The notes under the pieces: generated by a model
Seen by the model: only the letters and a program-made list of their open reading frames with translations
What the model was told of the DNA's origin: nothing
The model's database searches: none
DNA from: Gordius sp. MW1
Lineage: Eukaryota > Nematomorpha > Gordioida > Gordea > Gordiidae
Length of the DNA stretch: 64,000 bases
NCBI GenBank assembly: GCA_964036665.1
Contig: OZ038532.1
Span: 744,001-808,000, forward strand
Direction of reading: 5' to 3'
In this document: in pieces, positions 1 to 64,000 of the stretch
Numbering within the stretch: position 1 is the first letter of the stretch
Layout: every line of letters begins with the position of its first letter
Translations under genes and position numbers: made by a program

Positions 1-98
1 AAAATTTGGCTTGCTAGACTACTAAGCTATATAATTTTATTAGCTGAAAAAAATGACGAGCTTACATGTGCTTCAATTAAACGCACCCCCCCCCCATA

Positions 99-434
99 AG
101 GGCTTGCCTTAGTTCAGATTCAAATTGCGCGAATTTGTATTTGTCTAAATATCCTCAATTTCATAAGTCAAACTAGGTTGCTATTATTAATATTTTATTT
201 TTTTGATAGTTACAACCGTTTTTTTGTTTATTCAACTCTTGAGATTAAATCCAAACTTTGCTGATACCTAAAAATTTAAAAACATACAACATTTAACTGC
301 GCTGTAAAAATCGTCGTACATAGCCGTGTCTTAACTTAGAATTTACAGCAGATTTACATTTCAGACGCATAACATAACAGCGATTTTGTAAGATGCTAAA
401 CTTTTCCAAAAAATCCGATATTAAGACAAACCCT
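99..434. mobile_element. Short inverted-repeat DNA element, copy 1
   Basis: A 336-bp non-coding element with ends AGGGCTTG... and ...CAAACCCT. A second copy lies at 20816-21161. The left arm (to about 290) matches the second copy in inverted orientation, while the block at about 300-400 matches it directly, so arms and centre have been flipped relative to each other. No ORF. The termini and size fit a MITE; superfamily not assigned. Confidence 0.55.
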
Positions 435-3298
435 AAGTCTTAAAAATGTACGCAGGCGGTTATTAGCGTCTATAAGACGCAAAAATTTACGTCGGCCTGA
501 ATTTTTAAGCAGTATAATAGCATATCATATGCTTTTTTAAAATTATATTAAGACATTAAAAACGTGTTGGTCTATAAACAATCAATAAAAAATTTTGACA
601 GATGGGAAATTTTTAACTCAATTTTCACAAAAAATTAGAAAAATAGTGTAATAGATTATTAGAAAATTATTATTATAATAAAAGACCTAAATAATATGTT
701 TAAAAATTACCAAAATTAACAAGAGACAAATCATATACGACAGCAAACTAGAGCCTAGAATTTGGATTCAGTTCCTTCACGCCTTTTAAATTTAGCGCAA
801 ACTTCCTCTTCTACTATTGTACTGAAAATGTGGCGAACAAAGCAATATTTCTAAAATAAAGTAGTATTTTTGAAATTGCATCTCGGCCTGAATTGTTTAC
901 AATTTTTAATCCGAACCTACACTAACCTTTTACAAAAGGCATAAAGAGTTTTGTATTTGCTTACATACGCTATAATTATATATTATTATGAACTTAATTT
1001 TTAAAATTATTTAAATTTAAAAGATTTATCTTTACTATTCCTGGGAATAGTATTTTTTTATTTCTTTAGGTCCTCCCCCAAAAAGGGAGGACTGAATTAA
1101 TTATCAAATTTTTTAAGACTACTATTACTAGAATTTATTTACACTACCACTAAGACTTTATTAACACTAAAGAATTTCTACTCACTATTCGTTTTACAAT
1201 TCGGTTTAAATAGTAATAACAATAATGATGTATGATGTTGATAACAAATAAAATGGTAGCGTACAACAATAATACATAGATATAGAGATCATTGGTGAGG
1301 GGCGTAAATAAAGATGGCGCTAAATAAATATGGCGCATCGTAAACATAAACAACGCCGCTAACAACTAACAAAATTAACAACCATCATCGGAGAGGGGAA
1401 TTGAAGATGTAGTAAGTATGAAGGTGGTAAGCAATACAATGGGGGGGGGGGCTTTAGAAGAATCAAACTAACACGAGATCACCGTGACCTTGGATGGGGT
1501 ATTTTTTTACGACCATTTATAAAATCTATTTTTAACTCTCCCTAAGAGAAAGAAGGGTAATTAAAACTGGAAAAGGAGGGAATCTAAAACAAAGCGCCTC
1601 CAACTGGATCAAACTAAAAATTAAGGGGGGAAAACAGGGAGTAGTGATACTACATTATCAAAACAGTTTTTGGCTATTCTAAGTTTTCACAATGTTTCAC
1701 AATGACAATTTTTATTCTAATGATGTTTTTTGAAGGATTTAAATAATCATTATTGATTTTTATAAAGAGTAGATAATCAAATACACATATTTCCAAAAGC
1801 ATGATCCATAGTATATAAAATTTTAAACTGAGTACAGGTATACTAATAAGGTACAACTTTTTATTGCTACAAAGGCAGATTGGAACCCAAATTAAGGTTG
1901 AAAATATCACATCTCCTCATTTGTGTAAAGGCTGGAAATAGCAAATAAATTTTTAATCGCAATTTAACATTTGATTTTTGTGCCACAAGGGATTTTCGAC
2001 CCCTAAAATCAATTATCCTATCATTTTATCCAATTGTAATTCTATTTTCTTATAAAATAGAAAAAATTGGCTTTGTAGTTAAAGTATTTACCACGAATAC
2101 ACTTAATGCTGATTATTAATCTTTTATTATGGCATTCTTCGGCATGTATATATATAAGTTGTAGGTTACGGCATTGTGCATAATTAATTATTAGCAATGT
2201 CGGGATACCAATAAAAATAAAATATATATTTCTCATATAAATAAGATTACGATCATATCATTAAAAACGCTATTTATAATTATCACGAATTAAAAATGCG
2301 CACATGCATCAAAAAGGTGTCTGAGTGTACAAAAATCGGAATTCTGCGTTTTAATAATCCCCTGTTTACTTCGGTAATTGGTGGAAAAGTGGTAAAAAAG
2401 CATTTGATTCGTGTGAAAATATTCATCGTGTGAAAATATTCATAGATGGTCATACATATAGAACATACATTAAAAGTATATAATAATTTTGTTTGTTAAA
2501 AAATGTCTATATTCACGGTTAAAATTAAATTCACATCCAATAAAATAAATGCGATGCATGCAATCATAGGGTATGGCCATCACCCAAAAATTCTTTAATC
2601 AACTTCGGGACGTTCATCAATTTGGGCGAGCTGTATTTGGATATCACACTCTACAATGGCAAAATGATTAATAAATCATAATATCAACCAAATAGCCCCT
2701 TATGCATCAATTTTATAAATAAACATAAAACTTAGCACTTATAGATATTTTGGTACTTTTGACGAATGAGTTTATGTACCACCTTATCCACATCTATTAT
2801 CATACAATTTAAATATTATATGGTACCGTTTTATTCACACCCCTTATTATACAATTTGAATGTAACGTAGACATTGGAATATAGAAATTTGAATACAATT
2901 ACAAAATATATATTACGCTATTTATATACTTACCATTTAGTAATAACGTAGGACATTAACACAAGTTTGCCTCAAAAAGCGTATCGAAATTTTACACTTA
3001 GCATCGAATCAAAACTGTTGAAAACGGAAATTTTAATAATTTTAGCAGTCAAATACTGTATGAGCGGAGACAAAAAATCACCCAAAATTGCTTAAGCTAG
3101 AGAATTCAGTGGAGTCAAAAGATCCAAACTTCGCCTCTAATTTAATTTAAAGTCATTAAAAAGTTAAAGTTATAATGAGAACACAATGGCCAAATAGATT
3201 CAAAATACAATTCCAATTTAAAAAAACAATCTACTAGCCTATGGAGAACCTTTGAATATTAAAAGCAAACTTTTTGTCATTCGGCCAATTAAACATTC
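435..3298. other. AT-rich stretch, no gene recognised
   Basis: Short open frames only, none with recognisable motifs or supporting splice sites. A TA microsatellite lies at about 3470-3493 and a G10 run at 1441-1450. The last few hundred bases probably include the 3' UTR of the cyclin B gene, which is read leftward. Confidence 0.5.
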
Positions 3299-6171
3299 TT
3301 AAAAATGTCTACCACCACCATATAATACCTTGTAGTGGTCTGATTTTGTGCTTTTTACAAACAAACCTAGGAGGGATTGCATTGTGGGTCTCAACATAGA
3401 TTCGTTATAATTTGAGTAATGTTCCATGGAACTATCCTAAGGGACGCCATAAAATGCAAAAATTTAGACATATATATTATATATATATATATGCAAAAAC
3501 CATCTATCTCAAACAAAAAATTTTCCAAGGGTTTACATTTAGCTTGTAATCTGCTAACTAAATGCCATTAAAATGCAGTTAGAACAACATGTAGTTTCAA
3601 GTTGTGTATTTTCTTATCTAAAGTCACAAAAAAGTATAGACTAGATGTATTCCAAGCTTATACTATTGTACATACACTGCTCATTTCATATGTTAACATC
3701 TAGTTAAATGTATACCATCAAATTCACCATTTTGAATTTAACTCTCTCCCATGTCTTTCTCCAGTGTACCCAATTGTTAAAACCGAAATAGTGAATTATC
3801 TTACTAATATTAGTTAATATGCAAAAGAATGTTAATACATGTATTTTATAAAATGCAGAAGACACTAAATTGCTTTAACGTCACATCATCACAGCATTTT
3901 TATTTTGTATTTTATGAATTGTGTAAATGATATATATTTCAAAATGCTGTTTTTAATGTTTAACTAGGCCAATATTTTTATATTAAGTATTAAAAGCACG
4001 TAATTAACCAAAATTACTACAATCTATATGTCGCTCGCTTAATTATGCTCGATTCAAAATGGCGGAAAAATGGCGCACTCATTTAAAGTTGATGAGCAGT
4101 CTGTCTGGTCTACGATGTCAAAAGCTCTACTCATTATAAAGTTAGTTAAAATTTGATTTCAATACCATATTTGTAATTTTGACAAAGTTCATGTTTGTTA
4201 AAAAAATAATAAATACCCAAGTCAAATCCTTTAAAATGACCATCGATAGGTCTAGGGCGGAGGCGGCCATTAAAGATGGGTATTGGTTGGCCAAGCCAAA
4301 ATCGAGCAGGCTGAGTTCGAGGAAAAATTTTGCTACCGTGTGGTGAATCAATGATGACTGTTTATGGAATATTGGAAAAGGATATGCAATTTACGGTTAT
4401 ATACATGGGCGTAATTAAGAAATCCAAAAATTTGTTGATCTCAATGAAAAAATATGGCCAAAATTTCAACAAATGATCATTTTGCCCCCCCCCCCTAAAT
4501 CATTATTGCCCCCCCCCCTCAATGCTAGCTACGCCCATGGTTATAATCATCTTTCATCTCTGAGAATGTTTTAGTATTTAGTAAACGTAAACAACCAACA
4601 ATTTTTCGGTCCTTTTTTTAGTCGACCAGTAGGCATAGTCTAAATTTGAAAACAGACCAGAATTTGGTGTTAGTCTTAGTTAAACCAAAGATCGACCAAA
4701 CCCAGCCATTTTTACAGCACTATTTTGCTTTTTGGTGTATATGCTTATGCTTTGCTCTACTTGAGCCAAATATATTTAACACAAAATAATTATTTCGAGG
4801 AAATCCATCCCTTCTTATAAATACCCAATGCAAATAGATAGGGATGGACGGACGGACAGACGGACGGACAACAAAAAACGAGCCCATAAATTGCATAGCA
4901 ATTAATAATAAATGTGATGTTATTGTATAATATATCGCGAAAGCATATTTAATCCGTACAAACAAAATTCCTTGTTGGTAAGACTTGTATCCTTTTTCAG
5001 TACTAGGGTATTGCTATGTAAGGTTAGAACCATAAAATTACTTTTTCATATAACTCTTTGTGTAACATTAAAAGCAATTCCTTGCCAACCAATCTATCAG
5101 TTTGTAGCAATTGTCAAAATAAGAGACATTGACAATAAAGTTAATAACATGAATTCAATGTTATCCCATTACCTGGGTACACATAATCGTAAGATTTCTA
5201 ATATATATCAAATTGTCATGAAAAAGACAGATTCATTTTAGCTAAAATTAATTACAAAAAGATATATGTAAAACTGTAAATAAATATAAAATTATACCAG
5301 TATTTATTAATAAAAAAACAAGAGGATAATGACTATGGGGCTTGCTAGGAAGTTGATAACAATATGTACCTGCAAATGCAAATTCACATAGGGGATTTAA
5401 TATTAGAGAATGTTAAATTTAACGCGAAAAATCTTTTCATACCTTTATTAAAAAGGTGAATGCCTTTAAAAAATATAAGACAATCCCACTTTTTTCGATA
5501 AATTTTTGCAAGCCTTTAATGACACTTTAAAATTTTTTAAACTATTAAATAAAATGCAAATCAGTGATACAACCTCACGATGAAACAAATTCAAATATGC
5601 TAGACACAATAAGGCCAACGCCTTAATTCAAAGTGCCCTGAAGAGAGCAAAGATTCCATCCATCTTGGAGCCATCGGACCCCGCCTTGGAGGGACGTATG
5701 CGTCCTGATGGATCTTCTTTAATCCCATGGAGCAATGGTCTTCACCTTAAATGGGACTTCACATGTATTGACCTATTTGCCCCCTCTAACTGCAACAATG
5801 ATTCTTTAGCTGTTGCAGAGGGGCGGAAAACCAATAAATACAAAGCCCTATTATCCTCAAATATTTTTATTCCATTGGTTGCTTCGTGTTCAGGCACCTT
5901 TGGCAAACAGGCCTTAGCTTTTTTTAAAGAGGTTGGAAGACGTTCTCCCCCGTCTAAACATTCGGTACCCTTTTTACTAAAACAAAGACTTGGTATTCTT
6001 ATAGCCAAGTACAACTTTAAATCGTTCGCGGATTCTTGGCCAATTTTGGAAGATCCCCTCGATGATGATATATCCGAATAGTGTATTATTTTATTCGCCG
6101 CATTTTGCCTTTTATATTTCATGTATTTATATTATATTACTGTCAGTGGATTTTTAACAAATAAACTTTAA

Positions 6172-6204
<33 letters not shown>

Positions 6205-8253
6205 TATTAAGAAAAAGGGAGAAGAGTTTGATAAATTATCCCAAAAATTCACTTCGCTTTTTTTCGCTTCGCGCGTCATCACAATTCAAAATAATAAATC
6301 ATCACTAGAATGTTAGTTTTACAAACAGCTAAAGCCGTAATTACTAGTTTTACCTTAATTAGTCATTTTAAACGGCTTGATAAAAATCATGATCAATCCT
6401 CCACAATTAGCCAAAAATTGCATTATTTGACTAAATTTAGAAAAACACCTTAATTAATATGAAAACAAGCAAAGCCTTTGATATCACAGATTTACAATTT
6501 TAACAAATAATATTAAAGATAATAAGCATGGGTTGGGGTTAGAGACTAATTAGGTTGAAACTTACGGTAACTTTACTGTATCTACGCAAAAATTGAATGC
6601 TATAGGGTTTTGTGAAGGAAAAATCCAAGGCTTTTAGGATGGCAATTTCCATGGTCAATATGTCAGCTATGGTGTATGTATTTTTGGTTACATGCACAAA
6701 GTCACGAACCTCCATGATGTATAATTCTTCAAATTTGCAGGCTATGAACATTGCAGTTACTCCAACTAATTGAAGCGTCTTTTTGTGCACCGTTTCGCAC
6801 ACCTTCAGTGAATTAAGAAAAAATTGTAGTTAATAATGCTTTTGTGTAAGTAAAAAGTCAAATGATTTGTTACATTAACAATTTTATCTAATGGATTCAT
6901 TTATATTTTGGTTTCAAAGTATTTACTATCAATAAGGACTAGGCATTTGCATTACCATAACTGAATTACAAAACTAAGTAAATTATTTAGAAAACCTCTT
7001 TCAAAACTAGTTTAAAGTGAATTTAACACTAATGATCTAAAAATGTTATGCTAAAGTCAAAAATGTTTACTACAAATTTTATTTAAAATGTATATCACCT
7101 GCAAATATCTGTCAATAATATCAACAGTAAGGTAAAGAGTTTCAGGCAATAGTTTGTAATGTTGATGTATTTGAATAATCCAATCTATCAATATCACTCT
7201 CATGTGGACATTAACATTTGGGCTTAAAATTTGATCCACTGAAATTTTTTTCTTTTTAAAATTTATATAAAATATAGGTTATTTCAAATATCACATGAAA
7301 ATTAATAGCTAGCATATCAAATAATAATGAACCAATACTAAAAAATTTACAACAAACATGAAGATTTATAATATTAAATTAAAATACCTCAATTTGGCAC
7401 ATATAGTTATAAATATCTTTTATATAGGCTGAGCATTGAAATTCATCATGCACATCCTTAATATCAACATCCACAATCACATCTTTTAAAGTAAGTGATG
7501 AGAATGATTTAACAGGGCTAATAATAGTTGCTAATATATTATTTTTGTTTTTTCCTTGGTCAGTGGAATCCTTAAATTCTGAATAAGAACAATAATTTAA
7601 ATTTACTTGTTTTAATGATGATAGGGCATCAGTATACTCATCTGCTGTATTTGACGAAGAATCATCAATATCAGGTTTTATAGTTTTTAATATCTTTTTA
7701 TGTGAAGTTTTAAATTTTTTAACAGCTTTAGATGAAAGCATATTTCTTCCTGTTGCTGATAACTGATTTTTTTTAGCCATTGTAACTTTTTTCAATTTAG
7801 AATCCTTAACATCCTTAATTTTTGACAACTCTGCCTTTTTACGATTTAGGCTTGTTTTTTTAGCTGCAGCAATTCTAGCTGTTGTAATGATATTACTTTT
7901 AACCTTAATTTCAATATCCTTAGTTAATTTTTGATTATCAGATTTAAGGTTGCCTTTTGCAATTACATTATTTTCACATTTAATATTATCATCTTTAGTT
8001 CTCAAAGGTCTTCTCTTCTCCGGCATTACCACTAAAGGCATGGCAAATAAATCTTTTTCCTTACCACCCTAAATAGTATAGATGGATTATATCAATCTTA
8101 TGTATATGTTAATATATAATGAAAACAGAAATATATTATATATCATATTTAGCATACTTTCATTCTAGCGTAGGTTAAATCATTCTTGCCATCATTAAAA
8201 TTTCTAGTTGGTAAATTTTGCTTGGATATGTTAGTAATATTATTTAGAGCCAT
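3299..8253 (-). CDS. ccnb: G2/mitotic-specific cyclin B
   Basis: Regulatory subunit of the CDK1 mitotic kinase. Six exons in transcript order: 8253-8158, 8068-7388, 7251-7099, 6802-6566, 4357-4217, 3436-3299. All introns are GT-AG and phase 0, giving 481 residues. The ATG at 8251-8253 opens exon 1. The N-terminus is lysine-rich and disordered; RRPL (51-54) is a possible minimal destruction box. The cyclin N-fold has MRVILIDW (276-283), ETLYLTVDIIDRYL, LQLVGVTAMFIACKFEE and FLRRYSK, diagnostic for B-type. The C-fold has HHTVAKFFLELSLLDF and a last exon with MEHYSNY..SML. The acceptor of exon 3 (7251) was chosen because it keeps phase 0; a rival AG 12 bases on would break the frame. The 2.2-kb intron before exon 5 contains transposon debris. 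Exon 6 is short, so the C-terminal tail is abbreviated compared with vertebrate cyclin B1. Confidence 0.9.
4407..4540. mobile_element. TGGGCGTAG-type short element in cyclin B intron
   Basis: A short non-coding element with inverted ends CATGGGCGTA... and ...GCTACGCCCATG and two internal C-runs. Related copies lie at 59512-59658 and four times within 60970-62346. It is inserted in the long cyclin B intron. Superfamily not assigned. Confidence 0.6.
4785..4915 (+). repeat. GGAC microsatellite plus palindromic 3' end (Helentron-like short element)
   Basis: A run of GGAC/GGACA units followed by ACAAC.AAAAACGAGCCCAT and the hairpin AATTGCATAGCAATT. The same ordered module recurs at 12220-12275, 24570-24640 (inverted), 58755-58790 and 59010-59075. 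Helentron-related non-autonomous families (DINE-1/HINE, pearl, mini-me) are known for a GTCY microsatellite near a 3' hairpin. The assignment is by architecture only. Confidence 0.5.
5586..6202 (+). mobile_element. Non-LTR retrotransposon 3' fragment (C-terminal endonuclease-like region)
   Basis: 5'-truncated element ending in a poly(A) tract at about 6170-6202. The open frame at 5665-6081 reads LEPSDPALEGRMRPDG, then an aromatic/Asp motif (LKWDFTCIDLFAPSN), then a ...SCSGTFG..A..FFKEVGRR block. These are conserved in the C-terminal part of a widespread animal non-LTR family; the RPD...D spacing resembles a restriction-like endonuclease. It sits antisense in the cyclin B intron. Other copies: 9220-10135, 28795-29110, 43085-43220 and 43390-44019. 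Confidence 0.75.
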
Positions 8254-9219
8254 TAATCCTCACTAAATAGAATTACAAATTTATCTCAAATTTAAAAATC
8301 TCGCTAAACGGTAATTGGCTGACACACAGTTGGTATAAACCACGACAAAAATTGAAAAATAAATAATTCGCTTGCGTTTTTGATCATCTTATTAAATATA
8401 ATAAAATATTTTTGTTCTATAGTAATACATTTGCTAAATAAAATTAAATTTTTTATCGGTTTTTATAAATCAAATCAATTTTTGATGAGTCATCTTAAAG
8501 TTTAGTTTTTAATCATTCATAATCTTTATTCAGGACATTACATTATAGCAGTAATTTAAACTTAGCATGGAAGGTTATCTTATACAAAGTATCAAAAAAA
8601 ATTTAAACATGTCAAATTGAAAGCAGTAAAAATCACTTTATACCTATAACAAGCAGTTAACTCGTTGCTCGTTTCAAATATATGGTCGCTACACTAACTT
8701 TGATTTTGTAATATTAGCTGTCATTACATAAGTCGTTTTGTTGATTTATAAGCTTCCTAATTCAAAATTATTTCATATTTATTATAATTCGTGTATCTAA
8801 TGTGGGTTTTTGATAAAAATGCCTTTAATAACATTTATAAATTAACAAATTAAGTTGTTACACCCAAAAGTGCATGTTACAGCTTGCTAATCCAAAAATA
8901 TTTTAATCCATGTGATCCAAGTTCTTAAGAAACTTTATATATATTCGAATTAAACTTAAAATATAGCGGGTTTAACTATCTGATAAAAAAAATTGTGTCC
9001 TTAAATCCCAGCGTTATAACACATAATCATTTTGTCCTTCTGATACTGCGTCTCGCTTTTAAAATATGCTAGCGACCAGATACACAAGGAATCTAATTGA
9101 AAAAGATTTCAGATAAGTAGACATCAAGATCGCGGATTCCCTTCCCCAAGCACACATGTCCTTCCCATTCTCTCTAAGTCCTCCCCCCCCCCAGAAGGAT
9201 ACATCATTTTTTATTTATT
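8254..9219. other. AT-rich intergenic stretch
   Basis: Upstream flank of cyclin B. No ORF or repeat recognised beyond a C10 run at about 9182. It presumably holds the cyclin B promoter, but no promoter element can be supported. Confidence 0.4.
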
Positions 9220-10135
9220 TATTTTTATTTTTTTTAAATGTATATAATGTTTATTTGAACGTAAGAACATTATAAAAACGAAGTGTCAAAATTCGAAAAA
9301 TATAGCGGATGTAAAACAAAATAAAAATATTATGATTCAAAAATGTCGCATGTGTCATCTTGTAAAAGTGGCCAACTGTCGGCCAGGGATTTAAAATTGT
9401 ACTTAGCTATAAAAATACCAATTTTTTGTTTTAGTAAAAAATTAGTGGAATATTTAGAGGGCGGGCAGCGACGGCTGATTTCTTTAAAAAGCTTAATGGC
9501 GGCCGGACCAAAAGTCCCAGAACACGAGGCAACGATAGGGGTAAAGATATTAGATGGTAGGAGGGCCTGGTATTTAACCGTTTTGCGGTGTTCGGCGAGA
9601 GTCAAAGCGTTGTAGTTTTGGTTAGAGGGGGCGAAAATGTCTATGCAGGTGAAATCCCATTTAAGGGGTAGACTATTTTGCCAAGGGATAAGGGTAGAGC
9701 CGTCTGGTCGCATCCTTCCCTCCAACGAAGGGTCTGACGGCTCTAAAACGGAGGGAATGTTGGCTTTTTTAAAAGCGGCTTCGATAAGGCTATTCACCTT
9801 TTCGTGCCTTATGTATTTAAATTTATTGTAAAGGCAGTGTAGGGGATGCCTTGCATAAATGTCTATGCTCTGGGAGCAGTTGCGGCAGGAATATTCCTTT
9901 GAATAGGGAATTCCTAGTCTGAGGGCGATAGCGTATGTTAGCTCTGGGTCCTCCAACATCAATCCAGAAAGTGAGCTAGGATAAGCTTCAAGCCACTCTT
10001 GATCCGATCCGTCAAAAACTAAAGATTTAAGGTTGAAGTGCTGGCGGGCGTCGCAACTCGATAAGAGGTAATCAACGATGCGCGATACGAGGCCAGCATC
10101 CGTAACTCATCCACTGGAACATTTTGTCAGTGATG
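9220..10135 (-). mobile_element. Non-LTR retrotransposon 3' fragment, longest copy
   Basis: Read on the minus strand, one frame runs from about 10110 to 9330 with no stop. It contains a Cys-Cys-His-Cys motif (CRNC...HPLHC), then LEPSDPSLEGRMRPDG, LKWDFTCIDIFAPSN and SCSGTFG. CCHC followed by RPD...D is the order seen in R2-like elements that carry a restriction-like endonuclease. An AATAAA-like signal and an A-rich TAAA repeat tail follow at about 9215-9260. Of the five copies this is the most intact; it is truncated at its 5' end near 10135, so no reverse transcriptase domain is present. Confidence 0.75.
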
Positions 10136-11156
10136 GCGAAGCAGTGGCGTAAATGCGGGGGGGGGGGCGGGAAATTCCCCCCCCCTCCCGGGTAATAAAT
10201 ATTTTGTATCTAAAGTCTATATTTTATAGTTGTGCAACGTAACTGACCAAGTAAGACACTTATTAATTGCTATGCAATTTATTGGAATTAGCTTCAACTC
10301 CAGATGAAGTACTTGAGATATTATCGCTGGGAAAAAGAAAATATAAAATTATTTTATAATGACTTTCTTTTTTTAATTTTAATGTTGAAATAAAAATGCT
10401 ATAAAAAGGGCCGATACATATATCGATTTTTTGACATAATATTTCTTAAATAAAAGCTAATAGGTAAAGAAGAGTTGTGATGTTGGGCAAAGATTACAAT
10501 ATTTTATAATCTGATAGGGCGTCTAAGGGATTCTTTGGACGAAATCCTTCTATAATTTATTTTTATTCGCGTTTCTGGCAAAACAATCAAAGAAAGGAAA
10601 TATTATTTGGAAATTTGCCAAAACTTGTTTCTTGTCCAAAAACCGTTCATTTTCTTTGCATATCTAGGTTTCTTAAGTTCAAAATCATACAACTTAGCCT
10701 TAGGTTCGACTACCATTACTAAAGTCTCTGCTAATTGTCTGACTTGCTGAAGATTTAGGTCCTTTTTTTGCAATTGCTTGCATAATATATTCAGATTGTC
10801 GTAGAGAAGTCAGCGAAGTTGCAGCTTCTGTTGCAACATCGTGATCATACCAGCTTGAATTTCTCCTTATTTGGTTTCTTTTCCATTCCTGACAACATTT
10901 CAATTTAAACTTCATGATGTTTGAATAGATTAAATGGATTGCCACTTTTATTAGCGATTCATGGAGAATTAGAAAGCTTAAAGACCGTACATTAGTCTAA
11001 GAAATTTAGTATAATTCAAGACCAGTAAAATACAATTTATTCTTGTCTTTTGCGCTGTCTTACGTGTCGTAACGCCCCACATCCATAATTTTCATTTATT
11101 GTCGCGTTTATAATATTACGCATAATACATATTTACCTAAGTGTGTAATATTTCTA
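10136..11156. other. Intergenic stretch with one unassigned minus-strand ORF
   Basis: Opens with a G-run/C-run inverted segment (about 10140-10190) resembling short-element ends, followed near 10265-10292 by the AATTGCTATGCAATT hairpin seen in the Helentron-like modules. An 81-codon minus ORF at 10700-10945 has no motif I know and no splice or homology support, so it is not called as a gene. Confidence 0.4.
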
Positions 11157-11531
11157 AAATAGTTTTATTAGAACATTATAACCTTAAATAAGGGTTTTAA
11201 ACGTTTATTTGGCTTATATATGGTTTTATCGTGAAGTGCCCTTGTAAATTTTTTTTCCATGTAGATCGTTTCTTAAAAGATAGAAGGACTCGAGTGACCG
11301 GGAATTACCAATTTTTTCTTTTTTAACTATTTTCATTAACATTTTTATTGCCATATCGATAAAAAAATTAAACAAAAAAAATAAAAAAAATTTACGGGCC
11401 CGGGCCGGGCTTAGTATAAAATTATCGCCCCGGGTTTATACTTTAATATTTTGACGGGCCCGGGCAGGGCCGGCTTTTAAATTTTTATTACGGGCGGGCC
11501 GACTTCTAAACAGGCCCGTTGCAGGTCTCTA
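11157..11531 (+). mobile_element. GC-rich-ended hAT-like element, 3' fragment
   Basis: Matches the 3' part of the complete element at 24090-25469 in the same orientation. It shares the AAATAAGGGTTTTAAA block and the terminal GGGCCCGGGCCGGGC subterminal repeats. The terminus GCAGGTCTCTA lies at 11521-11531. No coding capacity; the 5' part is missing. Confidence 0.65.
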
Positions 11532-11814
11532 ATCACTATATCTCATTTTAAACTCGCGCAGATAGAGAGCGTGGATGGGTTAGTTTGGTTCTACTCCCTC
11601 GTCCATCTATGCTTCGCCACAGGCGCGTAGCCAACATTTTCTCCGGTGGGGGATATTTTAAAAATTTTGTTATGACATTTTTATTTCAACATCAAAATTA
11701 TAAAATCTGGTATAAAACATAAAGAAAGTCACTATAAAATAAGTTCACATTTTCTTTTTCCCGCGTCATACGCAAACGTTTCGCCATCTCCTCCTTTGCT
11801 TTGCCACCATTTTA

Positions 11815-12782
11815 ATTAATTAGGTTAGATATAAAATGAGAAAACAGTGATAAGAGTAACTTGAGGAAATAATTTAGAATTTGTTTTTAAATATGTTAAT
11901 GATAATGAATATATAAATTTTGGCATTTGGCCGGGGTCAAATAAAGTATAAGTTAGCAACGGTCAGAGTTGATTTAAAGGGAATTATTTAGCCAGTTTCG
12001 CATTCATCCGAACAACCTAGACAAATTGCCAAAATAAGTTTATTAATAAGAGTAATCAGTTAGGCACAAAAACAATAATAGAATTTGAGCTTAAGCGAGG
12101 TCGAAAAAAGTAAAGCCAATCAGCGGTCAATTAAATAAATGTCTTTAACAGAAGCATAAGTCCACGCCATTAAAACCCGTATAAGTTTCCACGGCAATTA
12201 TTGAAAAATTACAAGTTGGACAGGATGGGTAGGACGGATAACCGAAAGAGAGCCCATAAATTGCATAGCAATTAACATAAATAATAATTAATTCACTCAA
12301 TATTGCTAGAGGGTTTTTAATGGGAAGGCAAATATGGGTAGCTGCACCTGTCCAAATCCAAAAATTCCTGGTGGAAAGAACATTTTTTGCCCTACTTAAA
12401 CTGCCCCTCTCCAATTTAAATTAGCTTCGCCCATGGGATCACGTGTATAAATTATCTTTAACATTTATAATGCGTTTTGGGCTATTGATAAATTAATGAA
12501 CTAGGATGGAAACAAAATTTAACTTTCCTTGTTAATTTAATATACATAAAATAATTACAAATTAGAACAATATTAAAACACCTTCTTTTATACTCTAATT
12601 AATTTTTTAACGGGCTTTTAACGGGCTTTATGTATAACTAGGCCCGGCCCGAGCCTGTTACGTTATATATCGGCCCGTCCCGGCCCGGCCCGTTGTTTTA
12701 TTTTTAAGCAAATACCCGGCCCGGCCCGCGGGCCGAGCTTTTAGGCCCGTCCGCGGGCCGGGCCGGGCCATGCAGGTCTCTA
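11815..12782 (-). mobile_element. GC-rich-ended hAT-like element, inverted 5' fragment
   Basis: Inverted match to about 24090-25035. The terminus TGCAGGTCTCTA at 12771-12782 is the complement of TAGAGACCTGCA. Dense GGGCCGGGCC-type subterminal repeats lie at 12600-12770. It embeds the GGAC/AATTGCATAGCAATT module at about 12220-12275, also embedded in the complete copy. Non-autonomous. Confidence 0.65.
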
Positions 12783-13128
12783 GTGATCTCACTGCCCTTC
12801 TTGAATTTTTAGGTTTTGTATAGCTTTTTAAACACCCACGTCAATATTTATCACTTTGTTATCTTAAGATATTGTAATCACTAGCGTATTTATATTTTCA
12901 TCTTTCTTTCAAGATAATATAATATTTACGTGTGCTTACTAAATCAAAAAAAAACTCTGTGAAGAATAGGAGGGTTCGCTTTTTAGGGACCACCATTTCT
13001 AAATATAGACGCCTATGGGCCATGTTAAGATTTGAAATGTCTCTATTTTTTAGCTAAATTTCCTCTACTTTAAAATTGCCATTTAATTTCTAAATGTGAT
13101 TCGCTTATTTCTTATAATATATTAATTT

Positions 13129-13480
13129 GGGTGGCCCGTCAACATGCCGAAAACCATCTTGCCGAATTAAATGTCCCCTAATTAGAAAATGTTCCTGAAC
13201 AAAAAAGGCATATTAATCATTCAATTTCGGATTAAAGTTTAATTTAGGTATTTTAGAAGATTTTTACCCTCATATTCAATATTTTTCAAGGATAGATTAT
13301 CGGGATTGGGTCCCGATAATCTATCCTTGAAAAATATAATTTAGGTATTTCCTATAATGAAATTGATAATTATTATAAAAGGTCCTCAATTTAGGACCTT
13401 TTTTATGATTATGGGGAGATGTTCGTTAATGTCCCAGGGTGAATTCGGCAAGATTGTTTTCGGGGAGTTGATAGGGCACC
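13129..13480. mobile_element. Short DNA transposon with 8-bp target duplication and a 27-bp hairpin
   Basis: A 352-bp non-coding element flanked by perfect duplications ATTAATTT (13121-13128 and 13481-13488). Terminal inverted repeats share CCGAAAACNATCTTGCCGAA. A perfect 27-bp stem (13279-13305 with 13311-13337, 5-nt loop) and a 10-bp stem (about 13378-13403) lie inside. Eight-bp duplications occur in hAT, P and some MULE groups. It ends 181 bp before the start codon of the acidic secreted protein gene. Confidence 0.75.
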
Positions 13481-13661
13481 ATTAATTTACATGTATAAAT
13501 TTAGCTCATTCGGTTTAGTGGTAAAAAGATAACTATGTTCTAATACTAAATTAAAATAAGAAGTTCTATTACAAAAATCATGTTAATTTTAATCAAATTA
13601 TGCTGATTAAATGTGTATTTAAAATAGATTTGATTACAACTTTTGACCAACCATATAGTCG

Positions 13662-16600
13662 ATGAATCTTCTACTCATTTATAATTTTAATTTATTCTTA
13701 ACGGTAATATCAGGTAAACTTCATTTATTTTTATAATTTACTAAACATTTGCCTAATTTAACTTTAATTAGTTAATGTCTTAAACAAAAATCGTGAAATT
13801 ATATCAAAATCTTCAAAAATTGGGCAAAATGATTTGAATAGGAACATCGTTAATCAGGCATCAAAGCATTTGAAATCAAAGAAACTCGATAAATCCAAAT
13901 CTCTTAAATTAGTAAATAAAAGACCAAAATATAATATGAATAGAAAACAATACAAAAGAAGTAAGAGATTTATACGTGAAAGTTTTGTCTCAAATGACTT
14001 TAACGATCAAAAATATAACCTAAATAGGCCAACTTTGTTGAATGAAACTTTTTTAAGCAACCGAGGCTCTAAGAAAAAAGATGGGCGACATAAGAAATAT
14101 AAGATGTCAAATAACAAAATTTACAAGGCAACGAATGGCACGAAACATGGAATAAATTTGGATTTACATAACGATAAAGCCTATACAAAATTTGATTATA
14201 ATCAAGGATATAATGTTTCTTCAACACTTAGTACCGTAGCAAATCAAATGAAGAAGGGGAGGGGGAAAAAAGTGTTGAGAAATCCGTTCTTATCTCACTT
14301 AAAGATAAGTCGATGCATAAAAATTGACAATCGATGCTTTTATCTTATTGATACCAAAGGATCCTCGAAGAAGTTTATTAACACGCTCATAAGCAGTAGA
14401 CTAGAAGACTCGGAATATATCAACAGTTCGTTCGGAATTAATGAATCCAACCTTCAATCAAGTAGAGCATTGATCAAAGAAACACTTACTACTTTGAAAA
14501 ATCCTCTATTACATATGGCAAATAACAACACTTCATCTAATGTGTCATCCGCTAAAACTTATGAAAAGTCCACTAATCTAACACCAATATATGAGAAACA
14601 CTTTTATAGAAAGCATAACATTTTTGGTGATAAAGCATTAGAGTTTTTAAAACAAAGATTATTGGGACAAAATAGACGTAAAAGAGATTATGATGATACA
14701 AAAGATATGGAAGATCTCAATGACGCAGATTTTGTAGACTTTGCTGGTGAAGAGGAGGATAGGTATCTTACAGGAGATTTTGAGGATAATCGACCTAATC
14801 TTCCTATACTTAAAACTTTTAATCCAAGGAGTTCTTTATCTTCTTTAAATAATTTACCTCCTAGCCTAAGTACTCCGCCAAACTTTAGTTTGCAGCAATA
14901 TATAACATCAACATTACAGCCGTTTATTATAAGGAGTCAGAAAAAGACACTAAATATGGGTGAGGAACTCAATTTTATATTATACTTAACAGCCTCATTA
15001 TATTAAAATCATCTATTTTCATCACTTATATTAGATGCTATAGACTTAACAACCAAAAGTCCCAGCCAAACGATGTCAAATGCTACTAAACTAATTCTTA
15101 AACAAAAACAAATGGCTGGAAGGCAGGCACAGAGCTTAAAAATGGGAGACACCTTTGACGAACATCTTTCATCGCTAGATGACGTGGGGGATCTTATAGG
15201 CAATGAGCTTGCCAACAACGATTTAGATGACATTAAATTAAATGGACGGAAGCTTAAAAATAATAAGGATATTATTGATGACCTAAAGGTGGGGAAATTT
15301 GAAAAGGGCGTAAAATCTCTAAAAAGGGTAAGGCTTATAGAAGATGATGACAGCGATATTGATGACGATAACGAAGATGTAAAAAGTCTATTGAAAAAAT
15401 CAAAACTTAAAAGAAAAGAATCTGGATATAAGGGTAAAATTTATTCACCTTTAATTAATTATTTAAGAAAAGCTTTGGCGCGAAGGAATTGTTCCTTTAA
15501 ATAATTATAAAGGTTTGTTGCAAACACCCTGCATGTCATATTTAAAACTAGAACTTTATACGATTTAATATTCTGAAGATTTTGCAATTTTATGACTAAT
15601 AAATAGAAATCGCTATTATCCCAATTTCTATTTAATTACATTTAAAACAATTTATAAACCTCGTCGTATTTTTTTGACAAATGGAACAGCTTCTGCCATG
15701 ATTAAGAAAGAAAAAAGAATTCGAGAATTGAAAAAAAAATTAGCGGCACTCGTCAAAAGTAAGAAAAGCGAGACCGATGATGAAGTCACAGATGATGATG
15801 ACGACGATGATGACTACTTAGACGATGACGACTTGAATGCTCAGGTCAATCAAAAGGTGCAAGCTAGCCCTCTTAAAGCCTCCCCATTAATAAATAACAA
15901 TGACGTTACGAGTATGCCAGCCGATAAGAAGACGGGAGTTTTGCTGGTAAACGGCTAGAAATTTATTTTTATATAAATCATAATATTAAAATCTTTTGTT
16001 GTCAATATGGTTCTTGGTAATAAACTTTAGCTTTAAAATGTACTTTAAGGGATATATATAGCAATGTTCAATCCGTGATATAAGATAGTAGTTGCTCTGA
16101 TTTAAAACACCATTTTTCCCGATTTAATGGGCCTATGTGGCCCCAAATATTGGAAGCCCTCCTCATTTTCAATCCGACGAGACCATTCATAAAATGAAAT
16201 AAACAATAAGGCTTTTTTTGCAAACATTAAAGTTAAAACTAAATTCTTAACTCTGCCCAGAGCCTTATATTAATCGATCGCATTAGTCGTTTTAGTTATA
16301 TAGCCATTGTTTGACGACACTAGACGGAAAGGTCCACATTCAAAATTGTTTTACCGGGCAACAACGCTTCAGCCCTTCGAGCCCCAAACGACGACGACGA
16401 CGATGATGATGACGATGATGATGATGACAAGATGGTGGCTGTTAGATCTTTATCTAAAGCTCAAGCCCTACCCACGGCTATTAGTGATGACACTGATGAT
16501 ATCAAGGATGATGATGACGATGATGATGACGACGACGATGATGATCTCACCCTCGAAGATAAGAAGAAGAGTCGTAGGAATAAACGACGATTGGGTGCTG

Positions 16601-17184
16601 TAGATGATTGGAGCGACGACGACCTAACATTCGATACGGATTTTGACGATTATAAAGACCCCGAGGTTAAAACTAAGAGGAGAAACGTTTTGAATTTGTT
16701 ACCAGCCGCCCTCACCAAAGGTAAATCTAAAAGCGAGGATGATTATGATTACCAAGAAGGTATTGACCTGGCTTTAAAGAAGCGGCGGAGAAAAAGGACG
16801 ATTGATTCCTTTATTCCTTCACAAATCAAACACTCGGCTCCTTATAAAAGGGATAGCGAGCTATCTAATAAAAAGATCCAAAAGAGAGCCTTAAAAAGTT
16901 CAATCAATTATGGCTTCAAGGATCCCGATGCTTGGTTATTGGTCGGGACCAAGACTAAAAGTCGTGGTAGTAGCGAGGTTAGAAACAAAAGGTCAGCATC
17001 TCAAGACCTGCAAGAAGTATTATTGAAAGCACAAAGTGAGAGACTCAATTCCGAAGATTCTGACGATAGTTCATCAAATTCACAAAGCTCCCCAGCAGAT
17101 GATGCTGATGATGACGGTGATGACGTAAGTGATAATGGTAGCATATGGGTAATTCCTGATGATAGCATCACTATTTATTCCTGA
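13662..17184 (+). CDS. Predicted secreted Lys/Asp-rich acidic protein
   Basis: Family not recognised. Five exons: 13662-13713, 13772-14959, 15035-15433, 15690-15911 and 16373-17184. Every junction is GT-AG and phase 1, giving 890 residues. Exon 1 encodes a hydrophobic N-terminus (MNLLLIYNFNLFLTVIS) that looks like a signal peptide. Exon 2 is basic and Asn-rich, with one CIKIDNRCF patch. Exons 3-5 are acidic with runs of 7-13 Asp. RRKR occurs at 319-322 and 759-762, suiting furin-type cleavage, with other KR dibasics. AATAAA follows at about 17203. Same-phase introns and splice-restored frames argue that this is one gene, but the donor of exon 4 and acceptor of exon 5 are the least certain. 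Possible roles (matrix, calcium binding, biomineralisation) are inference from composition only. Confidence 0.65.
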
Positions 17185-18560
17185 ATAATACGCGTAAATG
17201 TAAATAAATGTTTTCACATCCCATTAAAAATTATCGCAAACTATCCTATAAATTATGGTATAACCTTACTCTCAATATGAATAGGTTTGCATGTAAAAAC
17301 CCGTCAATAAAGTGCAATGCTGATTGTAATTATTAGTTGGTAATTTAATTAGTTATCTCAGACATTGAATAAGAATTTCTAAATTAAAGTTAATAAACTA
17401 TTTTATATAAACTATAATAATTTTGTTTTTAAGCAATTCTCCAGGTTCCAGCATTAGCTGATATCCCAAGGGAGAACTAGGTAATAAGTATCTTTTATAG
17501 CGATATTTAAATTCTTTAGTCATAAAATTCGCGAAAACGTACCTGTTTTCATTATTTACTATATTATTCTTAAATATTGTGAACAAAATTTATGTAAATT
17601 TATTTCTCCCTGCCCTGCTCTTTTAAAGGTCTTAATGCTAAATTTTGTATTCAAATGCGCAAATGATTATTGGGCCAATAATTAAAAAGGGATTATCACC
17701 GAGTTTATAAAGGCCTTTTAGATTATTGAGACCAAAATCTCGTGTTTAAACGAATTTTATATTTGCATCTCTTGCGTGTTCCAATAACTATGGGCCTGAG
17801 GGTACACATAATTGATACAATTTAAATTCATTTTATAATCACTTTTTTTCTTGGAACATTCTAAGCATTTATATGGAAGTTAAGACATACCACAAATCCT
17901 TATTAACGAACTTATAAAAATTTAAACATTTTTTCCACTATTAAATATAGCTTGTCATTTTTATACCTTCAAATAAGATATCTATTTAAATTGAGCACAA
18001 GGTTTGCTGTTGGCATCTCAATGAAACATATCTGCCGTGTTACATATAAATAACGATGTTTTACCCTTTTTGGTCCAAGGTAGCATACACCATGTTTCAA
18101 AAAAACAGCACACAAGCTTATAAGGCGGTCTCGAAACAAACTAAACGCAACAATCAAACTTTCTTTTCTTTCAAATTGAGAGTTCTCGCTTATTAATTAG
18201 ATGGATAAACATTTAAAATATGAACCTTATCAGGTCAGGACTTTTACTATGAAAATTGAAATATTCAAAACAGGCTCGAAGCCTCAATAAAATTTTTTTT
18301 TAAATTTATGAAAAAAGATGAAACAGGAGTTGGATATTATACGTATTACTTTATTTAGCTACAATACTAAATTTATGCTCTTTTTCAAAATATTTAAATC
18401 GTCTATCATAACTGACTTTTATGTATAATAAACATTGAAAATGGGTATGTCGAGCTTTAATTAGACAAGGAGAAGACTGCGAAGTGCCTCGGTCGATACG
18501 TAAATTAGATTTGGGTACATCCAGTAAAGTTTATGTATTCATGAATCAGAAATTCGGATC
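17185..18560. other. AT-rich intergenic stretch
   Basis: After the poly(A) signal of the acidic protein gene. No ORF with motifs and no clear repeat recognised. Confidence 0.4.
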
Positions 18561-18599
18561 ATATGAAATATTTAATTTGTACTTATAAACATATGGATA

Positions 18600-18935
18600 T
18601 TATAATATATTTTAATTATATAGTATCAAATATTTTAAATTTAATTGTTAATAATGAATAGTTAATAATTAATGAACATGTATTATTATCAATTGGTTTA
18701 ATGTGTATATATAGCATAATTATAGTTAGAGTAAGGCTATAAAACGTTTATAACTATATTTAATGTTATATAAAACATTTCAATTACATTGTAACAAATC
18801 AATTAGATTTAACTGATAATAATAGTAATAGTTAATAATTAATGAACATGTGTTAATATCAATTGGTTCAATTTGTATATATAGCATATGTAAAGCGAAA
18901 GTAATGCTATAAAACGTTATACATTTTATATCTGT
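18600..18935. repeat. Diverged tandem duplication, about 180-bp unit
   Basis: Two neighbouring AT-rich segments share AGTTAATAATTAATGAACAT, then ATCAATTGGTT, TGTATATATAGCATA and GCTATAAAACGTT in the same order. Non-coding. The duplication is old judging by scattered differences. Confidence 0.6.
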
Positions 18936-19078
18936 TGTAATATGTATCTTATATAACAAACATATAACAATAGTTAATGATATATATAAAATGAATAGAT
19001 AGTATCACTTGTAGAATTTGTTTTCAATAATCTTTATTTTAGCAACAAAATTACCATTATTGGAAACAAATTCTATAA

Positions 19079-20298
19079 ATTTCAAAGGATTGGTATTACA
19101 TAATTATATTATCACTTGTGCATATTCTATCTGTTGCAATACTTTATAATAATATTAGGGAAACAGGCTTCTAAGGCCCCGATGTTTGCCCGTTCGAAAT
19201 CAACCTGTGCATAGTTTGGGGCGAAAACTAGCTGCAAAGCACAAATCTGAATAAATTTCCTAAACATTTTCTTATATGTATCTTCTGTTTTATCAGGCAG
19301 AAGTGTATATACTACTGGAACCATATGCTCCCGGTAATAGGAATGAATGGTATAAATCTAAAAACAACGTTACGGATATTTTATAAAAATGTAAATACTT
19401 GAGTAAAATGTTGGGGGCAACATTTAAACGTACCGTCATAATAAATATTTTTAGATTCACACATTATCTTTAACAGGTGAGCTGTCCCAAAAATAAAAAT
19501 CCTATTGTCCTCGTTCCACAGCAAAAAGTTATCGCCATATGAGTTTTTAAATGATGGAGCTTAAGGATAATATCGTCATTATCCCTAGGCATGTCGTACC
19601 TCAATGGATCTATTTTTTCAGTTTTTTTACAGACCTTAAAAGTGGGGTGAAGTTGGGATGGCCCCTGAGGTCAGGATTTACCCTAAGCCTCTCCGCTATT
19701 ACTTTGTAATATAATCTGCTGATCCTTTCTTTAGGGTCATTCAAAAGAGATATTGTTATCAATTGTCAATGGAAGGTAGAGAGGCTGGTCCTATAAAAAA
19801 TATATAATTCACAATATATTTAAATACTTTGGAATGTGAGAATAGGTAAGTTTTGGGCAATTGTATGGCTGGTCACAGAGGCTGTTCCTATAAAAAATAT
19901 GTAATTCACAATATATTTAAATACTTTGGAATGTGAGAATAGGTAAGTTTTGGGCACTTGTATGGCTGGTCACAGAGGCTGGTCCTATAAAATATATATA
20001 ATTCACAATATATTTAAATACTTGAGCATGAGATCATAGGTAAGCTTTAGGCAATTGTATGGCTGGTCACAGAGGCTGTTCCTTTAGATGGGGGTGTTGA
20101 TGCTGATAAAGAGCATTTACTTGAATCATGTTGATTTGTAAGAAAAAAGGAACCATTTGACATGGTTCCTTTTCCCTTACAAGTGTAATTTCTACACTTA
20201 TAATATACTTTATGCTCAGTCTCATTAACCTGAGCATATTCATGATTATTATAAATTAAGATTCTTTTTTTCTGTCTTGAGAGTGTCCAGGAGATCAT
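19079..20298 (-). pseudogene. FLYWCH/MULE transposase-like gene, decayed
   Basis: The ATG at 20296-20298 opens a FLYWCH-like zinc finger (LIYNNHEYAQ..., YYKCRNYTCKGKG, QHDSSKC). Two 60-bp exons (19984-19925 and 19887-19828) plus a homologous exon tail follow, separated by 37-bp introns. The downstream frame has DPKERISRLYYKVIAERLRV. The MULE core follows: NRIFIFGTAHLL, YYDGT, an intron of about 70 bp, then IYTIHSYYREHMVPVVYTLL and DFERANIGALEACFPN. MULE transposases show FGT..L, DGTF and DFE in this order. Decay is seen as a TAA where sister exon copies have CAA, frameshifts near 19520 and 19760, and a missing C-terminus. Terminal repeats were not found. Confidence 0.75.
19790..20085 (-). repeat. 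Three tandem 97-bp units, each an exon plus a short intron
   Basis: On the minus strand each unit consists of TATAG, a 60-bp exon starting GAMCAGCCTCTGTGACCAGC, a GTATTT donor and a 37-bp AT-rich intron. The exon is phase 1 at both ends, so added copies keep the frame. The copy fused to the FLYWCH exon has TAA where the other two have CAA. The fourth acceptor near 19787 starts a diverged exon. Confidence 0.75.
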
Positions 20299-20505
20299 TA
20301 TTTTATTATAATTAAATCGAATGTATATGAATAGGAAATGTTTGATTGGCAGCGAACCGAGTTATAAATTAACAATGAAAAATTATGCATATTAAAATCT
20401 TTATGAGGTTACTTTTTTAATCCAATATTCATTAATAATGTATATTATAATAAGGCGTTAAATATACAAACAAAAATAAATTGATTATAAATTGTCATAA
20501 TTCCA
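20299..20505. other. AT-rich spacer
   Basis: Upstream flank of the FLYWCH/MULE pseudogene. Nothing recognised. Confidence 0.4.
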
Positions 20506-20607
20506 ATCCGAGTTTTTATGTCTTGTTTGTATGGTTGGCAATCAAGTTTGGCAATCATCCGAGTTTTTATGTCTTGTTTGTATGGTTGGCAATCAAGTTT
20601 GGCAATC
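20506..20607. repeat. Perfect tandem duplication, 51-bp unit
   Basis: Two head-to-tail copies beginning ATCCGAGTTTTTATGTCTTG and ending TTGGCAATC. They are near identical, so the duplication is recent. Non-coding. Confidence 0.8.
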
Positions 20608-20815
20608 GAAGTTTTGACCCGAAGGGCATTTTACCGGTTGCCCCAAAACGGTAAATTAGCGAATTGTAAAATGTTAATGATAATGCCTCGAGTGACAATT
20701 AAATTATCGCTAATTGGTTTTATCGTATATCTTCGTTGTATACACAATTATCATTCTTTCTATTTTATATCCCTTCATAACGTTGATTATAATATTATTC
20801 TGCGCTTAACACTTA

Positions 20816-21161
20816 AGGGCTTCTTAATATCGGATTTTGCTGCGCAGCAAAAATCGTCGGGGTTATAACATAACCATGTCTTAACTTCGAATTCACAGCC
20901 GATTTACATTTAAGACGCATAACATAACAGTGATTTTGTAAGATGCACAATTTTTTCTAAGCCTAAATATTGTATGTTTTTGAATTTTTAGGTATCTGGA
21001 TTTAATTTCAAGAGTTTAAATAGACAAAAAAAACTTTTTAACTATCAAAAAACAAAATATTAATAATTACAACCTAGTTTGACCCATGAAACTGAATCGG
21101 ATATTTAGACAAATATAAATTCGCGCAATTAGAATTTGAAGCCGATATTAAGATAAGCCCT
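20816..21161. mobile_element. Short inverted-repeat DNA element, copy 2
   Basis: Termini AGGGCTTCTTAATATCGG and CCGATATTAAGATAAGCCCT are inverted complements with one small indel. 346 bp, no ORF. The related copy at 99-434 has its arms flipped relative to the centre. Confidence 0.65.
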
Positions 21162-21840
21162 AAGAATTAAAATTTTGTCAAATGTTTAGTGAGGGATAAA
21201 AGGATGACTTCATAAATTTTTTCTATATTTTTATACTTATATTTTTTTTGTATTTACTGTACTACAGCAAGCCTATAAAAAACATTATTTGTCTAAATCT
21301 AACGTAATCGGTAGTTTTGATAAATATATATTTATTGTCATCTTTTACATAATATATTAACGATAATTATTAGCAGAGATAACATAGGTTGAGAATACTT
21401 TAAAACTTGTTAAATTTCATTGGCAAAATACTAACAGCTAATTGTAATCAATATTTATTATAATAATAATAATAAGCAAACGAATTCAGTCAATATGTGG
21501 TGAACATATCTATTCAGGGCAACAACGTTCTAATATTTGTATAATTTTTATCGTGCTTAATAATAGGTAACTACATTTTAATATATACGAATACAATCTC
21601 AGAATGTTGGTATAGGATAGGCTAACTAAGGTCTTCGGCAAATATGTACAAATAGATTTAAAATAATTTTCCATTTCCATCCAAATACACCCGAGATTCG
21701 TCTATTGTTAATTGTCATATAATACATTTCCATCAATTTTTAGGGATCTAGTTAGGTATAAAAAATAAGTTTAATGTTAATAAAACGAAAATAATTCAGC
21801 ATAATAATGTCGATCTTGATGAGACTAAATGAAAAAGTTA
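21162..21840. other. AT-rich stretch
   Basis: No gene or repeat recognised. Confidence 0.4.
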
Positions 21841-21848
21841 ATCAATAG

Positions 21849-22295
21849 CAGAGACCAGAAAAGCCCGGCCCGCTGCCCGAACCTGCCCGCCCGGCCCACT
21901 GCCCGAGCCTGTCCACCTGGCCCACGTGCCTAGGCCGGGCAACTGTCGTAAATTTTGAATTTTGGCAGGCCTGGGCCGGTACCATAACAAGATTTGTGCA
22001 ATTCGGGCTTAATGTTGTTTTCAAAATAATGTATTATATTGTTTTTGTGTATAATTTGTCTCTTTTTAATTTGATTTTATAATGTTTGTTAATCCTAGTT
22101 TTTAGTCAAAAAAAATATCAAAAATTAAGAAAAAAGGTAACGATATTAGTGTTAAATTTTTTAAAACACACCATTTCGGGCCGGGCAGTTCGGGCAGCTT
22201 TGTAATTCAGGCATGGCCGGGCGAACACATAGAAGGGTCTGGGCGAGCAGATCAATAAAATCGGGGCAGAAAAATTCTAACAAATCTGACCTCTG
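21849..22295. mobile_element. Non-autonomous hAT element (CAGAGACC type)
   Basis: A 447-bp element flanked by the perfect 8-bp duplication ATCAATAG (21841-21848, 22296-22303). The ends are CAGAGACCAGA and TCTGACCTCTG. Both ends carry GC-rich CCCGGCCC/GGGCCGGGC subterminal repeats in an otherwise AT-rich centre. CAGRG termini, short TIRs and 8-bp duplications define hAT. No transposase. A stray right end of the same family (ATTCTGGTCTCTG) sits at about 26822-26834. Confidence 0.85.
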
Positions 22296-22303
22296 ATCAA
22301 TAG

Positions 22304-24081
22304 ACATTAAACCTTAATCTATTGGTCTGCAACTTACGATCTAATGACTATTATTAAATTTGCGAGCATCTATTAATGAACATCAAATATTTTGGTCTTT
22401 AATATGTTAAGTTTATAATCTTTAGAAAATAAAAATGATTGTTTTGATATAGATTGCAAATTTAATTTTCTAATTTTTCTTCACCTTTATTATAACTTCA
22501 CCAAACACAAAAGCTTGAGGTTAAAAGGGTAAATTTGCATGCTTTTATAAAAATCATACTTATTTGGTTTAAAGTATGTTTTATTAATTCAGCGTTGTCT
22601 AAATCAGGCCTCTATTATATAGTTAAAACTATTAATATAAATCTAATAAGCGATTGAATCATAATATTTATAAATTTCTTTCAAATGTGATATATTTTTA
22701 TGAAAGAAAAATCGCTTAAAGCACAATTAACTCGTTGCTAAAGATTAAAGTCGCGAGAGTTTTTAACTAACAAAATTAATACATAGTTAATTGTAAAACT
22801 CAACTAAAATGTGATAGAAAGTAGTTCCTACCTTATACAAAATATATAATGTTAAAAATTAATAAATTTAAATCAAAAAGTTTATTTACCATGAATTTAT
22901 TTAAGATAATGGTAAAGGAATGAATTTTGGCAGAAATTTCCGATTATAGGGTGATAATCGCTTGGACCTTTGCCCGAAGTATCAAATTTTCCAAAGTGTG
23001 GCGATATTTTAAGAAATGTCATTCTTCTTTCCCTACAAAATTTTTCAGCTTTTTTATTTAAAATTCGGAAATTTGCTAGTAAATTTGAACAATAATTTCT
23101 CCTTTTTATAAGAATGAGTCGAAATATTTATATTATGTCGCTTCCCCTAACATCCTACATTAAAACAAGGCCAGAAGGTCAACAAATATTGGTTTTGAGA
23201 ATGGCCTTTTTATTAAATAACAAACCCTAACCGTGTCCAGCGAGGAAGTGTTATATATTAACAAAGGATCATTCCTAGGCTATAAAATTTATTTTTACTT
23301 TAAACTGATGAGCTAAGGGCTAGTTATGATAGTTAATACCCAATTTAATATAGGTAAAATCTACATTGATCCAATTAATAATGTCCATGTCCCCCTTTTA
23401 TTAAAATGATAGGTCATTTATTAATTAATTGAGCTACTAAGTCTAATTAAGTTGCCAAAACTATATTAAAAAGTGTAAACTTAAAAATTACATGTGTTTA
23501 GATTAAAATATTTATTTTTTACTCATACTATTATTATAAATGGTTGCATATGTTTTCAACTTAATTTTAAATCTTCATTTCCCTAGCCTTAACAAAATAG
23601 CGTTAGCAAGTGTGATTATTCAATTTAAAAATTTTAATATTTACTTTTTGATACTTAAACTTCGGACTCATAAGTTTTATTGGCTTTTTGACAAGATTTG
23701 TTAAAAATAAATATAAATCAATACAAATATTTCATATCATAAAGTAAGAAAAAAACTCGAATAGGAAATGTTGAAATTTAAAACACTCCATTAAATAGAT
23801 TTATTAAAATAGACATATATGTTTTTGATAGGCGCTCTCTTAGTATTTCTGTTTGATAATTCAAAATAGTTTCTAATATCATAAATGCCATTTTTTTAAT
23901 TTTATATAGGTTCACTTAAAAACGAAAGAACTCATTGTAAAACTGTGAAAAGTTCAAATCCGAAATTTACATGCCCGGCCCAGCCTTTGAATCCTTTTAT
24001 AAAGAGTCAACGCACATTAATATATTTGAAAAAAATTTTATATATTGCTTTTTGTCCAAACTTAATAGCAAATTAAATATA
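22304..24081. other. AT-rich gene-free stretch
   Basis: No convincing ORF, RNA gene or repeat. A CTGATGAG at about 23308 lacks the GAAA half of a hammerhead core. Confidence 0.4.
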
Positions 24082-24089
24082 TAGCTGAT

Positions 24090-25469
24090 TAGAGACCTGC
24101 ACGGCCCGGCCCGGCCCGCGGGCCGGGCTTGGACGGGCTTTTGCTTAAAAATAAAACGCCGGGCCTGGACGGGCCGATATATAACGTAACGGGCTCGGGC
24201 CGGGCCTAGTTATGCTTAAGGCCCGTTAAAAAATTAATTAGATTTAGTATAAAAGAAGGTGTTTTTATAATGTTCTAATTTGTTATTATTTTATGTATAT
24301 TAAATTAACAAGGAAAGGTAAATTTTGTTTTCATTCTAGTTCATTAATTCATCAATAGCTCAACCCGCATTATAAATGTTAAAAATAATTTATACACGTG
24401 ATCCCATGGGCGGAGCCAATTGAAATTGAAGGGGCGCAGTTTAAATAGGGCAAAAAATGTTTTTTCATCAGGAATTTTTGGATTTGGAGGGGTGCAGCTG
24501 CCCATATTTGCCTCCCCATTTATACCCTCTAGCAATACTGAGTAAATTAATTTAATATTATTTATAATTATTTTTTATTTAAATTGCTATGCAATTTATA
24601 GAATCTCTTTTGGTTATCCGTCCTGTCCTGTCCAACTTGTAATTTTTCAATAATTGCCGTGGAAACTTATACGGGTTTTTAATGGCTGTGGACTTATGCT
24701 TCTGTGAAAGACTTTTATTTAGCTGGCTGGTGATTGTACTTTTTTCGACCTCGCCTAAGCTTAAATTCCATTATTGTTTTTGTGCCTGACTGATCACCTT
24801 TATTAAAAATTTTTTTTTGTCAATTTGTATATGTTGTTAATTTATAACGGATGAATGCGAAAGTAAATAATTCCCTGCAGATTAATGCTGACCGTTGCTA
24901 ATAAAATAACTTTTTCAGAATCCTAAAATTCTTTTTAGTTTTCAGAATCCTAAAATTCTTTTTAGTTTTAAAAATATAATTCAAAAATTTATTTCCTCAA
25001 GTTACTTTTATCATCAATAACCTAATTATTTAAAATGGTGGAAAAGCAAAGAAGCTAAGTAGTTTTATTAAAACATCATAACCTTAAATAAGGGTTTTAA
25101 AAGTTTATTTGGCTTATATGGTTTTATGTATCCTGAGGTGTGTAAAAAATTTTTTCCATGTAGGTCGATTCTTAAAAGATAGAAGAACTCGAGTGACCGG
25201 GAAGGGAATTACTAATTTTTTCTTTTTAAACTATTTTTATTAACATTTTTAAGCAAACATATTGTTTAGCATATAGTAAAAAAAATTAAACAAAAAAAAT
25301 ATAAATAAAAAAATTTTACGGGCCCGGGCCGGGCCGGGCTTTGTATAAAATTAGCGGGCCGGGCCCAGGCTTATAAATAAATATTTTAACGGGCCCGGGC
25401 CGGGCCGGGCTTTTAAATTTGTATTACGGGCGGGCCGACTGACCTAAACAGGCCCGTTGCAGGTCTCTA
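24090..25469 (+). mobile_element. Complete GC-rich-ended non-autonomous hAT-like element
   Basis: Ends TAGAGACCTGCACGGCCC and GGCCCGTTGCAGGTCTCTA are flanked by TAGCTGAT and ATGCTGAT, an 8-bp duplication with 6 matches. The 1,380-bp body is AT-rich with arrays of GGGCCCGGGCC at both ends, likely transposase-binding subterminal repeats by analogy with other hAT elements. It embeds an inverted GGAC/AATTGCTATGCAATT module at 24574-24640. No transposase ORF. Fragments of the family: 11157-11531, 11815-12782, 46136-46401 and, diverged, 55561-57806. Confidence 0.7.
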
Positions 25470-25477
25470 ATGCTGAT

Positions 25478-26834
25478 ACCATAAGAACCAGAAGTTAGAT
25501 TTGTTTGGACATTTGTGCCCGAACCCGGCTCGGTTTTAACTTCATTGCCCGCCCGAAACATTAGAGTTGCCCGAACTGCCTAGCCCGAAATATTAAATTT
25601 GCCCGTTAGACCCTAAATTATGCGATCCCAAATTCTTTAAATCACTATTAAAAAATAAACATTAAATTAATGGCATATTGATTAAAACAAATATAGCAAT
25701 ATTGTATTACCACGGACTTAAATTTTCTATATTATTTAAATATCGAATGAGATAAATTTTTCCCAGGCAAACTTTTGAATTATCTTTTATTTTAATCCTA
25801 ATAGATCAAAAAATGGTAGTTTTTAGTCTTTCAAAAAAATTTGGCAATAGTGTCTTTAAAATCTTATGTTATCACTTGCAAAACTCCTCATAAGTCACAA
25901 AATTTTTATAAATTGCTAATGCATTTAGGTACAACCATGTTATAACGTTTACAAAGCATATAACATCAAAATATGAGCAGCCGATGTTTATAAAAATATT
26001 TATGTAGCAGTTTTATAATTAAGTTTAAAGAATACATATATTATAAATAACAATAAACAAAATTAGACTCCTCTTTTGGGTAAACCCGTTTATGCCCCTA
26101 CCCTATAAATGAACCTACTAATGAACAAAATTGGTTCAATTAGTCAATCTGTGCTCTGTTATAGAATTTAAATGCAATTGGAGAAAATTTAATATTTAAA
26201 GCAAAAAAAGAAAGGAATGGAAATTTATTATTTCTAAAAATAAATAATAGCTGAACGATAGCGACTGGCCATAAGGGAATAAAAAAGCGAATTGCGAATT
26301 GAAGAAGTTTTGTTGAACCAACTTTGATTTGTTAAAAAAATTAACGATATTGGAATAAAATTTAGCATTTGCATGCTTTGTGTAAATTTGGGCATGGCGC
26401 TTTTGTATTATGTCCTGCCCCCCCTGACTAATTAAGGGGGGGGGGGGCAGCCGCCCCCCCCCCCTGCGTACGCCCATGGACCTTATGCAAGCTATTCAAC
26501 TGGCAGAAAATATTATCATTTAAGTAAAATTAAATAATGGCGGAAACCAATTAGAGTGCTTGAGTGAACAAGCGAAGAAACAGGGGTAGGGGCAGCCACA
26601 TTAACGTAGCTAGGGACTTGATGGAAATAGAGGGGTTAGGGCAAAGATTGCGAAAATAACTAGGGGACGCATGGCGAAATCAAGTTTCTTAATCCTTTTT
26701 AGCATTTTCCATATACAATCAAATAAAAAAGTAACAAAATAATACACTATCTAAAATATCTCATTATGCCCGCCCGGGCCCGCCCAAAAATAAAAATTTT
26801 CGACAGTTGCACGTGCCGGTCATTCTGGTCTCTG
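25478..26834. repeat. GC-rich hAT-like end fragments around AT-rich DNA
   Basis: Clusters of CCCGCCCG/GCCCGAACTGCC motifs at 25520-25620 and 26760-26834 resemble subterminal parts of the CAGAGACC family; the right terminus ends GGTCTCTG at 26834. A G/C-run inverted segment lies at 26430-26475. No intact left terminus found, so boundaries are not defined. Confidence 0.45.
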
Positions 26835-28175
26835 ATATGAACTGTTTTAGGGAGACCGGCAAGGAGAGCCAAATGTACAACGCCTTTGTTTTAAGATAAA
26901 ACCAGCCACTAATGAAATATATTTATCTAGCTAGGGATAAGGAAACTGCCATATTCTCTCCTGCTAATCAGTTTTTGTACTTAATTATAATATTTCCATG
27001 AATAAATTTAAAAATCAATTAGTAATTATTAAAATTTATATATTTCTAAAGTTCCAATCGTTAAGGGTAATTTTATAATATTTAATTCCTATTGATATTG
27101 ATTTAAAAAATAACATTTGGTTTTTAAGATTAATATCGTTACAAAAATATACATTTGTTGCATGTTGCGCAAAGCAAGTGACAAGCCTTTGCATCTCAAT
27201 TGTAATAAACAAAACAAATTTAATGTTTAAATTCGATGATATACCCAGTTTATTAAATATTTAGCCCCAAAAAGCTCTGCCTCATATTTTAAAATATAAA
27301 TAATTTGGTGTTTTTACCTATTTAAGTTCCGCTTTATTAACCTATTAAGTTACCTTTCTTCCTTCCTTCATATACAATGCTAGCCATTCGTTAGCTCAAA
27401 ATTGTATTTACTTAACCTATATGTGATCCGCTTCCTATAAATAATGTCCATTTTCGAGAAAAACGGGTCAAACCTTGGACTAATCTATTATTTAGCCATT
27501 AGGTATTTATAGTCAAGGTCGCTAAATGATGATTGTGAAGTAACTGTACTTGTAATTGGTTTAAAAAAAGATTTTAAATGATGAAATTTCATTTTTATAG
27601 TATAATAATTTAATTTATATTTAAAGCATCATATAAGATTTGAAAAAAAGGCTCATGAAGATTGGATTTTTTGGCTTTTGATATTTTATGAAGCTTTCAT
27701 TTAATATTTATTTTGGGAGCTATTTTGATTACTTCTTGGCATATTTAAAAAATTTGTTAAACATAATAAATTGTTTATGTTGTCATATGATATGAAGTGC
27801 TATATTACACAAATTAAATATATTACAAACACTACCATCAATTCTATGTAAATATATATCTTTTTTTCTTTCTATTAATTGAATAAAGAACCTATCTCAT
27901 TCTACTAAAGTTTAGTCTTAATTAAAATGTGAAAAATAGTCTCTAATTAAAATTGCCTATAGATGGCGCTAATTATAAACTTTTAATTTAATTGCGGCAC
28001 TCCTGAGGGGTTATTATTATGTTCTGAATATTATCGTAAACCCGCAATTTATTAACTAATTTTTACTATAATAAAACAAAATAATTATTACCACCATAAT
28101 TATGAGGGTTATTTCTTAAGTACAATAAGAATGGGTTTAATCTAATTTGAGCTATATATATACCTATCTCGCTTA
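26835..28175. other. AT-rich gene-free stretch
   Basis: No ORF with motifs and no recognised repeat up to the ribozyme motif. Confidence 0.4.
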
Positions 28176-28265
28176 GTGTGCGACTAGAAAATTAACTATG
28201 GCATACTGATGAGCTCTAATAAGAGCGAAAACGTTATATGTTTGTTATCATTTTCGAATCACACA
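28176..28265 (+). ncRNA. Type I hammerhead ribozyme motif
   Basis: Self-cleaving RNA motif. The core is complete: CTGATGAG (28206-28213), stem II CTC/GAG with loop TAATAA plus the G-C closing pair, then CGAAA (28226-28230). Helix III is the self-complementary AACGTT (28230-28235), followed by A28236 as the predicted cleavage nucleotide. Helix I pairs GGCATA (28200-28205) with TATGTT (28237-28242), then a 7x7 internal loop, then GAAAAT with ATTTTC and GTGTG with CACAC further out. A loopless palindromic helix III is typical of metazoan type I hammerheads that work as dimers, known from Penelope-like elements, retrozymes and satellites. No reverse transcriptase or second copy is visible nearby. 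Confidence 0.85.
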
Positions 28266-28794
28266 TAGGGTATTTTTATTTAATAATTTGTCTAGTAGAG
28301 TGGGGATTTTAAACATAGATTATTTATAAGCTTAAATGTCAGCAGGTTTAATAGCTAGATGAAAATGATATACTTTTAGAATTCAAGTTCACAAAAATTA
28401 TATTACAAATTAATTAGTTTTACATTGATAGATTAAAAAGAATAACAAAAATGTAAGACTCAAGGTGAGTTATGCTTTATCTCAGAGCCATCTTTTATAA
28501 TTAAAACAGTTTTAATAACGCAAAAAGTTGTAATGACAAAAAAAAAATTAACATAAAATTAAAAAACAGTACTGTAATGTTTATCAATATATTAAGAAGG
28601 AATAACAATTAAGATATTAAAAATTTAATAAGTTTGTCATACTACATTATTAGTGGCCAACCTTAAACTATATTGGGTTAAATTCCGTTTGAAAATTAAG
28701 TTCGCAGGGATATAGTCACATATTATTAAGAATTACAAAGCTGCTATTTATTATTGAATAAAATTAAGCGGCATAAAATATTATAAATAAAAAC
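28266..28794. other. AT-rich stretch downstream of the ribozyme motif
   Basis: No ORF and no second hammerhead copy seen. Might be part of the element that carried the ribozyme, but no boundaries are visible. Confidence 0.35.
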
Positions 28795-29110
28795 AATTCA
28801 TCAGCCTCGTCAATATCCAGCAAGGGCCATTTGTCAGATAAAGAATTATAATTATATTTTGCTATTAAAACGCCGATTTTTTGACGTAAAACAAGCTGGG
28901 TGAGAATTTCCTTAGGGGATCTCTTTCCACTCTATTTAAAAAACGCCAAAAATTTCTTGCCAAAAGCTGAACAGGAAGCTACTATTGGAATAAAGATTTT
29001 AGATTCAGCAATAGGTATTAAAATGTTTTACGATCTTTTGCATAAGATAGTGAGTCTAAATTGTTTTTAAATGGCGTGAAAATATCAACGCAGGTATTGT
29101 TATCCATAAA
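28795..29110 (-). mobile_element. Non-LTR retrotransposon fragment
   Basis: On the minus strand a frame with FIPIVASCSA, FFKESGKRSPKE and IGVLIAKYNYNSLSDKWPLL matches the C-terminal block of the family at 9220-10135. It is shorter and interrupted, and truncated before the RPD motif becomes readable. Confidence 0.7.
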
Positions 29111-29682
29111 AAATTGAAGTGACAATCTATTAAACCCAGAACCTGTGAACCAACTTTTCCGCCTGAGTTCGGTTTGAAATAAAAAAGCGTTTGTTTAGAC
29201 TCTTTTTCAAATAGTTGATTTATAAATTATACAGCACTAGCTGTGCCCGGCCAAGCGTTGCTTTGGCTTAGTCCCTTATTAGCTAAATAATTAAATTAAT
29301 CTGTAAGAGAGTTTAACATCGCACTTTTTGACCTATAAAAATAAAAAATACCAAATAAATATTTAAACGGTTGTAAATATATTCAATCGTTTATAAATTT
29401 ACCTTTTCCTATTATAAAACAATATAATATATATTTACATAATATAGCATCCTGTTTTTTTAAATCATAAATTCCGTATTCTTCTTTTGTAATAATTGTT
29501 AAGCGTGACAAAGACGGTAGGATTGAGTGACAGATGCTAAAATATATATGGTATGTACGCTATAAATAAATTAAACGCAATTTTACTTGATTAAACGACT
29601 GCGTTGACTAACCTCCTAGAGTCAAACTTGATTAACACACTGATATAATGCTTGAGGGTAGACAAAAAATTTTGGCATTTTA

Positions 29683-32600
29683 TTATTTGTGTTGTGTAGA
29701 TAAACAGATTTTGTGGGTTACCAACGCGAGAAAACGCAACATATAGTTGCCATGTAAAAAGCAATCTGTTTCTAAATCAATACCACAAATTTCTAAAGAT
29801 TGTCCTTGCGACTTGTTTATGGTTAAAGCAAATGCAAGTTTAAAGGGAAATTGCAATCTTTTAAATTCAAAAGGTAAATCTTTTGGAATCAAAGGGATCC
29901 GTGGGATAAGGACATCTTCTCCAGTGAATGGTCCAGTCAAAATCGTGGCTTCAACAACGTTGCACAATAAGCGTTTCACAGCGAGACGTGTGCCATTGCA
30001 AAGTTTGGGTTGATATTGCGCATCATGATAATCGGGACGCCAATTTTCAAATGCAAAATGTGAGGTGGTATTCCTGGAAGATCAAGTAAATTTAAAAATT
30101 TGATTGGATAATTAACAGCGTCATCAGCAACAACAACACGTCAACTGACTTGTAAGTAATCAAATCGCCTTGAATGTTTGACAGAATGAGATTGTTAAGC
30201 TCGTGCACGTCTTAATTCTTGGGGGAGAGAATAGCCCTTTGGCGAAGCCAAAGTCGATCATGATAATGAGCGTTAATATTTGGAGACACTTTTTCTATCA
30301 AAGCACTTTTTGACGGAACAAAATTGCAGAAGTTGATAGGAAAAAAAATCCGTCCTGAACATACATTAACGGGCATCGTTCCGTTCCCAATTTCTAGCGA
30401 TTGATGGGAGAATATCTCACCTGCAGGATTATTTTATAATAAAAACGCTTATATTAGTAGTTAGATGTAACTTTTTGACATAAGTCCGATCGAGGGAGCA
30501 TCGGTGAAGTTTGCCTGAAATCTCCTGCAAGCAACACTATTGTGTTACCAAAATGCAGTTTCCTCGTAAATCTTGCAAAGACCGATTAAGAGCTTCGAGC
30601 GATTGTGCATTTATCCCACACGATAAGTTTGCACTTCTGTAATACTTTACACATTCCAGATGTTCTGGAAATGTTGCACATTGGAGTTTCATTGTAATGA
30701 ACGTTTAAAGGCAATTTTAATGCGGAATGGGGAGTTTTTCCACGGGGTAACAATGTAGCAGCTATTCCGGAAGACGCTAGAGCCACGGCTGCATAATTTT
30801 GAGAACGAATAGTTGCCAGGAGCAATGTCAGTAGGAAAGTTTTACCAGACCTCCAGGAGTATTTAAGAAGAAGACTTCTCCATAATTTTTATTAACAGCA
30901 AGCAAAATCTTATCGTAAACAGCTTTTTGTTGCGTCGTTAGCTTTGGAACATTAAATCGCACATAAGATATAAGATCACTTTGGTTGTAATTCTGTTCAC
31001 GATGTAGGTCTACATCAAATGTATCAGCAGCAGATCTAGTTGGTACAAGCATACCTAATTGATTCAAAGCCTTGTTTCCTATTTGTAAGCCTAAATCTTC
31101 AAAAATGATTAAAGTTCCGTTATAGTGTTGTAGCATTTGATCCAACGGAATATTACAATGTGCATGATTATTCCGATGAATGATATCCTCTGCCATATAA
31201 GCTTTATATTTATTCCACTGGGTAGGACATGACGGAGAGTAGGAGGTTAATATAATAGCAAACAATGCACGATTTTGTTTAGGATGTGAAGTATGGCACG
31301 CGTCCCTAATGCATTCATCCCAATAATTATCGTGCTCTAATAAATGCATAGCCTGGCCTGCACTGCGGAAAGTGGTATGTGCAACGCCGTTGACCACTTT
31401 TAACTGCTGGAAACACGTTGGACCGTCAACATTAACTAAAAGCATGCGAAGAAAGAAACATTCATTTTGATTGGGGTGAACAGTGTATAGACGGCCTATC
31501 ACATGAGCTTGGTATATGTCAGGCCGCACGGGGACTGGCTTTCCGCGTTTACGACGTTCATAGGATCTGGTGCGCCAATTCCACGTGTAATACATAGGCA
31601 CTTCGGAATATAGCGTTTGCGCAAAATCATCAAGGTGACATAGCTTGAAGAAAGCTGTTAACGTTGTATCTGGGGTATTTAATGCTATTTGTTTTACATT
31701 TGCATTTGTAAAATAAACGCGTTGCCCATTTTCTAGATGTACTGCTAAGTGAACCACAGCAGGACTACGTTCATGAATAGGAAAGGATAAAATACGCCAT
31801 ATGGCTTCGTTGCTGCTTATGTATCTTCCAGCCTAATACTGTGCGATTTCATCAGTGTGAAGGCTCGCTATATTCGCAGTACTATCTGGTTGAATGGGAA
31901 AAACTGCCATATCACTGCCTTTGTTAACATACTACAAATGTATTTAATAGATTTAACAGCTACAATATTCAACGTTAATGTTTGTCGTAATAATTTTAGT
32001 AGTGGAGGAGAATGTGGAACAACCCAGCGATTATCTACCTCGACGATTACGTTTCGCAGTTGAATGGTTGACACGTGTCCACCATCCTCTGTTGATCTTC
32101 TTTTGTACAAAGGATATCGACCACTTCCTGTAATTGTGTTGCATACCAAGACTCGAGGATATCGCTTTGAGCATTTACCGTCTATCATGCATGGCGATTT
32201 TGGATTGAACGTTCCGCAAGGGCCGTGTATCATATTTTTAATAACAATTTCGTATAAGTCCTAATGAAGTTCGGGATCAGGTATTTCAGCACATATTATT
32301 AAGTCGATTTCGTTGGGTGTGATCTTAGTATATAGCCATATGAGTATATGGGCATGCGGTAAACCTCCCTTTTGCCATTCCACAGAGTACATCCAGAACG
32401 CATAGGGCCGAACCTCGTGCTTAGCAATGAGATTTATCATTGATCTAAGTTTTGTCGGAAAACACGTGCTGTGATGTCATGCCTATCGACTGGTGATTGG
32501 CAATGAAATAAGAGTTGCTGAACCTACGGCCTTGCAGGATTGCATGTATATGTAATGAATAAGTCCGGTCGACCGTAATTAGGAACATCTGCGATTGAAT

Positions 32601-33738
32601 CTTGGGCGCATGCATATGACGCGGACTTCCGGTGTATGTTGAGGGCAAAATGGTTAGTCTCCCAACGTTATTTGTATTAGCGTCGTTAAATCTCGCAAAT
32701 GAACATATTCTTCTGAGCGAAGTTTGGTCTGTTTAAACGGATGTAGAGCAGACGTTCCGATTCAATTTTGGCATACATATCTACGATGTATTAATGAAAC
32801 AATTGGCGGTATTTTAAAATATGATCTTCTTCGTGCTCTCGAACCATTAATCTGTATAAATAATAGTTCATAGCGCTGCATTTTAAGTTTGTCGGTTTAC
32901 CAGTGACTGCATTAAACATCATAACGTTAAAGTGATATCCGTCAACACCATCCCAAAATATAACTGGATATTGAAGGGGGTCATAGCATCGATGAGTGTC
33001 CGCAACGTGTGTCTAAGTAGCGTTTCTTCTATGCAGTACAATATCTCTTGATTGAAATTGATCCCCAACGATAACAATTGCGACTTCGTTTATATTAGGA
33101 GATCTTCTCACATGTTGTCCCGCGGGAGTTTTGTCAGCATGAATAACAATCCTGTGTGTATCTGATGGCATCATGTCGAGTGAGGTTTTGAACAAACGCA
33201 TTATATTGTTTTTAGCGTGAAGAAGCGCCTGAAGTTGTAAAACGAAAGACCTTTTTACACCAGTAGAAATTCCAAGGCGTTCAATCTCATAATCCCCGAT
33301 AAAGTACATTTGTAAAAACTTATGTTGCCTATCTGGTATTGGAAGGAGGGACCCCGCTTTGTGGTAAATTTGGCCTTTTACTTTAAAGGTTGGCATGGAT
33401 TGAGTTGTAATAATATCTGCGTCAAACGACGTCATTTGGAAGCAGGAGTTGTATTTCCTCATGTTAGATAAGAAATGTTTAAAATCCGCAGTAAAACCAG
33501 CAAGCAGAGATTTTAATGGCTCTGGTTGCTCTCCAAGTTTAGGTAGTTTAACATTCCCGGACGCGCAAAACATGCCTTTCGTTTCTCCAGCAAATTTTAG
33601 AGCATTGCAGTAAAGACATACAACGTTCATAGCGCCAATTAGAAAACGGCGACGCAAACTTTCAATATGAGAAGAGTTGCATGATGCAACGCGGCTGAAT
33701 GAGCTTAATTGTTGATTAGGTGTAGGTGGCTGAAGCAA
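29683..33738 (-). pseudogene. Helitron Rep/helicase polyprotein, frameshifted
   Basis: Segments in transcript order. 33738-33013 is an N-terminal Helitron block (PDRQHKFLQMYFIGD). About 33000-32700 is the conserved DGYHFN...LFHQYIVDMYAKIE part. 32650-31870 includes KGGLPHAHILIW, where HAH (32348-32356) is the HUH metal site, and SIKYIC. 31757-30828 is the linker and start of the helicase. 30825-30586 is GKTFLL plus SSGIAATLL. 29979-29683 is the C-terminal helicase motif AFALTINKSQGQS. Walker A is split by a frameshift near 30828-30840, so the helicase cannot be made from this copy. At least four frame changes and stops are present. Confidence 0.8.
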
Positions 33739-34071
33739 ACTCGCTGAATTTTATAGATTGGCTTGTTCAGTTGGTTGAGAAGCCTCTATTGTTGAAGCAG
33801 AAGAACGCGAGTGCGAAAGCAGTGGGCACTCATCAAGTCTCAGAGTACGTACTTGATGCTTTCTATTTGCAGTTCGTGTACGACGCCCTATCGTTGATCT
33901 CTTGCGACGCTTAGGGATAAAAGTAGATTTCTGCTTAAAGTAAACTATCGATGTCTTTAGAAGGTATTTTGTCGATGAACTAAATCAATTTTATATATAG
34001 AGTATTTACATTGTTGCATTTTATAGTATCCTGTATGACGCCAAATGACGTCATTAATTGTCAAAACGTAT

Positions 34072-36325
34072 TTTGTAATCCCATGAATACGAAGGGATTA
34101 TTAACGATCTATCGTCTTATTTATTAATTCTAATCTAAAGACGAGACGAAAAAAAATACACGAAAATAAGTAATGATGCGGAAAAAACGAGAAAAATCTC
34201 GGTCTCGTCTCGAAAAACCGAGACGAGACGAGAATTTGAAAAATTAAGTCGAGAAGCTTGTGTTTTGATTTTAAATTGGTATCATTATGACCTATTTATA
34301 TCTTATATAATAATTTATAAGAGCTAAAAAAAAAATTTATAAGGTATAATTATATTTAAAAGTCGAGACGAGACGAGAATTCTCGCCGAGACGAGATTTT
34401 AATAATCGCACCCGAGACGAGACGAGATTTTGCTTTCGAGACCGAGACGAGATCAAAACACTACTCGTCTCGTCTCGACATCAAGATTCTCGTCTCGATC
34501 TCGACTCCATTTTTCAAATTCTCGTCTTGTCTCGGTAATTCGAGACGAGACGAGACCAAGATTTTTCTCGTCTCGTCCGCATCACTAAAAATAAGTTTAG
34601 AGATATATTTTAGTTTTCTACATTTTTCCTTCTTTTATTATTATCGACACACCAAAAATATAATAATCATTTTTCATAACAGTTACGCTTTTTTATCTAC
34701 TCGAAAAAATAATGATAATATGACTGCGCTTTTTAAAAGATAAAAATAAAATAATAACAAGCGATTGCGAACTTATGTTAATAAAATACGATTTCAATTC
34801 TATACTAATATAACGCGATGGCCATAAAAAGCGCTCGATCGCGATGGGTAATAAAATCTATTTTTATCCTAGTGGTAAAAGCCAATCGAAAAGATAATTA
34901 AAACAAGTAAGCGGGGGGGGGAACAAACAACGAAAAACAAATCAGCTAATAACACCAACGTGGAACACCACACCTCCCCCTTTATCGAGAAGTCGAAGAA
35001 AGTCCTGTCGTTCCGATAAAGGTATGGGGTTTCAGTGTTGTTAAAAACCATTTAAAGACTGAGGCGGAATTAGGTCGAGGTGGCGATAAACCATAGGTAT
35101 AAGTATAACCAAAATAATTTCCAAACATTTTTTGAAATTTAGCCCATTAATATAATTTATCGTCTGACATCTACTGCCAGTTTATGACCTTTGCCCTCGG
35201 ATCGACTCAGCAATAAAAAGGGTACGTCATGGCTAGCGGACTTTCTGTCCCAGCTCTGTAACGCACCGAGCAACAGTCGCAACCAAAATTATAATCAATA
35301 TATACTAAATCATCACAAAGGCTGTACCGTTTTACTTTTATTTTATACCTACACTATAATCTCTCGCCACCCTTTTCTAATTTTATAAAAGCAAAATACG
35401 CCGACCGCCAAATAATAATCAAAGAAAACGCGAGGGGGGGGGGGTTGTTTTAATATTGGTTAACAATATAATCGTCATATAATTAATATATGTAAATAAA
35501 TCAAGTGTATAATTCTGTCTTACAATAATATTTTAGCGGCACATTAAGAATTTAGGCCTTGACCTTGAGAATTAGTTAGGGATGATTCTGCAAAATTGAT
35601 ATTTTGATTTAAATCAGTTTCGGGATTTTCATTCGTTCGAAGAATTCTGCCATCTGTTTTCAGACATATTGGAATTTCCCCTGTATTATGTTTGCGGTTT
35701 AAATTTGGTAGCCAATTGTTCGAAGGAATTGTTTTCTTCCTCCGTCTCCCAATATTTCCGCATCATGGAGTGGTTCGATTGTTTAAGTACGTGGTTCGAT
35801 TGCTTCTTAATCCGGCGGTGGTTCGATTGTTTTTTAATCCGGCGCCACTTTGTAATCCCATGAATACAAAGGGATTATTAACGATCTATCGTCTTATTTA
35901 TTAATTCTAATCTAAAGACGCGACGAAAAAAAATACACGAAAATAAGTTTAGAGATATATTTTAGCTTTCTACATTTTTCCTTCTTTTATTATTATCGAC
36001 ACACCAAAAATATAATAATCATTTTCATAACCGTTACGCTTTTTTATCTACGCAAAAAAATAATGATAATATGACTGCGCTTTTTAAAAGATAAAAATAA
36101 AATAATAACAAGCGATTGCGAACTCATTTTAATAAAATACGATTTCAATCCTATACTAATATAACGCGATGGCCATAAAAAGCGCTCGATCGCGATGGGT
36201 AATAAAATCTATTTTTATCCTAGTGGTAAAAGTCAATCAAAAAGATAATTAAAACAACTAGCGGGGGGGGGGGGAACAAACAAAGAAAAACAAATCAGCT
36301 AATAACACCAACGTGGAACACCACA
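34072..36325. repeat. Direct duplication inside the Helitron
   Basis: Segment 35851-36325 repeats 34072-34968 once the 417-bp insertion (34171-34587) and its duplication are removed. Both begin TTTGTAATCCCATGAATAC and end AACACCAACGTGGAACACCA. They differ by scattered substitutions and G-run length. Between them lies about 880 bp of unassigned DNA, including three tandem GTGGTTCGATTG units at about 35770-35851. Confidence 0.8.
34171..34587. mobile_element. hAT-like short element built of CGAGACGAGA repeats
   Basis: A 417-bp insertion with ends TAATGATGCGGA and TCCGCATCACTA (inverted, one mismatch). It is flanked by a perfect 8-bp duplication AAAATAAG (34163-34170, 34588-34595). The interior is dominated by CGAGACGAGA and its complement around an AT-rich centre. 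The same host sequence without the insert exists at about 35935-35950, a natural empty site. A fragment with the same repeats is at 46420-46510. Confidence 0.85.
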
Positions 36326-36575
36326 CGTATAAAACAAAAAAACTTGACCGTCTCATTACTTAGGTCGATAAAAAGTATATATAAACCATCTAAAATGCTA
36401 CGGCAATGATCTGGCCAAATTTGGTGGCAATAGGTCGAGAACTTTAGGAGTTATTAGAGGACAAAGAAAACGGAGTTTTTTTTATATATATAGATTTTAA
36501 ATATCAAAATTATTATTTACATAATACACAACAGGCAAGTATTAATTACAATTAACAATACCGCTACAAATAAAT

Positions 36576-39261
36576 TAGAGGTGTGCACGGATCAATCCGG
36601 TCCGACATCCGATCCGTCCGAACTCGGATCAATATTTTAATTTTGGAAGTCAGATCGGATAGGATCAACATTTTATTTTAGTCGGATCGGATTTTCAAAT
36701 TTAAAATAAACAATAATAAGTTTTAATTAATTAATTTAATAATTTTAGTATACCTTTTCATAATTATCTTTGCATTCCTTTTTTACTTTACCATTTTTGA
36801 TGTCCAACACCACCTCTCACCTTACTTACCCTAATATATTTATCAGTATTTCCATAGCGTTTTTACCTAGCTAGACTATCTTGTGTGGGGAGAAAGGAGC
36901 TTGTGTCAATGATAAATCAGCATCTCCCCTTTCCTTTTTAGCACACGCATCTCTTTCTATCTCAACTCTACTCCAATAATCATCAATCACAATCTCCCCT
37001 TTCCTTAAAGCACACGCGTAGCTCCTTTCCCTCTTGATTCCGGGTAATCATGAATGCTGTAGCTTGCCTTCTTAGAAAGCAATCTCCATGGTGCAGGGGT
37101 ATTGTCGTCGACGAGATGGTGTGAGTCATGCTGACTTGAGGGGAAAAAATAATTTGGGGGGGGGGGGGGTTTGGAAATAATTACTGGGATTCGTAACAGC
37201 TAGCAAATACAACAATATTGTTTATCATATTAAAAACCGTCATGGAAGAAATAATAAAAAAATTTAAAAGAAATATGCTTCAACAAGTTAAAAAAGAAGA
37301 CGGAAAAAGTCAAATTTGGAGTTACTTTGACCTTCTAAATGAAAATGATACATACATCCGTTATATCTGCAAGAAATGTCATCATATCTACACATATAAT
37401 TCCATTCGAGGTAGTTCCCATTTTTTGCATCATAAATGTATTCCAAAAACTTCAGCTAAAAATACAATTGACAAATTTGTTACCAAACCTCTCGCTGAAA
37501 TCACAAAATTAACAAAAAATTTTTGAAAGGCATCTAATTTATTTTAGTTTAAAAGATATTCGACTGTTTTCAATCGTTAATGGGGAAGGATTTAGAGCAA
37601 TGCCCCAAAAAGCTCTGAATATTGGTGCCATTCATGGTCATATAAACGTGATGAATTACTTTCAGATAGGACTACCTTAAGTAAGAATACAGCAAAACTT
37701 GCAGATGTAAGTAGAGAAGCATTAATAATAAAGCTACTCCCCCATTTAAAAGCAAAATCATGTTCAACCACTCTCGACCTCTGGACAGATGACTTTGTCA
37801 AAATAAACTACTTAACATTTTCTTTATATTATATATCTCTCGGAATCCTACATAAGCATATTTTTTCCCTTCAAAATAGATATTGAAAAAAAACAGGGGA
37901 AAATATTTAAGAGAAATATCTGTAAATTTTGAAAAAAATTTCACATCCCTACGGATTTCATGAGATTGATAACTTACGTTACCGATCAGGGCTCTAACAT
38001 GGTCAAAGCCTTGCAAAATCATAAGCGAATGAATTGCACGTCCCATTTACTGAATACAGTACTACGAAATTCCATTACCCTCTGGTTAATGACTTGATAG
38101 AAGCATGCAAAATGCTAACGACATATATGAAGCAAAGTGGCAAAATAAATATTTAAATCATACATTGCATCAAGCAACAGAAACAAGATGGAACTCCAGA
38201 CTCGATGAGAGCATATTGAAGGAGTATAAGGAACTGACCACATATCTACTTCTATAGATATGCCAGAAAAGATAGATGTGATTAAATTTGCTGACCAAAC
38301 TAATAGAAGTACTCCGCCCGTTTAAAAAGGCTTTTTTAATTCTGGAAGCTGATCAACACCCAACCTTTCACAATATATTGATTCAATATTACCAATTACT
38401 CAGTGATCTTTCACAATCAGACCACGAGCAAACTGATGATTTTGAAGAACATCACGAAATTAATGATCTTAAAAAAGATATTTGTACCACCCTCAAGTCA
38501 AAATTTCTAATCACTCAACAACATAAAATTGCCACATATTTATGCCCAAATTATCGCCAACTCAGGATGCTCCCCCCAAATGAGCGAGTAGGCGTAATTA
38601 ATGAATAAGATCCACACTAGCGTCTAAGGATTTTTTGGTAGATTATGCATCAAAAAAAGACAAAAAAGTAATTAACATTACATTTAAATATGTATATATA
38701 TTTTTTACATATAATAAATTATTTAATTTATATTTTAAAATAGTTAATCAATGGGAAGATGAGCAGGAAGAAGATAAAGCCCCCGATGAAATCTCAATTT
38801 ACCTTTCGTTAAAAAATGAAGATTGCAAATATGATTCAAAACATGATTTGCTGAAATGATGGGTTTCATATCAAACAGTCCTGCCAAGGCTTTATAAGCT
38901 GGCAAATAAAGTTTTAGCTATACTTGCTACCTCTACCACTCCGAAAAGAAATTTCTCGGTGGCTGGAAGAACATTAGAAGAAAGAAGAACGCGAATCAAA
39001 CCAGAAAATTTACATTCTTTATTATTTTTATATAATATGGAATTAGTCAAATAAAATTTTATATTTATTTCAGGTCTATTAAAATTGTTATACCTTATTT
39101 TTATGTATTTTGAATTTAATCATCAATAAAAAGTTCTGTTCGTAAAATTTTAATTTAAAAATTTCGGATCGGATTTAGTTTTAAAAAACTCGGATCGGAT
39201 ATAAAATTTTTCAAAAACCCCTCGGATCGGATCAAAAAAATTTAATCCGTGCACACCTCTA
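36576..39261 (+). mobile_element. hAT transposon, full length
   Basis: 2,686 bp with ends TAGAGGTGTGCACGGAT and ATCCGTGCACACCTCTA, a perfect 17-bp inverted repeat. It is flanked by a perfect 8-bp duplication AAATAAAT (36568-36575, 39262-39269). Subterminal GGATCGGAT repeats fill both ends. It carries a decayed transposase (37242-39053). It lies just beyond the Helitron 5' end at 36494. Confidence 0.93.
37242..39053 (+). pseudogene. hAT transposase with BED zinc finger, disrupted
   Basis: The ATG at 37242 begins a protein with a BED-type finger (SQIWSYF, CKKCHHIYTY, SSHFLHHKC). The catalytic-core region is in broken frames: SCSTTLDLWTDDF near 37760-37795, and VTDQGSNMVKAL near 37975-38010. 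A helical insert follows at 38288-38608 (LIEVLRPFKKAFLILEAD, HKIATYLCPNYRQLRML). The dimerisation domain is near 38920-39050 (TPKRNFSVAGRTLEERR). Several stops and frameshifts make it inactive, though order and completeness show a formerly autonomous Ac-like element. Confidence 0.85.
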
Positions 39262-39269
39262 AAATAAAT

Positions 39270-40447
39270 ACATATATATATAATTAGATACTATCTACTG
39301 CCCTGATAAATTTCATCAAAAGACTAGAGGAGATTTGTTGTTTACAATACTTGGCTAGCATCAAGTTTAAATTTATTTGCAGTGATTTGTAAGTAATTCA
39401 ACAAAATAATAATAGAAGTACGATGTATCCGATCTATATGTATCTTAAACAAAACTATAGGAAATACTGCCTTATATAAATAGAATAAAAAAGAATTGGG
39501 GCCGACAAGGATGAGATATGTGCAAGCTTCTAGACATGAGGTTTAATTCCAAAGCTATTAGATAGTGTTATTGGTGCAAACATAATTTTGACTAGGCCTT
39601 AAAACTTTGAACTTAAGGTGATATTAGGCATTGGATAGGCCATAACTCGCTAACCCATTTATAATCAAAACTGCTTTAAATTCCTGTATATTTAATTAAA
39701 TAAAATAATAGGACATACTGAAAGTTTAACCTTTAAATTAATATTGGAGCCAAAGGTGTATGGAGCAGTGTTTATTTAAGTTCCCCAGACAACGAATTTA
39801 GTAAAATAAAGCGTATTTATCAATAAATGAAGCTATGTCAATATAAGACCTTCTCACTGAATGATATATGATGGGTAAGAATTGATCCCACAATAATAAT
39901 TATAAATGATGAGGAGAGGAGGGAAGGGGATATACATTACACAAAAAGTGCCAAGTGTAAATTTGTTTCTTTCCTCCTTCTTCCATTTGATCGTTCTTAA
40001 TTACTCAACTATAAAATAAACAACGCACGTAAAGTATCCGAAAAACACTAAAAACAATCTAAAGATACAGGGTCACAACAGTCAAACAAAAGAGCGTAAT
40101 ATAAAATACGGACTAGTTTATATATAATAAAAAAATTTGAGGTCGACAAGGGAGAAATAAGTGCAAGTCTCTAGCCATGAGATATTATTTCACATATGGT
40201 GTTATGGACATAATTTTTACTAAGCATAGAAACTTTGTGTAATTAGGTAGTGGAATTATTAAGACAACTTTTAATTCCTGTATTTTTAATTAAAATAAAA
40301 TAAAAAGACAAACGAAAAGTTCAACATGTAAATTAACAATACAAAATACATACTGTCATCCTTTGCATGACTCATAAGGAGTATTAGATATCAGCTGTTT
40401 TATTCCATCAATCCTACTAACTAAATTCACACAGAAATCAAGGTGAA
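39270..40447. other. AT-rich intergenic stretch before the LITAF gene
   Basis: No ORF or clear repeat. Two similar segments (about 39475-39730 and 40125-40340: GACAAG..., then TTAAATTCCTGTATTTTTAAT) suggest an old local duplication. Confidence 0.4.
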
Positions 40448-40738
40448 ATGTATTCCAACAATGTTATACAATTGAGAGATTGTCCAGTTCCTTTAATTTG
40501 CCCAAATTGTGGAAGACAAATAGTTACTCGAGTTCGGGAAGTTGATAAAACTTGCTGTGCTCCAACTGGTGCAAGCACTGGTGTTTGTTTATGTTGCATC
40601 CCTATACCTGGATGTTTCTGCCCAATTCCAATACCCATTCCTTGTGTGTCTCCGTGTGGATGTGGTGGGGAAAGTACCTTAGAACATTCATGCCCAGCAT
40701 GTGGTTATATCATTGGGAATTACATTATATCATATTAA
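40448..40738 (+). CDS. LITAF-domain protein
   Basis: Single-exon frame of 96 residues from the ATG at 40448 to TAA. It has the LITAF (SIMPLE-like) layout. A first zinc half-site CPNC (18-21) precedes a T.V segment, then a hydrophobic Cys/Pro-rich stretch (about 36-74) that replaces the usual membrane-inserting helix. A second half-site follows, EHSCPAC (79-85), then IGNY. LITAF proteins are monotopic membrane proteins on the cytosolic face of late endosomes and lysosomes. The N-terminal PPxY-type region of vertebrate LITAF is absent, so this is a minimal form, or an upstream exon was missed. It ends 74 bp from the end of MED22 on the opposite strand. Confidence 0.85.
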   Translation: MYSNNVIQLRDCPVPLICPNCGRQIVTRVREVDKTCCAPTGASTGVCLCCIPIPGCFCPIPIPIPCVSPCGCGGESTLEHSCPACGYIIGNYIISY

Positions 40739-40812
40739 AAACACTTAAAATATCACAAGCTCAGGAATAATTATAAAAATTGTTGACCAATTGTTAATAC
40801 GCCTATAAAAAT

Positions 40813-41559
40813 TTATTTATATATTGAAGAATAATATTCATCTTCAAGTTCATAAAGATGTGTGACCATTTCATCCCTAATGCTCTTCAATTTTTTGCTA
40901 CAGTCATTGTTTAAGCTATTATATACCTATTTATAAAAACACATATGAATTTATGCTTATTGCTTACATATTTTAAATATAAAAGAATTATTTGCATTTA
41001 TCCTCCTATTTAGAATGCTGAACTTAGGTAGAAATTTATAGTAAAAAAACTTTGATAAAAAATACTAATAATCAAATTATTGAATTAAAAAAGTTCATTA
41101 ATAAATATATAAATAAAAGAGTAAGGTTAATATATTTAAAAGAAACTAAAAATATACATGTAAACAAAATATATATTAACATTCAAATTATAAAATACCC
41201 TTGTATTTTGTAATATGTCATCATTTATGGCTTTAAAGTCACTTAATATAAATAACTGTTTGAGGGATGACAGAAGATTAACCAATGACTCTGATGCCCT
41301 GACCTATTTCATATATCACTTAAAAGTATTAACAAACCATATTAGCAGCACGAACTTGAGCTTCTAATAACTCTTGCTCTAATTGAGTGTACTTAGCCAC
41401 CTGGCCCGTTTCTTCAATCTAAACAATTAAAATAGTCAACTCAATTACTTTAGCAATCTTTGTAATTTCTGAAAAATTGTCAATTATTGATTCAACATTG
41501 TCTTTTAAATCTTTTTTTAATGTCTGCAATAATGTTTCCTTATTACTGGTAAGCGACAT
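40813..41559 (-). CDS. med22: Mediator of RNA polymerase II transcription subunit 22
   Basis: Head-module subunit of the Mediator co-activator complex. Four exons: 41559-41449, 41418-41338, 41303-41199 and 40926-40813. All introns are GT-AG, phase 0; the first two are only 30 and 34 bp and the third 272 bp. 136 residues. Family landmarks in order: SNKETLLQTLKK, SIIDNFSEITKIAK, VRAANMVRASESLVNLLSSL, KQLFILSDF and the C-terminal KSIRDEMVTHLYELEDEYY. The length is like the short vertebrate isoform. Retaining the 30-bp intron would not shift the frame but adds an in-frame TAG from its own acceptor. Confidence 0.93.
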
Positions 41560-42890
41560 TGCTAATTAAAATTAACAATATGCCGTCTTTTGATTACAAT
41601 ATATTTAATTCTAACACGTTCATCTAACAATTCTAATTATTTTACTGATGTTCTAAGGATTCATATACTGCATAAACACAAGGTAAGGCTGAATAATTTT
41701 AAAATTGTTTTGTACAATAAGCATCTAACATGTTGAGCTAGGAGTATTCTATCTCGCGCTTCGCTGCTTACATCCTTTCGAGTTGCAATCACAACCTTAG
41801 ATAAATGGTGTTATAAATCAGGAAATGAGTTTAGGCCTATCCGAGCAAGTTTCACAATAGGATATTATTGCTAGCTTTTTACAATATAGCCTTAAACCTT
41901 GGCATTAAATACACCAAGTACATGTTAAAATTGTAACCAAGAGGTAACTCCCCTTACATTGGAGGTTACATAAATTCAGACTTTTGTGACACTGTAAATT
42001 TAATGTCATCCTAATAGCACTTATAAAGGCCTAAATTCCCTTCATTCGTGAGACTCTTCTATTGAAGATCTAATGTGTCTTGTAGTGCTGAAGAAAATTT
42101 AAAAAAATCTCGATCGTCCTGAAAGAGTCGGAATTAAAACAAAAATGTTGACCCCAAGACGAGATTGTACCAGCGGGATCTCTACATTACAATATCCCTA
42201 TTGACCATCATAATTATAATACAGTACATTTTGTTGTGTATTTTTATTTTATGTTTCACATTTAGAATGTTAAAAGTAAATTATTATAATATACCATATA
42301 TATTGCGCAATTTACACATTTAAGCAGCCTCCTAAATGTCGAATATTAATAATTTTAGCTTGTTGAATAAAATGTAAGTGGCTCTCAAAGCATCTAAATA
42401 TTATTTAATATTTGCATATTTATCCTTACCATTATCACATGATTTAAATATATAAACTTAAATTGAGTTCTGATAAAGTAGAAATTATAACTAAAGCATC
42501 TTTGAATTTCGTAACAATCATCAACTTGTCGGATGTGGTAATATTTTGGATCGGTGGTTTATCAATCAAAATAACTTAGAAAGTTAGATTTGCAAGTAAT
42601 TTGGCTACAATGGGTAAAGGTTCTTCAAGCACCTCAGCGATTCTGTGCCTGCAGAACGATTGCCTCAAAATCATTAGGTTATATCATGAGTTTACCTGGA
42701 GTTTGTTAGGCTAGAAATGGTGCACTTCTGAAATTCTTAAGCCATGAATCACAGTATGCACTTGTTTTGCCTATAATACCTTCACATTTTTAATGTAGGG
42801 TTGGCAGTTAAACTCTTATCCACTGAATTTTCTGTGCAAGTCTGCTATACACTAAAATATATAAAAAATATTTTATAGCTAAGTTATTTA
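41560..42890. other. AT-rich intergenic stretch upstream of MED22
   Basis: No ORF with motifs. Presumably holds the MED22 promoter; none can be pinpointed. Confidence 0.4.
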
Positions 42891-43084
42891 AAAAATGAAT
42901 GAATTAAATATTTTGGGACATAATAATATAATCTTTTACTTTTTTAACGTGAAAGTGTTTGTTAGAAAATTATATATTTTCAATTTATTGAAAACTTCAA
43001 AACTCCTGCGTTCCTATTCCCGTAACAATTCTCCTTTTATTGTTTTTAATGACGTTGTATTGTGTTTATACTCTCACAATCGAT

Positions 43085-43220
43085 TGCCATTGTCATCACT
43101 AAAACTAATTTTTATTCTATGACAAATTTAGTCCCCATTCTGAAAGAGAACGAAGAAAGAGCTATTGCTTTTTTTATTTTATTATAATTATTATATATAT
43201 ATAACACTTTTTCACAATAA
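43085..43220 (+). mobile_element. Non-LTR retrotransposon 3' scrap
   Basis: TTGCCATTGTCATCACTAAA through CCCCATTCTGAAAGAGAACG aligns with the last coding bases of the neighbouring copy (about 43830-43900). It is only the 3' tip of the element, possibly with a few decayed coding bases further left. Two same-family insertions therefore sit head to tail here. Confidence 0.55.
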
Positions 43221-43389
43221 ATCATTGAAACCTAAAGAGAATCACTTATGTTTTAAATAAAAGCCCCTAGTCGTACCTTAAAGTTTTAATAATATTAACA
43301 TGCGATGAATTTTAGCGACGAATTGAAGACGGTTATATCAAAGGACTAAATTTCTTGTCTTATATTATTTATCTAAAGGTGTTGCTTAT

Positions 43390-44019
43390 TTTGACCAATG
43401 CTAATTACCCTCTGCATTGTAAATTTAACAAAAGCCGGTATAGTAGGCACCAAAAAATAAATACACTGCTTCAAGCTGCCCTCAAACGGGCAAAAGTTTC
43501 TTTCATCCTTGAACCGTCAGACCCTCTCTCGAAGGGCGGATGCGTCCTGACGGTTCATCACTTATCCCATGGGACAAAGGCCTTTTCTTTAAATGGGACT
43601 ACACCTGTATTGACCTGTTTGCCCCCTCCAACGATACTCACGACCCCCTAGGATCGGCAGAGCATCGCAAATCCTTAAAATACTCAGCTTTATCGGAAAC
43701 CTCCGTTTTATTCCTATCGTCTCGTCGTGCTCAGGGACGTTCGGAAAGAGCGCATTAAATTTTTTTAAAGAACTCAATAAACGCTCGCCCCCTTCTAAAA
43801 TATCGAATAGTTTCTTACTAAGACAATCAATTGCCATTGCGATTGCTAAATCCAATTTTTATTCTTTGATGGATTCAATGCCCATTCTTAAAGATGAAGA
43901 AACGGATAATGTGTTTTAATCATTTTTTTTATAAATATTTTCGTTCTTGTATCTTTGTATTAATTCCACTTTATATTTAATACTTTTTTTAATAAAGCAT
44001 GTCAATTCAAAAAAAAAAA
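43390..44019 (+). mobile_element. Non-LTR retrotransposon 3' fragment with frameshifts
   Basis: Starts around NYPLHCKFNKSRYSRHQK, continues to FILEPSDP, then a frameshift near 43530, RMRPDGSSLIPWDKG, KWDYTCIDLFAPSN, and another frameshift near 43700. Ends with TAATAAAGC-type signal and an A tail at about 44008-44019. Same family as 9220-10135. Confidence 0.75.
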
Positions 44020-45637
44020 ATTAAGGGCCGTGGTTTATATGAGCAAATTTTTAAAGTTTCTAACGCAATTGCCTCTAGTAAATTTGCTATCTGATCGAGT
44101 TCCTGCTTGGGCAATCTGCTCAATGCTTGAACAGATTCTGCTGCTTTGACTCGCCTCTCGAGCATTTTTATAAGCTACTAATCTGCCTAGTGCACCGAAT
44201 AGCAAGCACAGATTGTGCTAACGAGCTTATTAAACAACTCAGTATGCGTGGTCACGTCTGGAATTGAAGCAAGTTAGCAATTTAACAACTCTGCCCCTCT
44301 CTCTAAATCCCTATCTTTTTTTGTTAAAAAGTTTTTTAATTGCAATTTATGGTATTTTATAAATTCAAAAATTAAAAAAACGAATTTGTAGATTACTAAT
44401 AAATATACAATTTTTATAGCCTTTGGTATTTATATTATAAGAATTTTAATTAAATTCGTTTTCACCTCATTTTAACCCTAGGAAACTTATATATTCCACA
44501 AACAAGCGTAAAGAATAACAGGAATTTCTTTTAAAATTTTGGATCACTTTTTTGAAGTTTTTCTTGGTTTTTCACATTTATAGTTTCATTTTTTTATCTT
44601 TAATTTTTTGAATAGATTTATTAACCGAAGCATTTAAAAATCCTATATTTATATATTAGGTTTTTAAACAAAAAAGATCGCGATTTAGAGAGAGGGTGGT
44701 GTGATAGATTAATGAGAGAGAGAGAAGAGGGGGTGAAAAAATTGCAGTAGTTGTAAGAATAACTAGCTCCTATCAACTACATATACTATAAGCCATATAA
44801 ACCACTGGAGAGAAAGGATGGAGATTAAAAGTCTGGGACGATTCCTAATAAAATATAGGGAGTGAGTGAACTTTTGAGATATATTAATAACTAGTCTAGT
44901 CAAAACAAAAGTTGTTTTTCTAGGTTCACTATATTTGTTTTATTACTTTTCTTCAAACTTTTGTCGATTAGTTTCCTCGGTTACATCTTTAAAATGGGGC
45001 ACAAACGCATACTTTCGCAACTCTGAACTTAATAAATTCAAAAAGTCGACTTATAGGGGAAAAACGAAAAATATTCGTGTTCACCTCAAAAAACTCTATA
45101 AACTATGTTAAGCCTTTTTCGGTTGATTTTACTTGTAGAACTGGTTAATTATCATGAAAAATTACATCTAAGTTGTCGAAACTAGATATAAGCGTAATCT
45201 AAAATATCAGAGTTTCTTCAATACAGCATAGGTGAGTTTTGCCATAAATAGTATGCATTTTATTCATGCTTAGGCGTCGTTCGTAAAAAATGCTCATTTA
45301 TTCTGCATGTAATGTGTAGGGATAATGTAGTTTCTTTATTTCAAAGGAATTATAACTCATAAAATTAAAATGCTAGGGACCTTATGTGCACATTTACTTG
45401 CAAAGTTCCTTAACAAACTACCTGGGAGTGGGAGGATGCCTGATGTGAGGATGGAAAGTTATGTTGTACAAGAGTGCAATAATTATCGCGGGTTAAAATT
45501 CGAGTCACGCAATGAAGGTGCGAAAAACGTCATAGATGCCAGAATTAGATAGATAAACTTATTTTAATATGCCTGGAAAGTCAATTTTCGATGTAATACA
45601 AGGTCTTAGGGGATTTATGGAATTATATGTGGAAAAA
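44020..45637. other. AT-rich gene-free stretch
   Basis: No supported ORF. A GAGA-rich low-complexity patch lies at about 44690-44735. Confidence 0.4.
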
Positions 45638-46040
45638 CCATAGACTAGATAGACTGGTCAAAATGTGTACCCATTTTCCACCATTTTGATGTGAACATGG
45701 TAAAGTGGTGATCATATAGAAATTAAAAATTTTCGCAAATTAAATAATCTTAAAAAAGTAAATAAAAAAACATTAAATTGGTTAGATATCAAAAACAGCA
45801 TTTTAAAATAAATTTCATTACAATACGTATTAATTAAAAATGCAAAAACTGTGATAAAAGTTTGTTTAATAATATAGCGTCACCTAGATTTTGTATTATA
45901 TTGATTTTTTGACGTTCGTTAAAATTTATAAACTAGTGAGGAAGGTACTGTTATAGCGCAAAATGACATGGTTGAAATACACCAGTTGTTGTCTTCAAAA
46001 AGGAGGAAATTTGACACACAATTTTCTATCTAGTTTATGG
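45638..46040. mobile_element. Short inverted-repeat element, CCATAGACTAGATAGA type
   Basis: 403 bp with ends CCATAGACTAGATAGA and TCTATCTAGTTTATGG (15 of 16 complementary). Inverted related copies lie at about 56280-56665 and 3880-4130 (shared GATGGCGGAAAA/TTTTCCACCATTTT and CAGTCTATGG segments). Non-coding, superfamily unknown. Confidence 0.6.
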
Positions 46041-46135
46041 GGATATAGGCTTGACCATATGACGAATGACTTTCTCATAACAAAAATGGTTATTGAACCA
46101 TGGACATGATTACTTTAAATAATAATTGGGGTTGA

Positions 46136-46401
46136 GATATTGATAAATTAATGAACTAAGATGGAAATAAAATTTAACTTTCCTTGTTAATTTAATATAC
46201 ATATTATAATTATAAATTAGAACCTTATTAAAACACCTTCTTTTATATTAAATCTAATTGATTTTGTAACTGGCATTAAACGGGCCTTAATTATATCTAG
46301 GCCCGAGCCCGTTGGGTTATATTACGGCCCGTCCAGGCCCGGCCCGTTGTTTTATTTTTAAGCAAAAGCAGCCCGGCCCGGCCGGGCCGTGCAGGTCTCT
46401 A
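46136..46401 (-). mobile_element. GC-rich-ended hAT-like element, inverted end fragment
   Basis: Matches the 5' end of the element at 24090-25469 in inverse orientation and finishes GTGCAGGTCTCTA at 46401. It has GGCCCGGCCCGTT-type subterminal repeats. It is followed at 46420-46510 by CGAGACGAGA repeats of a second hAT-like family. Confidence 0.65.
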
Positions 46402-46799
46402 ATAAATACTATAATTTTTTGGAGACGAGACGAGAATTTGAAAAACAAATCCGAGATCGAGACGAGAATTGATGTCGGGACGACACGAGACGAGATTTTT
46501 TCAGCAAGATCTCGACTTTTTATTAATAATTAGATTTAGGAAATTATTGTGTATTTTAATTTGCATGATTCACATATAAGGTATTAAATGTAAATCAATA
46601 CGATAGGAATATATTTGATATTAAAATAACACCTAAGTTTAGTAGAAAGAATTTATTTTTGCAGAAAATTCAAAATTTGGCAATCTCCGTTCATTACCTA
46701 AGTATGGATGGTCCTAAGGGTATGTGAATAAATGTAATAATATATTTATCACTTTTTTGTATCCATAATTATTAAATATTACAAAATTTTAGGCATGAG

Positions 46800-47180
46800 T
46801 ATTAATGGCAGGCGCGTAGCCAGGATTTTCTCGAGGGGGGGGGAACAAATTTTTCACATTTTATTTGTAATTAAAAATCAAAATTAAACAGCCAAAAAGT
46901 CGGGCTCGCTGCTAGGCCCACTCGGCTAAGGGGTCGGCAGGCTACCGTTCTAAATTGAGAATAAGTAGGCCTGGGCGGGCTCCATAATGAAAATTTTTTA
47001 TATAGTTTACTATTTTTTGTCACCTTTCTATTTATAAAAATTCTAGAATTAGATAAAAAAATTTGAAAATAAGACAAAATTAATTCTTGAAATTTAAAAT
47101 CGTTATTTGGGGCCCGGCTGTTCGGACAGCATTAGTGAATTAGGCAATTAAAGGGTTTTGGCTGGCCTTGGCAATCAACT
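46800..47180. repeat. Degenerate GC-rich hAT-like end sequences
   Basis: A GGCGCGTAGCCAGG start with a G9 run at 46811-46846 resembles the TGGGCGTAG short elements. 46890-47000 and 47110-47180 carry GGCCTGGGCGGGC and GGCCCGGCTGTTCGG motifs like the CAGAGACC family. No termini or duplication identified. Confidence 0.4.
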
Positions 47181-47859
47181 TAGTTATCAAACCGTGATGG
47201 GTTCCTTCTAACAGAAAATTTTTGACAAATATGATAAATGATAAAAATATTAGTATTATATAGAATGAGGAACATTATAATAATCGCTTAGTTATCTACT
47301 TCCTGGGGAGGTTGGTGTTGTCACGGGAAATAAATGCTCAAACAAATTTTTTTTTCATAGCAATTTTCACAATCACATTCGGAAATTTTACACCGCATTT
47401 TGTCATAAATTAAATCAAAAAAATTAGATGTATATGTTTCTATTTTTTATGTCTTAAAGTCTGATGTAGACTATAATAGTTTAACCCATTTAATTTAATA
47501 ATTAATCAAAAAAACAGCCCCCTCATTTACGCCACTGATTGATTTTGATGGCTTGCTTGATAATTTTTCTTCATTTTATAAATTTTAATCAAGTGCGTAA
47601 ATATGAAAAATATTTTTTGGAAATAAAACAATCATCGAGCCCATAATCTTTAAGCGATAGACATAATTAAAATAAAAAGAAAAAACAAAATTTATTTATA
47701 ATTACTGAAAAGCGTTGCAAAATCTTTTATAGACAGTGCTTGAGAGTTGTATTGTGGCTACTAATTTTGTGAATTTTATACTTACTATTAACATTTATAT
47801 GAAGTCAGGTATTGATTATCAGGTTCAATAAAATTAAGGAAACTTGCAATGTAGAGTCA
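47181..47859. other. AT-rich flank of the LTR element
   Basis: No gene or repeat recognised before the target-site duplication at 47860. Confidence 0.4.
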
Positions 47860-47864
47860 TTTAT

Positions 47865-47982
47865 TGTAATATATTGTTAAGCGTTCCTTGTGTATATATT
47901 TTATGTTACATATGTTTTCCTTGTTCTAAATACATTACTATTGTCCGGTTGTTATAATTCCATATCGTAAATAAATACTACA
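47865..47982 (+). repeat. 5' LTR
   Basis: Begins TGTAATATATTGTTAAGCG and ends AATAAATACTACA. At 118 bp it is unusually short for Ty3/gypsy. AATAAA near the end may be the poly(A) signal. It matches the 3' LTR except for one base inserted in the ACATATG/ACATAG segment. Confidence 0.93.
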
Positions 47983-47983
47983 A

Positions 47984-50900
47984 ATGGCGCTGGTCAAAAT
48001 AGAAGAATTCACAGATCAAGTAGACATAGAAGATTGGCTGTTAGTGTTGGAGAATGCCATGGAAATTGAAGAAGTCGCGCCGGAGAACAAGAAGAAATAT
48101 CTCATAACATTCATTGGCCTCCCTACCCTGAAAAAGTTAAAGCTTAAGGTATATCCGAAACTTATTAATAATTGCACTTTTGATGAATTAGTAATTAATT
48201 TAAAATTATTATTTAAGAGTAAAAATTCTATTTTTTTTTCGAGACTAAGTTTTTTAAGATGTAGAAGAGGTACAGATTCAATTGAGGAGTATGCTCAAAA
48301 ACTTAAGGGGTTAATAACAAAATGCAATTATGATGATGAAGATGAAATGTTAAGGGATGGGTTCTTATAGAATTTAGACAATAGCAGAGTAGAAAATGAA
48401 ATCAGGATCAGGTTTCCAGAAGGTAAAGATGGAGATGAAAAGCTAAAATTCAAAACTGTATATGAATTAGCTATAAGTAAAGAGCAAGGGATGAAGTAGA
48501 GGATAAGGTCATACATAATGATATTAATAAAATTGTAAAAGGTCAAAATAATAACTATAGTGAGCTGATATGTTTTAATTGTAAGAAACAAGGTCACATA
48601 GCTAGGTTTTGTCATTTAAATAAAAATAATTCTTATTATAAATTTAAGAATTTCAATAAGGAAATGAATGGGAATTATTTAAATAGAGGAAATGATAACA
48701 ATTACATTAGATGTATTAAAACTTATAAAATCAATAGAGCTTTGGTTAGAGCAATATTAAATGGGAAACCTTATAATTTTGAGTTTGATACAGCTGCTCA
48801 GGCTACTGTAATAGATAAGCAGACTTGGATAGAGATAGGTCAGCCCGGGTTAACAGAATGTCCTAGCATATTAGGTTATGGAAATTATAATATCAAAACT
48901 TTAGGTAGGTGTTTAGTTAAAGGGCAAATTAATGATAAATGTTTTGACATCTATGTGATAGTAGTCAATGAAGGTGATTTAATATTAGGGTTGCCTGAAA
49001 TTTTAAAATTTGGATTTGAACTGCCAAAAAATATTTATATTCGACAAATTAAGTTAGAAAATTTGATTGATCAATTTCCCAAAGTATTTTCAGAGAAATT
49101 GGGCGTAGTAAACAATTTTTTGGTAGATTTACATTTAAAAACCCCTTATAGGCCTATAAGTTTGCCCCCGCGTAGGGTACCTTTTCCAATGAGGGAGGCC
49201 ATTGAAAAAGAGATTAAAAGATTATTGGAAGAAGATGTAATCGAAAAGGTTAATTCAAACACTGCAATTCAATGGTGCACACCTACCGTAAACCGTTATA
49301 AGAAAGATAAATCAATCAGGATATGTGGAGACTTCAAAGTCACATTAAATGATTATTTGTACGATGTTGGGGATACGTTGCCTACTTTTGAAGATGTTAC
49401 AGCAAAACTGATTGGAGGCAATAAATTTACCGTCATCGATTTAAAAGACGCATTCTTGCAGTTGAAAATGTCTGAACGGAGTGCAAGGTTACTTACAATT
49501 GCAACACACTTGGGATTATATCGTTATCGCAGACTACCATTTGGAATCAAGGTTGCCCCTTTAATATTTCAGAGGTATATAAGCAACCTTTTATATGGAA
49601 TTCCCAACACGGCAGTGTTTATAGATGACATTATAATAACGGGAATAAATGACGAACAACATGTGTCAAATATTAAAGAAGTATTAAAACGTTTTGAAGA
49701 AGTAGGGATAACTACAACCCCGAGTAAAATAAAGTTCCTTCAAGATTCCGTTGTCTACTTAGGTCATAAAATTAGTTCTAAAGGCATTCAACCTACGGAA
49801 GAGAAAATTTTGGCCTTAAGGGACTGCAAAAGACCAACAGACAAGTCTGAACTCAAAGGATTTTTAGGGTTATTGAATTATGTAGGAAGATTTATACCGA
49901 TGCTTCAACCACAATGCGTCACATTACACAACCTTCTAAAAAAGGACTCTAAATGGGAATGGGGAATAGAGGAAGAAAAATGTTTTGATAAATTAAAGAC
50001 CCTAATATCAAAAGAAGATAGTGTGGTTCCTTATTCATTAAATAAACCAATAGTTTTATACACAGATGCATGTGATACAGGACTGGGGGCGGTACTTATG
50101 CACGTGGAGCCTGATGGGAAAGAAAAGCCCATAGCGTATGCATCAAGAGTTTTAACCCCGGCAGAAAAAGAATATTCCACTATTGATAAAGAAGCTTTAG
50201 GTATCATATATGCTGTTAATAAATTCCATCAATACCTATATGGGAGAACATTCGTATTGAGAACAGATCATCGACCTTTACAATATATATTTGGTCGCCA
50301 GGGACATCATCACAATTGCAACTTGCGATTACAAAGATGGAGTACAAAATTAATGGCATACGATTTTAAAGTTGAGTATATATCTGGTGATAGGAACCAA
50401 ATAGCAGATTCATTATCGCGGTTACCTACCCATGTAGATGTTAGTGAAGACATTCACATACACATGATTGAAGATTTAGAATTTGATAGGAAGACGTTGG
50501 TGGAAGGAACAAGGAGGGATGCAAGATTAAATTCTGTTATTGATATGATCCGTTGCAATTGGAGCAAACCTGCCAACGATGCAACTATTCGTAAGTTATT
50601 TTACCCAAAGAAAAATGAATTATCCGTTGAAAATAATTTACTTTACTGGCAAAATCGGTTAGTGATTCCAGAAAATTTAAAGCAAGCTGTGCTCGAGAAT
50701 CTGCACACCGGACATCGGGGGATATCGGGCATGATTGACCTAGCAAAATTTTATTGTTGGTGGCCAAATATTAACGATGATATTGAAAACTTTGTTCACA
50801 GGTGTCAAAGCTGCCAACAAACTCGACCGAATATGGCCGAATCTCCTTTATATTTATGGCCTACTACGGAGGAGCCAATGGACCGTGTACATATCGATTT

Positions 50901-51622
50901 GGCTGGTCCAGTTAACCACAAATATTGTATTAGTAGATGCGTATTCAAAATGGCCAGAAGTAAGGATTTTAAATTCGCTACATTCAGATGGAATTATCAA
51001 GGCGTTGCGGGAATGGTTTGCACGGTTAGGAGTGCCTAGGGTCATAGTCACGGACAATGGGGGACAATTTACGGGACAAGAATTCGCAATTTTCACAAGA
51101 GCAAACGGAATTAAACACGTTCGGACATCCCCATATCACCCAAAATCTAATGGCTTATGTGAAAGATTTATTAAGACTTTGAAAATGCGGTTTTACTCTA
51201 CTTTTAAGACAAATCGAGATGAAGAAAAGTCGATTGCTCAAGTCTTGATGACTTATAGACTGACTCCCCATAATACTACTAGCGTGTCTCCTAGTGAACT
51301 AATGTTCAAAAGAAGAATAAGGTCCTCCTTGGACCAGCTACGTCGATCAGGTAGAGAGATAACAATAGATAATATGTGGAAGCAGAAATATTATCACGAT
51401 AGGAAGGCTTTTTACCGTACCTTTGAGGAAGGAGATAAAGTATGGGTAAAAAATGAAATGGAAAAGGGTTGGCACGCTGGAGTAGTGAATCACAAAAAGA
51501 ATGATTGGTCCTACGATGTTTGGGCAGAAGGGCGAGTAAAGCGGAAGCATGCAGACCAGTTAAGAAGAGCATTGGGGAATGTAACGAACTGGATAGGGGG
51601 TGATGACGAGAGGGAAGTATGA
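47984..51622 (+). pseudogene. Ty3/gypsy gag-pol, lightly disrupted
   Basis: The gag start is at 47984. An in-frame TAG at 48368-48370 interrupts it, and a frameshift near 48490 separates capsid from nucleocapsid. Nucleocapsid has one knuckle CFNCKKQGHIARFC (from 48571). From there one frame runs to 51039: protease EFDTAAQATVID, RT with CGDFK and FIDDI (instead of YxDD), RNase H TDACDTGLGAVL and TDHRPLQY, then integrase zinc finger HTGHRG..C..C. A frameshift near 50915-50925 moves the integrase core (VDAYSKWPE, VTDNGGQFT, NGLCERF) to another frame ending at 51622. Three lesions with nearly identical LTRs suggest decay soon after insertion, or inheritance of a copy mobilised in trans. Confidence 0.9.
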
Positions 51623-51718
51623 GAACAAGTAACCACGGCAATTAGTCCACAACCGCAGCGACGACGCCAACCTCCAAGAAGATACGATGAAGAATATTAA
51701 TAACTTAGGGGGGACTAT

Positions 51719-51835
51719 TGTAATATATTGTTAAGCGTTCCTTGTGTATATATTTTATGTTACATAGTTTTCCTTGTTCTAAATACATTACTATTGTCCG
51801 GTTGTTATAATTCCATATCGTAAATAAATACTACA
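51719..51835 (+). repeat. 3' LTR
   Basis: Same sequence as the 5' LTR with one base fewer. It is preceded by an AGGGGGGAC polypurine tract and followed by the TTTAT duplication. Confidence 0.93.
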
Positions 51836-52076
51836 TTTATGACCAATTTGGTTCGGGTAACATGTGTCTATACCGGTGTTAAGAGCGTAGGTTATAGTTG
51901 TAAACAAAACTAGTTGAAAATAGAATTTATGGACTTTTTATATAACGTCCAATTTGGACTCCAATGCGAATGTATGTATGTTTGCCGCGAAGACAGACTC
52001 CAATGCGGATATTTATTAAATTATGACGCCTAGCTTTTTGTAATTAATTGTCCATGTAATATATTGCAGGCCGCAA

Positions 52077-54841
52077 ATGTTATCAGAATTAGCAAATTAT
52101 GGAGACAGTGATGAAGAAGGTAATAATAAAGTTATAGATTTTCCTATATAAATAGTTAAGATAGCACCAATGATGTAAAAATTGAATCCAAACCTATAAA
52201 GAAAGTGAGAATTTCCATTCCTGATCTTCTTAAAGTAATAATTTATAAATCAAATATTAGCTTTAAAGGATGAAATAGATGTTTCTAAGGATCTGGTAAT
52301 AAAAACGCCAGTAACCTCATCTAATGTAAGCTATAATTAATTTTGTGTCTATATTAAAAAGGGGTCAACCTTATTATCTATTCTTCCACAACCTCAAGTT
52401 AAGATATCAAATGTTAAAAATAAACCCATTCCAGGAAAGACAAAAGATGCTCATGCAGCTAATTTAATTAATAAAAACTCAGATAAACCTTTAACTAAAT
52501 CATTTCATATTAAGAAAAATTTGGAAATGTTTGATGATATATATGAAGTCGGTGTTACTGGTGAAAAATCATCTATTAGTGATGATGAAAATGATGCTAG
52601 TTTCAAACAATATGATCATAATATCAAAGAAAATACAAATTATTTTTTTTTTAAAGAGGATGACATTCTAGAGAACCTCAAATCTAAAATTTCAACCAAT
52701 TTTGTTAATGAACATCTTAAACAACATAACGTAGTGCATCATCCTCTACCCGTTGAAAAAGTTTTATTTGGAAGTCCTGAAGAAAACATAGAAAAGAAAA
52801 CAGAGTACAAAAATGAAATTGTTGAGCCTTTAGTAAGAATATATGATTATGTTTATAATATTTTTTTAGAATAACCAGGAAAGTACTCCAGAAATTGAAG
52901 AGTTTAATCACTTAGTTGAGGTATAATTACCTGCCAACCATTTATAAAAAAAATTTATTAAGCCAAATTTATTTTTTTAAAAGTGGTTTTTTTAAATTTT
53001 TAATAAGTAATTTTGCATTAATAAATTAAATATACTTAAGCAACAGGTTTATCAAAATAAAGCTTTAGGTATGTTTTGTAAAAACACTTTTATAAAATGG
53101 TTTATGAGTGTGCTAAATTTATATAGTTTATTGTTGTGTTTGTTTTTAAATGCCAGTTTTAGGGAACAAATTATAATACATTTTAATATTGTTTAATACT
53201 TTGTTATTAATTTTTTTACACCTTATTTTGAGTTTTATTTTGCTTATAATTTAAATAAGTTTGTGTAGAACTCTACCTTTTTTGGATTAATATATATATA
53301 TGCTTCTAATCTTATTATGCACGTTAATCATTTTGTCCATTTATTATATATTTGTTTGGTTTGCTATATTAGAGTATTTTGATTTAAAAAATTGCTTTTT
53401 TTACAATCAAATGAATTTATTATTTATATTCTTGTGACAAAGTGTTAAAATTATTATAGCATTTTATTTTATTTTTATCATTAATTTAATATTTATAATA
53501 TAGGGTTGATAGTTTGACTTTGTTTATTAACACTCACCTAAATTAACATTAAGGGCTATAATATTTGTTAACCATTTACTATTGGATATACTTAAAGTGC
53601 TACTCATTGATTGTCCTGGAGTATATATAGTATTTTATTTAAAATATTAGCTCCACAAATTTATGCCTAAAAGGGACAGGGCAAACTTTCAAATTTTACC
53701 TTCCTCGATGGAAAATATGCAAAGTATGGCAAACAGTTCAATTCAATTCATAGAAGCGAATGCAGACGATATTTTGGGCCCGCAAGAGGTTGAAAGAAAT
53801 TTAACTAAAGCCATAAGTGAAGATCATCCTGCAGATTTGTCTAGTTTTAAACAAAATATTACGCAACAGCAAAAAAGAAAACATCAAATAACCTATCTTG
53901 CTTATCAGGTTTGTCGATTTTGTTTTAAAATTTTTAATTTACCATAGAAGTGGTAATTTTGCATTGACTAGCCTTTATAAGTGTTGTATTTTTATGTTTA
54001 ATCTATTCTTTCATATAAAAAAATACTTTTATTTGTAAAGTACTTGGTATTTATTCAACGCATTTACACTTACAAAGCAGAGATGAATATAAAACAACTG
54101 TCTTTTAAAGTGAATTGTAAGGCCTATTATTTATCAGAACTAAAACATTTTCTTGGGAATTGGACGTTATCACTCAAAGGGGAAAGGGCCGAGTGCTAGC
54201 CATTTTTCTATGTATCTTAACCCATAAAGACAAATGACAAGATTTAAAAAACAAAAATATCGTTTAATATTTTAGTCTATTGTATTTGTGAGAGAAATAG
54301 GTATGATATACTACTAACTTTTTCATTGTAGCGTATCTGTATTTGGATACATAAGTCAGGCTTGACCCAGTAATGACCAAAATATATCCATATTAAAATT
54401 TTATTTCTGTTTCTTAAAATAAGATAATAGTTTTATTGATTCAAGTTGGCATGCATCAAAAAATTGTGATAACATAAAAGTTATTATATCCCCTAAGCAT
54501 GACCATGACTAGCCCCTGACACTTAAAATTTTTAGGATTTTTGTTTTTTTAAACTCTATTTGTTGAAAAAAGTTTGAATATCTTAAAAATTATTTTAACA
54601 GAAAATTAAAAAAAATTGCATTATTTTAAAACGCGATGGGTTATAAAGCAGATGGAAATATGTTTAAGACATTACCATTCCTAATCATTATAAATTCAAA
54701 TATTAAAGGTAGCGACCATTTAATTAAAAAACAAATATAGTATAAATTTTATAGGCTAAAGAACGAGAATATGAATTACAAAAACAATGGGCTGCTAGCA
54801 AGACGTCACGCCAGGAATCGAGAGCTAAATATGGATTTTGA
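52077..54841 (+). CDS. prcc: PRCC family nuclear protein
   Basis: Orthologue of human PRCC, a nuclear factor linked to splicing complexes and the mitotic checkpoint protein MAD2B. Seven exons: 52077-52119, 52161-52234, 52269-52325, 52362-52832, 52870-52920, 53651-53908 and 54755-54841. All introns are GT-AG; the first four are 34-41 bp and the last two 730 and 846 bp. 346 residues. Opening MLSELANYGDSDEE is followed by an acidic start, a GSTLLSILPQPQVK motif like the LLS-LP-P box, a low-complexity middle, then the diagnostic C-terminus KRKHQITYLAYQ / AKEREYELQKQWAASK / SRAKYGF. The last intron splits this C-terminal block. The vertebrate proline-rich N-terminus is much reduced. Exon joins are supported by restored frame at each junction. 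Confidence 0.88.
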
Positions 54842-55560
54842 AGAGATTTTTTGTACATATATGTTATGTGGTTTACTTTGAATTTTTTGCATTGCATGAA
54901 ACCATTGAATGTCAATATTTATTTCAATAAAAACCAAAAAATTAATCAGATCTACAATTACAGACTTATTGTTTTCTGATATATTCAATATCTATTTAAT
55001 GTGTTAAAATAAAACTTTCAATTTTTTTAAATTATAAAATTTTAAAGTAAGAACTATGTAAATGAATTAAATCTTCTAAACTGGTTTAAATAAAATGATT
55101 TAAAAGGAAGTTATTAAGAATTTGATTTAAAAAAAATTGAAAAAAAATTTGGATCAGAAATAAGAAGTTTTTTTGCCAATTTTTTAATAAGAATACTTTT
55201 TTTTATAATGAAAAATTTATGAAAAAAGTATGGTTGCCTAGTAGGAAAGTTTTTATCAGAACTTTTTTAGGGTGAACACAAATGTATTTTTAGTTTTTTC
55301 CCTATAAGTCAAGTTTTTGAAATATTAGCTGTTTGATCAAATTAATTGGCAAAATTTTAGTTTAATAAATTTAATATTTAAATAAGGGGAGAGCAGTCCA
55401 TTGCTAATTTTATTACCCTAGCTTTATTAATTTTTTACATATATTTAAAATTAACTTATCTCTATTTTCCTACATTGACAAATTTCCCCAGACTTAAGGT
55501 CGCCCTCCCATTCCTATGAGACTAGAATATAAATGCATGTTATTGTTTATTTACAACTAC
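54842..55560. other. AT-rich stretch after PRCC
   Basis: Likely 3' UTR at the start (AATAAA near 54927). No other feature seen. Confidence 0.4.
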
Positions 55561-57806
55561 TAGAGACCTTCATGGCCTAACCCTGCCTGCAGGCGGGCTT
55601 CTGCTTTAAAATAAAGGAACGGGCCGGGCCTGGTTGGGCCCTAAAATAACATAACGGGCTCGCCGGCCCTAGATATACTTAAGGCCCACTAAAAGCCCGT
55701 TACAAAATTTCTTATATTTTTATTTGTGTTTTAAAATATAAACAAAGTTTTGTTTTTTATAATGGTTCCAATTAATAATTATACTTGATGTTTATTAAAT
55801 TAAAACTCGGGCCTTCGGCCCTCGTGGGAAGGGGAAGGGGGGAATGGGAGTAGGGAAAGGGAAGGGGGAACTCTTCTATACTCCGTATAAACGTAGCATA
55901 TTTGCTATGCAATTTATGGGCGAGAAAGGTAGGAAGGGGCGAGAATGCCTATAGGGGGGTATTAAATGCAAAATAATTAGTTATAGGCCCTTCTAGGGGA
56001 GGGCATAGGGCAATTATCAATGTTAACTAATTCAAAAACGAAAAAAAATTTCGATTTATTTGGCCAATGGTCATTTTTTCCATTGGTCAGTAGCCTGCGG
56101 ACGATCAAAAAGTTATATTATCAATGTTATTAACAGGAACAAAATATTAATTTAAGAGGGCATAGGGCAATTATCAATGTTAACCAATTCAAAAACGAAA
56201 AAAAAATTCGATTTATTTGGCCAATGGTCATTTTTTCCATTGGTCAGTAGCCTGCGGACGATCAACCTCCATCTTGAGGAGAGCGATTGGTGTATTTTAA
56301 CCATGTAATTTTGCCCTATAACAGTCAATTTACCTTCATCACTAGTTTATAAATTAAAACGAACGTAAATAAATTAATATTATACAAAATAGCAATTAAA
56401 ATTGATGGAGCTATATTATTAAACAAACTTTAATCGCATTTTTTACATTTTTAATTTTTATGTATTTTTTTAAATGATATTTATTTTAAAATGCTGTTTT
56501 TGATATCTACCCAATTTAATATTTTTTATTTACCATTTTAAAATTATTTAATTTGCGAAAATTACGAATTTCTATATGATTACCTTACCACTATACAAAG
56601 TGCAAGTCAAGATGGCGGAAAAAAGGGTACACATTTTGTGCATTGATAAGCAGTCTATGGTTATATCTAAGATCATATCACAGCTTATAAACATGTCGTG
56701 CTGAAATCTTAGATTGATTCTATTCATTGCGAGATTAATCGGTGCTTTTAGATAAATTATTCTAATTAAATCAAAGTCATGATATAGTTTTAAGCATATT
56801 TTAAAAAATTTAAGTACCATTTTGCACCAAAAATATTTTAACTTAAAGAGTAATAAACAATAGTTAATATATTTTATTGCTAACTTATAATAAATTAAGT
56901 TTTTGATAAATTAGCAAAAATACACAAATTTCTAGCTTCCTCGCGGACGTAATATTTATATTTACACTACAACCTAAAGGCGCGCAATTTTCATCAATAA
57001 ATAGTGAAGCTTTAAGTTAAAAAATCAATAAACGCCCACATCACATACCCTCCCCCCACTCACTTGAACGCAAATATCAAAACAAACGCCTTAACACAAA
57101 TAATCATCCTTCCTACATATTCCTTCTTGCCTGGATTTTATTATAGTAAGCAAGCATTATTATTTATTATTTTTTACCTACCCTGATTTATTATAACCCA
57201 CGCGATTTTGTTTTATATACCCCCTCTTCCCTTCTCTCTCTCCCGCCCTTTTTACGATAGGGGACGGGGTTGTTGTTTTTAATCTATCAATAAACATCGC
57301 ACAACAAATTCAAGCGTAGAGTGTGTGCGTGTGTTTGTATAATAATATAATAACCCTTAGTAAGCACAATTTCTCATTCGCACGTTTTTTTTCTCCCTTA
57401 TCAATATCATCCTCCATTTTCCCTCAATTTCAGAACGTATTTAAAAGAAAAATACGATATAATTATTATTAAGAAAGCAATATAAATATTACGTTTTTGT
57501 GTGTTTGTGGGGGGAAAGGAAACATGTATGGGAGTAAGTTTAAGTTTTTGTAATGGATGGGGGAAAATATAAGCCACACAGGTTAAAAAGTTGTTTGATC
57601 AATAAAAAACTTTCACATAAACTTAATACTATATAACAAACTAATAAAAGGGTCATGGGCGTGGTGGCAGGGAAGGGTAACTATCAAAAGATTTAAAATG
57701 TTTTAATTAGTTATTATTAACCACAACGAATAAGAAAGATAAAAGAATTACGTTTATCTGGCTTTTAGGCCCATACTCGGGCAAGGAAGGGCCGTGGAGG
57801 TCTCTA
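55561..57806. mobile_element. Possible GC-rich-ended hAT-like element with internal insertions
   Basis: The left end TAGAGACCTTCATGGCC and right end GGGCCGTGGAGGTCTCTA are inverted and match the family at 24090. The 2.2-kb span contains GGGCCGGGCC motifs at 55615-55700, a hairpin-bearing AATGGTCAT...CCATTGGTCAG repeat pair (about 56060 and 56220) and an inverted CCATAGAC-type element (about 56280-56665). No target duplication is evident, so the two ends could belong to different copies. Confidence 0.45.
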
Positions 57807-57989
57807 AACTAAATTATTAAATAAATGAGTATGACCTAAAACCTATATTTTTTTTAACTATTACTTTTTAAGTTTTCTATGAAATCAAAAACTAATTAAA
57901 TGAAATACCAATAAAAAAATATATTTGCATTTATAAGGTTAAAAATATATTACATAGTTGGCTGTCTGTTAGACCATCTATAATAAATT

Positions 57990-58570
57990 TTTAGGTTATA
58001 TATAAAATTTGGCCAAAAAAATTTTGATGCTCATTTTGGCCAAAGGTCATTTTTTTGCATTGGTCAGCAGCCAGGACACGGTTAAAATGGATATAAATTC
58101 ATAAGAGTCAAAAAAAATTAAAAAAATTTTTCGAATCACATTTTGGCCAATGGTCATTTTTTTCTATTGGTCAGCAGCCAAGACATGGTAAAAGTGGATA
58201 TAAATTCATAATAGTAAAAAAACGAAAAAAAAATTTCGGTTCACATTTTGGCCAATGGTCATTTTTTTCCTTTGGTCAGCAGCCAGGACACGGTAAAGAT
58301 ATAAGTTCATAATAGTCAAAAAAAAAAAAAAAAAAATTTCGAAGCACATTTTGGCCAATGGTCATTTTATTCCATTGATCAGCAACCAACGGACGGCCAA
58401 AAAGTCATAATAGCAATGGTAGTAACAGGAACAATCATAATAGTCAAAAAAAAACGAAAAAAAAACTTGGATTCACATTTTGGCCAATGGTAATTTTTTT
58501 CATTGGTCAGCACCCAACGGATGGCCAAAAAGTCTTATTATCAATGGTAGTAACAAGAACAATCATAAGA
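57990..58570. repeat. Tandem array of roughly 100-120-bp units with internal hairpin
   Basis: At least five units, each with TTTGGCCAATGGTCAT, a T-run, CCATTGGTCAGCAGCCA and a GGACACGG or GGACGG tail. CCAATGG and CCATTGG form a stem across the T-run. Related single units lie at about 56060, 56220 and 58900. The array leads into the AATTGCATAGCA.TT module at 58759-58785, matching the core-repeat plus hairpin plan of Helentron-like short elements. Confidence 0.7.
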
Positions 58571-58754
58571 GTAAAAAAAACTCCGGGATTCGAACCCAAA
58601 AACTAGTTAAATTAACAAAAATTAAGAGTAAACAACGAGACAAGATATTCTGTGCAAGACAAGACATTCGGTGCAAGACATCAAGACATTCTGTGCAAGA
58701 CAAGACATTCGGTGCAAACAAGACAACACACCGAACAGCGTTAGAAACAAAATG

Positions 58755-59075
58755 GAAAGCGAGCCCATAAATTGCATAGCATTTAATTAAATAGGGGCAC
58801 AGGGACCCATATCAGTAGATGCATAGGCCCTTGTAGTGGAGGGCATAGGGTAATTATCAATGTTAACCTATTCAAAAACGAGAAAAAAATTCGATTTATT
58901 TGGCCAATGGTCATTTTTTTCAATGGTCAGTAGCCTGCGGACGGTCAAAAAGTCATATTATCAATGGTATTAACAAGAACAAAATATTAATTTAATTAAA
59001 TATATACATTGGAGGGTAAACGGACGGACATCAACGGACAACCAAAAACGAGCCCATAAATTGCATAGCAATTAA
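58755..59075 (+). repeat. Two Helentron-like 3' modules with a partial core repeat between
   Basis: GCGAGCCCATAAATTGCATA at 58759 and ACGAGCCCATAAATTGCATA at about 59047 mark two 3' ends. Between them is one core repeat (about 58895-58960) and a GGACGGACATCAACGGACA microsatellite remnant. Same architecture as 4785-4915. Confidence 0.55.
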
Positions 59076-60099
59076 TAAGGATTTAATGGATGCCTCTCCC
59101 CTTTAGTTATAAATCAAATCAAATTAAAATTATATTCATTAATTTGTGCAAGTTATTGACGTTTGAAAAACTCAAAATCGCTGTTTTTGGCAACTTCGAC
59201 AACAAATATTTCAAAAACTTTAAGTATATGAAAAAATTGAAAGTATATTTGTTTCATCGTGAGAAACTAGCCAAAATTTGCAAACTTGCCGGCGGTTGAT
59301 TTTTCTTGTTGAACCGTGTAATTAAATCAAACGTTTTTGCACAGGTTCATTTTAAGTTTGCTTACAATTGCAGCGTCACGTCTAGATCCCTAAATTAATT
59401 TTTAAATCGTTAATAATAACTTGGCCCGTAAACTTTATTAAAATAGAATTAAAATTGGCATTATTGAAGTTAAGACCCGATTGACTTAGACTTTAGAACC
59501 ACTACTACCATTGGCGTAGTCAGGGGGAGGCGGCTACCCCCTTTAAATTTAAAAATTCTTTGAAATTTATTAAAACCATGGCTAAAATTTAAAAAAATTA
59601 TCATTTTACCTTTCCCTAAATCATTATTTTCCCCCTCTAATTCCATACACCCATGACTACTAACTGGTTTATAGCAGAGTGATCATGACATGAGTAAAAG
59701 TGGTTGCTGCCTTAAAAAATTATTTGTGTCATGTATGTTGTTCTACCTCTCTACTACCATCTATGATAATTCCTGATACAGTTTAATTTAAAAGGGAGAG
59801 GAAAGGGGAAGGAAGTATAGCATCATTTGAAAGTTCTTCCTGAAAGTAAGTAAACTAAATGTTATCTAACAACCCAACTAATCGTCCTACTTCTGTTTCA
59901 ATCAAGTGGGTGACATGAATATATTGCGTGAGAGAGATAAGTGTTTTTAAAAAGGGAAAGTCGTTTTGGTAAGTGCTGATGCATCATTGAAGACTAAATC
60001 AGCTGAGACAACAAGTCTCCTCAAATCAGATATGCTTTGAATCCCTTTCTGAAATTTGTTAACAGATTTGTTATTTGGCCCAAAATTGGGAGGAATTCT
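59076..60099. other. Flank upstream of the GT31 gene
   Basis: Contains a TGGGCGTAG-type short element at about 59512-59658 (TTGGCGTAGTCAGGGGGAGG ... CCCTCTAATTCC). The rest shows no gene. A 69-codon frame at 59090-59299 has no support. Confidence 0.45.
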
Positions 60100-62721
60100 A
60101 TGAATACGAATTTTATTAAACGTATCTTGTATGCTCTCATAACGGGCTTAGGAGCTTTCTTGATGATTATGACTATTCTAGACACTAGATGGTCAGTTTA
60201 TAACATCGAACCGCATTCTATTATCGCAAATTACGTGGATCCTTTCAGGTTCGAAGTGCAGGGGGATGGACCACAAAATTTGCCTTACTATTCCCACGAT
60301 TCCTATTTTCAAATACTCGAAGTGCAAAATGTGAAGCTATTAAACGCCCCACCCGTCTTTTGCCCGATGGGTAGGCAAGTTACTTTAGTGATTGGAATTT
60401 ATTCTAGCCCTAAAGATACTCTCAAAAGACACGTGCTCAGGAAGGAGTGGAGACTTAAAATAAACGCATTTCGAAATATCCTCTCCAAAAACCATTTTGG
60501 CTACGAAACAATTATAACGATTAACAATCAAAATTTGTCCACTTTGGACCGAGCTTTAGTCAATGTAAGTTTACACGAATCGAAATTTATGCTAGACGAT
60601 GTAAAACTACTATTCGTCCTGGGTAAAAATCCCCCTTTGCCCCATCTCAGGGGTGCCGGTCACCAAAGCTTGATTGATTTCGAAGCTCGCACTTTCGGTG
60701 ACATTTTGCAATACGACATTGCGGACACTTACTTAAATCTCCCCTTCAAAACGGGTATTCTTTTTAAATGGGTCGGGGAAAATTGTCCCACAGCCCATTA
60801 CTTGCTTAAAATTGATGATGACGTGGATATTAAACTAGCTCCTCTGCTAAGGCTCCTCTATCTCTACAAATATCACGATAATGCCACTACTATTAAAGTA
60901 GACCCGAAACTTGGGCTTAGCGTTAGACAGCCTCCTTACATATACTGTCACTTGTGGGAATATATGCAGGTATAATTAATTTTATTTTAAAGCTTGACAA
61001 CTAATTTAAGTATTGATTGCGCATATCAAAAAATATGTAGCTAGAGGGATAATCCCATGGGCGTAGCCTGCCCCCCCCCTCTAAATCCAAAAATTTGTGA
61101 AAAAATTTTGAATAATGATCCCTTTGCCCTCCCCTAAATCATAATTGCCCCCCTCTAATTCCAATGCTGGCTACGCCCACGGGTAGCCCTCTCCGATTTG
61201 AAAAATTGTTTAATATTCGTTAAAGTAGGCCTACGGGTTGGCTTTCAAAAGGAATATATTCATCTAAAAAAACCTACCTCCATGGGCATAGCCAGGATTA
61301 AACCTAGATGGGGGCAATAGTGTTTAGGGAGGGGTAAAATGATGATATTTTAAATTTATGCCATAATTATATTAAACTTGTAAGAATTTCTCGATTTAGA
61401 GTGGGGCAGCCATCCCCTGGCTACGCCAATGCCTACCTAAAATTCTGGTGAAGCCCATGCATAATATATCATTTTCCCTCAAATACAAGTAGCAATGTGT
61501 TTTAAAAAAGGGAAGAAAATATATTGCTTCACCTATCCTCAACCGTGAAGTTCATGAGCGTTTTAACTCTTTAGAAGAACAACTCTAATTTTTTTTTTGA
61601 ATCCCGAACCCGGGAATATAAATGTCAACCCAAATTTCCCATTTAAATTAACAAATTATTTAATTATAGAGATCAAGAAATATGATAAATCCAGCTGCTT
61701 TACCAAATTACTATGAATTAGATGTTGTTTTCAAACGAATTTTTTATTTAGAATGTCAAAATGCATGCAGCAAAGTCTATATTTTTTGTCCCCACCCGAT
61801 CGTCGGATTTTGGAAGGCCTGATAAATTTGTTTCAAAGGCTATCTAACGCTTATTTAATATAATGCTATTATGAGCGTAGCCGGGAGGGGGGGCAGGCAG
61901 GAGCGACTGCCCTCCTCTTAATCCAAAAAAATTGTTGAAGTTTATTAAAATTATGGCTAAAATTTCAAAAAATGATGATTTTGCCCCTCCCTTAATCATC
62001 ATTGCCCCCCCCTCTAATCCTAATGCTGGCTACGTCTGTGAATGCAATTATATTTTATTCTTACGTAAATAAAATCCGTAATAATTAATTTAACCCTTTC
62101 ATCTTTTCCATAAATATAACAGACACTTATTACTTTAAACATGGGCGTAGTCAGGGAGGGTCAAATACCCCATTCCTTAAAATCAAAATTTCTTTAAAAT
62201 TTATTAAAATTATGGTTGGATTTTCAGAAAAATCTTTTGCCCCCCCCCCGGTTAAATTTACATCCTGCCTAAGCCCATGTCTTTAGGTAACATTTCTTTT
62301 ATTTTAATATGAATCATATTTTTGAAATCTCATACATAATATACAGGTAGTAAGGGATGCGAATCACAAAAATTTCGTGAATAAAACGCAATACCCATTT
62401 TCTCATTATCCCCAATACTGTAGCGGTTGGGCCTATATCCTGAGCCCTTTGGTGGCCCTCAAAATATACAGACTAACCTTAGATTCTAGGTCTGTGCCCA
62501 ATGAAGATGCTTTTTGGACTGGCCTAGTTGCACCTAGTGCACACGTCAGCATAAGAGCAATTAACGAATTTTATGGTCATCCTGGTGGATATTTATCTGG
62601 TCCGGCTTTCCATAAATCCCTACCGTACGATTCTGTGCTGGAGAAATTTAGAAAGCTTAATCTTACCCGTGCTGGAGATTTTATCTTCAGATCACCGAGA
62701 AAAAAACCTTTCCCAAGCTGA
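60100..62721 (+). CDS. Beta-1,3-galactosyltransferase-like enzyme (GT31)
   Basis: Predicted Golgi type II membrane glycosyltransferase that would transfer galactose or GlcNAc in beta-1,3 linkage. Exons 60100-60969 and 62347-62721 join in phase 0 across a 1,377-bp intron, giving 414 residues. The start is the ATG at 60100; an ATG at 60032 runs straight into TGA. A short cytosolic tail and hydrophobic anchor (about 8-28) are followed by a stem. GT31 landmarks: GIYSSPKDTLKRHVLRKEWR, a VLLFVLG-like strand, GDILQYDIADTYLNLPFKT, the DDDVD metal motif (239-243), YP.YCSGWAYILSP (YCSG 314-317) and NEDAFWTG (342-348), equivalent to the E/D-D-V-x-x-G motif. All catalytic landmarks are present. Donor/acceptor specificity cannot be read from the sequence. 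Confidence 0.9.
61046..61182. mobile_element. TGGGCGTAG-type short element, intron copy 1
   Basis: CCATGGGCGTAGCC ... GCTGGCTACGCCCACGG with two C-runs between. Inside the GT31 intron. Confidence 0.65.
61280..61440. mobile_element. TGGGCGTAG-type short element, intron copy 2, inverted
   Basis: CCATGGGCATAGCCAGGATT ... CCCTGGCTACGCCAATG. The G-runs are on the plus strand, so orientation is opposite to copy 1. Confidence 0.65.
61870..62042. mobile_element. TGGGCGTAG-type short element, intron copy 3
   Basis: ATGAGCGTAGCCGGGAGGGG ... AATGCTGGCTACGTCTGTG, with internal TTTGCCCCTCCC and TTGCCCCCCCCT. Confidence 0.6.
62140..62281. mobile_element. TGGGCGTAG-type short element, intron copy 4
   Basis: CATGGGCGTAGTCAGGGAGG ... 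CATCCTGCCTAAGCCCATG with a C10 run. It lies 65 bp before the acceptor of exon 2. Confidence 0.6.
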
Positions 62722-64000
62722 ATTAGGAAAAATTGATTTACATTTTCGATATACATATGAAAGTTTGTTAATTATAAATGTACCCCGTTTTGGCTTGTAT
62801 ATATTTATATACATGATTAAGAACGGGGTTATTCATCAATAAAATTGTTGATTTATACTTTGAAAAATCTTTGTATAATTTAAAATTACGTTTTGACAAA
62901 GTTGAGCTAATGTTGGAATTAGTCACGAAATATAGTAATTAATAATGCATACAATTTTTTTAAATTTAAATGCTTTTATTTGATATATATGATGCATAAT
63001 ATAAAATAATGATACAAATATCATTTTCCTTACGATTTTTTATGATTCAGGAATTTTAATAAAGTAATGATTTTTCAAAAAAAATTTAATAGCTGTGAAA
63101 ATGGAAGATCGGACAATATTTCGATTAATGTATTATTTTATATTTTATTATTCCTCGTGAAGTGATATTAGTTTTGTAGTTCCATTGTTCAATTTTTTAG
63201 TAACCTATCCTTTGTAATAAGGTGTTGTTTGTGATAGTTATTCTTCGTTTTTGAATTCATTCCTTCTTATTTTTATGGATTTTTAAATAAAAAATTGCTT
63301 AAAAAACCAGCCATAACTGTTGCAAAAAGCTGATTTTAAAATGTATAGGCATCACTTATTATTAATTTGTGAAAATAGAATATAAGCAAAATATGACTTT
63401 TATTTGTTATTTTTAACCTTAACTACCATGCTAAATTAAGTTTAAATCCGTTCTATTGATTGTATCTATAATATTTAAACAGTGAAGGAGTATTGTGGAA
63501 TTCTATAAAACTTATTATACTGGTGTGTAGTGCTCTAAACACGGCTGGGTTTTCTTTGGTCGACCTTTGATTTTAGTCGAATAAATATAAACAGACCTTG
63601 ACCAAAAATCTTTGGGTAGTTCATCTCTTGATCACATAATATTAATAAATTTTTAACACTCGCTTTTGGTTTTCATGATTTGCCATCCAGTCCTAAGCTT
63701 ATTGCTGTGTAAACTATAAAATACGTTTTGAGCATTTTGTTAATATAATATGGTTGCAAGTTATCAATAGAATGATTCGATTGATACATTAATATTAGCA
63801 AAAGATAATTTTCTCAAAATTGATGAGCATTAAAATATAAGAAATAAGAATGAAAAATATAAATCTATTAAAAATAACCCAATAGGAACAATTCTGTTTA
63901 ATTAAACCTTATGAAGATAATAAAAATTACACTGGACAACAAATATTGACCTTGTGAAATCAACTGGAAAACGGGTAACAGATTCTGGTAGAGTTTTTTG
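62722..64000. other. AT-rich stretch after the GT31 gene
   Basis: AATAAA at about 62838 may be the poly(A) signal. The segment around 63520-63600 (GTGCTCTAAACACGGCTGGG, then GGTCGACC) is an inverted, diverged match to about 4620-4722, suggesting another short repeat family. No gene seen. Confidence 0.45.

What the first reader, a model, noticed from the sequence alone, without database searches (positions are those of the whole stretch)
28176..28265. Complete hammerhead ribozyme with a palindromic, loopless helix III
All core nucleotides are present in the right order (CTGATGAG, G-CTC/GAG-C stem II, GAAA). Helix I closes through GGCATA/TATGTT plus an outer GAAAAT/ATTTTC. Helix III is the self-complementary AACGTT with no loop, followed by A as the cleavage base. 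Such a helix III cannot fold stably in a monomer but can in a dimer, a feature known from metazoan type I hammerheads of retrozymes, satellites and Penelope-like elements. No mobile-element protein is visible nearby, so this may be a solitary or unrecognised small element.
Basis: partly seen in the sequence, partly recalled or inferred. Interest (0 to 1): 0.85.

Follow-up and report, generated by a model that had tools for sequence, protein, structure and literature searches.

The report
Retrozyme repeat bearing Penelope-type insertion marks
The window holds a worn copy of a small repeat that carries a self-cutting RNA, and sister copies in the same genome end in the way known from Penelope retroelements, which hints at what moves these repeats.

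Summary
The hammerhead is real: core, helix I (inner and outer), helix II and the AACGTT|A palindrome stand where stated. A strict motif finds it once in the window, never in 200 shuffles; it stays below Rfam's cut-off (HH9, 25.1 vs 52 bits). It is not solitary: it lies in a truncated copy (27933-28263) of a 367-bp repeat. The genome holds 247 exact cores, reversed control 0; at least 58 are in one array. A second family (375-bp unit) shares mainly the ribozyme block. Unit size, no ORF, tandem and dispersed copies and long TSDs fit metazoan non-LTR retrozymes. New here: many insertions have head-to-head arms whose outer 3' ends fall at two sites 42 nt apart (family A 42 of 63 ends, 3.6 expected; 5' ends 1 of 25). 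Where both ends fit, 15 of 16 insertions have one of each. The literature calls this 'tail' signature unique to Penelope-like elements (PLEs); five of five PLE insertions read here show it. 46 of 61 arms run past the cleavage site, so the template was circular or multimeric. Best reading: a retrozyme mobilised in trans by PLE machinery. Cleavage, circles and transposition were not tested.

The parts
27933..28263 (+). Truncated copy of retrozyme family A (unit positions 1-331 of 367); a decayed stretch may reach about 28285
   Evidence: 88.6% identity to the L009 unit; left limit also; flank alignments do not exceed shuffled scores
27990..28049 (+). Possible stem-loop AATTGCGG / CCGCAATT enclosing the proximal end site e1
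   Evidence: sequence; fold of the family A unit, pairs around e1 reached by 5 of 300 shuffles
28033..28033 (+). Position matching recurrent 3' end e1 (unit ~104); internal, not an end in this copy
   Evidence: end mapping in sister copies, projected by hand on the sequence
28074..28074 (+). Position matching recurrent 3' end e2 (unit ~146); e1 to e2 is the 'tail'
   Evidence: end mapping in sister copies, projected by hand on the sequence
28187..28192 (+). Hammerhead outer helix I, 5' strand (pairs 28250-28255)
   Evidence: 99.1% of cells pair over 37 distinct rows
28200..28242 (+). Type I hammerhead core: inner helix I, CTGATGA, helix II, GAA, AACGTT palindrome, predicted cleavage after A28236
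28250..28255 (+). Hammerhead outer helix I, 3' strand

Best explanation
The feature is the ribozyme of a metazoan non-LTR retrozyme. Multimeric transcripts of the repeat self-cleave (perhaps as dimers joined through AACGUU), monomers are ligated into circles, and a Penelope-like RT-endonuclease encoded elsewhere in the genome uses the circle as template. It makes a staggered cut; the two 3' ends prime reverse transcription at two neighbouring internal sites (e1, e2); both cDNAs run round the circle and are joined head to head, leaving a TSD of about 12-17 bp. Shown here: copies, units, two end sites, e1+e2 pairing, head-to-head arms, TSDs, arms crossing the cleavage site, the same anatomy in PLE insertions of this genome. 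Inferred: cleavage, circularity, the PLE as the enzyme, dual priming. The window copy is a truncated remnant whose own ends are at neither site.
For: Family A 3' ends in two windows of 11 and 10 nt: 42 of 63 (3.6 expected), 5' ends 1 of 25; family B 18 of 26 (2.0 expected), 5' ends 1 of 8. Family A loci fetched after the sites had been seen: 17 of 24. Of 61 insertions 28 are two-armed, all head-to-head and none tail-to-tail; 16 of the 28 have both ends classified, 15 of these e1+e2. TSD score of 10 or more in 13 of 28 two-armed, 2 of 33 others, 0.7% of 3660 mismatched flank pairs. 46 of 61 arms run more than 10 nt past the cleavage site, 1 of 61 ends within 5 nt of it, 25 of 61 exceed one unit. 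PLEs of the same genome (GIY-YIG, YVDD motif, 913-codon frame) lie in head-to-head tandem arrays; in 5 of 5 insertions read, one arm has an extra tail, with TSD scores of 11-15. PMC11167929 (parts 1-2 of 4 read): a PLE protein starts reverse transcription at two adjacent internal sites that equal the genomic tail, extends both DNA strands and prefers AT-rich targets.
Against: No sequence similarity beyond chance between the family A unit and the six PLE loci read (best E 0.62), so the PLE responsible is not named. Tail length differs (42-58 nt here, about 20-32 nt in the PLEs). 12 of 28 two-armed insertions have at least one end outside the windows; 21 of 63 family A ends miss. The five PLE insertions were picked for being head-to-head. 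Family B windows were set on the same data. The predicted stem around e1 beats shuffles only in family A (5 of 300); in B and three PLE families 34 to 172 of 300 shuffles do as well. Covariation in the ribozyme is weak. In PMC11167929 ribozyme mutants did not change insertion in vitro.
Confidence: 0.8

Rival explanations
1. Retrozyme moved by LINE machinery: one fixed 3' end, head-to-head arms by twin priming.
For: Literature lists LINEs as possible helpers (PMC7229834 Discussion; PMC11722881 passages); the TSD length would also fit (recalled).
Against: Two alternative 3' ends, one of each per insertion in 15 of 16 classified; same signature in GIY-YIG PLEs of this genome.
Confidence: 0.08
2. 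Satellite DNA spread by recombination or excised DNA circles; the hammerhead is a passenger.
For: A long array exists on contig C1 and holds at least 58 of the 247 exact cores.
Against: Dispersed copies have recurrent 3' ends, scattered 5' ends and TSDs, which recombination does not predict. It may still explain the array.
Confidence: 0.05
3. A terminal-inverted-repeat DNA transposon whose arms happen to carry a hammerhead.
For: Head-to-head inverted arms and TSDs.
Against: The two ends differ in position, arms vary in length, and 25 of 61 exceed one unit.
Confidence: 0.02
4. Template is an uncleaved linear multimer, not a circle; the ribozyme is dispensable for transposition (a variant of the best explanation, not exclusive of PLE mobilisation).
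For: Arms cross the cleavage site (46 of 61); ribozyme mutants did not affect PLE insertion in vitro (PMC11167929).
Against: Core kept in 59 of 79 copies and palindrome in 54 of those 59; two families share mainly the ribozyme block; animal retrozymes studied make abundant circles (PMC7229834).
Confidence: 0.25

Closest known systems
Metazoan non-LTR retrozymes (coral, mussel, axolotl; PMC7229834)
   Same: Type I hammerhead, units of 170-400 bp in tandem, multicopy, low GC, TSDs longer than 4 bp when present, PLEs in the same genome
   Different: Here insertion ends are mapped: two recurrent 3' sites, mostly one of each per insertion, head-to-head arms. The words 'inverted' and 'tail' do not occur in that paper's main text. 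Helix III is of the amphibian kind (one pair and a palindromic tetraloop), shorter than that paper calls typical of invertebrates.
Penelope-like elements with GIY-YIG endonuclease (PMC11167929, PMC3846280)
   Same: Head-to-head arms, tail on one arm, TSD, tandem units, a hammerhead motif
   Different: The retrozyme unit codes for no protein and shows no similarity to the PLEs read; its hammerhead has full helices I and II with outer helix I
pDo500 satellite of Dolichopoda cave crickets (PMC2837043; passages)
   Same: Hammerhead inside a repeated DNA family of an arthropod
   Different: Satellite whose stem III folds within one molecule even in the double form
Newt and axolotl satellite hammerhead (HHR_Amex1, PMC7229834)
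   Same: Single-pair helix III capped by a palindromic tetraloop; dimers cleave far better there
   Different: Repeat body not compared; dimer requirement not tested here

Membership tests
Metazoan non-LTR retrozyme | Type I hammerhead with all core bases | tested here: met
   Rfam gathering score not reached
Metazoan non-LTR retrozyme | Tandem units of about 170-400 bp | tested here: met
   367 and 375 bp; the window copy itself is a fragment
Metazoan non-LTR retrozyme | Multicopy, dispersed | tested here: met
   247 exact cores, reversed control 0, at least 58 of them in one array
Metazoan non-LTR retrozyme | No coding capacity, low GC | tested here: met
   longest stop-free run 57 codons, GC 0.31-0.32
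Metazoan non-LTR retrozyme | TSD longer than 4 bp when present | tested here: met
   15 of 61 insertions with score 10 or more
Metazoan non-LTR retrozyme | No LTR, primer-binding site or polypurine tract | not tested
   no dedicated search made
Metazoan non-LTR retrozyme | Self-cleaves and accumulates as circular RNA | not testable with these tools
   needs transcription assay and northern blot
PLE-mobilised element (signature) | Two adjacent 3' end sites, tail on one of two head-to-head arms | tested here: met
   15 of 16 two-armed insertions with both ends classified; 12 further two-armed have an unclassified end
PLE-mobilised element (signature) | Stem-loop at the reverse-transcription start | tested here: inconclusive
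   predicted in families A and B and three PLE families; better than shuffles only in A
Penelope-like element | ORF with RT and GIY-YIG domains | tested here: not met
   retrozyme units lack ORFs

The most novel reading that the evidence does not exclude
Animal retrozymes are to PLEs what SINEs are to LINEs: their RNA circle imitates the PLE start region, and a PLE dimer loads both ends of one staggered cut onto two neighbouring sites of one circle, so each insertion carries one e1 and one e2 arm. The ribozyme's job is to supply the circle.
Probability: 0.45. Interest if true: 0.78.

Novelty: new member of a known kind. Interest (0 to 1): 0.6.

Why it matters
Which enzyme moves animal retrozymes was left open in 2020 and 2024 papers (PLEs 'strong candidate' in PMC7229834; LINEs or PLEs in PMC11722881). 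The insertion ends found here give a genomic test that can be repeated in other animals with retrozymes, and they add that one insertion mostly uses both start sites. Four searches of the held library on this point (13 of 13 papers listed, 20 of 40, 20 of 60, 2 of 2) listed no paper that I recognised, from titles and the passages read, as reporting PLE-type ends on retrozymes; unlisted and subscription papers were not seen.

Tried and rejected
Rfam at gathering level: nothing. Minimum-energy fold does not show the hammerhead. Compensatory changes: 2 pairs with a change on both sides, reached by 26 of 500 shuffles; not decisive, and 47 of 79 copies, mostly with intact cores, plus the window were aligned. 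Sequence similarity of the family A unit to PLE loci: none beyond chance. Extension of the window copy beyond 27933-28263: plus-strand flank scores are 108 (left) and 127 (right); the best of 30 shuffles, made of the right flank only, is 148. Stem-loop at e1 as a shared recognition element: predicted in five families, but pairs around e1 are reached by 5 (A), 39 (B), 172 (PLE1), 57 (PLE2) and 34 (PLE3) of 300 shuffles, so only A stands out; I lowered two odds for this (best explanation to 0.80, novel case to 0.45). HH9 model over the genome: 5 matches, none over cut-off, so a poor census tool. Family A 3' ends at unit 358-361 were taken as nesting sites of another repeat in L011 and L023; in L019, L028, L049 and L074 they stay counted as misses. 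Two papers on PLE hammerheads (PMC5785218, PMC4209133) are not held, so nothing here rests on their text.

Rows dropped before the counts: L001 (the window copy), L004, L005, L006 (same loci as L018, L046, L016), L050 (near-copy of L051), L071 and L072 (array borders), L029-L034 (PLEs), and clusters under 150 bp. Pairs that look like duplicates by their flanks, L041/L047 and L028/L049, stayed; without L047 and L049, before the nested corrections, family A gives 40 of 62. In one search I moved the right ends of L011 and L023 by hand past a nested repeat. The largest score among the mismatched flank pairs is 15. The later family A loci (17 of 24) were not blind: match coordinates of 16 of the 18 loci behind these ends had been listed before I fetched them. 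In one search L032 scored 7, inside the null range, because its TSD lies within the arm; with a wider inner window it scores 12 and L030 drops to 8 because its TSD is then cut off.

Full report
1. The observation. Core CTGATGA 28206-28212, helix II 28213-28226, GAA 28227-28229, the palindrome AACGTT 28230-28235 and the cleavage base A28236 are followed by helix I, which has an inner part (GGCATA/TATGTT, two G-U pairs) and an outer part (GAAAAT/ATTTTC). A strict motif search gives one hit in the window on both strands and none in 200 dinucleotide shuffles. Rfam's closest model, HH9, scores 25.1 bits against a gathering score of 52; no Rfam family reaches gathering level in the window.

2. It is a repeat. 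A search of the window's own assembly (G000, 211.8 Mb, 12 contigs) with 101 bases around the ribozyme scored 40 of 813 candidates; apart from the window itself they are 94-97% identical. Left of the ribozyme the similarity to other copies begins at about window 27933. To the right it ends near 28263; a query from 28250 on finds a different repeat. In other loci the same sequence recurs head to tail every 367 bp (L009). An exact core pattern that includes the palindrome occurs 247 times (151 forward, 96 reverse) against 0 for the reversed control; only the first 100 places are listed, and 58 of these lie in one array at C1:7848318-7874083. The window copy is a fragment with unit positions 1-331; neither of its ends is at a recurrent end site, so it says nothing itself about insertion.

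3. Two families, one ribozyme. Sixteen loci picked for the loop variant CCAATA, and the array borders, belong to a second family with a unit of about 375 bp (L071 552-926). Against the family A unit they match mainly over about 177 nt around the ribozyme (pieces of 77-90% identity). Of 79 near-complete ribozyme copies in the fetched loci, 59 have an intact core by my pattern and 54 of those have AACGTT followed by A. In an alignment of 48 copies (47 of these 79 and the window, mostly with intact cores; 37 distinct rows) 97.6% of cells pair, against 29-55% when the partners are slid, but changes on both sides are few. The longest stop-free run in either unit is 57 codons. The palindromic 6-mer forms a duplex of -3.5 kcal/mol with itself, which would fit a dimeric ribozyme of the newt/axolotl kind described in PMC7229834 (Results parts 1-2 of 3 and Discussion read).

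4. The ends. Copies were read from 20 loci of 9.9 kb, 20 of about 1 kb and 20 of 1.1-1.9 kb, besides the eight that came; dropped rows are told in Tried and rejected. Of 61 insertions 28 are two-armed, all with the arms pointing away from each other (head to head), each arm ending outside with its 3' end; none is tail to tail. In family A the 3' ends cluster at unit 100-110 (e1...CTGATTATTA|) and 140-149 (e2...CATATAATAA|): 42 of 63, where 3.6 are expected for a uniform spread, while 5' ends show 1 of 25. The sites were noticed on the first loci; on family A loci fetched later 17 of 24 fall in the windows. Family B has its own pair, b258-264 and b299-320: 18 of 26 (2.0 expected), 5' ends 1 of 8 (windows chosen on these data). 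Of the 28 two-armed insertions 16 have both ends classified and 15 of these combine one e1 with one e2 (A 10 of 11, B 5 of 5); 12 have at least one end elsewhere. Matching stretches at the two junctions score 10 or more in 13 of 28 two-armed insertions (11 of the 15 e1+e2 ones), 2 of 33 others, and 0.7% of 3660 mismatched flank pairs, whose largest score is 15. Examples: ATAAAATGGAGTAA (L022), ATAAGAGATTTATTA (L035), AACAGATATTATATTT (L055).

5. The template. If the enzyme had copied ribozyme-cleaved linear monomers, arms should stop at the cleavage site. Of 61 arms (aligned pieces whose 3' end lies in an end window) 46 run more than 10 nt past it (A 32 of 43, B 14 of 18), 25 are longer than one unit, and 1 ends within 5 nt of it. 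So for most arms the template was circular or an uncut multimer.

6. The PLEs of the same genome. A GIY-YIG search gave 118 matches, many in head-to-head tandem arrays such as C5:441910(-)...462153(+) and C8:28243286(-)...28278459(+) with a spacing near 2957 bp. One frame of 913 codons (L029) has GIY-YIG at 810-892 and the motif YVDD, and matches reverse transcriptases weakly. Five insertions, chosen for their short head-to-head spacing, were read. In L030, L031, L033 and L034 the left arm runs 20-32 nt beyond the inverted homology while the right does not, with TSD scores of 11-15 (mismatched pairs 6-10). In L032 the right arm has the extra stretch, with a 12-base exact TSD (one search had missed it). 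L030, L031 and L034 carry hammerhead-like motifs that overlap an ATG, with degenerate forms in L029 and L032. A stem around e1 is predicted in retrozyme families A and B and in three PLE families, but only in A is it more than shuffles give, so this resemblance is a lead, not evidence.

7. Meaning. [quoted passage not shown] PMC3846280 (passages) describes a 31-bp tail optionally present on one of two inverted pseudo-LTRs, a mostly head-to-head arrangement, and TSDs of 8-10 bp. The retrozymes here show this kind of end. PMC7229834 names PLEs a strong candidate for moving animal retrozymes; its main text does not contain the words 'inverted' or 'tail'. So the best reading is a retrozyme moved in trans by a PLE. 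That the two ends of one cut each take one of the two sites on one RNA is my inference from the 15 of 16 pairing.

8. Limits. No cleavage, circle or transposition was measured. No PLE with sequence resembling the retrozyme was found, but only six loci out of 118 matches were read. Statistics treat insertions as independent, and two pairs of likely duplicates remained.

Noticed in passing
window 28758-29096: A different dispersed repeat beside the retrozyme: 39 other scored copies at 77-80% identity, several on C1 and C3 about 5 kb apart.
   Followed up: no
window 48664-51622: Ty3/Gypsy-like polyprotein in two overlapping frames: RT, RNase H, integrase, and an aspartyl protease below its cut-off.
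   Followed up: no
window 60037-60975: ORF with a galactosyltransferase domain (PF01762), perhaps a host gene exon.
   Followed up: no
window 19780-20083 and 58015-58580: Tandem repeats of a 97-bp unit (3.1 copies) and of 107-128 bp units.
   Followed up: no
G000 C1:7848318-7874083 (borders in L071, L072): Array of family B units over about 26 kb, 58 listed exact cores, unit steps between about 341 and 375 bp.
   Followed up: partly
L011 5267/8150 and L023 5141/6308: Another repeat (starting AGAG..TGCACGG) sits inside two retrozyme copies at the same unit position (~353-361), perhaps a preferred site.
   Followed up: partly
L030 1639-1778: Rfam microRNA models MIR6426 (60 bits, gathering 96) and MIR946 (46.6, gathering 190) match the palindromic junction of a PLE insertion, below cut-off; such entries may derive from PLE-like palindromes.
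   Followed up: no
G000 C4:23467463 and C4:23582220: The two best GIY-YIG matches (54 bits, next 35.6) stand apart from the PLE group and may be another gene or element.
   Followed up: no
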